A DNA stretch of 64,000 nucleotides. Source: Keratinibaculum paraultunense. GTDB taxonomy: Bacteria; Bacillota; Clostridia; Tissierellales; Tepidimicrobiaceae. Positions 1 through 64,000 of this stretch are shown here, piece by piece; within the stretch, counting starts at the first letter, position 1, and the number at the start of each line of letters is the position of its first letter. A model generated the notes under the pieces. It was not told the DNA's origin, made no database searches, and was given only the letters and a program-made list of their open reading frames with translations. The translations under genes were made by a program, and so were the position numbers. The DNA lies in NCBI RefSeq assembly GCF_016767175.1, contig NZ_CP068564.1, positions 124,001 to 188,000 on the forward strand, read 5' to 3'.

Positions 1-1
1 A

Positions 2-910
2 GAGAAATTTTTACAGAGAATTAACTCTGATTTAGCCAATGATTTAGGCAATTTAGTGAGCCGTACTACTACAATGGTAGAAAAATATACTGAAGGTATT
101 CTTCCAGAGCCAACAAAAGAGGAGAAGGTAGATAAATCTTTAATAGATTTAGCTACTAGTGTAAAATCAAAAGTTGAAAATAATATGGATAAGTTGAATT
201 ATAGTCAAGCTCTAGAGGAAATTTGGAAATTAATTAGAAGAACCAATAAATATATAGATGAAACTACTCCTTGGATACTAGCAAAAGAAGAGGAAAAAGA
301 AAGACTTAACACTGTATTATATAATTTAACTGAAAGCATTAGAATTATAGCTACACTTATAAATCCTTTTATGGAGAGAACTTCAAGGGAAATATTAAAG
401 CAAATTGGACAAAAAGAAGATATTTGTTGGGAAGAGTCAGCAATTTGGGGTAAAATAGAACCAGGTACTAAAGTAAAAAGAGGTAAAGTGTTATTCCCAA
501 GGCTGGAGATAGATAAAGAATTAAAAAGACTTGAAAAAGCAAATCAAAAATTAATTGAGGAAAGGAGTAAAAAGAAAATGGCAGAAGAGTATATTACTAT
601 AGATGATTTTGACAAGATTAAATTAAAAGTAGCAGAGATTATAGAAGTGAAAGACCATCCTGAAGCAGACAAACTTCTTATATTAAAACTAAAAATAGGA
701 GATGAAACTAGGCAAGTAGTATCAGGCATAAAAGAGTACTATACTCCAGAAGAATTAGTAGGTAAAAAAGTAGTTGTAGTTACTAATCTAAAACCAATTA
801 AATTAAGAGGAGAGGAATCTAATGGAATGATACTAGCAGCAGAAAAGGATGGAAAACTTACTTTAGTATCCACATTGGAAGATATAGAATCAGGAGCTAT
901 AATATCTTAA
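2..910 (+). CDS. metG: methionyl-tRNA synthetase, 3' part (partial)
   Basis: Class I aminoacyl-tRNA synthetase that charges tRNA-Met in the cytoplasm. The reading frame is open from base 2, so the 5' two-thirds with the Rossmann catalytic domain lie upstream. Visible parts are the start of the anticodon-binding helical domain (RINSDLANDLGNLVSRT, typical of MetRS) and, from about base 580, an EMAPII-like OB-fold tRNA-binding domain (DFDKIKLKVAEI, HPEADKLL, SNGMILAA). The GTG at 56 is internal. The next gene, tatD, begins 11 bp downstream behind GGAG, the usual Firmicute order metG-tatD-rnmV-rsmA. Family assignment is secure. Confidence 0.96.
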   Translation, partial: EKFLQRINSDLANDLGNLVSRTTTMVEKYTEGILPEPTKEEKVDKSLIDLATSVKSKVENNMDKLNYSQALEEIWKLIRRTNKYIDETTPWILAKEEEKERLNTVLYNLTESIRIIATLINPFMERTSREILKQIGQKEDICWEESAIWGKIEPGTKVKRGKVLFPRLEIDKELKRLEKANQKLIEERSKKKMAEEYITIDDFDKIKLKVAEIIEVKDHPEADKLLILKLKIGDETRQVVSGIKEYYTPEELVGKKVVVVTNLKPIKLRGEESNGMILAAEKDGKLTLVSTLEDIESGAIIS

Positions 911-921
911 GGAGTGAGAAA

Positions 922-1689
922 ATGTTAATAGATAGTCATGCACATTTAGATGATCCAAGGTTTGATAAAGATAGAGAAGAGGTTATTAAAACATTAAAAG
1001 ACGGGGATATAGATTTAGTAATAAATCCTGGAGCAGATTTACAATCTAGTATAAAATCTGTATCCCTATCAGAACAATATGATAATATATACGCTGCAGT
1101 GGGGATTCATCCTCACTCAGCTAAGGAAATGGATGAATCTACCATAGATATTTTAAAATCCTTTACAGATAGGGAAAAAGTAGTAGCCATAGGGGAAATT
1201 GGTCTAGATTATTATTATGACAACTCCCCTAGAGATATTCAAAAGCAAAAATTTATAGAACAGCTAAATTTAGCAAAAGAGGTAAATTTACCAGTTATCA
1301 TCCATTCAAGAGATGCTGCAGGAGATACCTTTGATATACTTAAATCAGCCCAAGATGGTAGTATTGAAGGAGTACTTCATTGTTATTCCGGTAGTGTGGA
1401 GATGGCTATGGAGTATATAAAATTAGGATTTTATATATCAATAGCTGGACCAGTAACCTTTAAAAATGCTAGAATAGTAAAAGAAGTAGCTAAAACTGTT
1501 CCTATGGATAGACTTCTTATAGAAACAGATTCTCCTTATTTAACCCCAGAACCCCATAGGGGAAAGAGAAATGAACCTCTATATGTAAGGTATGTAGCTG
1601 GTACAATAGCAGAACTAAGGGGAATTTCCTTTGAGGAAGTGGCTACAAAAACAGCAGAAAATACAAAGAAATTATTTAAAATAGGCTAG
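922..1689 (+). CDS. tatD: TatD family metal-dependent DNase
   Basis: Cytoplasmic TIM-barrel metallo-hydrolase of the TatD/YabD family, thought to act as a 3'-5' exonuclease or DNA-repair nuclease. The 255-residue length is usual. Metal ligands are visible in order: DSHAHLDDPRFD near the N terminus (HxH), IGEIGLDYYYD (Glu), IIHSRDA (His), LHCYSGS (His) and ETDSPYLTPEPHRGKRN (Asp, with the family arginine motif). ATG at 922 follows AAGGAGTGAG. It sits in the conserved metG-tatD-rnmV-rsmA cluster, probably one transcript. Confidence 0.95.
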   Translation: MLIDSHAHLDDPRFDKDREEVIKTLKDGDIDLVINPGADLQSSIKSVSLSEQYDNIYAAVGIHPHSAKEMDESTIDILKSFTDREKVVAIGEIGLDYYYDNSPRDIQKQKFIEQLNLAKEVNLPVIIHSRDAAGDTFDILKSAQDGSIEGVLHCYSGSVEMAMEYIKLGFYISIAGPVTFKNARIVKEVAKTVPMDRLLIETDSPYLTPEPHRGKRNEPLYVRYVAGTIAELRGISFEEVATKTAENTKKLFKIG

Positions 1690-1700
1690 GTGGTGGTCCA

Positions 1701-2243
1701 TTGATAAAGGAAATAATAGTGGTAGAGGGAAAGGACGATATACAAGCTGTAAAAAGTGCAGTTGAAGCTGAGGTAGTTGCAACAGGGGGATTTGGCTTTA
1801 GTAAAAATTTCATAGATAAATTAAAATTAGCAGCAGAAAATAGAGGAGTAATTATATTTACAGATCCAGATTATGCTGGTGAAAAGATTAGAAGAAGCAT
1901 AAGCAAAGAACTAAAAAATTGTAAACATGCTTTCTTACCTAGAGGTAAAGCTTTTAAAAAAGGGGATGTGGGAGTAGAAAATGCCACTAAAGAAGACATA
2001 ATAGAAGCCATTAAAAAAGCTAGACCAATAATTATAGAAAAAAGGCAGGAATTTGTTAAAGAGGACTTGGTAAACTTAGGATTAGTTGGTAGTTTTAATT
2101 CTCGTAAAAAAAGAGAACAGTTAGGAGATATACTAGGCATAGGATATTGTAATTCTAAACAACTATTAAATAGGCTAAACAATTTTGGAATAACTAAAGA
2201 AGAGTTTATAAAAGCTTTTGAGAGGATAGATGAACATGAATAA
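1701..2243 (+). CDS. rnmV: ribonuclease M5
   Basis: TOPRIM-domain ribonuclease that performs the final maturation of 5S rRNA in Firmicutes, assisted by ribosomal protein L18. The TOPRIM signature is complete: VVEGKDD near residue 8 (catalytic Glu) and FTDPDYAGEKIR near residue 53 (DxD). The C-terminal part (NLGLVGSFNSRKKREQLGDILGIGYCNSKQLLNRLN) is typical of the family. The start is TTG at 1701 behind AGGTGGT. The 3' end overlaps rsmA by 14 bp at the first possible rsmA start (8 bp at the second), which suggests translational coupling. Confidence 0.94.
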   Translation: MIKEIIVVEGKDDIQAVKSAVEAEVVATGGFGFSKNFIDKLKLAAENRGVIIFTDPDYAGEKIRRSISKELKNCKHAFLPRGKAFKKGDVGVENATKEDIIEAIKKARPIIIEKRQEFVKEDLVNLGLVGSFNSRKKREQLGDILGIGYCNSKQLLNRLNNFGITKEEFIKAFERIDEHE

Positions 2244-3102
2244 TAGAAGATTGTATTCACCTAAATATGTAAAAGAGATATTAGACAAATATGGATTTAA
2301 ATTTTCTAAAAGTTTAGGGCAAAATTTTTTAATTGATGGAAATATAGTAAGAAAAATATCTCAGATAGCAAATATAACAGATAAAGATTGTGTATTGGAA
2401 ATAGGGCCAGGCATTGGTACTTTAACAGAAGAATTAGCTCTTAATGCTAAAAAGGTGGTAGCAGTAGAAATAGATGAAAAGCTACTTCCCATATTGGAAG
2501 AAACTCTACAAGCTCATGACAATGTAGAAATTATCCATGGGGATATATTAAATATGGATATCACAAAAATTATAGACGAGCATATGGACGGAGGGCCTAT
2601 AAAGGTGGTAGCTAATCTCCCTTATTATGTTACCACCCCCATAATAGCAAAATTATTAGAAGAGGATTTAAATATTCATTCTATAGTAGTTATGGTTCAA
2701 AAAGAGGTAGGAGAAAGAATGATAGCTTCACCTGGCAGTAAACAGTATGGTTCTCTTTCTGTATTTGTTAGTTTTTATACCTACCCAGAAATAAAAATGG
2801 ATGTACCTAAAACTGTATTTATGCCTCAGCCCAAGGTAGATTCAGTAGTGATCAAATTAAATATGAAAGAAGAGCTTCCAAAGGTTGATAGAAAAGTGTT
2901 CTTTAAGGTGGTAAGGTCTGCCTTTGGTAAGAGGCGAAAGACTATATTAAATGCATTATCATCTGGGTTAGGTGTTGAGAAGGAAACTATAAGGGAAGTA
3001 CTTGAGAGCTTAAATATTTCTACAAATATAAGAGCAGAAAACTTAAAAATTGAGGATTTCATAAAGATTAGTCAAACATTGCCTCCTTTAAACATATATT
3101 AG
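2230..3102 (+). CDS. rsmA: 16S rRNA (adenine1518/1519-N6)-dimethyltransferase
   Basis: KsgA/RsmA dimethylates two adjacent adenosines in the 3' loop of 16S rRNA late in 30S assembly, using S-adenosylmethionine. Visible motifs are SLGQNFLIDGNIVRKI at the N terminus, the SAM-binding VLEIGPGIGTLTEEL, VEIDEKL, and the catalytic NLPYYVTTPI. Two in-frame ATGs exist (2230 and 2236). Either overlaps the rnmV stop. No terminator is seen before the next gene at 3130, which has its own strong AAAGGAGG site, so the operon may continue. Confidence 0.96.
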   Translation: MNMNNRRLYSPKYVKEILDKYGFKFSKSLGQNFLIDGNIVRKISQIANITDKDCVLEIGPGIGTLTEELALNAKKVVAVEIDEKLLPILEETLQAHDNVEIIHGDILNMDITKIIDEHMDGGPIKVVANLPYYVTTPIIAKLLEEDLNIHSIVVMVQKEVGERMIASPGSKQYGSLSVFVSFYTYPEIKMDVPKTVFMPQPKVDSVVIKLNMKEELPKVDRKVFFKVVRSAFGKRRKTILNALSSGLGVEKETIREVLESLNISTNIRAENLKIEDFIKISQTLPPLNIY

Positions 3103-3129
3103 TATAAAAGATTATAAAGGAGGATTTTT

Positions 3130-4227
3130 ATGTCTAGAAATTATACATATATTAGAAAATATATCATATTGAAAAATAATTATACAAATATATTAGGATT
3201 AGAACCAAAAGGTTATGCTAAAATTGAAGCAAGAGGAGCAAAAGGAATGTTAAACATATACACAGAAAACTGTCAGCAAAATGAAGATTATAATGTATAT
3301 CTATTGAAAGATGAAAAAGGGGAAGTGAGAGAATACCCTATAGGTAGGATAATTACTGATGAAAGAGGTAAAACTAGTACAAATATTGAGTTAAATTTAA
3401 GAAATTTAGAATTAAAAGGCTTTTCAATAGATGAAATAGATGCTATTCTTATAAGAAAGGGTATACATATATTACTAGCCGGATATATTGATGAAGATAA
3501 TGGAACTATAGATAGATATATAAAAACTATTATTCAGCAGGAACAAAGTGTACAAAAAGAAAATATAGATAAAATACATCAAACACAATATATAGAAAAA
3601 AACTTGGAAGAAAAAAATTTTGAAGATGATATAACAGATACTGAAGAAACTGAATGTGAACTAAATAGCCAAGTACTTATAGACAATAAATCAATTGAAT
3701 ATGAAGAACGGCATGAAAAAATAAATATACAAGATGAAGCGAAAGACTATAAATCTTTAGAATATATACACAGATTAAATCATAAAAATCAAATGACTAA
3801 TTATATTTTAAGTATTCTTAGATTTTTTCCTTATGTGCAGCCTTTAAAATTAAATCTTTATGGATATAGTTGGTGGCGTATAGATGATGATGGTACTAAT
3901 TCTTGCAAAGGGTTTTTACCTTACTTTAATTATTTGATGAATACTAATTATAAGTATCAATTTTTGAACAATTCTACAACTTGCTTTAATTTAATCAGGG
4001 AATATGGGCATTATCTATTTGGTATGTACAAAGAGGGAGAGGAAGTTAAATATTATATGTATGGTATACCAGGTAAATTTATCAAAGAAGAGCATCCTTT
4101 TAAAGGAATTACAGGTTTTAATACATGGTATGAAGCAACAGATGAAATAGGATACTGGGTACTATACATAGACCCTATGACTGGTGAGGTAATATATCCT
4201 CTAAATCCTATGATTCCTGCTTATTAA
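3130..4227 (+). CDS. uncharacterised protein with acidic linker, downstream of rsmA
   Basis: I do not recognise a characterised family. The 365-residue protein has no signal peptide. Residues 1-125 are a compact beta-rich domain (YTYIRKYIILKN, then GYAKIEARGAKGMLNIYTENC, resembling carbohydrate- or coat-associated beta domains of sporulating clostridia). Residues 135-215 are an acidic low-complexity linker. Residues 225-365 are an aromatic-rich domain (LYGYSWWRID, YGHYLFGMYKEG, GIPGKF, GFNTWYEA) ending PLNPMIPAY. ATG at 3130 follows AAAGGAGG. In Bacillus the gene after ksgA is the spore protease gene yabG; this protein is not recognisably YabG, but a spore role is conceivable from position alone. 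Confidence 0.75.
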   Translation: MSRNYTYIRKYIILKNNYTNILGLEPKGYAKIEARGAKGMLNIYTENCQQNEDYNVYLLKDEKGEVREYPIGRIITDERGKTSTNIELNLRNLELKGFSIDEIDAILIRKGIHILLAGYIDEDNGTIDRYIKTIIQQEQSVQKENIDKIHQTQYIEKNLEEKNFEDDITDTEETECELNSQVLIDNKSIEYEERHEKINIQDEAKDYKSLEYIHRLNHKNQMTNYILSILRFFPYVQPLKLNLYGYSWWRIDDDGTNSCKGFLPYFNYLMNTNYKYQFLNNSTTCFNLIREYGHYLFGMYKEGEEVKYYMYGIPGKFIKEEHPFKGITGFNTWYEATDEIGYWVLYIDPMTGEVIYPLNPMIPAY

Positions 4228-4260
4228 TATTTTTAAAATGGAGGAGGTAATTAAAACAAA

Positions 4261-4629
4261 TTGAATAATAATATGGAAGAAAAGGAAATTTGTGAAGTAA
4301 GTGCAACAGATGAATCTACCCTTAAGAATATAAAAGAAAGTATGTATGATGAAGAAACTATTAATCGTTTAGCCCAGACATTTAAAGCATTAGCAGATCC
4401 TACAAGATTAAAAATAATATATGTATTATCAAAGCAACCTTTATGTGTATGTGATATTGCTAATCTATTGGACATGACTCAATCAGCTATATCTCATCAT
4501 TTAAGACTATTGAGAAATTTAAGACTTGTAAAATTTAAAAAAGAAGGTAAAATGGTAATATATTCTTTAGATGATGATCATGTATTGCAACTATTCAAAC
4601 AGGGTATGGATCACGTAAGACATGACTAA
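4261..4629 (+). CDS. ArsR/SmtB-family metal-sensing repressor, CadC-like
   Basis: Winged-helix repressor of the ArsR/SmtB family, which releases DNA when it binds soft or transition metals. The core (FKALADPTRLKIIYVLS, then CVCDIANLL, then TQSAISHHLRLL) is canonical. The CVC pair plus an N-terminal Cys at residue 11 (EICEVS) resembles the alpha-3N thiolate site of CadC. The C-terminal DDDHVLQLFKQGMDHVRHD carries the Asp/His pattern of the alpha-5 zinc site. Metal specificity (Cd/Pb/Zn) is inferred. The start is probably TTG at 4261, 12 bp after GAGGAGG; ATG at 4273 is too distant. No efflux pump gene is adjacent, which is unusual for this family. Confidence 0.88.
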   Translation: MNNNMEEKEICEVSATDESTLKNIKESMYDEETINRLAQTFKALADPTRLKIIYVLSKQPLCVCDIANLLDMTQSAISHHLRLLRNLRLVKFKKEGKMVIYSLDDDHVLQLFKQGMDHVRHD

Positions 4630-4633
4630 TATT

Positions 4634-4661
4634 AAAAAGGGATACTTATCCCCTTTTTTTC
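4634..4661. terminator. bidirectional intrinsic terminator
   Basis: AAAAAGGGATA / TATCCCCTTTTTTT hairpin between two convergent genes. The stop codon and last codons of the minus-strand comFB gene lie inside the hairpin, so one structure can end both transcripts. Confidence 0.8.
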
Positions 4662-4927
4662 TTATGTTCACATTTACTGCATACTATATCTACAGCTTCA
4701 GTAATTTTAGTTAATACTGTAATTTTTCTTTGCCTGTCTAGTAAAAAGGCTTTTTTCTCTCCTTCACTTGCGGAAGATAAAAAATAAGCAGGAGGAAGAT
4801 TATTTAATGCAGTTGCTTTAATATCATTTTCACAATTCTTATTGCTGCATATATTATATTTTTCTTTCACTTCATTAAAAACTTCATTTACTAGTATTTC
4901 CATGTAATTTTGCAAGTTAACCACCAC
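4646..4927 (-). CDS. comFB: ComFB-family protein
   Basis: Small protein of the late-competence ComFB family. The B. subtilis member lies in the comF operon and its function is unclear; cyanobacterial relatives have been reported to bind cyclic dinucleotides. Hallmarks are NYMEILVNEVFNEV at the N terminus, a NICSNKNCENDIKATALNNLPPAYF core with two cysteines, and a C-terminal CSKCEHKKK motif (CxxC). Together they make a plausible four-Cys metal site. Start choice is uncertain: GTG at 4927 is the longest option, but TTG at 4915 is better placed behind AGTGGTGG. Convergent with the ArsR gene. Confidence 0.85.
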   Translation of the reverse strand: MVVNLQNYMEILVNEVFNEVKEKYNICSNKNCENDIKATALNNLPPAYFLSSASEGEKKAFLLDRQRKITVLTKITEAVDIVCSKCEHKKKRG

Positions 4928-5077
4928 TTTCTAGAAAAAGTATAATGCGATAAATAGGAATAATTACCCATATATTATAGTACTTTAAGTCTACAATGTC
5001 AAATATAAAAATGCAAGTAATATAATTGATTTGATTAATGAAATAAAGTTGGGGTAATATAGGAATAAACAAAAAGC

Positions 5078-5107
5078 TTGACACATTATACCCCTTAAGG
5101 GTATAAT
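5078..5107 (+). promoter_or_regulatory. sigma-A promoter with CsoR/CstR-like operator
   Basis: TTGACA at 5078-5083, an 18-bp spacer, and TATAAT at 5102-5107. The spacer and -10 hold the inverted repeat TTATACCC-CTTAA-GGGTATAA (5086-5106). TACCC...GGGTA palindromes are typical operators of the CsoR/CstR/RcnR repressor family (copper or persulfide sensing). Overlap with the -10 suggests repression. The promoter is certain by sequence; the regulator is inferred, and no csoR-like gene is in the window. Confidence 0.75.
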
Positions 5108-5145
5108 GTATAATGTAAAATTCTTTGTACAAGGGAGGAATATAA

Positions 5146-5376
5146 ATGGCTAATGTAATAATTTATACTAGTAACACTTGCCCATATTGCATATCAGCAA
5201 AAAATTATTTAGATGAAAAAGGGATAGATTATATTGAAAAAAACATTCAAACTGATCCGTCTGCAAGAAAAGAGTTAATGGATATGGGTTATATGGGAGT
5301 TCCTGTATTGATAATTAATGGAGAAGAAGTAGTAGGTTTTGATCAAGCTAAAATTGATGAATTACTAAGTAAATAA
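5146..5376 (+). CDS. glutaredoxin-like / NrdH-type thiol oxidoreductase
   Basis: A 76-residue thioredoxin-fold protein. CPYC is at residues 12-15 (TSNTCPYCISAKNYL) and the cis-Pro loop GVPVLIINGEEVVGFDQ is present, as in clostridial glutaredoxin/NrdH-like proteins. It probably reduces disulfides or handles persulfides in the cytoplasm, with electrons from thioredoxin reductase or low-molecular-weight thiols. The ATG follows AAGGGAGGAA. The gene is monocistronic, between a near-consensus promoter with a CsoR/CstR-like operator and a strong bidirectional terminator. Its partner is not evident. Confidence 0.88.
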   Translation: MANVIIYTSNTCPYCISAKNYLDEKGIDYIEKNIQTDPSARKELMDMGYMGVPVLIINGEEVVGFDQAKIDELLSK

Positions 5377-5387
5377 AGTATAATTAA

Positions 5388-5427
5388 ACAAAAAAGACCT
5401 TTTCAAATTTGAAAAGGTCTTTTTTTG
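5388..5427. terminator. bidirectional intrinsic terminator
   Basis: Inverted repeat AAAAGACCTTTTC / GAAAAGGTCTTTT with A-tract on the left and T-tract on the right. It serves the glutaredoxin-like gene on the plus strand and the DUF1858 gene on the minus strand. Confidence 0.9.
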
Positions 5428-5430
5428 TCT

Positions 5431-5616
5431 TTATTCATTTAAAGCTTTTAATAATTCATCTATATCCAATCCATGAACCATAGCAGCTTCTTCTAGGCTT
5501 TCCATTTGACTTGCAGGGCAACCAATACAGCCTAGTCCAAAATTTAATAATATTTCTACTGCTTCAGGTTTATTACGGATTATTTCGCCTACTAACATAT
5601 CTTTAGTGATTTCCAT
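5431..5616 (-). CDS. DUF1858 CxxC protein (hybrid-cluster-associated disulfide type)
   Basis: A 61-residue stand-alone DUF1858 domain. The pattern TKDMLVGEIIRNKPEAVEILLNFGLGCIGCPASQMESLEEAA is diagnostic, with a CxxC pair (GCIGCP) near residue 30. The family often occurs beside or fused to hybrid-cluster proteins and is thought to be a small redox disulfide or Fe-S-associated module. The ATG follows TAAGGAGGATATAC. It is convergent with the glutaredoxin-like gene, and both are small dithiol proteins. No hcp gene is nearby in this window. Confidence 0.9.
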   Translation of the reverse strand: MEITKDMLVGEIIRNKPEAVEILLNFGLGCIGCPASQMESLEEAAMVHGLDIDELLKALNE

Positions 5617-5762
5617 TGTATATCCTCCTTATCTATAGTTTCTATAGATATAGTATCATATTTTATACATATTTTGTACCTTAAATGTATTATATATAAA
5701 AAATTTTTTAATTTGAATAAAAAAAATTTTAATGGATATTCTTATATTCAGGAGGTGAGTTT

Positions 5763-6152
5763 ATGGATAACAATGAAGATAGAAATAAAAATAGGACAGG
5801 TCAAGATGAAGCAAAAGATTGGGATATTGGTGAAATTCTTATAAGAATATTGGTTACAGCTATAGTAGTGGGAATTGCAGCATTTTTAACTCCTGGATTT
5901 TCCATAAATAGTTTGTGGAGTCTCATATTAGCATCAGTAGTTATAGCATTGCTAGACTATGTAATACAAAAATTTACTGGAGTAAATGCTTCTCCTTTTG
6001 GCAGAGGAATTACAGGGTTTATTGTAGCTGCAATAATATTATATGTAACCAAATTTATAGTACCAGGATTCAATATATCTGTATGGGGTGCTATAATAGG
6101 AGCATTAGTAATAGGTATAATAGATGTGATAATACCAGGAAAGGCAATGTAG
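5763..6152 (+). CDS. phage-holin-4-like (pfam04020 type) small membrane protein
   Basis: A 129-residue integral membrane protein with a hydrophilic charged N terminus (residues 1-25) and then about four hydrophobic segments (ILIRILVTAIVVGIAAFL, LWSLILASVVIALLDYVI, GFIVAAIILYVTKFIV, VWGAIIGALVIGIIDVII). The alternating GFSINSLWS / GFNISVWGA motifs are typical of the 4-TM phage-holin/YvlD family. Despite the name these are usually chromosomal proteins of unknown role. No phage genes are nearby. The ATG follows CAGGAGGTGAG. Confidence 0.82.
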   Translation: MDNNEDRNKNRTGQDEAKDWDIGEILIRILVTAIVVGIAAFLTPGFSINSLWSLILASVVIALLDYVIQKFTGVNASPFGRGITGFIVAAIILYVTKFIVPGFNISVWGAIIGALVIGIIDVIIPGKAM

Positions 6153-6154
6153 TA

Positions 6155-6190
6155 AACCCTCTAACTTTAGTTAGAGGGCTTTTATTTTTT
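6155..6190 (+). terminator. intrinsic terminator
   Basis: CCCTCTAAC-TTTA-GTTAGAGGG stem followed by CTTTTATTTTTTT, directly after the membrane-protein gene and before the selenoprotein promoter. Confidence 0.88.
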
Positions 6191-6194
6191 TATC

Positions 6195-6251
6195 TTGACT
6201 AAATAAAAAAAATAGTGTACACTGTTTTAGTGTACCTATAGGGGGTATACA
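6195..6251 (+). promoter_or_regulatory. selenoprotein promoter and CstR/CsoR-like site
   Basis: TTGACT (6195-6200), a 17-bp spacer and TACACT (6218-6223) form a good sigma-A promoter. Just downstream, at about 6231-6250, is an imperfect inverted repeat, GTGTACCTATAG with GGGGTATAC, matching the TACC-N-GGGTA pattern at 5086-5106. The shared motif suggests a common repressor with the glutaredoxin-like gene. This is an inference from two sites only. Confidence 0.55.
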
Positions 6252-6293
6252 ATATATAACAAATTGAATAATATATAGAAGGAGGTAAGTTAT

Positions 6294-6593
6294 ATGAATA
6301 TTAATATAACTGAAAAAGCTCAAAAAGAGCTTAAAAAAATAATGGAGGAAAATAAAGAAAATAAAAAGCTATTGAGAATATATATAGCAGGTTATGGTTG
6401 AGGTGGCCCATCTTTTGGTTTAGCTCTGGATGAGCTAAAGGATGGAGATAAAAAAGTAGAAGTAGGAGGTTTTACTTTTTTAATAGAAAAAGATTTAGCA
6501 GACACTTTTAAAGGCTTTACCATAGATTATAATGATAATTGGTTAAGACGAGGTTTTAGCATAATTCCTAAAAAGGGAGGATCTCATTGTTAA
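6294..6593 (+). CDS. HesB-like selenoprotein (in-frame UGA = Sec36)
   Basis: A 99-residue ORF read through the TGA at 6399-6401 as selenocysteine: MNINITEKAQKELKKIM..., then AGYG-U-GGPSFGLALDEL, then FTFLIEKDLADTF and GFSIIPKKGGSHC. This matches the HesB/IscA-fold selenoprotein family known from clostridia and archaea, in which Sec replaces the first conserved Cys next to GGPSFG. The ATG follows AGAAGGAGGTAAG at ideal spacing, both halves are in one frame, and a SECIS-like hairpin directly follows the UGA. The C-terminal Cys99 is also family-like. It probably has a redox or Fe-S-related role; the biochemical function is unknown. Ordinary gene callers split or miss this gene. Confidence 0.92.
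6408..6445 (+). promoter_or_regulatory. SECIS-like hairpin of the selenoprotein mRNA
   Basis: The hairpin begins 7 nt after the UGA. The apical stem is TTTAGCTC (6419-6426) paired perfectly with GAGCTAAA (6432-6439) around a TGGAT loop. The outer helix is CCATC (6408-6412) with GATGG (6441-6445). Position, size and a G-containing apical loop fit bacterial SECIS elements, which sit in the coding region just 3' of the UGA and bind SelB. Confidence 0.82.
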
Positions 6594-6612
6594 TTTAAGT
6601 ATATGTATTTTA

Positions 6613-6656
6613 TAGTGTCAAGAATCATAATTAATAATTACTTGACACTATTTTTA
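6613..6656 (+). terminator. intrinsic terminator after selenoprotein
   Basis: TAGTGTCAAG ... CTTGACACTA stem with TTTTTA tail. The 200 bp to the next gene are very AT-rich, with nothing else recognisable. Confidence 0.8.
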
Positions 6657-6854
6657 TATACTACTAAAAGAAAAATAGTAAAAATGATATATGTTTTAAT
6701 TCTATTAATTGGGATATTATTTATATAGGGGGAGTTTAAATTTTAAAATAAAATAAAACTACCCCTATTAGAAAAAATATAATTTAAACTTAAAGTTTAG
6801 AGCTTTTAGGTGTATTTATTTTATAACTATAACTTTACATAAGGAGGGGTTTAT

Positions 6855-7607
6855 TTGGGAGATGTAAATTTATTAAAAAACATAAAGATTCTTTATGTAG
6901 AAGATGAGCCTATAACAAGAAATCAGGTTTGTAAACTTTTAAAAGATAAAGTAGAAAAGGTAATTGAAGCAAAAAATGGGAAAGAAGGAATAGAAAAATT
7001 TATAAAATATAAGCCAGATATTGTTATAACTGATTTAATAATGCCTTATATGGATGGAATAGAGATGGTGAAAGAGTTAAGGGGTAATGGTTTTAATTGT
7101 CCAATTATTATGATATCATCTTTGTCTGATGCTGATACTGTTCTGAAAGCAGTAGACTTAAAAATAGAAAAGTATATGATTAAACCTATTGATGTAAATT
7201 TATTATTGGAAAATTTAATCCAAATAGCAAATGAACTTTTAACGGGCAAAAATGGATTAGCTTTCACGGACAATTCAAAAAACAATTTAGAGATAAAAAT
7301 ACGGGATATATATTCTAATTACTTAAAAAAATTTACTGGAAAAGATGCAAAGTTTATCAAAGCGTTTATAGATGGAAAGCAAATAGAAATATTTTCAAAA
7401 GAAAATCTTACTATTTTAGAAGAAAATTTGTTAGATATAGGTAATTATCATAAAAGTATTGAAATACTAAGGAGAGCATTATATGAACATACAATAGATG
7501 AAGTTGAAAAAGAATTATCTCAGTTGATAGATAGAAAAGTAGTTACAAAAAAAATTGATTTATATCCTAAAGAAAACTTTGAAAGAATAGTATTAGAAAT
7601 TATGTAG
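6855..7607 (+). CDS. orphan response regulator: REC domain fused to DUF2294 (MpsC-like)
   Basis: Residues 1-125 are a CheY-like receiver. The acidic pocket is at VEDEP (residues 15-19), the phospho-acceptor is Asp60 (IVITDLIMPYMDG), MISS lies near 87-89 and Lys110 is in YMIKP. From about residue 145 the protein continues as a DUF2294 domain (IRDIYSNYLKKFTGKDAKFIKAFIDGK, then LRRALYEHTIDEVEKELSQLIDRKVV...). DUF2294 is the MpsC family, linked in Staphylococcus to a cation/bicarbonate uptake system. There is no DNA-binding or enzymatic output domain and no histidine kinase nearby. TTG at 6855 follows AAGGAGGGG. The fused architecture suggests phosphorylation-controlled action of the DUF2294 module; function unknown. 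Confidence 0.82.
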   Translation: MGDVNLLKNIKILYVEDEPITRNQVCKLLKDKVEKVIEAKNGKEGIEKFIKYKPDIVITDLIMPYMDGIEMVKELRGNGFNCPIIMISSLSDADTVLKAVDLKIEKYMIKPIDVNLLLENLIQIANELLTGKNGLAFTDNSKNNLEIKIRDIYSNYLKKFTGKDAKFIKAFIDGKQIEIFSKENLTILEENLLDIGNYHKSIEILRRALYEHTIDEVEKELSQLIDRKVVTKKIDLYPKENFERIVLEIM

Positions 7608-7626
7608 ATTATAAATGTATCTATTT

Positions 7627-7663
7627 AAAACAGTATGATACTTCAGTATCATACTGTTTTTTT
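7627..7663 (+). terminator. intrinsic terminator
   Basis: AACAGTATGATAC-TTCA-GTATCATACTGTT, a perfect 13-bp stem with T-tract, directly after the REC-DUF2294 gene. Confidence 0.93.
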
Positions 7664-7769
7664 GATTTTTTATAAAAATTATAATCTATGATACAATAAT
7701 AAGTAATGCTAATTTATTAAAAAACTTAAAAAAAATATTATTTTGTGTTGAAAAGTTCCCACTAATCTA

Positions 7770-7936
7770 ATAATCTATTGTTGTAGGAAAAATATTTCCC
7801 TAAGGGAGGACACAAAGGGGGTGATGATTAGTGGATTCTGAACCGCTGCCCAGTTGTTGCAATTATAGTTATATGAAATCAAATAATATGAAGAACCCTA
7901 ATCATTACCAAAGATTAAGGTTCTTCTAAGGGGGGT
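7770..7936 (+). promoter_or_regulatory. long structured 5' leader of mgtE (candidate Mg2+ regulatory RNA)
   Basis: The 270-bp gap before mgtE holds a conserved-looking, less AT-rich stretch. Short pieces resemble the M-box (GGGGGTGATG near 7816 and CCGCTGCCCAG near 7843), but the 3' half of the M-box consensus is not evident. A strong hairpin follows: AAGAACCCTAATC with GATTAAGGTTCTT (about 7893-7926), abutting the Shine-Dalgarno AAGGGGGG. mgtE genes are commonly under Mg2+ riboswitch control, so a leader RNA controlling ribosome access is plausible. Class assignment is weak. Confidence 0.4.
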
Positions 7937-7940
7937 TAAT

Positions 7941-9278
7941 ATGGATGAAAAAAGACTAAAAGAACTAATAAAAGAAAAAAGATATGTAACAATAAAAAAA
8001 GAATTGGAAAAGATGAATCCAGTAGATGTAGCTGAATTATTAGAATCCTTGGATGTTCAAACTGCTTTACTTATATTTAGAACTTTACCCAAGGATTTAG
8101 CAGTAGAAGTATTTGCCCATTTTTCTGTAGAACAGCAAAGGGAGCTTGTAAGCTTAGTTACAGATAAAGAATTAAAGCATATAGTAGATGAGTTATATTT
8201 TGATGACATGATAGACATACTAGAAGAAGTTCCAGCTAATGTAGTAAAGAAGATATTATTAAATGCTAAAGAAGAAGAAAGGAATTTAATAAATCAATTT
8301 TTAAGATATCCACCTGAATCAGCAGGTAGCATAATGACCATAGAATATGTAGATTTAAAAAAGAACATGACAGTAAAAGAAGCTCTAGAGCATATAAAGG
8401 AAACAGGATTAGATAAGGAGACAGTTTATACCTGCTATGTTACAGATGCAAATAGGAAGTTAGAAGGAATAGTATCTTTAAGAAAGCTTGTTATAAGTGA
8501 TGAAGATTTATTAATTGAAGATATAATGGAAAGAGATGTTATATATGTTCATACGCATGATGATCAAGAGACAGTAGCAAGGGTATTTAAAAGATATGGA
8601 TTTTTGGCATTACCTGTAGTAGATAATGAAGGACGATTAATAGGAATAATAACTGTAGACGACATTATGGAAGTAATAGATCAAGAAGCAACAGAAGACT
8701 TTCAAAAGATGGCAGCTATGTCTCCAACAGAAGAAAAATATTTGGAAGCTAATGTATTTTCCTTAGCTAAACATAGAGTTATATGGTTATTAGTATTGAT
8801 GATATCTGCAACTTTTACCGGAGGTATCATACGAAAGTTTGAAAATCTTCTTCAATCAGCAGTAGTTTTGACAGCTTTCATACCAATGCTTATGGATACT
8901 GGTGGAAATGCAGGAAGTCAATCTTCTACATTAGTAATCCGTGGCATTGCATTAGGAGAAATAGCCCCTAAAGATACAGGAAAAGTTGTATTGAAAGAAT
9001 TAGTAATTAGTATAATAGTAGGAGTTATATTAGCAGTAGTAAATTTTTTTAGAATATATCTGTTTGACAATGTAGGATTTTTGATATCCTTTACTGTATC
9101 TATAACTTTATTTGTGACTGTGGTAATATCAAAGGTTATAGGAGGAATACTACCCATGATAGCTAAAAAACTCAATATAGACCCAGCTATAATGGCAGGA
9201 CCCCTTATTACCACTATAGTGGACGCACTTAGTTTGATTGTTTATTTTTCAATAGCTTCTTGCTTGTTAAATATATAA
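7941..9278 (+). CDS. mgtE: magnesium transporter MgtE
   Basis: Mg2+-gated Mg2+ channel of the cytoplasmic membrane. Domain order is canonical at 445 residues. An N-terminal superhelical domain (residues 1-130; MNPVDVAELLESLD, SAGSIMTIEYVDL) precedes two CBS domains (about 135-255; TCYVTDANRKLEGIVSLRKLV, ALPVVDNEGRLIGIITVDDIMEV). Five membrane helices follow (about 275-445), with the pore motif PMLMDTGGNAGSQSSTLVIRG. The ATG follows AAGGGGGGTTAAT. Monocistronic behind a structured leader and ended by a strong terminator. Confidence 0.97.
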   Translation: MDEKRLKELIKEKRYVTIKKELEKMNPVDVAELLESLDVQTALLIFRTLPKDLAVEVFAHFSVEQQRELVSLVTDKELKHIVDELYFDDMIDILEEVPANVVKKILLNAKEEERNLINQFLRYPPESAGSIMTIEYVDLKKNMTVKEALEHIKETGLDKETVYTCYVTDANRKLEGIVSLRKLVISDEDLLIEDIMERDVIYVHTHDDQETVARVFKRYGFLALPVVDNEGRLIGIITVDDIMEVIDQEATEDFQKMAAMSPTEEKYLEANVFSLAKHRVIWLLVLMISATFTGGIIRKFENLLQSAVVLTAFIPMLMDTGGNAGSQSSTLVIRGIALGEIAPKDTGKVVLKELVISIIVGVILAVVNFFRIYLFDNVGFLISFTVSITLFVTVVISKVIGGILPMIAKKLNIDPAIMAGPLITTIVDALSLIVYFSIASCLLNI

Positions 9279-9280
9279 AT

Positions 9281-9312
9281 AAAAAATGTCAGAGATCTCT
9301 GACATTTTTTAT
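9281..9312 (+). terminator. intrinsic terminator after mgtE
   Basis: AAAAAATGTCAGAGA / TCTCTGACATTTTTT, a perfect palindromic stem with T-tract. Confidence 0.93.
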
Positions 9313-9336
9313 TTATATTTTTTGTTTTTTAAATTA

Positions 9337-9365
9337 TTGACAATAAATAAATTTCATAGTATAAT
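9337..9365 (+). promoter_or_regulatory. veg upstream promoter P1 (sigma-A)
   Basis: TTGACA (9337-9342), 17-bp spacer, TATAAT (9360-9365). Both hexamers are perfect consensus. Confidence 0.85.
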
Positions 9366-9380
9366 AATAGAATTTATAAT

Positions 9381-9409
9381 TTGACAAAAACAAGCATTTA
9401 TGGTATAAT
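9381..9409 (+). promoter_or_regulatory. veg downstream promoter P2 (sigma-A)
   Basis: TTGACA (9381-9386), 17-bp spacer, TATAAT (9404-9409). This is a second perfect promoter 44 bp after P1. A TATAGCT ... AGCTATA inverted repeat in the leader (about 9408-9452) may form a 5' stabilising hairpin. Strong veg promoters are a known feature of Bacillus. Confidence 0.88.
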
Positions 9410-9484
9410 TATAGCTGTGAGTGTTAATTTACATTTTCACCCCTAGCTATAATAGGGAACAATTAATGGAAGGTGGTTGCCTTG

Positions 9485-9751
9485 TTGGAAAAGAATAATC
9501 TATCCAAAATTCGCAAAGACGTAAAAGATTGTGTCGGAAAGAAGGTAATTCTAAAGGCTAACAAAGGTAGAAAGAAGACCACAATAAGGGAAGGTATATT
9601 AGAAGAAGCATATCCAAGTTTGTTTGTAGTTAAAATATCTAATGATTATGACTCAGTAAGAAGGGTTTCATATACTTATTCCGATATATTAACAGAGACA
9701 GTTGAAGTAACAATTTGCGATGATGAAGAAGGAAAAATCAAAATAAGTTAA
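9485..9751 (+). CDS. veg: Veg family protein
   Basis: Small Firmicute protein; in B. subtilis Veg stimulates biofilm matrix expression and is transcribed very strongly. The family core is clear: IRKDVKDCVGKKVILKANKGRKKT, GILEEAYPSLFVVKI and VSYTYSDILTETVEV. TTG at 9485 is chosen because the upstream in-frame GTG (9473) lies inside the Shine-Dalgarno AAGGTGG; TTG at 9482 is the alternative. Two consensus promoters precede it and a 20-bp-arm terminator follows, so it is an isolated, probably highly expressed unit. Confidence 0.92.
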   Translation: MEKNNLSKIRKDVKDCVGKKVILKANKGRKKTTIREGILEEAYPSLFVVKISNDYDSVRRVSYTYSDILTETVEVTICDDEEGKIKIS

Positions 9752-9753
9752 AT

Positions 9754-9795
9754 AATAAATAAAAAATGAGGCTCAAGCCTCATTTTTTATTTATT
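9754..9795 (+). terminator. intrinsic terminator after veg
   Basis: Perfect 20-bp arms (9754-9773 and 9776-9795) around a 2-nt centre; core TGAGGCT / AGCCTCA with long A and T tracts. Confidence 0.93.
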
Positions 9796-9908
9796 AGAAC
9801 AAGCATCATAATTTAATAATTAATTCATATTAACTATCCTTCCTTGATACTCAAGGGAAAAAATTATAAAATGTTATAAAATACTATAATAAAGAGAGGA
9901 GAAATACT

Positions 9909-10757
9909 ATGGAATTATGGTTCACAGAATTTCACAATGAAAATAGCAAGTTTTCTATGAAAGTTAAAGAGCATTTACTTTCTGTAAAAAGTTCCTTTCA
10001 AAAAATAGATGTATTGGATACATATGAATATGGCAGAGTTTTGGTAATAGATGGATTTATCATGTTAACAGAAAAAGATGAATTTATATACCATGAAATG
10101 ATAGTCCATGTTCCCATGGCAGTTTATCCCCAAGCAAGAAATATATTGGTAATAGGAGGAGGAGACGGTGGGACATTACGTGAATTAACTAAATATCCCA
10201 ATATAGAGAATATAGATTTTGTAGAAATAGATGAGATGGTGGTGGAAATTTCAAGAGATTTTTTTCCCTTTTTACATTGTGGATTTGAAGATAATAGAAT
10301 TAATTTTTACTATGAAGATGGAGTTAAATTTGTGGAAAACAAGGAAGATACATACGATTTAATAATTGTAGATTCTACTGATCCTATAGGACCTGGAGAA
10401 GGGCTATTTACAGAGGAATTCTATAAAAATGCTTATAGAGCCTTAAAAGAAGATGGTATATTAGTAAATCAATGTGAATCTGCATATTTTAAAGAAGATA
10501 GAAGAGAGTTTGAAAGAGCTATAGGAAAACTTAAAAGAATATTCCCTAAATCCTATGCATATCAAGCTAATATTCCTACATATCCTTCAGGTCATTGGTT
10601 ATTTGGATTTGCCTCCAAAAAATATGATCCGGTACTAGATCAAAAAGCTTCTCAATGGGGAAAATATAATATATATACTAAATACTATAATGAAAAAGTT
10701 CATAAAGGTGCTTTTTATTTACCTACTTATATTCAAAACATATTAGATGAAGCATAA
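9909..10757 (+). CDS. speE: polyamine aminopropyltransferase (spermidine synthase)
   Basis: Transfers aminopropyl from decarboxylated S-adenosylmethionine to putrescine in the cytoplasm. The 282-residue protein shows the full family signature: LVIDGFIMLTEKDEFIYHEM, the nucleotide-binding GGGDGGTLREL, VEIDEMVVE, and the catalytic DSTDPIGPGEGLF. The C-terminal YPSGHWLFGFASK is also conserved. The ATG follows AGAGAGGAGAA. The gene is flanked by terminators, so it is a single-gene unit. No speA, speB or speD is adjacent. Confidence 0.96.
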   Translation: MELWFTEFHNENSKFSMKVKEHLLSVKSSFQKIDVLDTYEYGRVLVIDGFIMLTEKDEFIYHEMIVHVPMAVYPQARNILVIGGGDGGTLRELTKYPNIENIDFVEIDEMVVEISRDFFPFLHCGFEDNRINFYYEDGVKFVENKEDTYDLIIVDSTDPIGPGEGLFTEEFYKNAYRALKEDGILVNQCESAYFKEDRREFERAIGKLKRIFPKSYAYQANIPTYPSGHWLFGFASKKYDPVLDQKASQWGKYNIYTKYYNEKVHKGAFYLPTYIQNILDEA

Positions 10758-10788
10758 AAAAATTAAACGCATATGCGTTTAATTTTTT
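10757..10788 (+). terminator. intrinsic terminator after speE
   Basis: AAATTAAACGCAT / ATGCGTTTAATTT palindrome with T6 tail. Confidence 0.9.
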
Positions 10789-10863
10789 ATCATTTTTTGG
10801 GACATTAAAACATATAATTTCTCATAGGATATATAAAGTAGATAATTGGAGGAGGTTTTGTAA

Positions 10864-12405
10864 ATGGAGGTAATAAAGGACATCCTTAAGGTAGAAGAAC
10901 AAAAAGGATATAAAGAGGCAGAAACCCTAGTAGAGGAAGAAATATATATTGACCAAACGAAACCTGATATAGATACTATTCTATGGGCTGATGGAAAGAT
11001 ACAGATATTGAGTACTAAAATAATAAGGGACAAAATATTGATAAGTGGCTTAGTAAAGTTTAAATTAGTATACAAATCTCAGGAGGAAGAACTAAATATA
11101 TGTACCATTGAAAGCAATAGTGATTTTAAAGAGGAAATAGAAATTGAAGGTATATCGGAAGATATGGCAGTAGATGTAAGTTCAAATTTAGAGTATATTC
11201 AATATGAACAGAAAGATGATAGAAAAATTCAGTTAGTAGCTTTAGTAAAACTTACAGGAAAAGTTTATGCAACTAATTCTGTAGAAATAATTAGGGATAT
11301 AGAAGGAGGCTCTAATCTACAATTATTGAAGGAAAAAATTCAATATAACGATGTATTAGGAAGGAAAGAAAATTATGAGCTTATAAAAGATATATTTGAA
11401 ATAAGGGAAGATATGCCTAGTATAGACGAAATACTAAAAATAGAATTACATCCTTATGAAAAGGAACATAGTATATCTGCTGATAGGATAATACTATCAG
11501 GAATATTAGAAGCATCTATAATATATTTTGGCGGGAGTAAGTTAAATTCTATTAAGCGAGAAATACCTTTTACTCATTTTATAGAGCATCCAGAAATTCA
11601 ATCAGAAATTAAATGCAGTATAGATATGGAAGTGGTAGATGGAAGCTATCAGCTTAAGGAAAGCCTAGAAGGAGACTTAAGGATTATAGATTTAGAAGCA
11701 AACTTAAAGATTTTAACTAAGTTATATGATAATAAAGAAAAAGAAGTAATTATAGATGCCTATTCTACTAGTAACTACATAAACTTGGAAAAAGAAGAAA
11801 TATTTATAACAGAGAATATAAAGGATATGGTATGTAGAGATGAAGTATCTAAAGAATTATCAAATAAAGGATTCAAAGAGATATATGCTGTAGAAGGAAC
11901 AACTAATATTATTAATTATCAATATGTAGAAGATAAGGTTATGATAGAAGGTATATTGGTTATTGATATATACTTTTTAGAAGATGTAACGGGGAAAATT
12001 AAAACTTTAAAAGAAGAAATACCTTATAAAACCTACATTACCGTGGATGAATTGGGTAAAGATTTTTCTATAAATATAGAAACTGATTTAGAAGAGCTAG
12101 ACTATCATAAACAAGAAGATGTATTATCAATACAAGCTACTGTAAAAAACCACATATTTATAAATAGAGAAAGAAAAATTACTATGATTAGCGAAATTGA
12201 GGAAACAGATGAACTAATTGACAAGAAAAATAGACCTAGTATAATCATATATATAATTCAAAAAGATGATACTCTTTGGGATATAGCTAAGCGATATAAT
12301 ACAACTATAGAAGAAATAATATCAGCAAATGATGCATTATCTCCAAACACTTTAATGCCAGGAGAAAAGATAATTATAGAGAAAAAGGTTGATATAAATT
12401 TCTGA
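10864..12405 (+). CDS. SPOCS (DUF3794) repeat protein with C-terminal LysM
   Basis: A 513-residue protein without signal peptide, with about three SPOCS/DUF3794 beta domains (roughly residues 35-120, 190-280 and 335-420; for example YIDQTKPDIDTILWADGKI and ISGLVKFKLVYKS). A LysM domain follows at 458-508 (YIIQKDDTLWDIAKRYNTTIEEIISANDALSPNTLMPGEKIII). SPOCS-LysM proteins are typical of clostridial spore coat and cortex assembly, and the Bacillus relatives SafA and SpoVID are morphogenetic coat proteins. It probably acts at the forespore surface. The ATG follows TTGGAGGAGG. Its place between veg and ispE is a frequent clostridial arrangement, here interrupted by the 12.4-18.7 kb secreted-protein insert. 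Confidence 0.88.
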   Translation: MEVIKDILKVEEQKGYKEAETLVEEEIYIDQTKPDIDTILWADGKIQILSTKIIRDKILISGLVKFKLVYKSQEEELNICTIESNSDFKEEIEIEGISEDMAVDVSSNLEYIQYEQKDDRKIQLVALVKLTGKVYATNSVEIIRDIEGGSNLQLLKEKIQYNDVLGRKENYELIKDIFEIREDMPSIDEILKIELHPYEKEHSISADRIILSGILEASIIYFGGSKLNSIKREIPFTHFIEHPEIQSEIKCSIDMEVVDGSYQLKESLEGDLRIIDLEANLKILTKLYDNKEKEVIIDAYSTSNYINLEKEEIFITENIKDMVCRDEVSKELSNKGFKEIYAVEGTTNIINYQYVEDKVMIEGILVIDIYFLEDVTGKIKTLKEEIPYKTYITVDELGKDFSINIETDLEELDYHKQEDVLSIQATVKNHIFINRERKITMISEIEETDELIDKKNRPSIIIYIIQKDDTLWDIAKRYNTTIEEIISANDALSPNTLMPGEKIIIEKKVDINF

Positions 12406-12506
12406 AATCATTTTTACAAAATCATATGTAAATTTTATTAATATACTAGACTAGATATGATATACTTTAATTGACAAACAATTATTATGCAGGGAGGAGA
12501 TTACAT

Positions 12507-13532
12507 ATGAAAAAAAGAAAAACTCTTATACTTTTAGTCTTATTTCTTTTAATCTCAACAGTAATATTTGCAGAAGCAAAAACAGAAGTTAATAAGGAAC
12601 AAACGTCTGTTATCCTTTACATCAATAACAAAGAAGTTACCTTCCCAGATGCACAACCCTTTATAGTAAGAGGAGACGATAGAACATTAGTCCCAATAAG
12701 ATTTGTAGCTGAGGATTTAGGCTATAAGGTAGACTGGGATGAAGAAAATTGGTTTAAAGGTGGTAATGAAGATAAAAAAGTTACAATAGCTAATGAAGGA
12801 AAGACAATGGAACTTTTCATAGGTCAAAACTATGCATATATTAATGGAGAAAAGAAAGAATATGATACTAAACCATTAATAGATGGTTCAAGAACCTTTG
12901 TACCATTAAGATTTATTGCAGAAAACTTTGACTGTGAAGTAGATTATGAACATAATGTTAAGCAGAAAATAATGAAAGTTTATATTACTACAAAAGATGG
13001 TGCTAAAACACCAGAAGAACCATCTGATTCAAACATAGTAGCACAAGGAGAAGGATGGGACATAAGGTTAGTTGAAGTTAAAGGACATGATGATAATTGG
13101 ATAGAGCCAGAAATTGGAGCAGGATATCCGCCAAGAGATGCAGACCTTGTAAGTGAGCATTTTATAATTGGCATAGACAACTATAAAGACTACAAAGGTA
13201 CAAATTATACATTTAAAACAGAATGTATAAGCCATCCTCAATTAAATAGATATATAAAATATGACCCATGGGATGATGAAGATTTTATAGTAGACAATAT
13301 TGAAATGTATACTCGTTGTAGTGAAAGTCTTATAGGTTTTTTTGGGAACGTGTATTCATTGGATAGATTTAATAGAGATATTAGCAATGTTCGTGATATA
13401 GAAACAGGCGAAAGAATACATCTTAAAGAAGGAGAAAAAATGCAGTTTAAAACTACAATAAGTAATGGGAAAATGACTAAGGTATATATAACAAATGCTG
13501 AATTTAGAAATAAAGAATTTAGATATAATTAA
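12507..13532 (+). CDS. secreted copper-amine-oxidase-N-like domain protein, copy A
   Basis: ATG at 12507 follows AGGGAGGAG; the upstream in-frame extension has no ribosome site. A signal peptide is clear (KKRKTLILLVLFLLISTVIFAEA). Residues 35-165 form two copper-amine-oxidase-N1-type units (SVILYINNKEV, RTLVPIRFVAEDLGYKVDW, then AYINGEKKEYDTKPLIDG, RTFVPLRFIAENFDCEVDY). In clostridia this fold is a common extracellular module, probably for cell-wall association, and does not imply an oxidase. The C-terminal 160 residues are unfamiliar. Nearly identical to the protein at 17671-18696, except in a stretch near GYPPRDADLVSEHF. Function unknown. Confidence 0.85.
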   Translation: MKKRKTLILLVLFLLISTVIFAEAKTEVNKEQTSVILYINNKEVTFPDAQPFIVRGDDRTLVPIRFVAEDLGYKVDWDEENWFKGGNEDKKVTIANEGKTMELFIGQNYAYINGEKKEYDTKPLIDGSRTFVPLRFIAENFDCEVDYEHNVKQKIMKVYITTKDGAKTPEEPSDSNIVAQGEGWDIRLVEVKGHDDNWIEPEIGAGYPPRDADLVSEHFIIGIDNYKDYKGTNYTFKTECISHPQLNRYIKYDPWDDEDFIVDNIEMYTRCSESLIGFFGNVYSLDRFNRDISNVRDIETGERIHLKEGEKMQFKTTISNGKMTKVYITNAEFRNKEFRYN

Positions 13533-13540
13533 TACATTAG

Positions 13541-13567
13541 CTGGGGAAATTCCCCAGTTTTTATTTT
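13541..13567 (+). terminator. intrinsic terminator, copy A
   Basis: CTGGGG-AAATT-CCCCAG stem followed by TTTTTATTTT. Confidence 0.85.
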
Positions 13568-13587
13568 AAAATTTTATTAAACTTAAA

Positions 13588-13615
13588 ACAAAAGTGTGCA
13601 ATGCACACTTTTTTG
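13588..13615. repeat. GTGTGC palindrome, copy 1
   Basis: ACAAAAGTGTGCA / TGCACACTTTTTTGT. The core is shared with the long hairpin at 17444-17497. The rest of the 215-bp gap before 13748 is AT-rich, with a TATAAT-like box near 13689 but no clear -35. Confidence 0.7.
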
Positions 13616-13747
13616 TATGGAAACTTTTAAATAAATTTAAATTGTATTGTTATTCCTATTTTCTTATTAAAAAAAACCTTATGCATATAATGAAAAAGAA
13701 TGTGCTGTGAATAGTAAAAAATAAAAAAATATAAGGGAGGGATAAAA

Positions 13748-16700
13748 GTGAAAAGAAAAAGGATTATATCTATTTTGTTACTTCTTACAATTGTTTTAGG
13801 AGAAATAGCAAGTTTTCCAAATATAAGCAGTGCTGAACCAACAATAATTGATGGAATAACATACTATGATTATAGAGATTTTATAAAAGAACGAATTAGA
13901 GAAAGATATAAATGGCCAGAATTTGAAACACCTATACCAATATTTACAATAGAAGCAGATGGAAAAAAAGTATTAGTAGAGCCAGATGAAGATATGCAAC
14001 CAGGTTCAAAAAATAGAAGAAACCCATATGAAAAAGCTGATGAAGTACCTTTACTTCAATATACTGATGATGAAGGCAATAAGAAAGATTTTGTAGTACC
14101 AGTAGGCACTGAAATAAAATTAGATGCTTCTCCTTCAATAGGTGGTAGAAAAAGCCCTAAACACCCAAGAGGTAAGATAGTTAGATATGACTGGCAATTA
14201 GGAAAAGGTTATAATACAAAAACAAAAAAATGGGAAGGTGGATTTGATGATGATAAAGAAAGGGAAAAAAGAGGAGAAGAAAAGTGGGAGAAAAATCAAA
14301 CCCCTTCATTTAAGGTAACAGAACCAGGAGATTATTTTATATTCTTAAATGTAATGGATGATTTTGATGAATTAGCTAAAGAAGATAAAGAAAAAGGGAT
14401 AGAGCCTTTTCATAATTGGTCTGAAAATGGAAACTGGAGAGCTAAAAAAACAATAGAAGAAGCTAAAAGAGAAGGAGTTGATAAGAAAACAAGAATTATA
14501 GGTTGGTATTTTACAGTAGCTAGAATAAGAGTAGTAGAACCAAACTTAAAATTACCCAACTATGGTGAAGCAGACAGAATAGTTACAGATGATTCAGGAG
14601 TTGAAAGAGATAGAATAATTGTTGAAGATAAAGATGGGAAAAAAATGATATCACTTGAAGAAGCTGAAAAAGAAGGAAAAGAAGCAACACCATTAAAGCC
14701 TGGTGAAACATACACAGTAAAAATGTGGATGCAAAATGAAATGCCACCTAAACATGACACAAAAAACAAAGGAATAAAACTAAATAGATATGTAGCTTAT
14801 TTTAATGGCAAATGGAGCAGTTGGGATTGGAGTGATACAGTAGAAAATGGTGGTGGAATAAAAAGCTTAAACTATCCAGATACTATAATTCCAGCAGGAA
14901 AAACTGCTTATTATGAATGGAAGTATACTGTTCCAGATAAAAATACTTCAGAAATTGAAAAAGAAAAAGTTAGATTAGCTTGGAAGATACCAGATATAGA
15001 ACTTTATAAAAAAGAAGACAACATGAATCCAAAAGACGATTATACTCATGCAACATTCCCAATATCAAAGCCAAATTTAAGACTCCCAAATTATGGTTTT
15101 ACTGCAAAGGGAGATAGGTTTGTTACTGACAATAATGGGAAAAAACAAGATAGAATGATAGTATTAAACAAAGATGGAAAAAGAATGATATCAGAAGAAG
15201 AAGCTAAAAGGACAGGTAAAAAAGCAACACCATTAAAGTCTGGTGAAACATATACAGTAAAAATGTGGATGCAAAACATGACACCACCTAAACATGACAC
15301 AGTAAACAAAGGAATAAAACTAAATAGATATGTAGCTTATTTTAATGACAAATGGAGTAGTTGGGATTGGAGTGATACAGTAGAAAATGGTGGTGGAATA
15401 AAAAGCTTAAACTATCCAGACAGTATAATTCCAGCAGGAAAAACTGCTTATTATGAATGGAAATATACTGTTCCAGAACTTAAAAATAAAAAAGAAAAGA
15501 TTAGGTTAGCTTGGAAGATACCAGATATACCAGAATACAGGAAAGATAACTCTGATTTAAGTGATGATTACACACATGCAACATTTCCAATGGCACCAGA
15601 AGACATGCTAATGGACCAAGATGTTATTCTTCTAGACAACAAAGGAAAACCAGTTAATTATGTTCAACCATATCAACAACATACAGTAATATTTAGAGTT
15701 TGGAAAAACATTGGTGAAACTCCTGTTAAAAATCCTAATACTACTATTAATGTAGAACTTGAAGATAGTGCTGGAATAAAAACTGTAAGAACAATAACAC
15801 ATAGTCAAATATTAAATTATGATGAATATGTAGAATTTAGAGTGTCAATAACTCCAACAACACCATGGTTGAGAGCTTATGCAGTTATAGATAGAGTACA
15901 TCATGAAAAAGGAGTTAATGATGATTTAACAAATGATGATGTTGAAAAAATCTTTGCAACTGAATTCAACCTAGCTGTAAGTAACTTTACTGTAACTCCA
16001 CAATTGAAACAAATTAATGACTTTCATGAAAAGCATAGTTTAAGTTTTAACTATACATTAACAAGTACAGCAGATGCTTATTTAACAAGTGTACCAGTAG
16101 AAATAAGATTAATTAGCCCAGGATATAAAAAACTATATAGATTTTATTACAACTTTGCACCACATGAATCAATAACAGATAATTTTGCAGATGTTTTTGA
16201 TTTATATCCAGGAGAATATACTTTTGAAATAGAAATTAACCCACCTCCTAGAACTTATAAAGAATTTAAGAAAAGTTCATCAAATCCATATGATGATAAT
16301 ATTGACAGAGCTACAGTAAAAGTAATAAGAACATTAGATGTAGATTGTATGGAATGTAAAAATAGTGGACCAAGAAATGAAAACAAATGGGAAAAGACAT
16401 TTAAAATGAGACAAGATAAATACATTGTTTCAGAACCAAAGGAAAGATGGATATGTACCAAAGAAGAATGGGTACCAAGAGAAGAAGTATGCCATACAGA
16501 TAGGTATGGAAATAAACATTGTTATACAATAGGTGGTTATTATACATGCGTTGATGGCTTTTGGGAAACATATACTGTATGTGAAACGGCTGATGGCTAT
16601 CCAATTGAATGGGAAGAAGATATTTCATTTTTTGAAAAATTCAAGATAGACAAAATTGAATTTAGAAATAAATTTTATAATGACTCTGCTGGTAAGTCTA

Positions 16701-17365
16701 AAATATGGAAAAGAGTAGATGCTAATTATAAAAATGGAGAAACATTAAGAGCAAAATCTGGATATGGGTTTGAGTTAAGAGTCACAACTGAGTACAAAAC
16801 TAACAGAGCAGAAGAAAGACCACGAGGAACAAGTCCTCATAACTGGAATCGAGATATACCAGATACATGGTCAGACCCAACTGGAAACACATGGAGTAGT
16901 GAATATGGATATACAGGTACTTGTTATCATACTCAAAGTAGAAATCCTGCTGGACTTCCTAGCTTTGGAGGAGGAGAAAAAATATGTGTTCATGTAGGTA
17001 GAGAAGGCTGGAAGAAGAATAGTAAAAAACATGAAAATTATGTATGTTTTGTTATATTCCCAAGATATTCATTTGGACCTTGGTATGATAGAACAAATAT
17101 TTATGAATTTGAGGAAAGAGATAGTTTTGGAAAATTAAAAACTAGAAAGGTATTCTTCAATGAAAATGCTAAGAATCAAATAGTTCCTGTTCAAGTAATC
17201 ACAGATTATGCATATATGTTAGGATTAGATGATGATGAATATGCAGAAATGTTAAAAAACAATCCTGATTCTCAAAGAGATTATAGATTACAAGATTGTA
17301 AGAAATTCTATATAAAAATTGATGGTGGTTACAAAGATGAACTAAGAACTCAAATTTATCAATAA
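13748..17365 (+). CDS. large secreted repeat protein, 1205 aa, Cys-rich C-terminal part
   Basis: The start is GTG at 13748 behind AAGGGAGGG. A signal peptide covers about residues 1-29 (KRIISILLLLTIVLGEIASF). Residues 110-210 resemble a PKD-type beta domain (VPVGTEIKLDASPSIGG, KIVRYDWQLGKGYN, FKVTEPGDYFIFLNVMDD). Two tandem copies of an approximately 175-residue domain follow (about 268-440 and 443-615; LPNYG, RYVAYFN.KWSSWDWSD, NYPD.IIPAGKTAYYEWKYTVP). After several Ig-like stretches comes a Cys-rich region near residues 860-950 (DCMECKNSG, ERWICTKEEW, EEVCHTDRYGNKHCYT). No LPXTG, SLH or C-terminal membrane anchor is seen. Function unknown; probably an extracellular or wall-associated adhesin-like protein. 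Confidence 0.85.
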   Translation: MKRKRIISILLLLTIVLGEIASFPNISSAEPTIIDGITYYDYRDFIKERIRERYKWPEFETPIPIFTIEADGKKVLVEPDEDMQPGSKNRRNPYEKADEVPLLQYTDDEGNKKDFVVPVGTEIKLDASPSIGGRKSPKHPRGKIVRYDWQLGKGYNTKTKKWEGGFDDDKEREKRGEEKWEKNQTPSFKVTEPGDYFIFLNVMDDFDELAKEDKEKGIEPFHNWSENGNWRAKKTIEEAKREGVDKKTRIIGWYFTVARIRVVEPNLKLPNYGEADRIVTDDSGVERDRIIVEDKDGKKMISLEEAEKEGKEATPLKPGETYTVKMWMQNEMPPKHDTKNKGIKLNRYVAYFNGKWSSWDWSDTVENGGGIKSLNYPDTIIPAGKTAYYEWKYTVPDKNTSEIEKEKVRLAWKIPDIELYKKEDNMNPKDDYTHATFPISKPNLRLPNYGFTAKGDRFVTDNNGKKQDRMIVLNKDGKRMISEEEAKRTGKKATPLKSGETYTVKMWMQNMTPPKHDTVNKGIKLNRYVAYFNDKWSSWDWSDTVENGGGIKSLNYPDSIIPAGKTAYYEWKYTVPELKNKKEKIRLAWKIPDIPEYRKDNSDLSDDYTHATFPMAPEDMLMDQDVILLDNKGKPVNYVQPYQQHTVIFRVWKNIGETPVKNPNTTINVELEDSAGIKTVRTITHSQILNYDEYVEFRVSITPTTPWLRAYAVIDRVHHEKGVNDDLTNDDVEKIFATEFNLAVSNFTVTPQLKQINDFHEKHSLSFNYTLTSTADAYLTSVPVEIRLISPGYKKLYRFYYNFAPHESITDNFADVFDLYPGEYTFEIEINPPPRTYKEFKKSSSNPYDDNIDRATVKVIRTLDVDCMECKNSGPRNENKWEKTFKMRQDKYIVSEPKERWICTKEEWVPREEVCHTDRYGNKHCYTIGGYYTCVDGFWETYTVCETADGYPIEWEEDISFFEKFKIDKIEFRNKFYNDSAGKSKIWKRVDANYKNGETLRAKSGYGFELRVTTEYKTNRAEERPRGTSPHNWNRDIPDTWSDPTGNTWSSEYGYTGTCYHTQSRNPAGLPSFGGGEKICVHVGREGWKKNSKKHENYVCFVIFPRYSFGPWYDRTNIYEFEERDSFGKLKTRKVFFNENAKNQIVPVQVITDYAYMLGLDDDEYAEMLKNNPDSQRDYRLQDCKKFYIKIDGGYKDELRTQIYQ

Positions 17366-17670
17366 TTATTTTCCATTTGGAATTAGTTTTCATAGCTTCT
17401 TCATAACTAATTGAAAACTAAAATCAATTTTATCAAAGGTTTTTACTAAACTTTCTAGATAAAAGTGTGCGTTGCACACTTTATAGAAAGTTTAGTATTG
17501 ATTTTTTGATTTTGTATAAACAAAACTAAAAGTAGGATAAAAGTGAAAAGAAAAACAGAAAAGTAAATATAATCTTGTAAACACAAATTCAATAAATTTT
17601 ATTAATATACTAGACTAGATATGATATACTTTAATTGACAAACAATTATTATGCAGGGAGGAGATTACAT
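17366..17670. other. intergenic gap with long hairpin and duplicated promoter
   Basis: 305 bp. It holds a long inverted repeat (17444-17497) that probably ends the 1205-aa gene. From 17593 it carries the duplicated upstream region of the copy-B gene. No small ORF with a ribosome site was seen. Confidence 0.6.
17444..17497. terminator. long hairpin with GTGTGC core (copy 2)
   Basis: Outer arms TACTAAACTTTCTA and TAGAAAGTTTAGTA enclose the core AAAGTGTGC-GT-TGCACACTTT. Same core as 13588-13615 but with site-specific outer arms. TTGATTTTTTGATTTTG follows, so it can act as terminator. Confidence 0.75.
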
Positions 17671-18733
17671 ATGAAAAAAAGAAAAACTCTTATACTTTTA
17701 GTCTTATTTCTTTTAATCTCAACAGTAATATTTGCAGAAGCAAAAACAGAAGTTAATAAGGAACAAACGTCTGTTATCCTTTACATCAATAACAAAGAAG
17801 TTACCTTCCCAGATGCTCAACCCTTTATAGTAAGAGGAGACGATAGAACATTAGTCCCAATAAGATTTGTAGCTGAGGATTTAGGCTATAAGGTAGATTG
17901 GGATGAAGAAAATTGGTTTAAAGGTGGTAATGAGGATAAAAAAGTTACAATAACCAATGAAGGAAAAACAATGGAACTTTTTATAGGGCAAAACTATGCA
18001 TATATTAATGGAGAAAGGAAAGAGTATGATACTAAACCATTAATAGATGGTTCAAGAACCTTTGTACCATTAAGATTTATTGCAGAAAACTTTGACTGTG
18101 AAGTAGATTATAAACATAATGTTAAACAAAAAATAATGAAAATTTATATCACTACAAAAGATGGTGTTAAAATACCAGAAGAACCAGATGACTCAAACAT
18201 AGTAGCACAAGGAGAAGGATGGGATACAAGATTAGTTGAAGTTAAAGGACATGATGATAATTGGATAGAGCCAGAAATTATTGGAGGATATCCACCAAAA
18301 GATGCAGACCTTGTCAATTGTCATTTTTCTTTTGGCATAAAAAACTACAAAGACTACGAAGGTACAAATTATACATTTAAAACAGAATGTATAAGCCATC
18401 CTCAATTAAATAAATATATAAAATATGACCCATGGGATGATGAAGATTTTATAGTAGACAATATTGAGATGTATACTCGTCACAGTGAAAACCTTATAGA
18501 TTTTTATGGCACTTTGTATTCATTAAGAAGGTTTAATAGAGATGCTGACAATGTTCGTGATATAAAAACAGGTGAAAGAATACACCTTAAAGAAGGAGAA
18601 AAAATGCAATTTAAAACTACAATAAGTAATGGAAAAATGACTAAAGTATATATAACAAATGCTGAATTTAGAAACAAAGAATTTAGATATAATTAATACA
18701 TTAGCTGGGGAAATTCCCCAGTTTTTATTTTAA
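17593..18733 (+). repeat. 1.14-kb direct repeat, copy B
   Basis: Second copy of 12429-13569. Identity ends sharply at both sides: upstream of TAAATTTTATTAATATACTAG and after GTTTTTATTTTAA. Confidence 0.93.
17671..18696 (+). CDS. secreted copper-amine-oxidase-N-like domain protein, copy B
   Basis: Same architecture and length (341 residues) as copy A: signal peptide, two copper-amine-oxidase-N1-type units, and a C-terminal domain of unknown function. Changes relative to copy A cluster in the C-terminal half (IIGGYPPKDADLVNCHFSFGIKNYKDYEG; HSENLIDFYGTLYSLRRFNRDADN). The signal peptide and first domain are almost unchanged, so the C-terminal domain is diversifying while the anchoring half is kept. 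ATG at 17671 follows GGGAGGAGATTACAT. Confidence 0.85.
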   Translation: MKKRKTLILLVLFLLISTVIFAEAKTEVNKEQTSVILYINNKEVTFPDAQPFIVRGDDRTLVPIRFVAEDLGYKVDWDEENWFKGGNEDKKVTITNEGKTMELFIGQNYAYINGERKEYDTKPLIDGSRTFVPLRFIAENFDCEVDYKHNVKQKIMKIYITTKDGVKIPEEPDDSNIVAQGEGWDTRLVEVKGHDDNWIEPEIIGGYPPKDADLVNCHFSFGIKNYKDYEGTNYTFKTECISHPQLNKYIKYDPWDDEDFIVDNIEMYTRHSENLIDFYGTLYSLRRFNRDADNVRDIKTGERIHLKEGEKMQFKTTISNGKMTKVYITNAEFRNKEFRYN

Positions 18734-19008
18734 TTGCATATAATGAAAAAAAGGTTGTGATAAATTAAAAGGATTTTATGGGAAAAATTAAATTTAGTTG
18801 TATAGGCAATTAAAGTACCGTTTTTCAATTAAGAGTAGAAACGATATTTCGGAAAATTATATATATATATATATTAGATTAGATAATGAAGGGAACAAAT
18901 AATATAAAAAAATTTACTCTTTAAAGCTGTATTCTATACTTACAATAGGAAAACATAGAGATTTTGTGATATAATATAGCCGTGAATTTTTTAAAAAGGA
19001 GAATATAA
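18697..19008. other. intergenic gap before ispE
   Basis: 312 bp. It contains the copy-B terminator (18705-18731, CTGGGG-AAATT-CCCCAG plus T-tract), a (TA)n run near 18857-18874, and an extended -10 box TGATATAAT (18967-18975) that probably drives ispE. No convincing -35 or small ORF. Confidence 0.5.
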
Positions 19009-19860
19009 ATGGGGGAAATAATATTAAATTCTTATGGTAAAATTAACTTAGCTTTAGATGTATTATATAAAAGAGATGACGGCTATCATGAAATAAAAAC
19101 TATAATGCAGCAAATAGATTTAAAGGATACTATAATGTTAAGAGATATAGATGAAGGAATTATAATTGAATCTAATCAAAAAGGAGTTCCATTAGATAGC
19201 ACTAATCTAGTATATAAAGCCTGGGAAGAGATGGTAAAAAAAACTGGGATAAATAGAGGAATTCATATTACAATAGATAAAAATATCCCAATTGCTGCAG
19301 GACTAGCAGGAGGAAGTTCCAATGCAGCAGCAACTATAAAGGGTTTAAATACTCTATGGGAATTAAATCTTTCCCAAGAAGAACTGATGGAAATAGGAGT
19401 TACTATAGGTGCTGATGTTCCATTTTGTATACAAGGTGGCACAGCTTATGCACAAGGTATAGGAGAAAAATTAACTCCACTAAATAAATTTTCAAACAAA
19501 TTGGTATTGTTGGCTAACATAGATGTCTCCATACCTACTGCTTATGTATATGAAAGTTTAAATTTAGATGCTAAAGATAATAAGAAAGATATAAACAAAT
19601 TAATTGAATATATACAAAAGGACAATTTACCATTATTAGCACAAAATATGTTTAATGTAATGGAAAAGGTAGTAGTTTCTAAATATCCAATTTTAGAGAA
19701 AATTAAAAGAACTATGATGGAACATGGAGCTTTAGGTAGTTTAATGAGTGGTAGTGGTCCTACAGTATTTGGATTGTTTGACAATGAATCTAAATTATAT
19801 AGCTGTAAAAAAGAATTAGAAAAGTATGTAAACAAGATATTTGTTTGTAAAACTATATAG
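19009..19860 (+). CDS. ispE: 4-diphosphocytidyl-2-C-methyl-D-erythritol kinase
   Basis: GHMP-family kinase that phosphorylates CDP-methylerythritol in the non-mevalonate isoprenoid pathway. Visible signatures are SYGKINLALDVLYKRDDGYHEI at the N terminus (catalytic Lys and substrate site), the ATP-binding loop IPIAAGLAGGSSNAAATI, GADVPFCIQGGTAYAQGIGE and the C-terminal GSLMSGSGPTVFGLF. The 283-residue length is normal. The ATG follows AAAAAGGAGAAT. It is followed by a hairpin that covers the next gene's ribosome site. Confidence 0.97.
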   Translation: MGEIILNSYGKINLALDVLYKRDDGYHEIKTIMQQIDLKDTIMLRDIDEGIIIESNQKGVPLDSTNLVYKAWEEMVKKTGINRGIHITIDKNIPIAAGLAGGSSNAAATIKGLNTLWELNLSQEELMEIGVTIGADVPFCIQGGTAYAQGIGEKLTPLNKFSNKLVLLANIDVSIPTAYVYESLNLDAKDNKKDINKLIEYIQKDNLPLLAQNMFNVMEKVVVSKYPILEKIKRTMMEHGALGSLMSGSGPTVFGLFDNESKLYSCKKELEKYVNKIFVCKTI

Positions 19861-19893
19861 TCTTATTTAAACAAAATTAAATTATTAATGAAT

Positions 19894-19948
19894 AAAAAAA
19901 CCACTTTCTGCTAATTATATTAATAAATTGGCAGGAGGTGGTTTTTTG
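19894..19948 (+). terminator. terminator hairpin whose 3' arm is the ribosome site of the next gene
   Basis: AAAAAACCAC plus CTGC on the left pair with GCAG plus GTGGTTTTTT on the right, around an AT-rich loop. The right arm contains AGGAGGTGG, the Shine-Dalgarno of the following gene, and the T-tract runs into that gene's TTG start (19946). Termination and ribosome access are therefore mutually exclusive. Confidence 0.75.
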
Positions 19949-20152
19949 CCTAAATTTGTACATAGATTAAAGAGTATATTTGATAATTCAGTTCTAATAT
20001 TTACAGTTGTAATTGGCGTGTTTATATTTTTAGTAGATGTTTCTAAATATAAAAAAACAAATTTAACAAAGGAATTAAAGATAGCAAAAATCATATCCTG
20101 GAGCTATATGATATTTGGTATTACGCTGTTTATACTATTTAAAATAATTTAG
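19946..20152 (+). CDS. small membrane protein, CLC_0170-like
   Basis: A 68-residue protein with two hydrophobic segments (SVLIFTVVIGVFIFLVDV and IISWSYMIFGITLFILF) separated by a Lys-rich loop. Small two-TM proteins of this kind (the CLC_0170 family, from memory) occur beside clostridial germination operons. TTG at 19946 is used because AGGAGGTGG ends 5 bp before it; the upstream TTG at 19928 would have no ribosome site. It lies 12 bp before the GerA-type gene and is probably cotranscribed. Function unknown. Confidence 0.7.
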   Translation: MPKFVHRLKSIFDNSVLIFTVVIGVFIFLVDVSKYKKTNLTKELKIAKIISWSYMIFGITLFILFKII

Positions 20153-20164
20153 GAGATGAAACCT

Positions 20165-21655
20165 ATGGATGCAATACAAAAAGATTTAAATAAAAATATA
20201 CAAATTCTAAAGGAGATATTTAAAGATTGTGATGATATAGTTTATAGATTTATACAAATTGGAAAGAATAAAAAACAAATTTGTTTTGTATTCATAGATG
20301 GATTAATTGACAAGCAGTTAATAAGTGAATATGCTATTCAGCTTTTGCTTACTATAGATGAAAATGGGAATTTAGACGTGAATAAATTTAAGTCCAATTT
20401 ATTAGATACTATAGCAAAGGAAGCTATTGCTGTGGTAGAAGTAGATGAAAAATCTCAAATGGGTGAAATAGTGGATAGTATATTATTTGGAGACACCATA
20501 TTGTTAGTAGATGGAATAGCACAAGCTTTAGCCCTTTCATCTAGAGGTTGGTCTACTAGAGGGATAGCAGAGCCAGAAACTGAAACAGTAGTTAGAGGAC
20601 CTAGAGACGGCTTTGGAGAAACATTAAAGATGAATACTGTATTAGTTAGAAGAAGAATAAGAGATCCTAACTTAAAGATAAAGAATCTTCAAATAGGCAG
20701 ACGTTCTAAGACGGATATATCAGTAATGTATATTGAAGATATTGTAAATGATGAATTATTAAAAGAAGTATTTGAAAGATTAAATAAAATTGATATAGAT
20801 GCAATACTAGATAGTGCTATGTTAGAACAACTGATAGAAGATAATTATATATCTCCACTACCTCAAATAGAAAACACAGAAAGACCAGATACAGTAGCTG
20901 CCTCTTTATATGAAGGAAGGATTGCTATACTAGTAGACAATACTCCTTTTGCACTTATAGTCCCTGCTACTGTGGGTACCCTATTACAATCAGCAGAGGA
21001 CTATTACAGTAGATGGACTATATCTTCCTTCATAAGAATATTAAGACTACTAGCAGTTTTTTTAGTTACACTTTCTCCTGCATTGTACATAGCTATTACA
21101 TCTTTTCATCCAGGAATTATTCCTACTCTCTTAACCTATTATGTTGCTGCTAGCAGAGTTAATGTACCTTTTTCAGCAGTAGTAGAGGCTTTTTTAATGG
21201 AAATTACTATAGAATTGTTGCGTGAAGCAGGTACTCGAATATCTGGTCCCATAGGAACTATTATAGGTATAGTAGGGGGGCTTATAATAGGTCAAGCAGC
21301 AGTAGAAGCTGCGATTGTAAGTCCTTTAATGATAATAATAGTAGCTATAACCACTGTAGCAGCATTTGCACTTCCTAGCTATGAATTTGCATCAGGATTA
21401 AGATTTTGTAGATTCATATTTATGATTTTAGCAGCTTTATTTGGATTATATGGAGTAATGCTTGGAGTAGTAATGTTATTTACTCATATGGCTCGTTTAA
21501 ATAGTTTTGGTATTCCTTTTACTTCACCTTATTCTGGGCTAGGAATAGAAGAAGGAGATTTGAAGGATACCTTAATAAAATCTCCTATTCAAGATATGGA
21601 AAAAAGACCAGAATTTACATTCCCAAAAAACAGAAGAAGATTAAGGAGAAGGTGA
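20165..21655 (+). CDS. spore germination protein, GerA family (A subunit)
   Basis: A-subunit of a GerA-type germinant receptor in the spore inner membrane. The long hydrophilic N-terminal domain (residues 1-280) includes the family motif SRGWSTRGIAEPETETVVRGPRDGF and NTVLVRRRIRDPNLKI. Five to six membrane helices follow (SSFIRILRLLAVFLVTLSPALYIA, IGTIIGIVGGLIIGQAAVEAAIVSPL and others), ending in a basic tail. ATG at 20165 is preferred over 20156 because AGGAG abuts the latter. It heads an A-B-C operon with the next two genes. Confidence 0.94.
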   Translation: MDAIQKDLNKNIQILKEIFKDCDDIVYRFIQIGKNKKQICFVFIDGLIDKQLISEYAIQLLLTIDENGNLDVNKFKSNLLDTIAKEAIAVVEVDEKSQMGEIVDSILFGDTILLVDGIAQALALSSRGWSTRGIAEPETETVVRGPRDGFGETLKMNTVLVRRRIRDPNLKIKNLQIGRRSKTDISVMYIEDIVNDELLKEVFERLNKIDIDAILDSAMLEQLIEDNYISPLPQIENTERPDTVAASLYEGRIAILVDNTPFALIVPATVGTLLQSAEDYYSRWTISSFIRILRLLAVFLVTLSPALYIAITSFHPGIIPTLLTYYVAASRVNVPFSAVVEAFLMEITIELLREAGTRISGPIGTIIGIVGGLIIGQAAVEAAIVSPLMIIIVAITTVAAFALPSYEFASGLRFCRFIFMILAALFGLYGVMLGVVMLFTHMARLNSFGIPFTSPYSGLGIEEGDLKDTLIKSPIQDMEKRPEFTFPKNRRRLRRR

Positions 21656-21659
21656 TAAA

Positions 21660-22751
21660 ATGCAAAAAAATAAAATATCCAATATACAAATAAAAGCTTT
21701 AGTAATAACTTCGGTAGTAGGTGTAGGGATGTTATCTTTACCTAGTGATGTAGCTATGATAATGGGAAATGATGGATGGATGGGTATATTAATAGGAGGA
21801 TTATTGAATATTCCTTTTATTATAATGATGAATAAAATATTTAAATTGGAACCAGGAAAAGATTTCTTTCAATTAGGGGAAGAAGTATTAAATCTAGTAG
21901 TATTTAAAATATTTTTAATAATAAATGTAGTTTATTTGATATTAATGCTTGGTTATACTAATAGAATTTTTGCAGATGTAATAAAAACATATTTATTGGA
22001 AACGACTCCAATAAGAGTTGTGTTTATAACTATGCTATTAGCAGCATCTTATATAGCTCGTTCTCCCATAGAGGTAATAGCAAGGATGGCAGTTATTATA
22101 AATCCAATTATAATTGGATTTATAATATTTTTAGTTATAATAAATATACCTCATATGGATATAACTGAAATATATCCTTTATTTCAAGTAAGCTATAGAG
22201 ATATTCCGAAAGGAATTGTAACTGCACTTTTTTCATATACAGGATATGAAATAATACTATTGGCACTGCCTCAAGCAGAAGATAAAAAAAATACTTTGAA
22301 ATACAGTATAAGTGGTATGTTAATAGTTATAGCCATATATTTAACAGTTTTTTTTATTTCCCTTTCTCAATATGGAATTCATCAATTAAAAAGAGAGATT
22401 TGGCCAACTATAGCTATTGTAAAGGAAATAGATTTACCAGGATATTTTTTGGAAAATTTAGACGGAATAGTAATGGCAGTATGGGTTATGGTTGTGTATG
22501 AGGTTTTAGGTTCTACTCTTCATCTTACAGGGAAAATGCTTTCAGGTATATTTAATACAAAAACCCATGATATATTTATATTGCCTTTATTGCCTATAAT
22601 ATACATAATATCCCTATTGCCTAAAAATTTAGTAGAAACGGAACAATATTTAGGAAACATATTAAATTATTTATCAGTAATTACAATTATGATAATTCCT
22701 ACTATTATTTTTATAGCAACTTATATTAGTAATAGGAGGAAAAAGCAGTGA
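21660..22751 (+). CDS. spore germination permease, GerAB family (B subunit)
   Basis: B-subunit of the germinant receptor, of the APC-superfamily endospore germination permeases. It has about ten membrane helices over 363 residues. It opens with QIKALVITSVVGVGMLSLPSDVA and shows SYIARSPIEVIARMAVIINP and the conserved ALFSYTGYEIILLALPQAED region. It is thought to bind the germinant. It starts 4 bp after the A-subunit stop behind AAGGAGAAGG and overlaps the C-subunit start by 4 bp, so the three are translationally coupled. Confidence 0.94.
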   Translation: MQKNKISNIQIKALVITSVVGVGMLSLPSDVAMIMGNDGWMGILIGGLLNIPFIIMMNKIFKLEPGKDFFQLGEEVLNLVVFKIFLIINVVYLILMLGYTNRIFADVIKTYLLETTPIRVVFITMLLAASYIARSPIEVIARMAVIINPIIIGFIIFLVIINIPHMDITEIYPLFQVSYRDIPKGIVTALFSYTGYEIILLALPQAEDKKNTLKYSISGMLIVIAIYLTVFFISLSQYGIHQLKREIWPTIAIVKEIDLPGYFLENLDGIVMAVWVMVVYEVLGSTLHLTGKMLSGIFNTKTHDIFILPLLPIIYIISLLPKNLVETEQYLGNILNYLSVITIMIIPTIIFIATYISNRRKKQ

Positions 22752-23872
22752 AAAAAAGAATTGTATTTTTTCTAATTTTAATATTGCTTACAATATTTTT
22801 GACTGGTTGTTGGGATATGATGGAGATAAATCAAAGACTTTTCATATCTAGTATAGGAGCGGATTTATATGACCATGAAGGTATGAATAAGCTTTTAGTA
22901 ACTTATGTATATCCTAACATACATGCTATAGGTAAGAATGCAACTGAGGAAAAGAAAAAATATGTTATATCTACACCTTCTAGTAGCATATTTCAAGCAG
23001 GAAAAGAGTTTAGCGGTAATGTGGAATATCCTTGCTGTTATAAACATGTAAAAGTATTTATATTTGGAGAAGATGTAATCAAAGATGAAAATATAACAAG
23101 AGAAATAATTGATGAATTAAATAGAGATACTATGATAAATAAAAAAGTGTTTATATTGGTAGCTGATGATAAAGCTAAAGATATATTAGAATCTAAGGCT
23201 CCTCAAGTACAAATAACAGATGGTACCATATACAATATATTGAGAGATAATCGCAGTGCAAGTAGATTTACGCCTCAAACTTTAACTAATATGATATCTG
23301 ACTTGGATTGTAATGGTGTTACTCTTATACCAAGAATAATTAAAAAAGGAAAAGAATTATCCATATCTGGTGCTGCCATAGTAAAAAATTATAAACTTGT
23401 AGGTTGGATTGGAGAAAAAGAAAATAGAGCAATAAGTCTTGTAAATGGTGCTGTAGGACGGGAGATAATGGATATAGTTTACAATGATAGTATATTATCT
23501 TATACTATTACTAAAATAGATGCTAATAAAAAAGTGGATATAGATGAAAATATAACAGCGAATATTTTTATAAGATTAGAAGGCTATATTCAAGGATATA
23601 AAATGGATATTGAAACTAATTTATTTAAAAATGAAATATTATTAGATATGGAAAAGGCTTTAGCGAAGGAGATTGAAAAGGAAATAAGAGAAACTTTATT
23701 TTTTATTCAAAAAAAACATAATGCAGATGTGATAGGAATTGGATCCCATATAAGAAAATTTCATCCTAAAACCTGGAAGAAAGTTGAAGACAACTGGGAA
23801 AACATATTTTCAGAGGTGAAATTTAATGTAACTGTAGATCCAATAATAAGAAGAACAGGTCTAACAAAATAA
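22748..23872 (+). CDS. germinant receptor lipoprotein, Ger(x)C family (C subunit)
   Basis: Lipoprotein subunit of the receptor. The GTG start overlaps the B gene. The lipoprotein signal is clear: KKRIVFFLILILLTIFLTGCWDMMEINQR, with LTGC as lipobox and the family CWD motif. The body contains GNVEYPCCYKHVKVFIFGED and the C-terminal DVIGIGSHIRKFHPKTWKKVEDNW, both characteristic of GerKC/GerAC. Normal length (374). The germinant is not predictable from sequence. Confidence 0.95.
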   Translation: MKKRIVFFLILILLTIFLTGCWDMMEINQRLFISSIGADLYDHEGMNKLLVTYVYPNIHAIGKNATEEKKKYVISTPSSSIFQAGKEFSGNVEYPCCYKHVKVFIFGEDVIKDENITREIIDELNRDTMINKKVFILVADDKAKDILESKAPQVQITDGTIYNILRDNRSASRFTPQTLTNMISDLDCNGVTLIPRIIKKGKELSISGAAIVKNYKLVGWIGEKENRAISLVNGAVGREIMDIVYNDSILSYTITKIDANKKVDIDENITANIFIRLEGYIQGYKMDIETNLFKNEILLDMEKALAKEIEKEIRETLFFIQKKHNADVIGIGSHIRKFHPKTWKKVEDNWENIFSEVKFNVTVDPIIRRTGLTK

Positions 23873-23945
23873 AAAAATAGTATAAAAAAACAATAATAGG
23901 AAATAATTAATAGTGCCAGAAGAAAAGTATATAGGAGGAATTTTA

Positions 23946-24632
23946 ATGAAACATAAACGATTGACTCTTTGTTTAGTACTGTTAGTTATTTCTGCAGTAT
24001 ATTTAATATATCCTTATGCTAGTAAAAAAGATAAGGATGAAGAAAGTTTTAAAGATGAGATAATTCGTTTTCATATAAAAGCCAATAGCAATAAAGAAGA
24101 AGATCAAGCACTAAAACTCAAAATAAGAGATGAAATATTAAAGAAAATGGGAGATAAATTTGCAAATAGCAGATCCATAGAAGAAACTAGATATATAATA
24201 TTAAATAATATAGATAACATCAAATCCATATCGGAAGATTTAATTGCCAAAGAAGGGAAGGATTTTTCTGTAGATGTCTCTTTAGGTAATAGAAAGTTTC
24301 CTACTAGAAAATATGGAAATATTATTTTCCCAGCAGGAGAATATGAAACACTTATGGTAAGCATAGGGGAAGGTAAAGGGCAGAATTGGTGGTGTGTTAT
24401 GTTTCCTCCTTTGTGTTTTGTAGAGATTAGTCATGGTAATACAAGTAATCCAGAAAAGGTTTTAGGAAAAGTTTTATCAGAAGAAGAAGTATATAAGCTA
24501 CAAGCTAATAAAGAATTAGAAGAGCCACCTATAATACTAAAATCGAAAATAATAGAAGTATTTGGGAAAACAAAAAATAATATTGTCAACAAATTCCTAA
24601 GAAATATTGAGGCTACTACTAGTAAAAATTAG
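23946..24632 (+). CDS. spoIIR: stage II sporulation protein R
   Basis: Signal protein made in the forespore and secreted to the intermembrane space, where it triggers SpoIIGA to process pro-sigma-E. ATG at 23946 follows AGGAGGAATTTTA; the longer in-frame start (23913) lacks a ribosome site. An N-terminal signal anchor (RLTLCLVLLVISAVYLIYPYA) precedes the conserved FKDEIIRFHIKANSNKEEDQALKLKIRDEIL, FPAGEYETLMVSIGEGKGQNWWCVMFPPLCFVEISH. The 3' end, including the stop codon, forms part of a terminator stem. Confidence 0.95.
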   Translation: MKHKRLTLCLVLLVISAVYLIYPYASKKDKDEESFKDEIIRFHIKANSNKEEDQALKLKIRDEILKKMGDKFANSRSIEETRYIILNNIDNIKSISEDLIAKEGKDFSVDVSLGNRKFPTRKYGNIIFPAGEYETLMVSIGEGKGQNWWCVMFPPLCFVEISHGNTSNPEKVLGKVLSEEEVYKLQANKELEEPPIILKSKIIEVFGKTKNNIVNKFLRNIEATTSKN

Positions 24633-24644
24633 TAGTAGCCTTAA
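24608..24644 (+). terminator. intrinsic terminator after spoIIR
   Basis: GGCTACTACTA ... TAGTAGTAGCC hairpin overlapping the spoIIR stop codon. The T-tract is weak (TTAATACTTT). Confidence 0.65.
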
Positions 24645-24731
24645 TACTTTGAACATTTTTGATTTATCTGTATAAAAATTATTTTTTTACAAAAAATATA
24701 AAAACTAACCAATATGAGAGGAGGAAGCTAT

Positions 24732-25448
24732 TTGAAAAAGTTTACCATAATGACCATGACATTTGTATTACTATTTTTATCAATACTTATGTTTTATGAG
24801 CCAAATAAAAATATTATAGAAAGTATTAGTAGATACAATATGTATGCACCAAAAATACTCTATTGGGGCTCAAGAGGTCAAGATGTAAAAAATGTTCAAT
24901 GGCAGTTGGTTAAATGGAAATATCTTATAGGGAAAGTAGATGGCATATATGGTCCAGAAACTTATAGAGCAGTTAGAAGATTTCAAGCTAAAAATGGATT
25001 ATCTGTAGATGGAGTAGTAGGTCCAAAAACTGCAGCAGCATTAGGCATTACATTAAAAGGTACTACAGTTCCTGCTTCTGCTCAAGGTATAAGTAGAAAA
25101 GGAGATGAATATCTGTTAGCTAGGGCTATTCATGGAGAAGCTAGAGGGGAACCTTATATAGGAAAAGTAGCAGTAGGAGCTGTTGTATTAAATAGAGTTA
25201 GAAGTCCAAAGTTTCCCAATACAATAGCAGGAGTAATATATCAACCTTTAGCATTTACAGCAGTAGCTGATGGACAGATAAATTTAACTCCAGGGAAAGA
25301 TGCTATAAAAGCTGCAAGGGATGCATTAAATGGTTGGGATCCTACCTATGGAGCATTATACTATTGGAATCCAGCTACTGCAACTAGTAGATGGATTTGG
25401 TCTAGAAAAGTAACATTAAAAATTGGTAAACATTGGTTTGGAATATAG
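24732..25448 (+). CDS. sleB: spore cortex-lytic enzyme SleB
   Basis: Lytic transglycosylase that degrades cortex peptidoglycan during germination. A signal anchor (FTIMTMTFVLLFLSILMFY) is followed by a peptidoglycan-binding domain (residues 45-105; WGSRGQDVKNVQWQLVKWKYLIG, GIYGPETYRAVRRFQAKNGLSVDGVVGPKTAAAL). The hydrolase-2 catalytic domain spans about 125-238 (LARAIHGEARGEPYIGKVAVGAVVLNRV with the catalytic Glu, YYWNPATATSRWIWSR). TTG at 24732 is chosen because the ATG at 24714 lies within the Shine-Dalgarno region AGAGGAGG. Followed by ypeB, its usual partner. Confidence 0.95.
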   Translation: MKKFTIMTMTFVLLFLSILMFYEPNKNIIESISRYNMYAPKILYWGSRGQDVKNVQWQLVKWKYLIGKVDGIYGPETYRAVRRFQAKNGLSVDGVVGPKTAAALGITLKGTTVPASAQGISRKGDEYLLARAIHGEARGEPYIGKVAVGAVVLNRVRSPKFPNTIAGVIYQPLAFTAVADGQINLTPGKDAIKAARDALNGWDPTYGALYYWNPATATSRWIWSRKVTLKIGKHWFGI

Positions 25449-25459
25449 GAGGTGATAAG

Positions 25460-26827
25460 ATGAAAAAAAGAAAATGGTGGATAGCTCCAACTATATTAGG
25501 CTTAGCATTGGTAGTAGCTTTAGTATGGGGTTATAATGAATATACAATGAAAAATGAATTGGGAATGGCATTAGAAAACCATTATCAAAGATTGTTTTTT
25601 GATATAAAAAAGCATGTGGAAAATGTTCAAGTAAATTTATCTAAAGCCATGCTGTCAGAGTCTAGAGATCAAAATGTATTACTATTATCTCAAATAATGA
25701 ATGAAGCTTATTTTGCTCAAGACAAATTAGCTCAAATGCCAATAACTCATGCAGAAACATCCAAAACAGAAAAATTTTTAAATCAAGTTGCAGATTATAG
25801 CTATTATTTAATTCAAGCTCATTTAAAGGGTGAATCGTTGACTGACAAACAAAGGGAAACATTGGCCAGCCTTCAAGGGAATTCTGCCATATTTAATAGT
25901 GAACTAGCAGAATTACAGTCAGAATTAGCTGACAAAAATTTTTTGATGACCAGTCTAAACAAAAAACAAGCTAAAAAGATTAGAGAAGGCAATGAGAAGA
26001 TATTTCAAACTAGTTTAGTTTCTATAGAAAAAAACATGGCTAAAACTCCAGAATTGATATATGATGGACCTTTTTCTGATCAAATAATAAATAGAAAACC
26101 TTTAGGGCTAACAGGAAAAGAAGTATCAAAAAAAGAAGCAGAGAAAATAGCAAAAGAGTTTTTTGGAGCTAATAGAGTTCAAGATATAAGTTCCTTTGAA
26201 GAAGGAAAGGATATTGATAAAGTAAAGATTCCGTCTCATACTTTTAATATAATACCTAAAAATACTTCTAAGGAATTAGCTGTATATATGGGTGTATCTA
26301 AAAAAGGCGGGAAAGTAATATGGATGGCTAATCCTAGACCCGTATCTAAGGGAGATTTATCAATAAAAGAAGCTCAGGATAAAGCATTAAAATATCTTAA
26401 AGAAAAGGGATTTGAAAACATGGAGCCTAATTATTATTTGAGATATGATGGTACTATCCTGTTTAATTGTGTATATAAAGAAGATGATATAACTATATAT
26501 CCTGATTTAGTCAAAATAAAAGTAGCTTTAGATAATGGAGAAATAGTTGGATTTGATGCTTCAACCTATTATCTTAATCATCATGTTAGAAATATTCCCC
26601 AAGCAAATATAACTATAGAAGAAGCTAAAAACAAGGTAAATCCTGGATTAGATATAGATTCTATTCGATTAGCATTAATTCCCAAAGGAAAAGAAGAAGT
26701 ATTATGCTATGAATTTAAAGGAAAATATAGAGGAGGGGATTATATAGTATATATAAATGCCCTTGATGGAAGTGAAGAGCAGATACTTCAATTAATAAAA
26801 GATGAAAATGGAACTTTAACATTTTAA
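25460..26827 (+). CDS. ypeB: germination protein YpeB
   Basis: Partner of SleB, required for its accumulation and stability in the spore. An N-terminal transmembrane segment (WIAPTILGLALVVALVWGY) is followed by a long helical region with QxxLAQMP-type repeats (residues 25-190). Three PepSY-like C-terminal domains then follow (GLTGKEVSKKEAEKIAKEFFG, LSIKEAQDKALKYLKEKGF, NITIEEAKNKVNPGL). ATG at 25460 follows TATAGGAGGTGAT, and the gene starts 11 bp after the sleB stop, so sleB-ypeB is one operon. Confidence 0.95.
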   Translation: MKKRKWWIAPTILGLALVVALVWGYNEYTMKNELGMALENHYQRLFFDIKKHVENVQVNLSKAMLSESRDQNVLLLSQIMNEAYFAQDKLAQMPITHAETSKTEKFLNQVADYSYYLIQAHLKGESLTDKQRETLASLQGNSAIFNSELAELQSELADKNFLMTSLNKKQAKKIREGNEKIFQTSLVSIEKNMAKTPELIYDGPFSDQIINRKPLGLTGKEVSKKEAEKIAKEFFGANRVQDISSFEEGKDIDKVKIPSHTFNIIPKNTSKELAVYMGVSKKGGKVIWMANPRPVSKGDLSIKEAQDKALKYLKEKGFENMEPNYYLRYDGTILFNCVYKEDDITIYPDLVKIKVALDNGEIVGFDASTYYLNHHVRNIPQANITIEEAKNKVNPGLDIDSIRLALIPKGKEEVLCYEFKGKYRGGDYIVYINALDGSEEQILQLIKDENGTLTF

Positions 26828-26839
26828 AATAATAGTTGT

Positions 26840-26886
26840 AAATTCCCCCTTATATCATTAAAATATAATAAAAGGGGGAATTTTTA
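26840..26886 (+). terminator. terminator hairpin overlapping the murI ribosome site
   Basis: Perfect 12-bp stem AAATTCCCCCTT (26840-26851) / AAGGGGGAATTT (26872-26883) with T-tract to 26885. The right arm contains AAGGGGG, the only Shine-Dalgarno for murI at 26886. Same layout as 19894-19948. Confidence 0.82.
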
Positions 26887-27692
26887 TGGATAATAGACCT
26901 ATAGGAGTATTTGATTCAGGAATTGGTGGACTAACAGTACTTAAAGAAATAGTAGAACAGCTTCCAGGAGAGGATATAGTATATTTTGGAGATACAGCTA
27001 GGATCCCCTATGGAACTAGATCTAAAGAGACTGTGATAAAATATTTTTTTCAATCAGTTAGATTTTTATTAACAAAAGAGATAAAAGCAATAGTAGTTGC
27101 TTGTAATACAGCTTCTGCATTAGCTATGGAGGAAGCACAAAAGGTATTTGATATACCATTCATAGGAGTAGTAGAGCCAGGTTCAAAGGCTGCAGTAGCT
27201 TCCACTAAAAATGCTACCATAGGAGTTATAGGTACAGAAGGGACTATAAACAGTGGAGCCTATCAAAAAAAAATAAGGCAAATGCTTCCTTCCGCAGAAA
27301 TAATAGGCATATCTTGTCCTTTATTTGTACCTATAGTGGAGGAAGGTTGGGAAAATTCAGATGTGGCATATATAGCAGCAAAAAAATATTTATTAGAGTT
27401 AAAAGAGCATAATATAGACTCATTGGTATTAGGATGTACCCATTATCCAGCTCTTAGATACACTATCAATAAAGTATTAGGGGATAAAGTAATCCTTATA
27501 AATCCAGCCTATGAAACAGCTAAAGCTACTAAGAACATGTTAAAGGATAGAAATCTATTGTCTAACAAAATAGATGGAGGTAAATGTAATTATTTTGTAA
27601 GTGACGACCCAGAAAAGTTTAAACGTATAGGAGGAAATATACTTAGGAAAGAGATAGCTTTTGTTCAAAAGATAAATATAGAAAATTTATAG
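26886..27692 (+). CDS. murI: glutamate racemase
   Basis: Cofactor-independent racemase supplying D-glutamate for peptidoglycan. Both catalytic cysteines and their motifs are visible: FDSGIGGLTVLKEI (N-terminal Asp/Ser), VVACNTASALA (first Cys) and LGCTHYPAL (second Cys). GDTARIPYGTRSKETV is also conserved. Length (268) is normal. The ATG directly follows a terminator-like hairpin whose right arm holds the ribosome site, so translation may depend on melting of that structure. Confidence 0.97.
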   Translation: MDNRPIGVFDSGIGGLTVLKEIVEQLPGEDIVYFGDTARIPYGTRSKETVIKYFFQSVRFLLTKEIKAIVVACNTASALAMEEAQKVFDIPFIGVVEPGSKAAVASTKNATIGVIGTEGTINSGAYQKKIRQMLPSAEIIGISCPLFVPIVEEGWENSDVAYIAAKKYLLELKEHNIDSLVLGCTHYPALRYTINKVLGDKVILINPAYETAKATKNMLKDRNLLSNKIDGGKCNYFVSDDPEKFKRIGGNILRKEIAFVQKINIENL

Positions 27693-27711
27693 GCACTAAT
27701 TAGTGCCTATA
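27688..27711 (+). terminator. palindrome at the murI stop
   Basis: TATAGGCACTAA / TTAGTGCCTATA perfect palindrome including the murI stop codon. No long T-tract, so termination is uncertain. An imperfect GGCAGTTGGTGCC lies just downstream. Confidence 0.5.
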
Positions 27712-27757
27712 ATTAGGCAGTTGGTGCCCAAATTTAAGCACAAAGGGGGATTGGAAT

Positions 27758-29143
27758 ATGAAAGATTTATTTTTTAAGGAAAACATATTAGAGATTTTAG
27801 ATTATATAGAAGAAGGCATACACATTATAGATGATAAAGGAAGAATAGTATATCATAATTTATTTGGTCAAAAAATCGATGGAATAGATAGAGAAAAAGC
27901 TATAGGAAGGCATCTATTGGAAGTATACCCTTCTCTTACCTATGAAACTTCTACACTTTTAACAGTTATGAAAACAGGGAAACCCATATTGAAAAAAGAG
28001 CAAACTTTTATAAACTACAAAGGAGAAAAAATAACTACTATAAATTCATCTATCCCTATAAAAAATAATGGGAAAATACTAGGAGCATTAGAGATATCTA
28101 AAGATATTACTCAAGTTAGAGAAATGTCAGAAAAAATAGTAGATCTGCAAAGTCAATTATATAACAATAATATTCGCCCAACAAAACAAGAAGAAGGGAC
28201 AGCAAAATATACCTTTATAGATATAATAGGGGAAAATGAGCAAATGTTAGAGTTAAAGAAAATAGCTTTAAAAGCGGCTAAAACTGATGCACCAGTTTTA
28301 ATATATGGAGAAACTGGAACAGGGAAAGAGCTATTTGTCCATTCTATACACAACTCAAGTCATAGAAAAGACAATCCTTTCATTACTCAAAATTGTGCAA
28401 CATTACCAGCTAACTTATTAGAGAGTATATTATTTGGAACTGTAAAAGGTGGTTTTACTGGAGCAGAAGATAGAAAAGGATTATTTCAATTAGCCCATGG
28501 AGGTACATTATTTTTAGATGAGATAAATTCTATGCCTTTAGAGCTACAATCTAAATTATTACGAGCTATACAAGATGGTACTATAAGAGCAGTAGGAGGA
28601 ACAAAAACTATAAATGTAGATGTAAGAATAATAAGTGCCACAAACATTCCACCAGAAGAAGCAGTAAAAAAAGGATTAATGAGAAAAGACCTATACTATA
28701 GATTAAATGTAATAAATTTAAACATCCCTCCTTTAAGAGAAAGAAAAGATGACATTCCAATACTTACCGATTATTTCATTAAAAAATTAAATAAAAAATT
28801 AAATAGATCAGTAAAAGGAGTTTCCAAGGAAGTTATGAATATATTTTTAAAACATCCTTGGGAAGGAAATGTAAGAGAATTAGAAAACCTATTGGAAGGG
28901 ATAATAAGTATACAAGATGTGGAATTTATAGAGAAAAAGCACTTACCAGCTAAATTTAAACATAAAGAAGATAAAATCTTGGAACCTTTCTCCTTAAAGG
29001 AAACTTTAGAAGAAATAGAAAAGGATTTCATAAGCAAAGCTTTAGAAAAAACAGATTATAACATTAGTAAAGCAGCAGAAAAATTAAACATTCCTCGACA
29101 AACTCTCCAATACAAAATATCCAAATATGATTTAAAAAAATAA
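27758..29143 (+). CDS. sigma-54-dependent activator, PAS-AAA+-Fis
   Basis: Enhancer-binding protein of 461 residues. An N-terminal PAS domain (about 8-125; GIHIIDDKGRIVYHNLFGQKI, GALEISKDITQV) is followed by the AAA+ domain (about 150-385) with Walker A GETGTGKE, Walker B GGTLFLDEI and PPLRERKDDIP. A Fis-type helix-turn-helix lies at the C terminus (YNISKAAEKLNIPRQTLQYKISKY). The sigma-54 contact loop reads GGFTGA instead of the usual GAFTGA, a conservative change. ATG follows AAAGGGGGATTGGAAT. A near-perfect -24/-12 promoter lies 132 bp beyond its stop, upstream of kdd, so it probably controls lysine fermentation, with the PAS domain sensing an unknown ligand. Confidence 0.93.
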   Translation: MKDLFFKENILEILDYIEEGIHIIDDKGRIVYHNLFGQKIDGIDREKAIGRHLLEVYPSLTYETSTLLTVMKTGKPILKKEQTFINYKGEKITTINSSIPIKNNGKILGALEISKDITQVREMSEKIVDLQSQLYNNNIRPTKQEEGTAKYTFIDIIGENEQMLELKKIALKAAKTDAPVLIYGETGTGKELFVHSIHNSSHRKDNPFITQNCATLPANLLESILFGTVKGGFTGAEDRKGLFQLAHGGTLFLDEINSMPLELQSKLLRAIQDGTIRAVGGTKTINVDVRIISATNIPPEEAVKKGLMRKDLYYRLNVINLNIPPLRERKDDIPILTDYFIKKLNKKLNRSVKGVSKEVMNIFLKHPWEGNVRELENLLEGIISIQDVEFIEKKHLPAKFKHKEDKILEPFSLKETLEEIEKDFISKALEKTDYNISKAAEKLNIPRQTLQYKISKYDLKK

Positions 29144-29147
29144 TAAT

Positions 29148-29190
29148 AAGTATAAAAATTGGTGCCTGGCACCAATTTTTATACTTATTT
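29148..29190. terminator. terminator palindrome with GGTGCCTGGCACC tip
   Basis: Perfect 19-bp arms (29148-29166 and 29168-29186) around a single T. The core GGTGCC-T-GGCACC is identical to that at 36719-36731, but the outer arms differ. It terminates the activator gene and separates it from the kdd operon. Confidence 0.85.
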
Positions 29191-29206
29191 TGCCGAAAAA
29201 TAGGCA
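29191..29206. promoter_or_regulatory. candidate activator-binding site (UAS)
   Basis: Imperfect palindrome TGCC-N8-GGCA, about 70 bp upstream of the -24 element. Position fits an enhancer site for the Fis-type activator, but this is inferred from symmetry only. Confidence 0.35.
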
Positions 29207-29274
29207 GTAAAATTTAATATTTATATTATTTTTATCAAAGTAGTAAGATTTAACAGGGTTTTATATGAAAAATA

Positions 29275-29291
29275 TTGGCATGAATATTGCA
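29275..29291 (+). promoter_or_regulatory. sigma-54 (-24/-12) promoter of the lysine operon
   Basis: TTGGCATGAATATTGCA: GG at 29277-29278 and GC at 29289-29290 with exact 12-nt periodicity, close to the consensus TGGCAC-N5-TTGCA. It lies 49 bp upstream of the kdd start and directly downstream of a sigma-54 activator gene. Confidence 0.88.
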
Positions 29292-29339
29292 TCAATTAAT
29301 ATTACAAGAATTAATATTATGAAAAAGGAGGAATCATCT

Positions 29340-30380
29340 ATGGAAAAAGGATGCCCATATGGAACTCATAGAGTATTGGAACCAAAGGGGGTTTTACCTC
29401 AACCAGCGTTAAAATTAGATAATAATATGGATGAAATATACGATAATGAAATTTTAATCGATGTACAAACTTTAAATATTGATTCAGCAAGTTTTACTCA
29501 AATAAAAGAACAAGCTAAGGGAGATATAGAGGAAATAAAAAGAATAATGAAAAACATAGTAGATGAAAGAGGTAAACATCAAAATCCAGTAACTGGTTCA
29601 GGGGGAATGTTAATAGGAACTGTTGAAAAGATAGGACCTGCTTTAGAAAGAAAGATAGATTTAAAAGTGGGAGACAAAATTGCAACTTTAGTATCCTTAT
29701 CCCTAACACCTCTTAGAATAGATGAATTTATAGAAGTAAGACCAGAAGTAGATCAAGTAGATATAAAGGGTAAAGCAATATTGTTTGAATCAGGAATATA
29801 TGCAGTATTACCTGACGATTTACCAGAAAACTTAGCTTTATCTGTACTAGATGTAGCAGGAGCACCAGCTCAAACAGCTAAACTTGTTAAACCAGGAGAC
29901 ACAGTAGTAGTACTTGGAGGAACAGGAAAATCTGGTATGCTTTGTTTACATGAAGCTAAAAAAAGAGCAGGTGTTACAGGAAAAGTTATATGTATAGGTT
30001 CTAGAGATGAAACTATAGCAAGGACTAAAAAGGCAGATTTAGCAGATCATTATATAAAAGCTGATGCTACCGATGCAGTAGGTTTGATGAATAAAATAAA
30101 AGAACTTACCGATGGAGAGATGGCAGATATAGTTATAAATACTGTAAATATACCTAATACCGAGATGAGTAGTATATTAGCTACTAAAGATAAAGGAATA
30201 GTATATTTCTTTAGTATGGCGACCAGTTTTACTAAAGCAGCTTTAGGTGCAGAAGGTGTAGGAAAAGATATAACTATGATAATAGGAAATGGATATACTG
30301 AAGGGCATGCTGAAATAGCTTTAGAGATAATGAGAGAAAACGAGAAATTAAGAGATATATTTGAAAAGTTATACGCTTAA
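29340..30380 (+). CDS. kdd: L-erythro-3,5-diaminohexanoate dehydrogenase
   Basis: NAD-dependent oxidative deamination of 3,5-diaminohexanoate to 5-amino-3-oxohexanoate in lysine fermentation. The N terminus [24 protein letters not shown] and the DSASF segment are typical of Kdd. A Rossmann-type nucleotide site follows ([20 protein letters not shown]). Length is 346 residues from ATG at 29340, which has AAAGGAGG at good spacing. A longer in-frame start at 29265 is rejected because the sigma-54 promoter lies within that extension. First gene of the kdd-kamABCDE operon. Confidence 0.95.
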
Positions 30381-30418
30381 AAAGTGTTTCATGTTATATT
30401 TTAAAAGGAGGATATAAA

Positions 30419-31669
30419 ATGAGATCCTATAAGGATATTGAATTGTGGAAAGATGTTACTGACGATCAATGGTATGATTGGAAGTGGCAAGTTGCAAATA
30501 GGATTACTGATGTGAAAACCTTAAAGAAAGTAATAAACATATCGGATGAGGAAGAGAAAGATATAGAAGCTGTACTTAAAAAATTTAGAATGGGAATTAC
30601 ACCTTACTATGCATCATTAATGGATCCAGATGATAAAAATTGTCCTATTAGAAAACAAGCAGTGCCTACTATCATGGAAACTTACGAAAGTATAGCAGAT
30701 ATGGAAGATCCATTAGCAGAAGATATAGATTCACCAGTACCTGGCATAACCCATAGATATCCTGACAGAGTACTATTTTTAATCACAGATCAATGCTCCA
30801 TGTACTGCAGACATTGTACTAGAAGAAGATTTGCAGGGCAAAAAGATTCAGAAGCACCAAAAAAAAGGATAGATCAAGGAATTGAATATATAAGGAATAC
30901 ACCTCAAGTAAGAGATGTACTATTATCAGGTGGAGATGCACTATTAGTATCAAATGATAGATTAGAATATATAATAAAAGAATTAAGATCTATACCTCAT
31001 GTGGAAATTATAAGAATAGGTACTCGTGCTCCAGTAGTAATGCCTATGAGAATTACTGATGATTTAGTAAATATGTTAAAGAAATATCATCCTATATGGT
31101 TAAATACTCATTTCAATCATCCAAAAGAAGTTACAGAAGATTCTAAAGAAGCTGCAAGGAAGATGGCAGATGCAGGAATTCCTTTAGGAAATCAATCAGT
31201 ACTATTAAGAGGAGTAAACGATTGCCCTCACATAATGAAAGAACTAGTTCATAAACTAGTGATGATGAGGATTAGACCTTACTATATATATCAATGTGAT
31301 CTATCCATGGGAATAGAGCATTTTAGAACTAAAGTAGCCAAAGGTATACAGATAATTGAAGCATTAAGAGGACATACTTCAGGATTTGCAGTACCAACAT
31401 TTGTAGTGGATGCACCTGGAGGTGGTGGAAAAATACCAGTTATGCCACAGTATTTAATAAGCCAATCTCCTGAAAAGGTAGTATTGAGAAACTACGAAGG
31501 AGTAATTACCACTTATACAGAACCTCAAATGGTAGAAGAGCCTTGCAACTGTCCAGTCTGCAGAAAAGAAAGGGAAGGACGAACAACAGGTGTAGCAGAA
31601 CTACTTGAAAGCAAAGAAGTAAAATTTTTAGAACCAAATAATCTAGAAAGAAAGCAAAGAAAAGCTTAA
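30419..31669 (+). CDS. kamA: lysine 2,3-aminomutase
   Basis: Radical SAM/PLP enzyme converting L-lysine to L-beta-lysine. The iron-sulfur motif is CSMYCRHC (Cys126, 130, 133). The PLP-binding lysine is Lys338 in DAPGGGGK. Asp294 and Asp331 match the substrate-lysine contacts of the Clostridium enzyme. Cys269 plus Cys376, Cys378 and Cys381 form the inter-subunit zinc site. All are conserved at nearly the published numbering, so activity on lysine rather than EF-P is well supported. The ATG follows AAAAGGAGGATATAA. Second gene of the operon. Confidence 0.97.
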
Positions 31670-31690
31670 GCAATAATAGGAGGAAATATA

Positions 31691-32722
31691 TTGTTATTAG
31701 AACATATTAATAATAAATATAAAATAGTGTCCATAGTAGGTATGGCAAAAAATAGTGGTAAAACTGTAACTTTAAACCATCTGATTCAAGAAGCTATAGT
31801 GGAGGATGTAAAGTTAGGTATTATATCTACTGGAAGGGATGGAGAAAGGGTAGATGTAATTGCTGAAACAGAAAAGCCTAAAATATATGCTGAAGTTGGT
31901 ACTATTGTAGCTACTACTACTGAATTATTACCTTTAGGGGATGCAAATATAGAAATAATTAATGTAACGGATTTTAGAACTCCATTAGGAGAAATATTAA
32001 TAGGTAGGGTAAAGGATAGTGGCTATATTCAAATAGCTGGACCTCAAACTATAAAAGAGATAAAAAAAGTAGCTGATTTTATGTTAAAAATTGGAGCAGA
32101 ATTAGTTATAATAGATGGAGCTTTAGATAGGAGAACATCAGCTGCTCCTTCCATTAGTGATGCCACTATTCTATCCACTGGTGCAGTTTTAAGTAGGGAT
32201 ATAAATAAAGTCATAGAAAAAACTTTACATGTAGTAAATTTATTTAATATTCCCCCTGTAGAAGATGATAAAGTAAGGGAAGTAATAGAGGAGATTATGG
32301 ATAAAGGACAAATAGCCATAATAGATAAAAATTTAAATACAATACCTTTAAATATAAAGACAGCATTAAACTGTGGTCATATAATAGGGGATCATCTAAA
32401 TGAGGATTCTAGATATTTGGTGATTCCCGGTTCCCTTGTAAAAAGTACAGTAGAAGGTATTATAAATACTACTAAAATGTATAAAAACATAGATATTGTA
32501 GTAACTGATGGAACTAAGATATTTATAGAACCAAAAGATTGGTTGAAATTTAATAGATATGGAATAAATGTAAAGGTTTTGTATCCTATAAATTTAGTGG
32601 CTATAACTGTAAATCCCTATGCTCCTCAAGGTTACTATTTTGAACCTAATGTTTTGCTAGAAAAGATGAGGCATTATATAAAGGATATTCCTGTTGTAGA
32701 TGTAATGCTAGGTGGTGATTAA
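31691..32722 (+). CDS. kamB: KamB, P-loop protein of lysine operons
   Basis: A 343-residue protein in the position of KamB of clostridial lysine-fermentation clusters, whose function has not been established as far as I know. A Walker A-like motif is near the N terminus (VGMAKNSGKTVTLNHLI), followed by GIISTGRDGERVDVIAE and LVIIDGALDRRTSAAPSISDATILSTGAVLS, which suggest a GTPase/ATPase of the cofactor-chaperone type. The C-terminal part has NPYAPQGYYFEP. The start is TTG behind ATAGGAGGAAATATA. It ends directly before kamC. A role in aminomutase repair or reactivation is an inference. Confidence 0.87.
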   Translation: MLLEHINNKYKIVSIVGMAKNSGKTVTLNHLIQEAIVEDVKLGIISTGRDGERVDVIAETEKPKIYAEVGTIVATTTELLPLGDANIEIINVTDFRTPLGEILIGRVKDSGYIQIAGPQTIKEIKKVADFMLKIGAELVIIDGALDRRTSAAPSISDATILSTGAVLSRDINKVIEKTLHVVNLFNIPPVEDDKVREVIEEIMDKGQIAIIDKNLNTIPLNIKTALNCGHIIGDHLNEDSRYLVIPGSLVKSTVEGIINTTKMYKNIDIVVTDGTKIFIEPKDWLKFNRYGINVKVLYPINLVAITVNPYAPQGYYFEPNVLLEKMRHYIKDIPVVDVMLGGD

Positions 32723-32723
32723 T

Positions 32724-34349
32724 ATGGAATTTATGGATCCTTCAACGGAAAAGGCATTGGATTTTCAGTATATATTAAATAAAATAAACACTAAAACTCC
32801 CTATGGGAAAATATATAAGAGAAATATGAGAGCATTTTTGCCTGGAGAAGAGGAAAAATTAATAGAAGAATTAAATAAAGTAGAAAGTTATATTCCTTTT
32901 GTAAAAGATAAACAATTTATGAAACAAATAGATCATATATTTGGACATATAAAGGATTTAAGGACATCCATAAGAAAAGCAAACAATGGAGGAATTTTAT
33001 CAGAAGTAGAATTGTTTGAAATAAAAAATTTTTTATATTTAGTTAAAGATTTATATCATTTACTAAAAAAACAGAAACTTCCTTCATGGAGTGATATAAA
33101 AATTCAGCCTATTGATAAGTTAGAAAAATATTTAGATCCAGAAGATACTGGACTTTCTACTTTTTATATATATGATTCCTATTCAGAAGAATTAAGGAAA
33201 ATTCGCCAATATAAAAGAGAAGTAGAAAGAGAAATAAAAAGAGAAAAAAGATATTTAAAAAAAAGAATAGAAGAAGATTTAAACATAAAACTAAGACCTG
33301 ATGGAACTATAATACTTCCTAAAGATGATAAAAAATTAATAGAGAAAATAGAAAATCATCCTCATTTAGCATATGTATCAGAAACCTATATAAACATAAA
33401 ATATTCCATTAAGCCAACAGATAATATGACTTTATTAGAAAGGCAATATTTAATATTGAAAGATAAAGAGGAAAGAGAAGAATACAGAATAAGAGAAGAA
33501 TTATCCAAACAAGTAGGTAGAAGATCTAAAGATCTGTTTAGAAATATTGCAAGTATTGGGAAGATAGATTTTATATTAGGAAAAGCAATATTTGCCATAG
33601 AAATTAATGGAATAAAGCCCAATATCATTAGTGATCATATGATAAAAATAGTAGAAGGTCGCCATCCAAAAATAGAAGAAATATTAAAAGAAAAAGGGCT
33701 AAACTTTACCCCAATAACCATAGAACTAAAAGAAGGAGTAAGTTGTATAACAGGACCTAACATGGGTGGAAAAACTGTAAGCCTTCAGTTGGTTGGTTTA
33801 CTTACAGCTATGGCTCAACATGGATTGATGGTACCTGCTAAAGAAATGACATTAGGGCTAAACCAATTTATTAAGACTTCCATAGGCGATCCTCAATCCA
33901 TGGATAAAGGTCTATCTACTTTTGGAGGAGAAATAAAACTAATTCAAGAAGCCATAGAACGATGTAACGAAAGAGGTTTAATTTTAATAGATGAATTGGC
34001 TCGTGGCACCAATCCAGAAGAAGGTTATGCTATATCTAGAGCTATAGTAGAATATTTAATAGATAAAAACTGTATAACTCTTTTAACCACTCATTATGAT
34101 AATATAGGAAATATAGAGGATGTAATTCATTTTCAAGTAGTAGGTTTATCCAATGTGGATTTAGGGAAATTAAAACTTCAATTGCAGGATATTGAAGATG
34201 AAATAGATGCAATAAATAAATATATGGACTATAGACTAAAAAGAGTAGATGATGAAACAAAAGTTCCCAAAGAAGCTATAAATATAGCGAGCATAATGGG
34301 ATTAAACAAAGAAATAATTTCTAAATCGGAAAAATACCTGGGACAGTAG
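32724..34349 (+). CDS. kamC: KamC, MutS-related ATPase
   Basis: A 541-residue MutS-family ATPase lacking the mismatch-recognition domains. It has helical lever/clamp-like regions (residues 30-330, Lys/Glu-rich) and a C-terminal ABC-type ATPase with Walker A GPNMGGKTVSLQLVG, Walker B LILIDELARGTNPEEG and the switch histidine in TLLTTHYD. It is a standard member of kam operons. ATG at 32724 follows GGTGGTGA inside the kamB 3' end. Its link to lysine aminomutases is unexplained; one inference is that with KamB it forms the reactivating factor for KamDE. A REP-like palindrome separates it from kamD. Confidence 0.9.
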   Translation: MEFMDPSTEKALDFQYILNKINTKTPYGKIYKRNMRAFLPGEEEKLIEELNKVESYIPFVKDKQFMKQIDHIFGHIKDLRTSIRKANNGGILSEVELFEIKNFLYLVKDLYHLLKKQKLPSWSDIKIQPIDKLEKYLDPEDTGLSTFYIYDSYSEELRKIRQYKREVEREIKREKRYLKKRIEEDLNIKLRPDGTIILPKDDKKLIEKIENHPHLAYVSETYINIKYSIKPTDNMTLLERQYLILKDKEEREEYRIREELSKQVGRRSKDLFRNIASIGKIDFILGKAIFAIEINGIKPNIISDHMIKIVEGRHPKIEEILKEKGLNFTPITIELKEGVSCITGPNMGGKTVSLQLVGLLTAMAQHGLMVPAKEMTLGLNQFIKTSIGDPQSMDKGLSTFGGEIKLIQEAIERCNERGLILIDELARGTNPEEGYAISRAIVEYLIDKNCITLLTTHYDNIGNIEDVIHFQVVGLSNVDLGKLKLQLQDIEDEIDAINKYMDYRLKRVDDETKVPKEAINIASIMGLNKEIISKSEKYLGQ

Positions 34350-34369
34350 GGACAGTTCTTTCTGTCCCA
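34339..34369. repeat. GGGACAG REP-like palindrome inside the kam operon
   Basis: TGGGACAGTAGGGACAG ... CTGTCCCA: same ends as the REP family near the RAYT gene. It overlaps the kamC stop and precedes AAAAAAGGAGG of kamD. It lacks a T-tract, so read-through is expected. Confidence 0.7.
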
Positions 34370-34389
34370 TAAAAAAGGAGGCGAAACGT

Positions 34390-35946
34390 TTGGGAAAGTT
34401 AAATCTTGATCAAACAAAGATAGATAGCTCTAGAAATGCAGCAAAGAAAATAGCGGAAGATATGCAAAAATTTATAGATGAGCATACTACTACTTCAACA
34501 GAAAGAACCATAGTTAGATTATTAGGAATAGATGGGATAGATGAAATAGACAAACCCTTACCCAATGTATTGGTAGATAATATCAAAGAAGGAGGAGGGC
34601 TAGAGCAAGGAGCAGCTTATTGGCTAGGAAATGCCATAATACAAACTGGAGATACTCCTCAAGATATAGCAGAAAAAATTGGACGAGGAGAATTGGATAT
34701 TACTCGTCTTCCTATTGCAAGTGAAGAAAAAATTCAAGATACTATATATGAATTAGCTAAAGAAACAGTGGATAAAATAAAACAAAATAAGAATAAAAGA
34801 GATGAATTAATTAAAAGCTTAGGAGAAGGTGAACAACCTTATTTATATGTAATAGTTGCTACAGGAAATATATATGAGGATATAGTTCAAGCTAAAGCAG
34901 CAGCATATCAAGGAGCAGATGTTATAGCTGTAATCAGAACAACTGGGCAATCCTTATTAGACTATGTACCTTATGGAGCCACTACAGAGGGATTTGGAGG
35001 TACTTACGCTACTCAAGAAAACTTTAGACTAATGAGAAAAGCACTAGATGAAGTAGGAGAAGAAATTGGTCGTTATATTAGATTGTGTAATTATTGTTCT
35101 GGACTTTGTATGCCAGAAATAGCAGCTATGGGTGCATTGGAAAGATTAGACATGATGTTAAACGATGCTTTATATGGAATATTATTTAGGGATATAAATA
35201 TGCAAAGGACTATGATAGACCAGTATTTTTCTAGAGTAATCAATGGTTATGCAGGTATAATTATAAATACAGGAGAAGATAATTATTTAACCACAGATGA
35301 TGCAGTAGAGGCTGCCCATACAGTATTAGCTTCTCAATTTATAAATGAACAATTTGCACGAAAGGCAGGAATTCCTGAAGAGCAAATGGGATTAGGGCAT
35401 GCTTTTGAAATGGATCCTGCTTTAAAAAATGGGTTTTTGTATGAATTAGCTCAAGCACAAATGGCTCGGGAGATATTTCCTAATGCACCATTAAAATATA
35501 TGCCTCCTACTAAATATATGACAGGAAATATATTTAAAGGGCATGTACAAGATGCTATGTTCAACATGGTATCCATAATGACAGGGCAAGGCATTCAACT
35601 GTTGGGTATGTTAACTGAAGCTATTCATACTCCTCATATACATGATAGATATCTAGCTATAGAAAATGCCCAATACATCTTTAATAATGCTAGGGATTTA
35701 GGAGATGAAATACTGTTTAAAGAAGATGGGATAATTCAAAAAAGAGCTCAAGAAGTATTACAAAAAGCAGAAGATCTATTAAATGAAATAGCAGATATTG
35801 GTTTATTCCCAACTATAGAACAAGGTAAATTTGGAGGAGTAAAAAGATCCAGAACTGGAGGAAAGGGATTAGAAGGTGTGGCTAAAAAAAGTAGCGGATA
35901 TTTTAACCCATTTATCCCATTGATGCTGGGAGGTGTTAAACAATGA
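34390..35946 (+). CDS. kamD: lysine 5,6-aminomutase alpha subunit
   Basis: Large subunit of the adenosylcobalamin- and PLP-dependent aminomutase that moves the 6-amino group of beta-lysine (or D-lysine) to carbon 5. The 518-residue length and motifs (IVATGNIYEDIVQAKAAAYQGADVIAVIRTTGQSLLDYVPYGATTEGFGGTYATQENF, YCSGLCMPEIAAMG, LKYMPPTKYMTGN) are those of KamD. The start is TTG behind AAAGGAGGCGAAACG. It overlaps kamE by 4 bp (ATGA), consistent with a tight alpha-beta complex. Confidence 0.96.
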   Translation: MGKLNLDQTKIDSSRNAAKKIAEDMQKFIDEHTTTSTERTIVRLLGIDGIDEIDKPLPNVLVDNIKEGGGLEQGAAYWLGNAIIQTGDTPQDIAEKIGRGELDITRLPIASEEKIQDTIYELAKETVDKIKQNKNKRDELIKSLGEGEQPYLYVIVATGNIYEDIVQAKAAAYQGADVIAVIRTTGQSLLDYVPYGATTEGFGGTYATQENFRLMRKALDEVGEEIGRYIRLCNYCSGLCMPEIAAMGALERLDMMLNDALYGILFRDINMQRTMIDQYFSRVINGYAGIIINTGEDNYLTTDDAVEAAHTVLASQFINEQFARKAGIPEEQMGLGHAFEMDPALKNGFLYELAQAQMAREIFPNAPLKYMPPTKYMTGNIFKGHVQDAMFNMVSIMTGQGIQLLGMLTEAIHTPHIHDRYLAIENAQYIFNNARDLGDEILFKEDGIIQKRAQEVLQKAEDLLNEIADIGLFPTIEQGKFGGVKRSRTGGKGLEGVAKKSSGYFNPFIPLMLGGVKQ

Positions 35947-36701
35947 GTCAAGTAGCACAAGTTGACTTAACTAAAGTAAAACCTTATGGGGACACACTAA
36001 ACGATGGTATGGTGCAAACTAGTTTTACATTACCAGTACCCTATGGAGATGAAGCGACTGAAGCAGCTAGGCAACTAGCTAAGAAAATGGGATTAGATGA
36101 ACCATCAGTGGTTTATTCTAAAGATTTAGGCATGAATTTCACTTATTTTATAGTATATGGTAAATGTATTCATACTGTGGATTATACTAAAATAGAAGTT
36201 CCTAAAGTAGATATAGAAGTGATGTCCAAAGAAGAAGTAGAACAATTTATAAAGGATAATATAAAAAGAAATGTAGTTGTAGTAGGGGCTTGTACAGGTA
36301 CCGATGCTCATACTGTGGGAATAGATGCTATAATGAACATGAAAGGTTATGCTGGTCATTTTGGCTTGGAAAGATATGAAGGTATCGATGCTTATAACTT
36401 AGGAAGTCAGGTGCCCAATGAAGAATTAGTGGCGAAGGCTATAGAATTAGATGCAGATGCAATACTTGTATCTCAAGTAGTAACTCAAAAGAATGTTCAT
36501 ATTCCCAATCTAACAGAATTGGTAGAATTATTAGAAGCAGAAGGAATAAGGGATAAAGTAATATTAGTATGTGGTGGACCTAGAATATCCCATGAATTAG
36601 CCAAAGAGCTAGGTTATGATGCAGGATTTGGTCCAGGAACATTTGCAGAAGATGTAGCTACCTTCATAGTAACAGAAATGGGAAAAAGAGGATTAGTATA
36701 G
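35943..36701 (+). CDS. kamE: lysine 5,6-aminomutase beta subunit (B12-binding)
   Basis: Small subunit carrying the cobalamin-binding domain. The base-off DxHxxG motif is DAHTVG with His123. Lys134 (NMKGYAG), eleven residues later, corresponds to the PLP Schiff-base lysine of the beta subunit (Lys144 in the Clostridium sticklandii enzyme). The rest of the Rossmann-like fold follows (ADAILVSQVV, VILVCGGPRIS, GFGPGTFAEDVA). Length is 252. Last gene of the operon. A 45-nt palindrome terminates it. kce and kal do not follow, unlike many lysine fermenters. Confidence 0.96.
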   Translation: MSQVAQVDLTKVKPYGDTLNDGMVQTSFTLPVPYGDEATEAARQLAKKMGLDEPSVVYSKDLGMNFTYFIVYGKCIHTVDYTKIEVPKVDIEVMSKEEVEQFIKDNIKRNVVVVGACTGTDAHTVGIDAIMNMKGYAGHFGLERYEGIDAYNLGSQVPNEELVAKAIELDADAILVSQVVTQKNVHIPNLTELVELLEAEGIRDKVILVCGGPRISHELAKELGYDAGFGPGTFAEDVATFIVTEMGKRGLV

Positions 36702-36702
36702 C

Positions 36703-36750
36703 AATAACTTTCTTTTAAGGTGCCTGGCACCTTAAAAGAAAGTTATTATA
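36703..36750. terminator. 45-nt perfect palindrome with GGTGCCTGGCACC tip
   Basis: Arms of 22 nt (36703-36724 and 36726-36747) around one T; core GGTGCC-T-GGCACC identical to 29161-29173, outer arms AATAACTTTCTTTTAA unique. It ends kamE on plus and lies at the end of the minus-strand ECF gene. Confidence 0.85.
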
Positions 36751-36753
36751 ATT

Positions 36754-37272
36754 TTACCACCTAGTATTTTTATCTTTTTCATAAGCTTTAACTATCATAG
36801 GTATAAATATTAATTGAATTATTATTCCAGGTAGAGCTGTTAAAGTCATACCTTTAATATATACATCTATAGGGGGCATAGGAAATCCAAATCCTTTTCC
36901 TAATATAAGTACCATTAAAGCTGCTCCTAATCTGCCAACTATCATGCTTATTATTAAAGATGGGCATAAGGTCATTTTTACTTTCCTATATAAAAGCCCA
37001 GATATAAGCCCATACAATCCTAATTCTACTATCATCACCCAAAATACTGGAACTGGTGGCATGCCTGTTAGCATATGATTAATAATAGGAGAAATAATAC
37101 CAACAACAAAACCCCAAGAAGGTCCCACAATTAGTCCAGCAATCAATACAGGGATATGCATAGGAAGAAATATAGTTCCATTTAGTCCACTTATATGTAT
37201 TATTGTGGGGAGTATAATTGCTAATGCTAATAACATAGCTGCAGTAACTAAATTTTTTGTATTAAACCTCAT
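36754..37272 (-). CDS. ECF transporter S component
   Basis: A 172-residue integral membrane protein with about five to six helices (NLVTAAMLLALAIILPTIIH, GFVVGIISPIINHMLTG, ALMVLILGKGFGFPMPP). MRFNTKNLVTAAMLLALAI and the early small-residue motifs are typical of substrate-binding S components that share an EcfAA'T energy module. The module is not adjacent. Substrate unknown. Because it abuts a B12- and PLP-dependent pathway, a vitamin such as B12 or B6 is a reasonable but unproven guess. The ATG follows AAAGGAGTTGG. Confidence 0.8.
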   Translation of the reverse strand: MRFNTKNLVTAAMLLALAIILPTIIHISGLNGTIFLPMHIPVLIAGLIVGPSWGFVVGIISPIINHMLTGMPPVPVFWVMIVELGLYGLISGLLYRKVKMTLCPSLIISMIVGRLGAALMVLILGKGFGFPMPPIDVYIKGMTLTALPGIIIQLIFIPMIVKAYEKDKNTRW

Positions 37273-37311
37273 ATTCCAACTCCTTTCTTTAATAAAATAG
37301 GTATTTGTCTT

Positions 37312-37340
37312 ATTATACTATTATTTTATGAATTTTCCAA
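37312..37340 (-). promoter_or_regulatory. promoter of the ECF S-component gene
   Basis: On the minus strand: TTGGAA (37335-37340), 17-bp spacer, TATAAT (37312-37317). No riboswitch-like structure is evident between it and the start. Confidence 0.6.
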
Positions 37341-37433
37341 TAGCAAAAACTTGCATGAAAATCTATATTGGTGTAGATTATTAATAGATATTGATTATAA
37401 TGGACTAATTCTTATTAAAATGGGGGATAGAAT

Positions 37434-39866
37434 ATGTTATTTGCAATATTACTAATTTTAAAAATATTTTTATTTATAAATATAACTGATATTAAATATA
37501 ATAGAGGTATCATACTATTAATTAGTACTTTAATAACTTTATTCTTTTTTACTCTAATATATTTAAGCAATCATAAAAAGAAACAAACCATTGCTTTTTC
37601 CTTTTATAATATTATGTCAGCATTTATGTTTGTTGATGTGATGTACTATAGTTTTTTTAATTCATTACCGTCCATTGCTATGTTGAAACAGTTTAGCGAA
37701 GTAACTGCAGTAGGAGATAGTATATTAGCATTATTATCTTTTAGAAATCTATTATTTTTGTTGGACATCCCCTTTTTAAAAATATACTCTAATAAAAAGA
37801 GAAAAAAATTAGCAGAAAAAAATAAAAGTTACAAAACCTATATAAGATGGGGAATTCCAGGAGGAATTGCATTAGCTTTGATTCTCATATTTAGCTATTT
37901 AGCTTTCAATGATATGATAGAACCTATAGCAAGACAAGAAATATATAGTTATCATATTAAAGATATAAAGGATACAATAATAGGTGAAGATATTGTAGAA
38001 GGAAGGGGAATATTTACTCAAGAAGATTTAGAAGAGCTTAAAGAAAGAACAAAATTAGAAGAAGGAAAATATACAGGCATAGGCAAAGGGAAAAATTTAT
38101 TAGTCATACAAGTGGAAGCTTTACAGGACTTTCCTTTAAATAGATATTATGATGGGCAGGAAATAACTCCAAATTTAAATAAATTCATAGAACATGAAAG
38201 CACCATTTATTTTAACAATTACTATCAGTTAATAGGTAGAGGAAATACTGCTGATGCAGAATTTGTATCTAATAATTCGTTGTACCCTTCCATGGAAGAT
38301 CCAACTTATAAACAATATTATAATAATACCTTTTACGGACTACCATGGATACTAAGAGATAATGGATATACTGCTTGGGTTTTTCATGGATATAAAAAGG
38401 AATTTTGGAACAGAAGTAAAGCATATCCTAATCAAGGATTTGAAAGATTTATATCTGAGGAGGATTATGATTTAGTAGAAACTATAGGATTTGGTTTAAC
38501 TGATGAACAGTTTTTTAAACAAAGTATGGATTATCTAAAGGAATTGGATAGTATAGATGATAATCCTTTCTATGCATTTATGATAACTTTAACTAGTCAT
38601 ACTCCTTTTAAAATGCCTGATGAATATAAAGAATTAAATATACGAGAAGAACATGAAAATACCATATTAGGGGATTATCTTCAAGCTATTCACTATACAG
38701 ATAAAGCTTTAGGGCAGTTCTTTGAAGCACTAAAAGAAGAAGGTTTATATGAAGACACAGTAATAGCTTTATATGGAGATCACTTTGCTATAACAGGTCT
38801 TAACGATTCAGGAGTAGAATTGATGACTGACTTTTTAGGGTACCCTTATGATATAGATGAGATGTTTAAAGTTCCTTTATTGATTCATGTTCCAGGAGAA
38901 AATATAAAAGAAACTGTAAGTAAAATAGGTAGCCAACTAGATTTTTTGCCTACCATATTAAATATAATGGGATACCAAAATGAAAAGGGAATAATGTTTG
39001 GCAAAGACTTGTTAAACTATGAGGGAGAAAACTATGTGGCTCCTCAAACTTATGTACTTAAAGGTTCTTTTATAGATGATGAAGTTATATTTTTAATGTC
39101 TAGAGATGGTATATTTGAAAATTGTATTGCAAAAGATAATAAAACTAAACAAAAAATAGATGTAGCACCATTTAGGGAAAGATATGAGAGTATAATTGCT
39201 GATATAAATAAATCTGACTATATACTCAAAAATGATTTAATAAAATTTCTTATAGAAAATGAAGGAGAAATGGATTTTGATGCTTTAATTGAATCAGATA
39301 TCCCAGACTATGAAAAAATTGGATATTTAAACTATAAACCATTAGAAAGATTAGATACACTCTATTATGTAGGGTATAGGCTGTTAGCAGTAGATATAGA
39401 ATGGTATCCAGACAAAAAGACCATATTATTAGATGATGGAGTAGACAAAAGACCTATGGTAGAAGGCTCTATCGAAGAATATAAACAGGTTTTAGATCAA
39501 TATAGAGATGATCAAAATACATTAGAAGATTTAATTAATTGGATGAAAAAACATGAGGATACTTATATACTTTTAAGAAGTAAAGAACTAGATGAATCCA
39601 TATTTTTAAAAGTAATAGAGGATTATCCAGAACTAAGGGATAGATTTATAGTAGAGATGAAGGATTTTGAACAATATATAAAATTATCTAATAAAGCATT
39701 TAAAAACATAATATTAAATGTAGCAGATACAGAATATACAGACGAAGAAATATTGGATTTTTTAAATAGGAATAATTTATATGGAATAATAATAGATAGG
39801 AAACAAGCTAAAGATTCCTTATACAAGAAGTTAAAAAAATTAGGTATAAATATATATATTTATTAA
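37434..39866 (+). CDS. LtaS-family sulfatase with degenerate GDPD-like C-terminal domain
   Basis: An 810-residue membrane-anchored phosphoglycerol transferase-like protein. Five hydrophobic helices (residues 1-160) precede an extracellular sulfatase domain. Likely catalytic residues are Glu228 (VIQVEAL), the nucleophile Thr272 (GRGNTADAEF) and DH in ALYGDHFAI, as in lipoteichoic-acid synthase. Residues about 628-810 are an extra domain absent from the paralogue at 41407. LDTLYYVGYRLLAVDIEWYPDKKTILLDDG and the final GIIIDRKQAKDSLYKKLKKLGINIYIY resemble GDPD/PI-PLC TIM-barrel enzymes, but both catalytic His positions and the ExD glutamate appear lost. Possibly a pseudo-enzyme domain binding glycerophosphate polymer. 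Divergent from the ECF gene. Confidence 0.87.
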   Translation: MLFAILLILKIFLFINITDIKYNRGIILLISTLITLFFFTLIYLSNHKKKQTIAFSFYNIMSAFMFVDVMYYSFFNSLPSIAMLKQFSEVTAVGDSILALLSFRNLLFLLDIPFLKIYSNKKRKKLAEKNKSYKTYIRWGIPGGIALALILIFSYLAFNDMIEPIARQEIYSYHIKDIKDTIIGEDIVEGRGIFTQEDLEELKERTKLEEGKYTGIGKGKNLLVIQVEALQDFPLNRYYDGQEITPNLNKFIEHESTIYFNNYYQLIGRGNTADAEFVSNNSLYPSMEDPTYKQYYNNTFYGLPWILRDNGYTAWVFHGYKKEFWNRSKAYPNQGFERFISEEDYDLVETIGFGLTDEQFFKQSMDYLKELDSIDDNPFYAFMITLTSHTPFKMPDEYKELNIREEHENTILGDYLQAIHYTDKALGQFFEALKEEGLYEDTVIALYGDHFAITGLNDSGVELMTDFLGYPYDIDEMFKVPLLIHVPGENIKETVSKIGSQLDFLPTILNIMGYQNEKGIMFGKDLLNYEGENYVAPQTYVLKGSFIDDEVIFLMSRDGIFENCIAKDNKTKQKIDVAPFRERYESIIADINKSDYILKNDLIKFLIENEGEMDFDALIESDIPDYEKIGYLNYKPLERLDTLYYVGYRLLAVDIEWYPDKKTILLDDGVDKRPMVEGSIEEYKQVLDQYRDDQNTLEDLINWMKKHEDTYILLRSKELDESIFLKVIEDYPELRDRFIVEMKDFEQYIKLSNKAFKNIILNVADTEYTDEEILDFLNRNNLYGIIIDRKQAKDSLYKKLKKLGINIYIY

Positions 39867-39906
39867 CTGGGACAATGGGATAGCCCTCATTGTTCCAGTT
39901 AATAAA
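39859..39906. terminator. bidirectional hairpin, REP-like core
   Basis: TTTATTAACTGGGACAATG / CATTGTTCCAGTTAATAAA with one G-U pair; overlaps the LtaS-gene stop. The inner GGGACA/TGTTCC resembles the GGGACAG family; the outer arms are unique. Confidence 0.75.
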
Positions 39907-39948
39907 TTTACTTCAATGTGCTACTTTTATAGTTTAGGAAATCTAACT

Positions 39949-41118
39949 TTATTTTTCTAATTTATATCCAGAAATTTTATTTACAATTAACGCAATTGCA
40001 CCATCTCCTGTAACATTAGTAGCAGTACCAAAGCTATCTTGAGCTACATACAATGCAATCATTAATGAAAGCATAGATTGGGAGAATCCAAGCATTTTTT
40101 CCAATAACCCTAAAGCTGCAATAACAGCTCCACCAGGTACCCCAGGAGCAGCTACCATGGTAATGCCTAACATCATTATAAATGGTAGCATAGCCTTAAA
40201 GCTAATAGTCATACCATTTAACATCATAATAGCCATAGAACAGCAAACTATTGTCATAGTACTTCCTGATAGATGAATAGTAGCACATAAAGGAATTACA
40301 AAATCAGCTATTTCACCTTGCACTCCATTTTTTTTAGTTTGTTGCAAAGTAACAGGAATAGTAGCTGCAGAAGATTGAGTACCAATAGCTGTAAGATATG
40401 CTGGTATCATGTTTTTTAATAATTTAAAAGGATTTCCTCCTGCAACAGTTCCACCAATTATAAATTGTATAATTAATACTGTTATGTGAAGTAAAATTAT
40501 CATAGCAAATACTTTAGAAAATACGGATAAAATGGTTACTACTTGTCCAGCATAGGTCATATTAGCAAATATCCCTAATATATGAACAGGTAAAAGAGGT
40601 ATAATCAAGCTGGATATCAGTTTTTCTACTATAGCTTGAAATTCATTCATGAATTTTTTAATAGTATCCCCTTCTATAGCTGCAATTCCAACTCCAATAG
40701 TAAAAGCAATTAACAAAGCTGTCATTACATCAAATATTGGTGGCATTTCTACTTCAAAGAAAGGTTTCAAAAGGGCTTCATCAGGGTTAACTGATCCCAT
40801 ATTAAAAAGTCCAGGAGTTAAAAATTTAGGTAGTATTGTAGAAGAAGTAAAATATGCTAAAGTACCAGAAAAAATAGTAGAACCATAAGCTAGAGCAGCA
40901 GTTATAGCTAAAAGTTTTCCTGCTTCTTTACCTAAATCTCCAATTCCAGGAGCTACAAATCCTATTATTATTAAAGGAATAGCAAAGCCAAGGAAATTTC
41001 CAAACAGTCCATTAAAAGTGGCTAATATCCTAACAAACCATGCTGGAGCAAAAGTTCCTATGATTATTCCAAGAACAATGGCAATAATTAATCTAGGTAA
41101 TAATCCTAATTTTTTCAT
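39949..41118 (-). CDS. dicarboxylate/amino acid:cation symporter (SDF/DAACS family)
   Basis: A 389-residue inner-membrane transporter with about eight helices and two re-entrant loops. Family features include LGLLPRLIIAIVLGIIIGTFAP, the AIGTQSSAATIPVTLQQTKK loop (HP1 serine-rich motif), the LSGSTMTIVCCSMAIMML helix and GVPGGAVIAALGLLEKM (HP2). It probably imports an acidic or small amino acid with Na+ or H+. Substrate is not predictable. The ATG follows AAGGAGGATTTAATA. It lies between the two LtaS-type genes and converges on the first. Confidence 0.92.
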   Translation of the reverse strand: MKKLGLLPRLIIAIVLGIIIGTFAPAWFVRILATFNGLFGNFLGFAIPLIIIGFVAPGIGDLGKEAGKLLAITAALAYGSTIFSGTLAYFTSSTILPKFLTPGLFNMGSVNPDEALLKPFFEVEMPPIFDVMTALLIAFTIGVGIAAIEGDTIKKFMNEFQAIVEKLISSLIIPLLPVHILGIFANMTYAGQVVTILSVFSKVFAMIILLHITVLIIQFIIGGTVAGGNPFKLLKNMIPAYLTAIGTQSSAATIPVTLQQTKKNGVQGEIADFVIPLCATIHLSGSTMTIVCCSMAIMMLNGMTISFKAMLPFIMMLGITMVAAPGVPGGAVIAALGLLEKMLGFSQSMLSLMIALYVAQDSFGTATNVTGDGAIALIVNKISGYKLEK

Positions 41119-41406
41119 TATTAAATCCTCCTTGTTTAACTATATTTTGTGAAATTTAATTTAAAATGGTGTCTTATTCCTGTGTTTCCTATAAGTAGCA
41201 CCTTGAAATTTAGTTAATTACTAAAATATCATAGTAAATATAAAAAATAATGTCAAGATGAGATTTATTAATGAAATGTTTATCTTGACTATAAAGTTTA
41301 TACTTTCAGTATAGTAGTTATATGTATAATTTTGAAAAATATACGGAATATGATATAACATTATAGTATAGATATGATATAAAAATATTTGGAGGAATAA
41401 ATAGAA
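41119..41406. other. intergenic region between symporter and second LtaS gene
   Basis: 288 bp of AT-rich DNA. It contains the inverted repeat GTCAAGAT ... ATCTTGAC (about 41253-41289) overlapping a TTGACT -35 (41285-41290) with TATAGT 19 bp later. This is a possible operator/promoter for the second LtaS-type gene. Nothing else recognised. Confidence 0.4.
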
Positions 41407-43236
41407 ATGCTGATTTTATTACTTATACTAAAAATATTATTATTTATGCATGTAACTAATGTACAATACAATAGACTTATTATATTTTTAACAAGTACAT
41501 TAATTGTATTATTTTTATTTAGTTGGATATATCTTAGCAAAAATAAAAAGAAACAAACTTTAGCCTTTAGCTTTTATAATATAATATCAGCACTTATGTT
41601 TGCTGATGTAATGTACTATACTTATTTTAACGCACTACCTTCTGTGAAGATGTTAAAACAATTATACCTATTACCAGCAGTAGGGGATAGCATTAAATCT
41701 ATATTTACATTTACTAATTTTCTTTTTTTAGCAGATATACCATTTTTAATATTTTATTCTAAGTGGAAGAAAAAAAAGATTAGAAAAGAAAATAAAAAAT
41801 ATAATAAAATTTTTAGATGGGGGATACCAGGAACTATTGCATTGATATTGGTAATATTATTTTCATTTTTAATTAAAAATGAATTATTTGGACCAGTAAC
41901 TAATCAAGAATTGTTTACTTATCATATAAAAGATATTAAGAAAACTATACTAGGAGATGAAGAAATAGTTCAAGGAATAGAATCATTTACTCAAAAGGAT
42001 TTAGAAGAATTAAAAGATAGAACTTATTTGGATGAGGGAAAATACACTGGTGTAGGTAGAGGGAAAAATTTAATAGTAATTCAAGTAGAAGCACTACAAA
42101 ATTTTGTTATAAATCACTATTACGATGGACAGGAAATAACTCCAAATTTAAATAAATTAATACAACAACAAGGCTCCTTATATTTTGATAAATACTATCA
42201 GTTAATAGGCAGAGGAAATACTGCTGATGCAGAATTTGTATCCAATAATTCTTTGTATCCATCCATGGATGAACCTACTTATACCCAATACGAAGAAAAT
42301 ACCTTTTATGGGCTTCCTTGGGTATTAAGGGATAATGGATACACTGCTTGGGTATTTCATGGGTATGAGAAGGAATTTTGGAATAGAAGTAGAGCATACC
42401 CTAATCAAGGATTTGAAAGGTTTATATCTGAGGAGGATTATGATTTAATAAAAACCATAGGATTTGGTTTAACTGATGAACAGTTTTTTAAACAAAGTAT
42501 GGATTATCTAAAAGAATTGGATAGTATAGATGATAATCCTTTTTATGCATTTATGATAACTTTAACTAGTCATAATCCATTTAAAATGCCTGATGAATAT
42601 AAAGAGTTAAAAATTCGAAAAGAACATGAAAATACCATACTAGGGGATTATATTCAAGCTATTCACTATACAGATAAAGCTTTAGGACAGTTTTTTGAAG
42701 CACTAAAAAAAGAGGGTTTATATGAAGACACAGTAATAGCTTTATATGGAGATCACTTTGCCATAAATAGCTTAAACAAAGATTACCAAAAACTTATGAG
42801 TGAATACTTAGGTTATACTTATGATTTAGATGAAATGATGAAAATACCTTTAATAATTCATATACCGGGAGAAAATATAAATGAAACTATATCTAAAGTT
42901 GGAAGTCAGTTAGATTTTATGCCTACTATATTAAATATAATGGGATACCAAAATGAGAAAGGAATAATGTTTGGCAGAGATTTAATAAATTATCAAGGGG
43001 AAAGCCTAGTAGCTCCTCAAACTTATGCAGTAAAAGGCTCAGTAATAACTGATGAAATATTATTGGAAATGTCGAGAGATGGTATATTTGAAAATAGCAG
43101 AGCTTTTCGCCTAGATACTAGAGAAGAAGTGGATGTATTAGAGTATAAAGATTATCATAAGAGAGCAATAGAAGAGATAAATAAATCAGATTTTATATTA
43201 AAAAACAATCTGTTAAAAAAACTCATAGGACAGTAG
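41407..43236 (+). CDS. LtaS-family sulfatase (lipoteichoic acid synthase-like)
   Basis: A 609-residue paralogue of the protein at 37434. It has N-terminal membrane helices (residues 1-160) and the extracellular sulfatase domain with VIQVEAL (Glu), GRGNTADAEF (Thr nucleophile) and ALYGDHFAI. It presumably polymerises glycerophosphate from phosphatidylglycerol onto a glycolipid, making lipoteichoic acid or a related polymer. It lacks the C-terminal GDPD-like domain. The central coding region is nearly identical at DNA level to 38390-38780, suggesting recent duplication or gene conversion. The ATG follows TTGGAGGAATAAATAGAA. Confidence 0.9.
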   Translation: MLILLLILKILLFMHVTNVQYNRLIIFLTSTLIVLFLFSWIYLSKNKKKQTLAFSFYNIISALMFADVMYYTYFNALPSVKMLKQLYLLPAVGDSIKSIFTFTNFLFLADIPFLIFYSKWKKKKIRKENKKYNKIFRWGIPGTIALILVILFSFLIKNELFGPVTNQELFTYHIKDIKKTILGDEEIVQGIESFTQKDLEELKDRTYLDEGKYTGVGRGKNLIVIQVEALQNFVINHYYDGQEITPNLNKLIQQQGSLYFDKYYQLIGRGNTADAEFVSNNSLYPSMDEPTYTQYEENTFYGLPWVLRDNGYTAWVFHGYEKEFWNRSRAYPNQGFERFISEEDYDLIKTIGFGLTDEQFFKQSMDYLKELDSIDDNPFYAFMITLTSHNPFKMPDEYKELKIRKEHENTILGDYIQAIHYTDKALGQFFEALKKEGLYEDTVIALYGDHFAINSLNKDYQKLMSEYLGYTYDLDEMMKIPLIIHIPGENINETISKVGSQLDFMPTILNIMGYQNEKGIMFGRDLINYQGESLVAPQTYAVKGSVITDEILLEMSRDGIFENSRAFRLDTREEVDVLEYKDYHKRAIEEINKSDFILKNNLLKKLIGQ

Positions 43237-43240
43237 GTAT

Positions 43241-43271
43241 TTGGGACAGGGGGTCAGACCTCCTGTCCCAA
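43241..43271. repeat. GGGACAGGGGGTC REP palindrome
   Basis: TTGGGACAGGGGGTC-A-GACCTCCTGTCCCAA, followed by CTGTACTATTTTTG. It lies right after the second LtaS gene, where it may also act as terminator. Confidence 0.8.
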
Positions 43272-43337
43272 CTGTACTATTTTTGTAAAAAATTAGATAA
43301 AAATCGAGAATATTGGGGAGTTTTGTAGCAAAGTGTA

Positions 43338-43364
43338 TTAACTTTATGATAATTTAGACGATAT
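43338..43364 (+). promoter_or_regulatory. SigD (sigma-28)-like promoter of the first chemoreceptor
   Basis: TTAA-N15-GACGATAT, close to the Bacillus SigD consensus TAAA-N15-GCCGATAT. The same element lies upstream of the second chemoreceptor gene. Confidence 0.7.
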
Positions 43365-43413
43365 ATAATATATAGATAGATGAAGGTGATCAATATGACA
43401 AGGAGGAGTTCAT

Positions 43414-45426
43414 ATGAAATTAAAAACAAGGATAATTGTGTTTACATGTATTTTATGTGTAGCAAGTATTCTTTTATCAACAATAACTAATTATAAGTTT
43501 TTAGCAGGAGAGCTTTTAAATGAAACAAAAAATAATGCAAAGAATTCAGCTAAGATCACTGCAAAGGAATTGGATAAATGGTTAAGAATACAAAAAAATT
43601 CCTTAAAAGAAATAGCAGACGCTCTTTTATATAATGATAATTTTGAATTTGATTATGTATATGGTTATTTAAGTGGTCAAGGAGAAATCAATGAAGGTAA
43701 TGAATATTATGTTGGATTGCCGGATGATTCTTTAATATCAGGAGGTGGTTGGATACCGCCAGATGATTATAAGCCTACTGAAAGAGATTGGTACATAAAT
43801 GCTGAAGGATCTGATGATGTAGTAATATCATCTCCCTATATAGACGCTAAAACAGGAGAAGTTACAATTACTATATCTAGAGCTCTTGAAAAAAACAACA
43901 AATTAGTAGGAGTTTTAGCATCAGATATACATTTATCCTATATACTAGGAGTTACTTCAAATATAGATTTGGGTGATTTAGGAAAAGATTCCTATGGATT
44001 TTTAATAGATGGAGAAGGAAATATCATAACCCATAAAAACAAAGCTTTCAATCCTGATCCAGAAAAAGGCTATGTAAACATAAATGAAATATTAGGTGGC
44101 AAATTAAAAGATATATCTAAAACAGAAAAAACAGCAAAAAAAGGATTAAATGAAATAAAGGATTATGATGGAAAAGAACGAGTATTTTTTGTAGAAGATA
44201 TGGATGAAACTAATTGGAAAGTAGGAGTAGCCATATCAAGTGCTGAAATGTTAAAAACCTTTAAAAAATCAGTAAACAGATTAATCATGATTAGTATAAT
44301 AATAGTTATAATTGCAATAATTCTTTCCACTATAATGGGAAATTCTATATCTAAACCTATTATAGAATCTGTAGAAGTAGCAAATAGAATAGAAAAGTTA
44401 GATTTAACAGAAAATATAGATGAAAAGAATTTGAAAAGGAAAGATGAAATTGGTCAAATATCATTATCCTTTCAATCCATAACAAACACTTTAAGGGAAT
44501 TTACAAAGAAAATAAAAGAATCCTCAGAACAAGTAGCTTCATCCTCAGAAGAACTAACAGCCGTATCAGAAGAAGCAGCAACAGCAGCCAACAGTGTAGC
44601 AGAATCAGCCACTGAAATAGCCGTAGATTCAGAAGAACAGAAGAATGATATATTAAATGCTGTATCAGCAATAGAACAAATATCAGCACAAATTCAAGAA
44701 ATATCATCAAACGCAGAAGAAATAAACAATTTAAGCCAAGAAGTATCAGGTAGTTCCGACAAAGGAAGGCATAATATAGAAAATGTAATATATCAAATGA
44801 ACAATATAGTCAAAAGTACCGAAAAAGTACAAGTATCCTTAGAAGATGTAGACAACAGTTCTAAAGAGATGGATAGCATAATCCAAGTAATACAAGATGT
44901 AGCAGAACAAACTAACCTACTTGCACTAAACGCAGCAATAGAAGCAGCAAGAGCAGGAGAAACAGGCAGAGGATTTGCAGTAGTAGCAGAAGAGATAAGA
45001 AAACTAGCAGAAGAAGTACATCATTCCACAGAAGATATATACGAAATAATAAAGAAAAATCAAAACATAATAGACGAAGCAAATGAGAACATGAATATAA
45101 GCAAAGAAGAAGTAGATAAAGGGCTAATAACCATAGATGAAACAAAAGAAACATTCATAAAAATTATAGACTCAATAGACGAAATATCCAATCAGATACA
45201 AAACATAGCCCAAGCTATAAATCAAGTAGCCGAAGGTACAGAAAATGTAGTTGGATCTGTAAGTTCCATAGAACATAAATCTCAAGAAGTAGCAGAAAAC
45301 ATACAAAATGTATCAGCAGCAGCAGAAGAACAAACAGCCTCTATGGAAGAGATAGCATCAGCAAGTGAAAGCTTAGCAATGCTTGCCCAAGATCTTCAAA
45401 TGTTAATAGCAGAGATAAGAATATAA
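43414..45426 (+). CDS. methyl-accepting chemotaxis protein, Cache sensor
   Basis: A 670-residue chemoreceptor. A transmembrane helix (residues 5-27) is followed by a periplasmic-type double-Cache domain (about 35-285; [52 protein letters not shown]). A second transmembrane helix ([20 protein letters not shown]), HAMP (315-375) and a long signalling coiled coil come next, with the hairpin tip [35 protein letters not shown]. It relays ligand state to CheA/CheW. The ATG follows AAGGAGGAG. A SigD-like promoter precedes it. The C-terminal 480 codons are nearly identical to the next gene. Confidence 0.95.
43978..45426 (+). repeat. 1.45-kb direct repeat (chemoreceptor 3' part), copy 1
   Basis: Aligns with 46166-47614 at constant offset 2188 with only a few substitutions (for example VDN versus [11 protein letters not shown] versus PDIEKGFT), covering the distal Cache, second TM, HAMP and signalling domain. 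Confidence 0.92.
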
Positions 45427-45473
45427 CAGTACAGTTGGGACAGGGGGTCAGACCCCTTGTCCCAACTGTACTG
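45427..45473. repeat. GGGACAGGGGGTC REP palindrome with extended arms
   Basis: CAGTACAG-TTGGGACAGGGGGTC, centre A, then GACCCCTTGTCCCAA-CTGTACTG (one G-U pair). A further ACTGTACTGTATTTT follows. It overlaps the end of the first chemoreceptor gene and may terminate it. Confidence 0.82.
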
Positions 45474-45534
45474 CAACTGTACTGTATTTTGCAAAAAAAT
45501 AGATAAAAGTTGAAAAAATATGTAGAAATAGGTA

Positions 45535-45561
45535 TTAACTTTATGATAATTTAGACGATAT
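45535..45561 (+). promoter_or_regulatory. SigD-like promoter of the second chemoreceptor
   Basis: TTAA-N15-GACGATAT, in a duplicated upstream region (GATCAATATGACAAGGAGGA is also shared). Confidence 0.7.
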
Positions 45562-45610
45562 ATAATATGTAGATAGAGGAAGGTGATCAATATGACAAGG
45601 AGGAATTTGT

Positions 45611-47614
45611 ATGAAAATAAAAACAAGGATAATTTTATTTACATGTATTTTATGTGTAGCAAGTATTCTTTTATCAACAATAACCAATTATAAATTTTTA
45701 GGAGGAGAGCTTTTAAATGAAACAGAAAATAATGCAAAGAATTCAGCTAAGATCACTACGAAGGAATTGGATAAATGGTTAAGCATACAAAAAAATTCCC
45801 TTAAGGAAATGGCAGATGCAATAGGTTATAACAATAATTATGAATTTGATTATATATACCAGTATTTGAAAAGTCAAGAAGAGGTAAATGAAGGGAATAA
45901 TTATTTTATTGGTTTATCAGATAATTTTTTTGTTTCAGGATCTGGTTGGATTCCACCAGATGATTATAAACCCATTGAAAAGGATTGGTACATAGATGCT
46001 AAAAATACTGATGATGTAGTAGTGTTTTCTCCATATATTGATTCTAGAACTGGGGATATTGTAATTACTATTTCTAAAGCTATTAAAAGAAATGGTGAAT
46101 TAATAGGAGTTTTAGGTTCGGATATATTTGTTGATCATTTAGTTGAGCTTGTTTCAAGTATGGATTTAGGAAAAGATTCCTATGGATTTTTAATAGATGG
46201 AGAAGGAAATATCATAACTCATAAAAACAAAGCTTTCAATCCTGATATAGAAAAAGGCTTTACAAACATAAATGAAATATTAGGTGGCAAATTAAAAGAT
46301 ATATCTAAAACAGAAAAAACAGCAAAAAAAGGATTAAATGAAATAAAGGATTATGATGGAAAAGAACGAGTATTTTTTGTAGAAGATATGGATGAAACTA
46401 ATTGGAAAGTAGGAGTAGCCATATCAAGTGCTGAAATGTTAAAAACCTTTAAAAAATCAGTAAACAGATTAATCATGATTAGTATAATAATAGTTATAAT
46501 TGCAATAATTCTTTCCACTATAATGGGAAATTCTATATCTAAACCTATTATAGAATCTGTAGAAGTAGCAAATAGAATAGAAAAGTTAGATTTAACAGAA
46601 AATATAGATGAAAAGAATTTGAAAAGGAAAGATGAAATTGGTCAAATATCATTATCCTTTCAATCCATAACAAACACTTTAAGGGAATTTACAAAGAAAA
46701 TAAAAGAATCCTCAGAACAAGTAGCTTCATCCTCAGAAGAACTAACAGCCGTATCAGAAGAAGCAGCAACAGCAGCCAACAGTGTAGCAGAATCAGCCAC
46801 TGAAATAGCCGTAGATTCAGAAGAACAGAAGAATGATATATTAAATGCTGTATCAGCAATAGAACAAATATCAGCACAAATTCAAGAAATATCATCAAAC
46901 GCAGAAGAAATAAACAATTTAAGCCAAGAAGTATCAGGTAGTTCCGACAAAGGAAGGCATAATATAGAAAATGTAATATATCAAATGAACAATATAGTCA
47001 AAAGTACCGAAAAAGTACAAGTATCCTTAGAAGATTTAGACAACAGTTCTAAAGAGATGGATAGCATAATCCAAGTAATACAAGATGTAGCAGAACAAAC
47101 TAACCTACTTGCACTAAACGCAGCAATAGAAGCAGCAAGAGCAGGAGAAACAGGCAGAGGATTTGCAGTAGTAGCAGAAGAGATAAGAAAACTAGCAGAA
47201 GAAGTACATCATTCCACAGAAGATATATACGAAATAATAAAGAAAAATCAAAACATAATAGACGAAGCAAATGAGAACATGAATATAAGCAAAGAAGAAG
47301 TAGATAAAGGGCTAATAACCATAGATGAAACAAAAGAAACATTCATAAAAATTATAGACTCAATAGACGAAATATCCAATCAGATACAAAACATAACACA
47401 AGCTATAAATCAAGTAGCCGAAGGTACAGAAAATGTAGTTGGATCTGTAAGTTCCATAGAACATACATCTCAAGAAGTAGCAGAAAACATACAAAATGTA
47501 TCAGCAGCAGCAGAAGAACAAACAGCCTCTATGGAAGAGATAGCATCAGCAAGCGAAAGCTTAGCAATGCTTGCCCAAGATCTTCAAATGCTTATAGCAG
47601 AGATAAGGATGTAA
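45611..47614 (+). CDS. methyl-accepting chemotaxis protein, second Cache paralogue
   Basis: A 667-residue chemoreceptor with the same domain order as its neighbour: TM, Cache, TM, HAMP, signalling coiled coil. The first 40 residues and everything after about residue 186 are nearly identical to the upstream copy. The membrane-distal Cache region (about 55-185; [43 protein letters not shown]) is clearly diverged. This suggests a duplicated receptor that evolved a different ligand range while its signalling half is homogenised. Own SigD-like promoter and AAGGAGGAA ribosome site. Confidence 0.95.
46166..47614 (+). repeat. 1.45-kb direct repeat (chemoreceptor 3' part), copy 2
   Basis: Partner of 43978-45426. 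Confidence 0.92.
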
Positions 47615-47621
47615 TAAAATA

Positions 47622-47665
47622 TGGGACAGGGGGTCAGACCCCTTGTCCCAGACCCCCTGTCCCAA
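47622..47665. repeat. GGGACAGGGGGTC REP, compound
   Basis: TGGGACAGGGGGTC-A-GACCCCTTGTCCCA immediately followed by GACCCCCTGTCCCA, so one full palindrome plus an extra half. It lies upstream of the RAYT gene. Confidence 0.82.
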
Positions 47666-47754
47666 AACTATCTTTTTTTATGTCCTAAAATGGCGAATAA
47701 ATAAAGGAAAATACTATAAAATGTAGAAATATATATGAGGAGGTGTTAGCTAAT

Positions 47755-48546
47755 ATGCCTAGATATTTGCGACCAAAATCAGCCACCGGAATATATCATG
47801 TGATGTTAAGAGGCATTAACAGAATGAATATTTTTTTTTATAAAGAAGATAAGCTAAAATTTTTAGATACATTAATAAGGATGAAATCTAATGGCGAGTA
47901 CATATTGTATGGTTATTGCATAATGGACAACCATGTACATTTATTAATAAAAGAAGAAAAAGAGTTATTATCTCAAACAATGAAACGGATAGGCGTTAGC
48001 TATTCACTTTATTATAATAAAAAATATGAGAGAGTAGGGCACCTGTTTCAAAATAGATTTAGAAGTGAATGTATAGAGACAGATGGTAGATTATTAACAT
48101 GTTTAAGATATATCCACAACAATCCTGTAAAAGCCCATATGGTAAAAAACCCCTCAGCTTATCCATGGAGTAGTTATAACATATACATAAATAAAATGGA
48201 AAATAAGTATAATATCATATCACCAGAACTAATATTAGATATATTCTCTGAAAACAGAATAGAAGCAATAAAAAAATTTATAGACTTTTCTAGGCAAAAA
48301 TGTAACAGGACTTTTGTAGATTTAGAAGAAGTAGAAGAAGAACCAAAAAGTTCCTATATGAAAAAAATCTTAGATATACTTAAAGATTATGATTTAGATA
48401 TAGAAGATATAGCTAAATTAAAAGATAGGAATATTAGAAATCAAATAATAAAAGAAATACATCAACATACTAATATGTCTACAAGAGAAATGTCCAATAT
48501 AATTGGTTGGAGTAAAAGCACAATAGATAGAGCATTAAAGGAATAA
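47755..48546 (+). CDS. REP-associated tyrosine transposase (RAYT), Y1 family
   Basis: A 263-residue Y1/IS200-like HUH transposase of the RAYT type. MPRYLRPKSATGIYHVMLRGINRMNIF opens the fold. The HUH pair is DNHVHLLI, and the region SYSLYYNKKYERVGHLFQNRFRSECIETDGRLLTCLRYIHNNPVKAHMVKNPSAYPWSSY holds the catalytic-tyrosine area (probably one of the YSLYYNKKY tyrosines) and the family GHLFQNRF. A C-terminal helix-turn-helix-like tail (MSTREMSNIIGWSKSTIDRAL) is present. ATG at 47755 follows GAGGAGGTG. It is flanked by GGGACAGGGGGTC palindromes on both sides, as expected for a RAYT with its REP substrate. It appears intact. Confidence 0.92.
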   Translation: MPRYLRPKSATGIYHVMLRGINRMNIFFYKEDKLKFLDTLIRMKSNGEYILYGYCIMDNHVHLLIKEEKELLSQTMKRIGVSYSLYYNKKYERVGHLFQNRFRSECIETDGRLLTCLRYIHNNPVKAHMVKNPSAYPWSSYNIYINKMENKYNIISPELILDIFSENRIEAIKKFIDFSRQKCNRTFVDLEEVEEEPKSSYMKKILDILKDYDLDIEDIAKLKDRNIRNQIIKEIHQHTNMSTREMSNIIGWSKSTIDRALKE

Positions 48547-48550
48547 AATA

Positions 48551-48579
48551 TGGGACAGGAGGTCTGACCCCCTGTCCCA
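48551..48579. repeat. GGGACAGGGGGTC REP palindrome downstream of RAYT
   Basis: TGGGACAGGAGGTC-T-GACCCCCTGTCCCA, one mismatch. With 47622-47665 it brackets the RAYT gene. It also lies at the end of the convergent 2221-aa gene. Confidence 0.82.
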
Positions 48580-48584
48580 ATCCA

Positions 48585-51500
48585 TTATGGGTAGACTGTG
48601 TATTGATTTTCTGGTTGGTCTTTGTCTCGAATTATTATCTTCACTAGGTTTTCTTTAGTAACTACATCTGGTAATTTGGTGTTGCCATCACTAGCATTCA
48701 TCCACATAGTCCTAGAGCCATCAGGCAATGTTATTCTATACCACATTTCATCAGTACCATTTTTCTTATATCTAACTGCATATTCCATATTGGTGGTAGT
48801 TCCATTTAGTTCCATTGGATGAACATAATCGCTTAATCTTATATGTTCTAGTGGGAGCTTATCTTTAATTTGTATTACTGTTTCTTGACTTTCTAATTCA
48901 TTATCTGTTGCTTTAAATCTAATTCTTAGTAGTTTGTTACCAGTTAAATCTTCAGTTTTTAAATATCTACCACTAATCCATGGTCCATTGTCTATATTAT
49001 ATTCAAATTCATCCCAATCATTATATTCAAATTCATCCCAATCGTCATTTCTATCAATTCCATTTATAGATTCAACTATGTTTTCTCCATTATTAATAAT
49101 TACATTTGGTGGAGAAGCTTTGGCTTTTATTATAGCTTTTTTAACTGGTTGAGATGGCAAATAATCTTTATCTCCTTTTAGTCTAAATTCCAATTTTCCT
49201 GGTTTGAAAACTATATTATAAGCTAATATATTTATTTTATTTGGTTCTAATTTTATATAATCAATATTTATCCAGTTACTATCTCCATTTCTATATTGAA
49301 GATTTTCTACAATTTCTTGCAGTGTAGATAAATCATTTTCTGTTTCAATCCATATGGTTCTATCCTTTACACTATATCCAATATTTTCTTCTACAATTGC
49401 TGGATCTAAAGTTCTTTCTTCCATAGGACTGTCAGTTAATTTCCTAAAATTGCCAGGTTTTTTAGCTTCTCGTATATATACATCCATTCCTGCCTTTAGA
49501 GGTACCTTGGTATTAGGGGAATTACATTTATACCATACCCCATCTAATCCATTGGTACTATTTATATTGTATTCCATATCACTAGTAGTATTCATAATCA
49601 TGCTTTTTCCTGCATCTATATATACATTAGCAAAGCTTAAAATTGGTGTAAATTTTATAGTTTGAATTTGGCTTGGTAGTTTTTCTTTAGTAGCTTTAAT
49701 TCTTACTTTAACTTCATCTCCAGCTTCAAATTGAGTAGAAACTTCTCCAGATTTCCATTCTCCATCATTTATTTTATATTCATAGATAGCTCCCTCAGTA
49801 GTACCTATTTTTTCTATAGTATAATTAACATCATCATAAGATAGTTCTGGTGCAGGTGCTGGAGGTTCTATTGTAGCTTTTATTCTATCGGAAGAAGGTA
49901 AAGTAAAGGCTGTACCTTTCTTTCTAAAACGCAATTCTCCAGCTTTAAATTCAATATTTTTACCATCTCCAACATCTTTCCAAGAATCATTGGCAATTTT
50001 GTACTGTAGCTCATCTAATCCAAAATTAGGTGAATTAATTAATTTAATTATTCTTTCTCCAATGTGATAGTCTATATTATTTAATTCATCTTCACTAAAG
50101 CTTTCTTGTCCAACACTACCTAAAAATCTTTTATTTACTGTATTGCCTCTTTCTCTAATCCAAACTTCATCATCTTTTGCAAATTTTACAGAGGTATCTC
50201 CATTTTTAGCTTGTGTAAACTTATTTCCACCATCAGTGCTGTATTCCATTCCTGTAGTGGTATTTTCAATTTTCCCTTCTGCCACATTTAAATTTACATT
50301 TCCTAAATATAAGCCATTTAGTTTTCCAGTAGATTTAGAAGGAAGTTCTCCCATATTTCCTAAAATTGCTGTTTTTCTAATTCTTAAATCTAGATTTTCT
50401 GAAAGTTCTATTCTAGTATCTGATTCATACTTATGCCAAGTATTGCCACCATCAGTGCTGTATTCATAATTAATGTGAGAGTCTATTCCATCTAGTGCAA
50501 TTATGAAATTTTCATAATCATAACTGCTAATAGTTATATTCTTTGGAGCTTCCTCTTGTGTTAATTCACCTACAAGACGAACTACTCTTGGTTGAGCTTT
50601 TTCTCTAACCCATATTTTCATAGGTTTAGCTTCTCCAATTAATAAACTTGTATCTTCTGCAGCCAAAGTTATCTCTTCCCAAGTACCATTTATTCCATTA
50701 GTAGAATCCACACTATACTCCATTTCCTCATCTACATTTGTCAAATATATATTTAATATTTCCCCATCTTTTTGGAGTCTATATTCTACATTATCTAATA
50801 CTTTAGGTTCACTTAATTTTAAAAACACCTTTATATCTTCAGAATCCATAGAATTAAGTTCTTCTACAGCAGTTCCCTTAATTCTAATGCTTACTGTTGC
50901 TTCTTCAATCTTAGTAGCTGCAGTTCCAGATACCTTTATAGTGATGGTATTTTCATTAACATCTACATTTTCCACATTAGCCTTTAGTCCCCTTGGAAGT
51001 CCAGCTACTACTATATCATTATTGGTTATATCTTCCTTTAAAGTGCCAGTAGTAACTTTTATTTTCCATGTATCCTTAATAGTTCTTGGGACTTTTCCAT
51101 CAGGTGCTTCTAAATATACAGTATTTTCAATAGCTTCTCCTACTACTTGCAATATATTAGGATAAAGGGTAAAAGTAGGAGTAGCCACTATATTTTCTTC
51201 TGCTCCTTGTACCAAATTTTTTGGTATGGTTAAGGAGATAGTCTCCTTATTAACTCCAAAATCCACATTCTCTACTTTAGGCAGAGTAATAGTTAATTTT
51301 TTACTAGAATTTCTAACTATGTGAGAAGAAGTAATTTTTTCAGCTATTTTATTCCAATTAGTATCTTCTCCTTCATCTACACCAACCACTTTAAATCCAC
51401 TAATTAAAGCATCTCTATTTATGTCTACTACCCAATCTCCATCTTCTAGTTCTATTACTATAGTTTTTCCACCAGCTTTTACATCTTTTTCTCTAACAGT

Positions 51501-54500
51501 TGATTTTACCACATCTCCTGATATAGTAGCTTTAACAGTAGGTTTAATTACTATGTTGCCACTAGCTTTAATAGGGTTTATAGCATCTTTAATGGCTACT
51601 GCTGGTATAGTTAAAGTGATTATTTGTTCTTCATTTATATCATACCCCTTAGCTTCTGGTAAGGATATGATAAGGGTAGTATTATCCTCATCTACATCAA
51701 TAGCTCCACTACCATCAGCAATAAGGGCATCTATTACTTTATTCCATTCCGCTTCTTCCTTTTCTGCCTTAAATCCATTATATAAAGCATTTCGTTTAGT
51801 GTTATTGGTTTTAATATCATCAGCCCAATAGGCTCCATTGGATAGTTTAATTTTAATTTTTTCTCCTCCAATATTTATACTACCTTCTAGTATTATTTCT
51901 GGGCTTACAATTTCAGCTTTACCTCGTTTAATTTTTTCCTCATGTTCACTTATTTTGAAAGTTTTAAAAGCTTTAATTTTATTTTCTTCGTCTAATGCAA
52001 ATATAGTTAAGTATTGGTTTAAACTTACTTTAATGTCTTTTTCCATTATATAATCTACCCCGCCATTTAAAATATCATCTTTAGCAGGAGTAGGATAAGG
52101 AGCAGTAGTTAGCATTATTTTATACTTACTTGTCCCTTCTGGTACATCATTGGAATTAGCTAATTTAACTTTTACAGTATCTACATTATCTCCTTCTATC
52201 AATTCTACATTTAATATTGGAGCATGTTCTTTGACTATATCAGGTGTAATTTTAATTTCTGCATATCCTTTAGTTCTACCACTACTATCCACAGCTAATA
52301 GGAGTATATAGCCATATCCATTGTTCATTTGATTTACTTCTATATCTTGTCCCACATTAATAGGAATAGCTCCTTCTATTATGCTGTTTAAATAAGGCTT
52401 TTCTCCTTCAGGTAGTTCATTTTCTAGTAGTTTGTATCTCCATCTAATAGTGCCTTCCATTCCCATTGGTAGCAATTTATTAAATCTTGTAGTTCCAGGT
52501 CTAGTTCCTTTTTCTAAAGCATAATTATTTTTATCTAATATCCTTGCAGGGCCTCCACGAATATTTCTTTCTGTAAGTTTAAATTCCCTATAGCCTTTAA
52601 CTTTACCTTCATTATCAGTAGCCAATAGTAGTAGATAATCATCAACAGAAACACCTACAATATTATCATTAATATTAGAATATTCTAAAGCATTTTCAAT
52701 TACACTATCCAATTCTATATTTCCAAAAGTTCTATCTCCAATTTTATACATCCATTTAGTAGCACCAACTATATTGGTACTAAAATCTAAAAATTCAAAT
52801 TTAGTACTATTTTCTACACTTCCTGGCTTAGGTTCTGTATAGTTGGTATTTAATATTAATAAAGGTGCATTAGGTTTTCTTAAATTTGCTTCATTTAATT
52901 GAATTTCAGCATAAGCCTTAATTCTTCCAATTCTGTCAGTAGCAAGTAACAATAGCCAATCCCCTACTTCAGCTCGAATATTTTCCCCTTCCCTATAGAC
53001 AGTGGTTTGAGATATTATAGAGTTTAATTCAATGGTTTCTCCTTCTATCAAGTGTTTTTCATTACTTATTTTAATTCTCCATTGTTCCACATCTTCAATA
53101 CTTAAATGTGTTAATTTAGTTATTCTAGTAGTGCCAGGGCTAGTACCTTTTTCTGGGGTAGAAAAATGTGTCTCTTCTATCAACTGAACAGCATCGGGCA
53201 TTCTTATATGAGGCTCCATAAGTTTAAATATAGCATAACCTTTAATCTTATTATCATTGGTTGCTAATAGTAATAGATATTTACCTGGAACTAAATTTTC
53301 TCCAATATCCTCTCTAGCTTCAAAAGTAGTCCCTGTAGCTTCCATGTTAAATTCAGGTATTTCTGGTTCTTCATCATATATTTTATACATCCATACAGGA
53401 TTTTCTCCTATAGAAGCACTGCCAGATAAAGCAGCAAATTTTGTGGTGCCTTTCTTGCTTCCTTTAATAGGTCCAATGTAGTGGGTGGTTTCTTGAAGTA
53501 GTATTGCAGGAGGATCCTTTACCATATCTTCAGTTAATTCAATTTTAGCAAATGCTTTAACTTTACCTTCATCATCAGTAGCAAGTAGCAATAGATAATC
53601 TCCTACATTGGCTCTTATATTTTGCCCAGCTTCATAATCTTTACTTTCTTCTACTATTTTATTGAAAATAGGATTATTTAAATTTGTTCCCACTTTATAC
53701 ATCCATTTAGTAGCCCCATTTATTCCTGCTAAATTTAGTGAATCTATCTTTGTAGTTCCTTGTACTGTTCCTTTTGTAGGAATAGAATAATTATCTTCAG
53801 GTAAAATAGGTGCAGTTTTACCTTTTACCATATTTTCTGTTAATTTAAATATTTTATATCCTTTAATTTTTCCTTCGTTATCAGTAGCAGCTAATAGTAA
53901 ATAATCTCCCATATTAGCATAAATTTTTTCTTCTTGGGGATTTATTATATTATCTCCCAATTCTATTATATTTAAATTAAGTTTAGGAACATGTATAATT
54001 TCATTACTTATTAGCACTTTCCAACTAGTAGCTTCCTTCATATTTTCATCTCTATAAGTTCCAAAATATAAGCCTTCAAACTTTGTAGTACCATCTTCTT
54101 CCCCTGGTACTGGTCCTATATAATGGGTAGTTTGTTGAAGCAAAGTAGGAGGTGTAGAAATATAATCTTTTCCTATTTCAAAAATATTGTAGCCTAAGGT
54201 TTTACCATCATTATCAGTAGCTATAAGTAGTATATATTTCTTAAAGCTTTCATCTATATTGTGTAGTTCAGATTCATCTGCCACAATTATTTCAGAACCA
54301 ATTGAGTAGTCAAAGGCTTTATCCCATATTTGCCCTTTATAAACTGTATCTATCTTAGTATTAGATACTAATACTTGCCATTTAGTGGCATCTTCAGGTA
54401 GCTTATCTTCTAAACCTTCAATTATTACAGCTCCTGCATATTTTTCTCCTTTTTTGATATTTCCTACTTCTACTTTTGGAGCTAATTCTTTAGGTGTATT

Positions 54501-55250
54501 TATCATGTTTTCTACTATTTTAATATTTACAAAAGCTTTCAATCTATTTCCATTATCCACAGCATATAAGGCTAAAACATTCCCTGGAAGAACATCAATA
54601 TCTTTTCCACTATAATAAGGAGTGGCATTTTTAATTACTGTATCTTTTTGGAAATCAGAAATTGCATCATCTTCATCATCAAATACTCGGATTAGCCATT
54701 TACTTGCTCCAGCAGGAAGTTTTAATCTAGATATTTTAGTAGTCCCTTCCCTAGAACCTGGTTCTGGTGTAGAGTAATTATTTTCATCAAGAATTAAGGG
54801 ACTCGATACATATCTATAATCCGATGGCTGTCCCTTATCTCCAGGGATTTCATCAAAGGTTAAACTATCAATAGGTATATTATTTAGCAATTGTCTAATT
54901 TCATCTTCATTTTCAATTAAATATCTTTGAATTTCATAAGGATCAGTTATACCTTTCTCTGCAAGGAAATTTTTTATTGCTTCTAGCTGTTTGTTTTCTT
55001 CTTCTACTAAATTTACATATTCTCCATTTTCAATTTTTCGATAGAATTTTTCTACAAAATGTGAATCATCAACATGTTTTAATATATCATCACTTAATTC
55101 CTGTAGATCATTAGGTGTATATATTTTTTTAAGCCCTGTATGGATAATATCCCCTGGATTTCCTGGTCCAGTATTTTCTGCTAAAGCATAAGGGATATTT
55201 CCCATAATCATAATAGCAATAAGTAATATAGCTACAATTTTATTTTTCAA
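48585..55250 (-). CDS. giant secreted repeat protein, 2221 aa
   Basis: TTG start behind AAGGGTGAT. A signal peptide covers about residues 1-25 (IVAILLIAIMIMGNIPYALA). A helical domain follows (35-130), then about nine tandem repeats of roughly 95-110 residues (about 145-1070), with consensus LxEETHYxxPxxGSxxGTTKFxxL near the start, WMYKIG and GDYLLLLATDNEGKVKGYxxFKLTE. Two related units of about 115 residues follow (1080-1330; IIISLPEAKGYDINEEQIITLTIP and LTITLPKVENVDFGVNKETISLTIP). Then a series of 75-95-residue units contains YEYSTDGGxxW or MEYSTDGG and IWIREK. No anchor motif (LPXTG, SLH or TM) at the C terminus. Function unknown; probably a surface adhesin or structural protein exported with the SLH protein upstream in the same operon. 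Confidence 0.85.
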   Translation of the reverse strand: MKNKIVAILLIAIMIMGNIPYALAENTGPGNPGDIIHTGLKKIYTPNDLQELSDDILKHVDDSHFVEKFYRKIENGEYVNLVEEENKQLEAIKNFLAEKGITDPYEIQRYLIENEDEIRQLLNNIPIDSLTFDEIPGDKGQPSDYRYVSSPLILDENNYSTPEPGSREGTTKISRLKLPAGASKWLIRVFDDEDDAISDFQKDTVIKNATPYYSGKDIDVLPGNVLALYAVDNGNRLKAFVNIKIVENMINTPKELAPKVEVGNIKKGEKYAGAVIIEGLEDKLPEDATKWQVLVSNTKIDTVYKGQIWDKAFDYSIGSEIIVADESELHNIDESFKKYILLIATDNDGKTLGYNIFEIGKDYISTPPTLLQQTTHYIGPVPGEEDGTTKFEGLYFGTYRDENMKEATSWKVLISNEIIHVPKLNLNIIELGDNIINPQEEKIYANMGDYLLLAATDNEGKIKGYKIFKLTENMVKGKTAPILPEDNYSIPTKGTVQGTTKIDSLNLAGINGATKWMYKVGTNLNNPIFNKIVEESKDYEAGQNIRANVGDYLLLLATDDEGKVKAFAKIELTEDMVKDPPAILLQETTHYIGPIKGSKKGTTKFAALSGSASIGENPVWMYKIYDEEPEIPEFNMEATGTTFEAREDIGENLVPGKYLLLLATNDNKIKGYAIFKLMEPHIRMPDAVQLIEETHFSTPEKGTSPGTTRITKLTHLSIEDVEQWRIKISNEKHLIEGETIELNSIISQTTVYREGENIRAEVGDWLLLLATDRIGRIKAYAEIQLNEANLRKPNAPLLILNTNYTEPKPGSVENSTKFEFLDFSTNIVGATKWMYKIGDRTFGNIELDSVIENALEYSNINDNIVGVSVDDYLLLLATDNEGKVKGYREFKLTERNIRGGPARILDKNNYALEKGTRPGTTRFNKLLPMGMEGTIRWRYKLLENELPEGEKPYLNSIIEGAIPINVGQDIEVNQMNNGYGYILLLAVDSSGRTKGYAEIKITPDIVKEHAPILNVELIEGDNVDTVKVKLANSNDVPEGTSKYKIMLTTAPYPTPAKDDILNGGVDYIMEKDIKVSLNQYLTIFALDEENKIKAFKTFKISEHEEKIKRGKAEIVSPEIILEGSINIGGEKIKIKLSNGAYWADDIKTNNTKRNALYNGFKAEKEEAEWNKVIDALIADGSGAIDVDEDNTTLIISLPEAKGYDINEEQIITLTIPAVAIKDAINPIKASGNIVIKPTVKATISGDVVKSTVREKDVKAGGKTIVIELEDGDWVVDINRDALISGFKVVGVDEGEDTNWNKIAEKITSSHIVRNSSKKLTITLPKVENVDFGVNKETISLTIPKNLVQGAEENIVATPTFTLYPNILQVVGEAIENTVYLEAPDGKVPRTIKDTWKIKVTTGTLKEDITNNDIVVAGLPRGLKANVENVDVNENTITIKVSGTAATKIEEATVSIRIKGTAVEELNSMDSEDIKVFLKLSEPKVLDNVEYRLQKDGEILNIYLTNVDEEMEYSVDSTNGINGTWEEITLAAEDTSLLIGEAKPMKIWVREKAQPRVVRLVGELTQEEAPKNITISSYDYENFIIALDGIDSHINYEYSTDGGNTWHKYESDTRIELSENLDLRIRKTAILGNMGELPSKSTGKLNGLYLGNVNLNVAEGKIENTTTGMEYSTDGGNKFTQAKNGDTSVKFAKDDEVWIRERGNTVNKRFLGSVGQESFSEDELNNIDYHIGERIIKLINSPNFGLDELQYKIANDSWKDVGDGKNIEFKAGELRFRKKGTAFTLPSSDRIKATIEPPAPAPELSYDDVNYTIEKIGTTEGAIYEYKINDGEWKSGEVSTQFEAGDEVKVRIKATKEKLPSQIQTIKFTPILSFANVYIDAGKSMIMNTTSDMEYNINSTNGLDGVWYKCNSPNTKVPLKAGMDVYIREAKKPGNFRKLTDSPMEERTLDPAIVEENIGYSVKDRTIWIETENDLSTLQEIVENLQYRNGDSNWINIDYIKLEPNKINILAYNIVFKPGKLEFRLKGDKDYLPSQPVKKAIIKAKASPPNVIINNGENIVESINGIDRNDDWDEFEYNDWDEFEYNIDNGPWISGRYLKTEDLTGNKLLRIRFKATDNELESQETVIQIKDKLPLEHIRLSDYVHPMELNGTTTNMEYAVRYKKNGTDEMWYRITLPDGSRTMWMNASDGNTKLPDVVTKENLVKIIIRDKDQPENQYTVYP
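48997..49044. repeat. 24-bp tandem duplication inside the 2221-aa gene
   Basis: Two copies of a 24-bp unit (48997-49020 and 49021-49044) differing at the last base, encoding DWDEFEYN twice in a row. Probably replication slippage; in frame, so it does not disrupt the gene. Confidence 0.9.
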
Positions 55251-55267
55251 CTAAATCACCCTTTCTT

Positions 55268-55296
55268 TGGGACAGGGGGACAGTTCTCCTGTCCCA
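55268..55296. repeat. GGGACAG REP-like palindrome
   Basis: TGGGACAGGGGGACAG ... CTCCTGTCCCA between the SLH gene and the 2221-aa gene (minus-strand operon). No strong T-tract on the minus strand, so read-through is likely. Confidence 0.75.
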
Positions 55297-55302
55297 TAAA
55301 TT

Positions 55303-56052
55303 TCATTTTAAATCTCCTTCTAATACTAACTGTCCATTATTATCATATACCCTATATTTGTATCCTATTAGCCTAGTATCTACCCTTGTATCAAACCCTA
55401 ATATACTAAAGTTTCCTTCTTTATTTAAAGTTATACTTTTCAAAATCTTTCCATCTTGGGTCCAAAGTTCAACCTTATATCCGCTAAAATCATCTAAACC
55501 TACTAGCTCTCCAGAAAATATTCCTGCAATAGAGGTGTTAAAATGTATATTTTCTATACCAATTTCATATTCCATATCAAATACTTTATTTAATGTATCA
55601 TAGGCAATTTCCCTAGTTATTACTTGATTATAAGGGATATACATATTTGCCAATCCTATTTCTAATGCCTTATTGTAGTAATCCTCTGGATATTTTTTAA
55701 AATCTATCCCATCTTCATATTCTAAAGTTCTCATTATTACTGTAAGTAGTTCCACATAAGTAATATTTTCATCTGGTTCAAATTTTCTTTTTCCAGTGCC
55801 TTTCATAATGTTAAAGGTATAAGCTAAATTGATATAAGGTTTAGCCCATCCTTTTACATCCTTAAAATAATCTTCATCCTCATAGAATTCCACTAAATTT
55901 TCAAGTTCATGTATCCTTACCCCTACAGTAGCTAATTCCTTCCTAGTCATATATTTATCTAAATTTTTATATTCCATTATAGGAGAGGTAGCAAATACTA
56001 TAGTAGGGAATAGAAGTATACCTATTAATACAATAGTTAGTCGTCTATCCAT
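55303..56052 (-). CDS. small S-layer-homology (SLH) surface protein
   Basis: A 249-residue secreted protein with signal peptide (RRLTIVLIGILLFPTIVFA). Two to three SLH-type units follow (residues 30-165; MTRKELATVGVRIHELENL, DVKGWAKPYINLAYTFNIMKGTGKRKFEPDENITYVELLTVIMRTL, ITREIAYDTLNKVF). SLH domains bind pyruvylated secondary cell-wall polymers. The C-terminal 80 residues (GYKVELWTQDGKILKSITLNKEGNFSI, RLIGYKYRVYDNNGQ) resemble the C terminus of the 845-aa protein upstream. It is the only recognised wall anchor in the locus, so it may tether its large neighbours. ATG behind AAAGGAGGGTTTGT. Confidence 0.87.
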   Translation of the reverse strand: MDRRLTIVLIGILLFPTIVFATSPIMEYKNLDKYMTRKELATVGVRIHELENLVEFYEDEDYFKDVKGWAKPYINLAYTFNIMKGTGKRKFEPDENITYVELLTVIMRTLEYEDGIDFKKYPEDYYNKALEIGLANMYIPYNQVITREIAYDTLNKVFDMEYEIGIENIHFNTSIAGIFSGELVGLDDFSGYKVELWTQDGKILKSITLNKEGNFSILGFDTRVDTRLIGYKYRVYDNNGQLVLEGDLK

Positions 56053-56070
56053 ACAAACCCTCCTTTAGTT

Positions 56071-56135
56071 TTGGGACAGGGGGTCAGACCTCTTTGTCCC
56101 AACTTTTGGGACAGAAGGTCTGACCCCCTGTCCCA
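56071..56135. repeat. two adjacent GGGACAGGGGGTC REP palindromes
   Basis: TTGGGACAGGGGGTC ... TTTGTCCCAA (56071-56101) and TTTGGGACAGAAGGTC ... CCCCCTGTCCCA (about 56104-56135), plus degenerate fragments GACCCCTGTCCCAGGGACC up to about 56170. They lie between the 845-aa and SLH genes. Confidence 0.8.
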
Positions 56136-56171
56136 CCAGGACCAAGACCCCTGTCCCAGGGACCTTTTGTC

Positions 56172-58709
56172 CTATTGCAATATATTGCCGTCTTCATTTT
56201 CAGGTAGTGTAACTCCATTGGGATCAACTATTTCGTATTTAAATCCAATTATTTTATCTATAATATCAATTTCATCTGGAGGTACAATTATTTCAAAGCT
56301 CCCATCGGAATTAACATTGACTGTTTTAAAATGTTTTCCAGTTCTAGACAAAAGTTTTACTTTATAGCCATCAAATGTTCTTATAGTATCACTTGCTAAA
56401 TTTCCTCTAAATATTACAGATATTCGAGTATCAAATGTATATCCTGGAGCTAAATATACTTTTGGTGCATCTAATTTTTTTCGATTAACTATTATGGTAT
56501 ATATTCTATCCTTTTTCCCTTCTTCTTTATGAATTATGGTTATTTTATTTTGCCCTACTACAAGGGGTATCTCTTTCCTTTCTCCACTTTCTACAATTTC
56601 CCCATTTACTTCAATACTTCCTTTACTAGCCTTAGGTATTATAATTAATTTTTCCACTAAGTAGTCTACATTTACAGTATAATTAAATGTTCTTCTATTA
56701 AATTCTGGTTCTAATCTACCATTTACTACAGTTAAATTATCTAATCCACTAGCTATATTTTCATCATCTACTACAGTATATATAAATGTGGAAACAGGAC
56801 TGTCTTTTAAACCTGCTTTTACAGCATATGCTTTAATTATGGTATCTTCATTTATTACAATAGGTCCTGTATATAAAATTCTATTTGATGGAGATGGTGT
56901 ACTTCCATCCAATGTATAATATATAGTAGCTCCAGGGGTATTAGTATATAATGTAACGGTGGAGCCTTCTACTATTTCTCCAGAAGGAGGTTCTGCATTT
57001 ACCATTTGAACTATATCTTGTGATATAACCACTTCTTTAACTAAATTTTGTCCCTTATCATAAGCTTGAAGAAATATATTCATATCCCAAAGAGCAATCA
57101 CTTCAGAAATTACATCCTGTAAAAATGCTCCTAATATTTCATCCATGGTTTTATTCCATCTGCTGTCATTTATATCAAAGTCCATATATACTATTAATTT
57201 ATAATCATCCAATGATATTTGATGAAGCTTATATTTCATTGGAATTTTTAAAGTTTTTGCTGTAAATAGTCCATATTTATTGTTTAAAAATTCTTCTGTT
57301 TCTTGTTCTAATTCAGGAGAACGAAGTTTTCCATTTTCTATTAAAAATCTTATATCATCTCTATTTACACATTTTACTAATCCATTTATGCGAAGTTCTG
57401 GATAATAATCCCTTAATATATAATTTATCTCTTTTAAAAAGCTTATTTTAGTATAAATAGACCATTTATCAGTAAAAGTTCTATTATCGTAAGGATACAC
57501 TTCCAATTCTAAATCATATCCAGATATTCGTGCTGAATAATCGAAATATTCTCTATTATACCTTCCTAATTCCTTTTTCAATAAATCCTCAATAAATACA
57601 GGATCTATCTTTTCTTTCATATCCAATCCGCTATCTATGAATTTAAATACTATATTTCTCATGTAAGTATTAAATTCTACATAATTTTGTCTAGTAGTAT
57701 AAGGATTTCTAATCTGTCCTTGAATTTTAGCATCTTCATCATATAGGCTTGTGAGTGCTACAAATATATCCCATACATAGCTTTCCACATCTCGTCTAGA
57801 AAGATTTTTCCATTTATGATAATTACCTCGACTAAATTCTATATCAATGTAATACCAGGAATTGCTTCCTTTAATAATGTGAACAGATACAGGCAAATCT
57901 TTTATATATCCTAAATGTCTATTTAAATATCTTCTCATATCATGTAAATTTTCTACTTTTTCATAAGGTATTTTTACATCCATTAGGATTTGTTTTTTCT
58001 TTTCTAGTTCAGCTAGTTGTCTATCTAAGGTTTTATTCATATTTTCTCTAAAGCTAATTAATTTTTCAATACTATTATAATAGGGCTTTTTAACTAAAAT
58101 AGCATTAGCATCTATATTTACTATATTTTCATTAATTTCAGGAGTTATATATAATACAGGAGATATAGCTATTATAGATACATATACATCATCATTATAT
58201 ATTAAAGGCTCTTTTTCTAAGTATATTTTTTCCCCATCTAAAAATACATCTATATCAGAGAAGCTTACCTTTATATTTCGTACCAAAGCATCTACTTTTT
58301 TTGATGAATCATTAACCCTTTTACCTTCAAATTTACGGATTTCTTCATCTAATTCTACAATTCTTCTTTCCTTAGCCTGTATCTCATATCCCCTTTGATA
58401 TGCTATAGGCTCTAATGAAGTATCTTTTATATTTAATTTCCCTCGGGAGTTTAAATTTAATATTCGTTTACTTGGATTAAAGCTACAATCTATTTTTAAT
58501 GCGTTAGCTAAATCCTTCATAGGAACCCACAGTTCTCCATCATATATAAATACTTCCTTATGGGAAATATAATTTCCTTCCAGTTTAAGTTTAATATCAG
58601 GAAACAGAGCATCAATTTCCATAACTTGTCCTTTGGCATAACTATGTATAGGAATAGATGAAAATAAAATGAGAAAAATCATTATAAACAGTACAAATTT
58701 GTTTTTCAA
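56172..58709 (-). CDS. secreted multidomain surface protein, 845 aa
   Basis: TTG start behind AAAAGGAGGAAT. A signal peptide (FVLFIMIFLILFSSIPIHSYA) is followed by an N-terminal copper-amine-oxidase-N-like unit (residues 30-85; LKLEGNYISHKEVFIYDGELWVPMKDLANAL), a coiled coil near 215-245, and a long alpha/beta region without recognised family (250-590). Then comes a chitobiase C-terminal-like domain (about 600-655; PGATIYYTLDGSTPSPSNRILYTGPI), a cadherin-like beta-sandwich (about 660-745; LDNLTVVNGRLEPEFNRRTFNYTVNV) and a final domain shared with the SLH protein (GYKVKLLSRTGKHFKTVNVNSDGSFEI, IIGFKYEIVDPNG). First gene of the minus-strand surface operon. Function unknown. Confidence 0.86.
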   Translation of the reverse strand: MKNKFVLFIMIFLILFSSIPIHSYAKGQVMEIDALFPDIKLKLEGNYISHKEVFIYDGELWVPMKDLANALKIDCSFNPSKRILNLNSRGKLNIKDTSLEPIAYQRGYEIQAKERRIVELDEEIRKFEGKRVNDSSKKVDALVRNIKVSFSDIDVFLDGEKIYLEKEPLIYNDDVYVSIIAISPVLYITPEINENIVNIDANAILVKKPYYNSIEKLISFRENMNKTLDRQLAELEKKKQILMDVKIPYEKVENLHDMRRYLNRHLGYIKDLPVSVHIIKGSNSWYYIDIEFSRGNYHKWKNLSRRDVESYVWDIFVALTSLYDEDAKIQGQIRNPYTTRQNYVEFNTYMRNIVFKFIDSGLDMKEKIDPVFIEDLLKKELGRYNREYFDYSARISGYDLELEVYPYDNRTFTDKWSIYTKISFLKEINYILRDYYPELRINGLVKCVNRDDIRFLIENGKLRSPELEQETEEFLNNKYGLFTAKTLKIPMKYKLHQISLDDYKLIVYMDFDINDSRWNKTMDEILGAFLQDVISEVIALWDMNIFLQAYDKGQNLVKEVVISQDIVQMVNAEPPSGEIVEGSTVTLYTNTPGATIYYTLDGSTPSPSNRILYTGPIVINEDTIIKAYAVKAGLKDSPVSTFIYTVVDDENIASGLDNLTVVNGRLEPEFNRRTFNYTVNVDYLVEKLIIIPKASKGSIEVNGEIVESGERKEIPLVVGQNKITIIHKEEGKKDRIYTIIVNRKKLDAPKVYLAPGYTFDTRISVIFRGNLASDTIRTFDGYKVKLLSRTGKHFKTVNVNSDGSFEIIVPPDEIDIIDKIIGFKYEIVDPNGVTLPENEDGNILQ

Positions 58710-58760
58710 TATTTATTCCTCCTTTTAAAATAAATAAAAATCATCATAATTCTAATATTA

Positions 58761-58787
58761 TTATCGGCATGTATGTGAAAAAATGTA
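58761..58787 (-). promoter_or_regulatory. SigD-like promoter, minus-strand surface operon
   Basis: On the minus strand: TACA-N15-GCCGATAA. The -10 is a perfect SigD-type core; -35 differs by one base from TAAA. Confidence 0.65.
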
Positions 58788-58807
58788 GATTTTAATGTAT
58801 AATAAAT

Positions 58808-58835
58808 TTAAGAAGTTGTCTATATTTGCCGATAG
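58808..58835 (+). promoter_or_regulatory. SigD-like promoter, IPT/TIG gene
   Basis: TTAA-N16-GCCGATAG, 74 bp before the start codon. It mirrors the minus-strand site and resembles those of the two chemoreceptor genes. Confidence 0.65.
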
Positions 58836-58858
58836 TATTATTAAACCAATAGCAATTA

Positions 58859-58889
58859 TGGGACAGTAAGAACCATCCCCACTGTCCCA
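58859..58889. repeat. GGGACAG REP-like palindrome
   Basis: TGGGACAGT ... ACTGTCCCA with a degenerate centre, in the leader of the IPT/TIG gene, 20 bp before its start. Confidence 0.72.
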
Positions 58890-58909
58890 ATGGAAAGGGG
58901 AATGGAATA

Positions 58910-61900
58910 ATGACAAAATTTAAAAAGATATTATCTGTAGTTCTTATATTATTATTTATAACACCTTTATTAGCACCTGTAGGAGTAGCATTTGCTCAAG
59001 GAGAAAATAGAATAATCTATACTTATAAATCTGGTATAGGAAATGAAAATCAATTAGAATCCATATTTATAAGAGTTAATACTAGAATAAATACAACAGG
59101 ACCTAAGGATGTAACTATAATAACTGAAGAAGGAACACCACAGATAATAGGGAGAATAACTGTAGAAGAAGGAGAAGTAGGCAGGGAAATTCCTAGAAAT
59201 TTTTGGATAAATAACCCTAAAAGCAATATGCGAATAACCTCCATTATAATTGGAGATTTTATATTGGATTTGTCTCCTGCTCCTAAAATAAACAAAATGG
59301 AAGTTTATGATATACATATGGGAGAAGAAGTAAGTTTTACAGGAGAAAGATTAAATCAAGGTACCATAGAAATTTCAGGAGAAGAAGGACCCTTTTATGC
59401 AGACAATCCTAATCGATTTACTACTACTGTGAATGGAACCACAGGCTATAAAACTATTACATTAAAAATGGATGATGGAAATACTACCCAGTCCGTTATA
59501 TATCCTAATGCCTTTAAACTATTAGGAAATATGCCTCAATTAGGAGAAAAGCTAGAGATTATTCCTAAAATGGGAGCTAAGGAAAGTATTGCTTATATAA
59601 AAGCAGATGGAAACTTTACTATAAAAGATGGTGAAGCTCAACATTCTGTGTTTTTCTTAACAGATCCCACAGATAGATATACTGCTAATAATATGGCAGA
59701 GATAGTATCTGCCACCAATAAGATTTTGAAAATAAAAATTCCCAAAGGAATTGAAGACTCTAAATATTATGATGTAATAGTTACCAACAAGGTAACTAAT
59801 CCTAAAGGAAATATATATGAACAAATTACTGCTACTAAAAAAGTAGACGGTAGATTTTTCGTAATAGGAGCAGACAAAGGACCAGTACTTACTAGAATAG
59901 ATCCAAGTAAAGGACCTGATACAGGAGAGACAGTTCAGATTACTGGTAAAAAATTTGACGAGATGGATTTTATAGATGGTATAGAAAATCCCAGTGGGCT
60001 TACAGTAGGTAAAGTAAGTGTAACTGATAAAATCCTAGACGATATATTAGAAGGTATAATAGATACAGAAATAGGAGATGTGGACAAAAAAGAAGATAAG
60101 GTATTTCATATTGAATATGATGTAAAGGATGCAAAATATAAAAGTAGCCCTATAATAAGTGCAGATAGGTATATTGCCACTTATATAGGAGATAGGACTA
60201 CTCCCCATGTAGTAGATGAAAAACCTGTATATAGATTTAGTGAAAACTTTGATAACATAACTGTCAAACTGCCTCAGACTAGTGTAGAGAAGGAAACAGA
60301 AGTAAATGTAGTGGTGGTTATGCAGACAGAAATAAAGACTTATTTAGGAGATTTTACTATAATCAATATAATCACTAATGATAATGTAAAATATACCATA
60401 ATTCCATCCCATACCCCTCCAAGTATAAATAAAATAGTACCAGAGAAAATTCAAGTAATAAAAGATAAAACTACTGGAGATTATGGGATAAAGGAAGATA
60501 TGGTAATAGGGATAGAAGGGCAAAATTTTAAAGTAATTAGAAGTAAAGATCCAGATACAAAAAAGGATATAACAAATTACCCAGTAGTAGGTTTAGGAGC
60601 TAATATGGTAAATCCAGAGGAAGGAATGGTACTAAGGATAAATCCAGAAAGAGAAGGGCAAGTTGAAATATATAGAGATGGTAAATGGACTGTTCTTCCT
60701 GGTGCAGATATGATGATATTAGATTCTAAGGGAAATATAGTAGATGGAACAATAGGAAAAGATACAGGAAATAAGATTATAATAACTATACCTAAATCAG
60801 TAGGAGTTAGGATACCTGAAAAATCTGTTACCACTGATTTAAAAAATCCTATACCTAAACCAGTATATGTAATGAATCCAATATTAGGGAGCAAAGAGCC
60901 AGGTTATCCAGTATCCAATGATAATGTAACACTAATGTTTGTAGATTTAAAGGATAGTTTGCCTCCCACTATAGACAAAGTAGAACCTAATGTAGTTGCC
61001 ATAGATTCAGGGGAAGAGATTACAGTAACTGGTTCTAATTTTCAGCAGGGAATTAGGGTATTTGTAGGTGGAGTAGAAGTAACAGGTGTAAAACAGGAGC
61101 TAGACCCATCAGGCTTACACACAGTACTTAAATTTAATGCACCTAAATTTCCTCAAATAATAGAAGGGCCTACAAAACTTATGGTGATGAATCCCGATGG
61201 AGGCCAAGCTTCTAAGGACTTTACCTATGTAAAATCCCTACAAAGAGACCCAGTATTGATGGATTTTTCACCTAAGAAGGGTACTTTAAATACAATAGTA
61301 GTAGTAGATGGGGACAATTTCTTAGCACCTAATCCAGCAGTATCTTCTACTTTAGGTATGGATATATATAAATTAATAGGTAGTAGAATATTAATGGATG
61401 GAAAAGATATAAATGAATACAATATAGATTCTAGTGGAAATATTAGTTTGGAAAAATATAAAAACGACAATGAATATTTAATAATCCAGGAAGATAATAC
61501 TGTAAAACTTTCTAGTTATTATCACAGTATAATATTAGAAGACAAAAATAGAACAAACAACTTCTACATTATATATCAGGACAATAGAGGAAATATAATC
61601 CTCTCCGATGGAGGCTCTAGTAGGGATGAGAGCAGTATAATAAATGAATATTATATAATGGATAGAGATGGTAGATTAATAGCAGAAAAAGATGGACAGG
61701 AATATGATGTTACTATTACACCAGAAGGAGAAGGGATAAACTTAACAAAAGATGGACAAACTTTAGAATTGATTATGAAAACCCCTTATAAATTTATAGA
61801 GAATGGAGAAATATATGGTTCAAGAGTTCATGTAATAGATAAACATAGAATAGAATTTAAAGTACCTCAACTAACCTCTAAATTACCTGATGGCTATAAA

Positions 61901-64000
61901 ATTACAGTAGAAAATCCAGATACTAAAAAATCTACAGCAAAGGATTTATTCTACTATTATGAAACTGTATCTATTAAGCCAGAGATTACAGCTATAAAGC
62001 CTAGTATAGGCTCTATAGAAGGAGGATATCAAATTTTAATAGAAGGGAAAAACTTTGAAGATGATTCCAAAGTTTATATAGATGGGCTATTGGTACCAGC
62101 TAGTGATGTAAAAAGAGAAATTAGATCAGGGGTAGACACTCTAATTATTACCAAAATGCCCCCTTACAGAAGAAATATGGCTGAAGAAGGCACAGATAGA
62201 AAAGTAGTACCAGTAGTAGTAGAAAATGGAAATGGAGGTACTGCTTTAAGTAGATTTACTTATGTAATTCCTCCATCTGCTAAGCCTATTATAGATAAAG
62301 TGGAATTTCAAAAAGAAACTCAAATAGGTTCTTCAGCAGGAAATGAGGTACTAACCATAACTGGAAGATACTTTAAATTTGAAGAACCTTGGAGTTTGAC
62401 TAAAAAATATAGAGACTGGATAGAAGGAGAAAGAAATGGAGTTAAAATATATTTTGAAGATTTAGATGGAGATGGAGTTCATACTTCTTATTCCAATTGG
62501 ATAGATTATATAGAAAAAGATGGAAGCAGAAAAAATTTACCTGTGCCAGTAGAAACTTTTGAAAAATATTTAGATTCTCCAGTACTTCCAAAGGTAAGAA
62601 TAGGAGGAATAGAAGCTAAAATTGTAGAATTTGGCACCAACTATATAAAGGTAATAACACCGCAGATTACCCCAGGACGGCATGAGTTATATGTGGTAAA
62701 CAATGATTTTGGAACTTCCAATAGGGTATTTGTGAACTTTGAAGGTTCTAAAATCACCATAGATAGAATAGTTGGAGATACAGGTAAAAAACAAGGAAGA
62801 GATAATGTAGAAATAATTGGATCTGGCTTTCAAAATAGTCGAATTCGAGTTTTAGAAGAAGGAAATATTAAGGAATACTATATGCCTAAAGTTCGTTTTG
62901 GTACTATAGGAGAGACTAAAGATATAAATAATAATAGAGCTCAAGTAACATTGGAAAATGGAGACTTTACTTTAGAATATGATAATTCTTCTGTTCATAC
63001 TGCACTAATAACTATGAGCGGAAAATACAATAAAAAAATATATAAAAAGACCTTTACTATAAATAATTATGATGGTGAGCCTATATATTTACCTGTGATG
63101 GAATTAAAAAATATTGATGGAGAAGCTTATCCAGGATATGAACTAGTAAAGATAGAAGTAAAAAATGGGAAATTAATAGTGGAAAAAGGGTATTCTCCAG
63201 AAACTAAATTAATTAATTCAGGACAAATATCATTAAAAACTCCTTCTTATTATACTATAGGAGAAGTACAGGTAGAAGTAGAAAATCCTGATGGAGGAAG
63301 GGCTACCACTAAATATAGATATACTAATCCTCAAAGTAAACCTAGAATTATAAATATTACAAAGGATGGAATGGACCCAGTTGTGGGAGATGACGGAAAG
63401 ACAAGGATAATTAGATTAGACTATAGAGGAGGACAAAATATTACTGTATTAGGAGAAGACTTTAGAGAAGGTGCTAGAATTCAAATAGGCAATATACTAA
63501 ATATAGAAAACAAGGACATAACAGAGACTTTAAATGCTTCACCAAATAAATTATCCTTTATAATGCCAAAGGTTAATGAAAATGCAATAGGAAAACTATA
63601 CAGATTAACAGTAATCAATGGAGATGGAGCTCAAACATCTTCAGATAATCCAAATAATATTTGGAATGCACCAATATATTTTCAATTTATAAAAGGAGAA
63701 TCTAATCCAGAATTAAATACTATAGAACCAGATAAAGGTCCTGCTACAGGAGGAACCAAAGTAACTATAAAGGGTAAAGATTTTAGAGATAAAATGGAAG
63801 GATATGAAGGAGAAGATTTAGAGATATTCTTTGGAGATAATAAAGTACCTTATAAAGATATAAAAATAGTAGATCACAGTACTATTGAAGTAATAGCACC
63901 TGAATCTCAAACATTAGGTCCTGTTAGGGTGAAGGTAGAAAACCCTGATGGAAGTTTAACTCAACAGGATTTAAAATTTACTTATATATCTAAACCTAAA
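58910..64000 (+). CDS. giant secreted IPT/TIG-repeat protein (partial, 3' end outside)
   Basis: The frame is open for at least 1697 codons from ATG 58910 to the window edge. A signal peptide is clear (KKILSVVLILLLFITPLLAPVGVAFA). About ten IPT/TIG immunoglobulin-like domains follow, recognisable by IxPxxGPxxGGxxVTIxGxxF patterns: LTRIDPSKGPDTGETVQITGKKF (base 59887 on), TIDKVEPNVVAIDSGEEITVTGSNF (60967), ITAIKPSIGSIEGGYQILIEGKNF (61987) and LNTIEPDKGPATGGTKVTIKGKDF (63712), among others. IPT domains make extended surface stalks in many Firmicutes. It is divergent from the SLH-containing operon and shares a control region, so joint function in surface assembly or adhesion is likely. The C terminus, and any anchor, are not visible. 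Confidence 0.9.
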   Translation, partial: MTKFKKILSVVLILLFITPLLAPVGVAFAQGENRIIYTYKSGIGNENQLESIFIRVNTRINTTGPKDVTIITEEGTPQIIGRITVEEGEVGREIPRNFWINNPKSNMRITSIIIGDFILDLSPAPKINKMEVYDIHMGEEVSFTGERLNQGTIEISGEEGPFYADNPNRFTTTVNGTTGYKTITLKMDDGNTTQSVIYPNAFKLLGNMPQLGEKLEIIPKMGAKESIAYIKADGNFTIKDGEAQHSVFFLTDPTDRYTANNMAEIVSATNKILKIKIPKGIEDSKYYDVIVTNKVTNPKGNIYEQITATKKVDGRFFVIGADKGPVLTRIDPSKGPDTGETVQITGKKFDEMDFIDGIENPSGLTVGKVSVTDKILDDILEGIIDTEIGDVDKKEDKVFHIEYDVKDAKYKSSPIISADRYIATYIGDRTTPHVVDEKPVYRFSENFDNITVKLPQTSVEKETEVNVVVVMQTEIKTYLGDFTIINIITNDNVKYTIIPSHTPPSINKIVPEKIQVIKDKTTGDYGIKEDMVIGIEGQNFKVIRSKDPDTKKDITNYPVVGLGANMVNPEEGMVLRINPEREGQVEIYRDGKWTVLPGADMMILDSKGNIVDGTIGKDTGNKIIITIPKSVGVRIPEKSVTTDLKNPIPKPVYVMNPILGSKEPGYPVSNDNVTLMFVDLKDSLPPTIDKVEPNVVAIDSGEEITVTGSNFQQGIRVFVGGVEVTGVKQELDPSGLHTVLKFNAPKFPQIIEGPTKLMVMNPDGGQASKDFTYVKSLQRDPVLMDFSPKKGTLNTIVVVDGDNFLAPNPAVSSTLGMDIYKLIGSRILMDGKDINEYNIDSSGNISLEKYKNDNEYLIIQEDNTVKLSSYYHSIILEDKNRTNNFYIIYQDNRGNIILSDGGSSRDESSIINEYYIMDRDGRLIAEKDGQEYDVTITPEGEGINLTKDGQTLELIMKTPYKFIENGEIYGSRVHVIDKHRIEFKVPQLTSKLPDGYKITVENPDTKKSTAKDLFYYYETVSIKPEITAIKPSIGSIEGGYQILIEGKNFEDDSKVYIDGLLVPASDVKREIRSGVDTLIITKMPPYRRNMAEEGTDRKVVPVVVENGNGGTALSRFTYVIPPSAKPIIDKVEFQKETQIGSSAGNEVLTITGRYFKFEEPWSLTKKYRDWIEGERNGVKIYFEDLDGDGVHTSYSNWIDYIEKDGSRKNLPVPVETFEKYLDSPVLPKVRIGGIEAKIVEFGTNYIKVITPQITPGRHELYVVNNDFGTSNRVFVNFEGSKITIDRIVGDTGKKQGRDNVEIIGSGFQNSRIRVLEEGNIKEYYMPKVRFGTIGETKDINNNRAQVTLENGDFTLEYDNSSVHTALITMSGKYNKKIYKKTFTINNYDGEPIYLPVMELKNIDGEAYPGYELVKIEVKNGKLIVEKGYSPETKLINSGQISLKTPSYYTIGEVQVEVENPDGGRATTKYRYTNPQSKPRIINITKDGMDPVVGDDGKTRIIRLDYRGGQNITVLGEDFREGARIQIGNILNIENKDITETLNASPNKLSFIMPKVNENAIGKLYRLTVINGDGAQTSSDNPNNIWNAPIYFQFIKGESNPELNTIEPDKGPATGGTKVTIKGKDFRDKMEGYEGEDLEIFFGDNKVPYKDIKIVDHSTIEVIAPESQTLGPVRVKVENPDGSLTQQDLKFTYISKPK

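What the first reader, a model, noticed from the sequence alone, without database searches (positions are those of the whole stretch)
6294..6593. Selenocysteine-containing HesB-like protein hidden by an in-frame UGA
The TGA at 6399-6401 interrupts a single 99-codon frame. The residue context (AGYG-U-GGPSFG) is where HesB-like selenoproteins carry Sec, and a two-helix SECIS-like hairpin starts 7 nt downstream. Strong ribosome site, promoter and terminator frame the gene exactly. The family is known, but its function is not, and automatic annotation usually drops it. It implies the genome encodes SelA/SelB/SelC/SelD.
Basis: partly seen in the sequence, partly recalled or inferred. Interest (0 to 1): 0.75.

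Follow-up and report, generated by a model that had tools for sequence, protein, structure and literature searches.

The report
HesB-like selenoprotein in a redox regulon
A small bacterial gene that looks broken by a stop codon really encodes a known but unexplained selenium-containing protein, and a conserved DNA switch in front of it ties it, with its glutaredoxin neighbour, to a group of thiol-redox and sulfur-handling genes, which gives a testable idea of what it does.

Summary
Window 6294-6593 is one 99-codon frame with a single in-frame TGA (6399-6401) at the Sec position of the HesB-like selenoprotein family (TIGR01911, above its cut-off). The closed genome carries selD (itself UGA-containing), selA, selB and tRNA-Sec. 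Of 100 relatives, 79 carry the TGA form and 78 of those have selA; a sel-less relative has Cys there. A SECIS hairpin lies 25 nt downstream of the UGA, with near-invariant synonymous codons (Leu CTG in 45 of 45) and covariation. The gene is an ordinary, unannotated member of a known family.

New here: a CsoR-type operator (TACC-N7-GGTA) sits between promoter and ribosome site in 27 of 27 close relatives. In this genome it has only two intergenic sites: this gene and the glutaredoxin gene 1 kb upstream. In relatives it precedes glutaredoxin, thioredoxin, CcdA, rhodanese/TusA, DsrE-like and ferredoxin genes, not copA, and co-occurs with one Cys-pair DUF156 regulator (50/50 genomes with it, 3/11 without). 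I propose that the selenoprotein works in thiol or sulfane-sulfur redox homeostasis, not as a standard Fe-S scaffold. Effector and biochemistry are inferred, not shown.

The parts
6294..6593 (+). hesB-like selenoprotein gene, 99 codons, Sec36 and C-terminal Cys99
   Evidence: TIGR01911 above cut-off; AF2 model matches IscA/HesB fold
6399..6401 (+). in-frame UGA read as selenocysteine
   Evidence: TGA at the same codon in about 79 of 100 relatives, 78 of them with selA; Cys codon there in sel-less G050
6408..6445 (+). SECIS element: helices 6408-6412/6441-6445 and 6419-6426/6432-6439, apical loop UGGAU 6427-6431, 25 nt after the UGA
   Evidence: meets the published bSECIS model (PMC13188914)
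6232..6248 (+). CsoR-type operator GTACCTATAGGGGGTAT in front of the hesB-like gene
   Evidence: 27/27 relatives; TAC-X9-GTA as in PMC3902906
6195..6223 (+). probable sigma-70 promoter TTGACT-N17-TACACT
   Evidence: a -10-like TATANAATG is conserved at this place in relatives
6280..6285 (+). ribosome-binding site AGGAGG
   Evidence: GGAGG kept in most relatives
6614..6657 (+). probable terminator hairpin with T tract (18-nt loop)
   Evidence: read directly; not called by the scanner
5146..5376 (+). glutaredoxin gene (CPYC active site), proposed co-regulated partner
   Evidence: PF00462; syntenic in relatives
5088..5104 (+). second copy of the operator, ATACCCCTTAAGGGTAT, between -35 TTGACA and -10 TATAAT of the glutaredoxin promoter

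Best explanation
The gene makes a 99-residue HesB/IscA-fold selenoprotein. SelB, guided by the SECIS hairpin, inserts Sec at UGA 6399 (machinery and signal shown; insertion in this organism inferred). It is transcribed from its own promoter, which is blocked by a CsoR-family (DUF156) repressor bound to TACC-N7-GGTA at 6232-6248; the same repressor controls the glutaredoxin gene 1 kb upstream (shared operator shown; binding inferred). The repressor is most likely the Cys-pair DUF156 protein at G000:C1:1175713-1175994, not the copper CsoR beside copA (inferred from co-occurrence). When thiol-reactive sulfur (persulfide, polysulfide) or a similar oxidant modifies its cysteines, the repressor lets go and glutaredoxin plus the selenoprotein are made. 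The selenoprotein then most likely acts as a selenol redox or sulfur-transfer protein, with Sec36 and the C-terminal Cys as a reactive pair that the glutaredoxin can reduce. It is less likely to be a standard three-cysteine Fe-S carrier.
For: Decoding. Fold: (IscA TM 0.75, E 2e-5). Operator: 27/27 upstream regions; only two intergenic sites in 2.3 Mb, hesB-like and glutaredoxin, the third being inside lon. Regulator: 50 of 50 genomes with the Cys-pair orthologue have the motif, 8 of 11 without it lack it (Fisher 5.6e-8); copA's promoter in this genome lacks the site. Regulon content in relatives: glutaredoxin (about 15 further sites), thioredoxin-reductase-like, CcdA-thioredoxin-HesB operon, thioredoxin, TusA-rhodanese, rhodanese, DsrE-like, ferredoxins, CoA-binding. 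No CxC in any of 47 Sec forms, while 42 of 47 end in Cys. Literature: CsoR operators are TAC-X9-GTA (PMC3902906); CstR regulators control rhodaneses and sense persulfides through two cysteines (PMC10318464, PMC5480029).
Against: No binding, expression or biochemical data. The CstR-type fingerprint is not clean: between the two cysteines this genome has Tyr, but most orthologues have His as in copper or nickel sensors, so the effector could be a metal. Some regulon members (ferritin-like, desulfoferrodoxin, flavodoxin) fit general redox or iron stress equally well. The operator control (pattern read backwards) gives about 0.7 hits per strand per genome against about 1.8, so single sites in relatives can be chance. 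The genomes are related, so Fisher values overstate independence. Several more distant TGA forms (G035, G037, G047) have neither motif nor regulator, so the control is not a property of the whole family. A few Sec forms lack the C-terminal Cys.
Confidence: 0.5

Rival explanations
1. A HesB-like selenoprotein that acts in Fe-S cluster assembly or repair, as an A-type carrier with Sec replacing one cluster ligand; its link to a redox regulon reflects the need to rebuild clusters under stress.
For: Same fold and family as IscA/SufA; ferredoxins and other Fe-S proteins occur beside the operator in relatives.
Against: The C-terminal CxC ligands are absent in all 47 Sec forms; all IscA/SufA/ErpA equivalog cut-offs are missed; no isc or suf gene among the neighbours examined. 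An archaeal hesB-like disruption mutant was not impaired in nitrogen fixation (PMC11097638, unpublished observation cited there).
Confidence: 0.3
2. Selenoprotein as above, but the operator belongs to a metal-sensing (copper or nickel) CsoR-type repressor, so the protein is part of metal tolerance, its selenol binding or buffering thiophilic metal.
For: The operator matches copper CsoR type-2 sites; His stands between the cysteines in most orthologues of the regulator; an ArsP-like permease gene carries the site in three relatives.
Against: A separate C-H-C CsoR sits with copA and copZ in the same genome, and copA has no such site; sites in relatives precede redox and sulfur genes, not copper genes, unlike the gut-Firmicutes CsoR regulon of csoR plus copA (PMC4938975).
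Confidence: 0.15
3. The TGA is a true stop or a mutation, and the gene is decayed or two ORFs.
For: Standard ORF calling shows no ORF of 60 codons or more here.
Against: Conserved TGA at one codon in about 79 relatives, conserved downstream protein sequence, synonymous constraint and covariation in the SECIS, complete sel machinery.
Confidence: 0.01

Closest known systems
HesB-like selenoprotein family (TIGR01911; Zhang et al. 2006, PMC1794560)
   Same: Score above the family cut-off, Sec at the position of the first HesB cysteine, UxGP motif, found in anaerobic Sec-decoding Clostridia.
   Different: Nothing in the protein itself. The operator and the glutaredoxin linkage were not found in the family's literature searched here.
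A-type Fe-S carriers IscA/SufA/ErpA
   Same: Fold and Pfam Fe-S_biosyn (PF01521).
   Different: No C-terminal CxC; Sec instead of the first Cys; equivalog cut-offs missed.
CstR persulfide-sensing repressors and their regulons (S. aureus; TTHA1953 of T. thermophilus)
   Same: DUF156 family regulator with two conserved cysteines, TAC/GTA operator, rhodanese, TusA and DsrE-like targets in relatives.
   Different: Regulator gene is not beside its targets; Tyr/His between the cysteines; core targets are a glutaredoxin and a selenoprotein rather than sqr/cstAB.
Copper CsoR with copZA
   Same: Same operator class (TAC-X9-GTA, PMC3902906).
   Different: A separate copper CsoR exists in this genome; copA lacks the site; no copper-ATPase genes among the sites read in relatives.

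Membership tests
HesB-like selenoprotein (TIGR01911) | profile score above curated cut-off | tested here: met
   68.5 bits, cut-off 66.35
HesB-like selenoprotein (TIGR01911) | UGA/Sec aligned with the first conserved HesB cysteine | tested here: met
   U36 aligns with Cys of 1nwb, 2apn and of Cys relatives
HesB-like selenoprotein (TIGR01911) | selenium actually incorporated | not testable with these tools
   needs 75Se or mass spectrometry; shown for the M. maripaludis homologue according to PMC11097638
NCBIfam IscA_HesB_Se (NF038090) | profile score above curated cut-off | tested here: not met
   78.4 bits, cut-off 85; not filed under this model
Sec-decoding genome | selA, selB, selC, selD | tested here: met
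   selA 629 bits, selB 394 bits, tRNA-Sec 77 bits, anticodon tca, selD with in-frame UGA
bacterial SECIS | loop 3-9 nt with G in first two positions, 4-16 bp upper stem, 16-37 nt from UGA, energy -7.5 kcal/mol or lower | tested here: met
   loop UGGAU at 25 nt over a 4-bp stem kept in nearly all; 39 of 45 sequences also pass the energy limit; the lowest-energy fold of the window sequence itself has loop GCUCUGGA at 21 nt, also within the model
A-type Fe-S carrier (IscA/SufA/ErpA) | three Cys ligands, C-terminal C-x-C | tested here: not met
   no CxC in 47 Sec forms
CsoR type-2 operator | 5'-TAC-X9-GTA-3' with G/C tracts near a promoter | tested here: met
CsoR type-2 operator | bound by a DUF156 repressor | not testable with these tools
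   co-occurrence only
CstR (persulfide-sensing DUF156) | two sensing cysteines and no metal-ligand His between them | tested here: inconclusive
   both Cys invariant; Tyr in this genome, His in most orthologues
CstR (persulfide-sensing DUF156) | regulator gene linked to a rhodanese/sqr operon | tested here: not met
   regulator lies with an RseC-like, a ThiF-like and an aspS gene; rhodanese sites only in relatives

The most novel reading that the evidence does not exclude
In the order Tissierellales a Cys-pair DUF156 repressor, distinct from copper CsoR, runs a small thiol/sulfane-sulfur regulon whose core is a glutaredoxin and the HesB-like selenoprotein. The selenoprotein would be a selenol-based persulfide or disulfide handling protein on the HesB fold, giving this orphan selenoprotein family its first physiological role and a selenoprotein gene under a CsoR-type operator.
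Probability: 0.35. Interest if true: 0.65.

Novelty: new member of a known kind. Interest (0 to 1): 0.42.

Why it matters
The HesB-like selenoproteins have been known since at least 2006 without a function. Conserved control together with a glutaredoxin, and in relatives with rhodanese, TusA, DsrE-like, CcdA and thioredoxin-reductase-like genes, turns an orphan into a testable case: find the inducer of one operator and the role of the family may follow. The case also shows that this gene is missed by plain ORF calling and that copper-type CsoR operators need not mean copper.

Tried and rejected
(1) Pseudogene or two ORFs: rejected. (2) An apparent TAA inside the G059 homologue: only the terminal stop of a Cys form. 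(3) The perfect repeat GTACACT-N5-AGTGTAC at 6217-6235: unique in the genome and not kept in relatives, so not an operator by the evidence here. (4) Third genomic operator match at 1857288: inside lon, chance. (5) The long single hairpin (minimum free energy) as the SECIS: not supported by covariation. (6) Rfam: no match to the SECIS at gathering level. (7) copA as a target of the same operator: no site. (8) Papers linking HesB with CsoR/CstR: none found. (9) Two look-ups for the main paper on CsoR-family persulfide sensors: not held. (11) Other TGA-recoded ORFs in the window: none credible.

Full report
WHAT IS THERE. Window 6294-6593 is a single frame of 99 codons interrupted by one TGA at 6399-6401. 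Read with TGA as Sec, the product is an IscA/HesB-family protein: Pfam Fe-S_biosyn 5e-11, NCBIfam HesB_rel_seleno TIGR01911 68.5 bits against a cut-off of 66.35. A related model (NF038090) is just missed (78.4 against 85). An AlphaFold model from 12 orthologues and relatives (mean pLDDT 84) matches IscA, SufA and relatives in the PDB. Plain ORF listing shows no ORF of 60 codons or more here.

IS THE TGA SELENOCYSTEINE? The genome (one closed contig, 2.31 Mb) has selB (394 bits), selA (629 bits), a tRNA-Sec with anticodon tca (77 bits), and selD whose own frame carries a UGA (MTIRLTELTKTSG-U-AAKIG, L047 7029 onward). The order is selD-selA-selB-selC in one cluster. Of 100 relatives searched, 85 have a homologue. 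By my count 79 carry at least one TGA form, and 78 of those have selA over its cut-off. The exception, G074, is a 71% complete genome. Of the 21 without a TGA form 11 have selA (Fisher 2e-7, uncorrected for relatedness). G050 lacks selA and has Cys at the position (PVGCSS, RVGCRG), while congeners with selA have U (PVGUAG). The gene sits in conserved synteny (metG, tatD, rnmV, ksgA ... glutaredoxin, DUF1858, Phage_holin_4_2 family, hesB-like, mgtE, veg) through much of the order. Named relatives are Tissierella, Soehngenia and Gudongella, so the genome very probably belongs to the Tissierellales.

THE SECIS. Across 45 distinct sequences codons +8 to +11 after the UGA are almost frozen: Ala GCT 41/42, Leu CTG 45/45 (CTG is 8.4% of Leu codons in these loci, 1.9% in the window), Asp GAT 42/43, Glu GAG 42/44; neighbouring codons vary roughly as usage predicts. 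They form the stem GCUC-UGGAU-GAGC, loop 25 nt after the UGA with G at loop position 2, inside the published bacterial model (16-37 nt; PMC13188914). The two-helix structure shows covariation (score 0.112 against 0.063 shuffled, 0 of 500; pair 21/35 occurs as GC, UA and AU; two sequences change C-G to U-A inside the apical stem). The single long hairpin that has the lowest energy in the window does not.

THE OPERATOR. Upstream regions of orthologues share one strongly conserved block, RTACCY-N4-RGGGTAY, between a -10-like element and the ribosome site: 27 of 27 hold TACC-N7-GGTA. It is the TAC-X9-GTA operator of CsoR-family (DUF156) repressors; the published Streptomyces consensus is ATATACCCCTNAGGGGTATAT (PMC3902906). 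In this genome the strict pattern occurs three times: in front of the hesB-like gene (6232-6248), in the promoter spacer of the glutaredoxin gene (5088-5104), and inside lon. In relatives both genes keep it.

WHICH REGULATOR, WHICH REGULON. The genome has two DUF156 proteins: a C-H-C one beside copA and copZ, i.e. copper CsoR, and a second with Cys-Tyr-Cys in another operon. Among 61 genomes all 50 with an orthologue of the second (90 bits or more) contain the motif, and 8 of 11 without it lack the motif although several of them keep a CsoR-like protein. The copA promoter here has no such site. I read about 60 further stretches with sites in relatives (Pfam). The sites precede glutaredoxins most often, then CcdA-thioredoxin-HesB operons, thioredoxin, a thioredoxin-reductase-like flavoprotein, TusA-rhodanese, rhodanese, DsrE-like proteins, CoA-binding proteins, ferredoxins and NapH-like Fe-S membrane proteins, an ArsP-like permease, ferritin-like proteins, a desulfoferrodoxin, and a csoR-like gene (names without a Pfam hit, such as DsrE-like, are recognised from the sequence). 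A few lie inside genes and are chance: the backwards control pattern gives 48 and 38 hits against 108 and 109. This content is thiol redox and sulfur relay, not copper.

MECHANISM. Shown: frame, TGA conservation, sel genes, SECIS constraint, shared operator, co-occurrence with one regulator. Inferred: Sec insertion in this organism, binding of the regulator, the signal (thiol-reactive sulfur most likely, metal possible), and the chemistry. The missing CxC of Fe-S carriers in all 47 Sec forms and the Cys within the last three residues in 42 of 47 fit a selenol/thiol redox pair that the co-regulated glutaredoxin could reduce, but Fe-S handling cannot be excluded. CstR systems provide the nearest model (PMC5480029, PMC10318464); the regulator here is not a clean CstR because orthologues carry His or Tyr between the cysteines.

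KNOWN OR NEW. The protein is a new, unannotated member of a known family (PMC1794560; a 75Se-labelled archaeal member is cited in PMC11097638, whose authors state that its function is not clear). The regulatory link was not found in the papers searched. That link raises the interest above a routine confirmation.

Noticed in passing
L047:7029-8060 (G000:C1:795028-796059): selD is itself a selenoprotein gene (UGA at codon 14, SG-U-AAKIG); plain ORF calling starts it late at 7095.
   Followed up: partly
L053 about 4230-5560, L054 about 4797-5540, L057, L058, L059: Several relatives carry two or three hesB-like Sec genes in tandem; in family f19 the Sec is followed directly by Cys (U-C-G-A) and the C-terminal Cys is missing, suggesting a moved resolving cysteine.
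   Followed up: partly
L049, L050, L051: One genus (g26) has a Sec copy and a Cys copy (AGFGCSGPS, Cys-rich tail) side by side, a natural Sec/Cys pair.
   Followed up: no
window 4261-4629 and 5431-5616: An ArsR-family regulator and a DUF1858 protein lie beside the glutaredoxin gene in nearly all relatives; their link to the pair is unknown.
   Followed up: no
window 6217-6235: Perfect inverted repeat GTACACT-N5-AGTGTAC overlapping the -10 element, unique in the genome and not conserved.
   Followed up: yes
window 6855-7607: Response regulator fused to an MpsC domain lies between the hesB-like gene and mgtE; it was not found at the syntenic place in the relatives examined.
   Followed up: no
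window 34390-36701: Two genes that look like the subunits of a B12-dependent aminomutase (recognised from the sequence only).
   Followed up: no
L155 2280-2817: In G048 the same operator stands beside a DUF156 gene and a short Cys-rich peptide gene (CGCGCG), possibly a self-regulated metal module.
   Followed up: no
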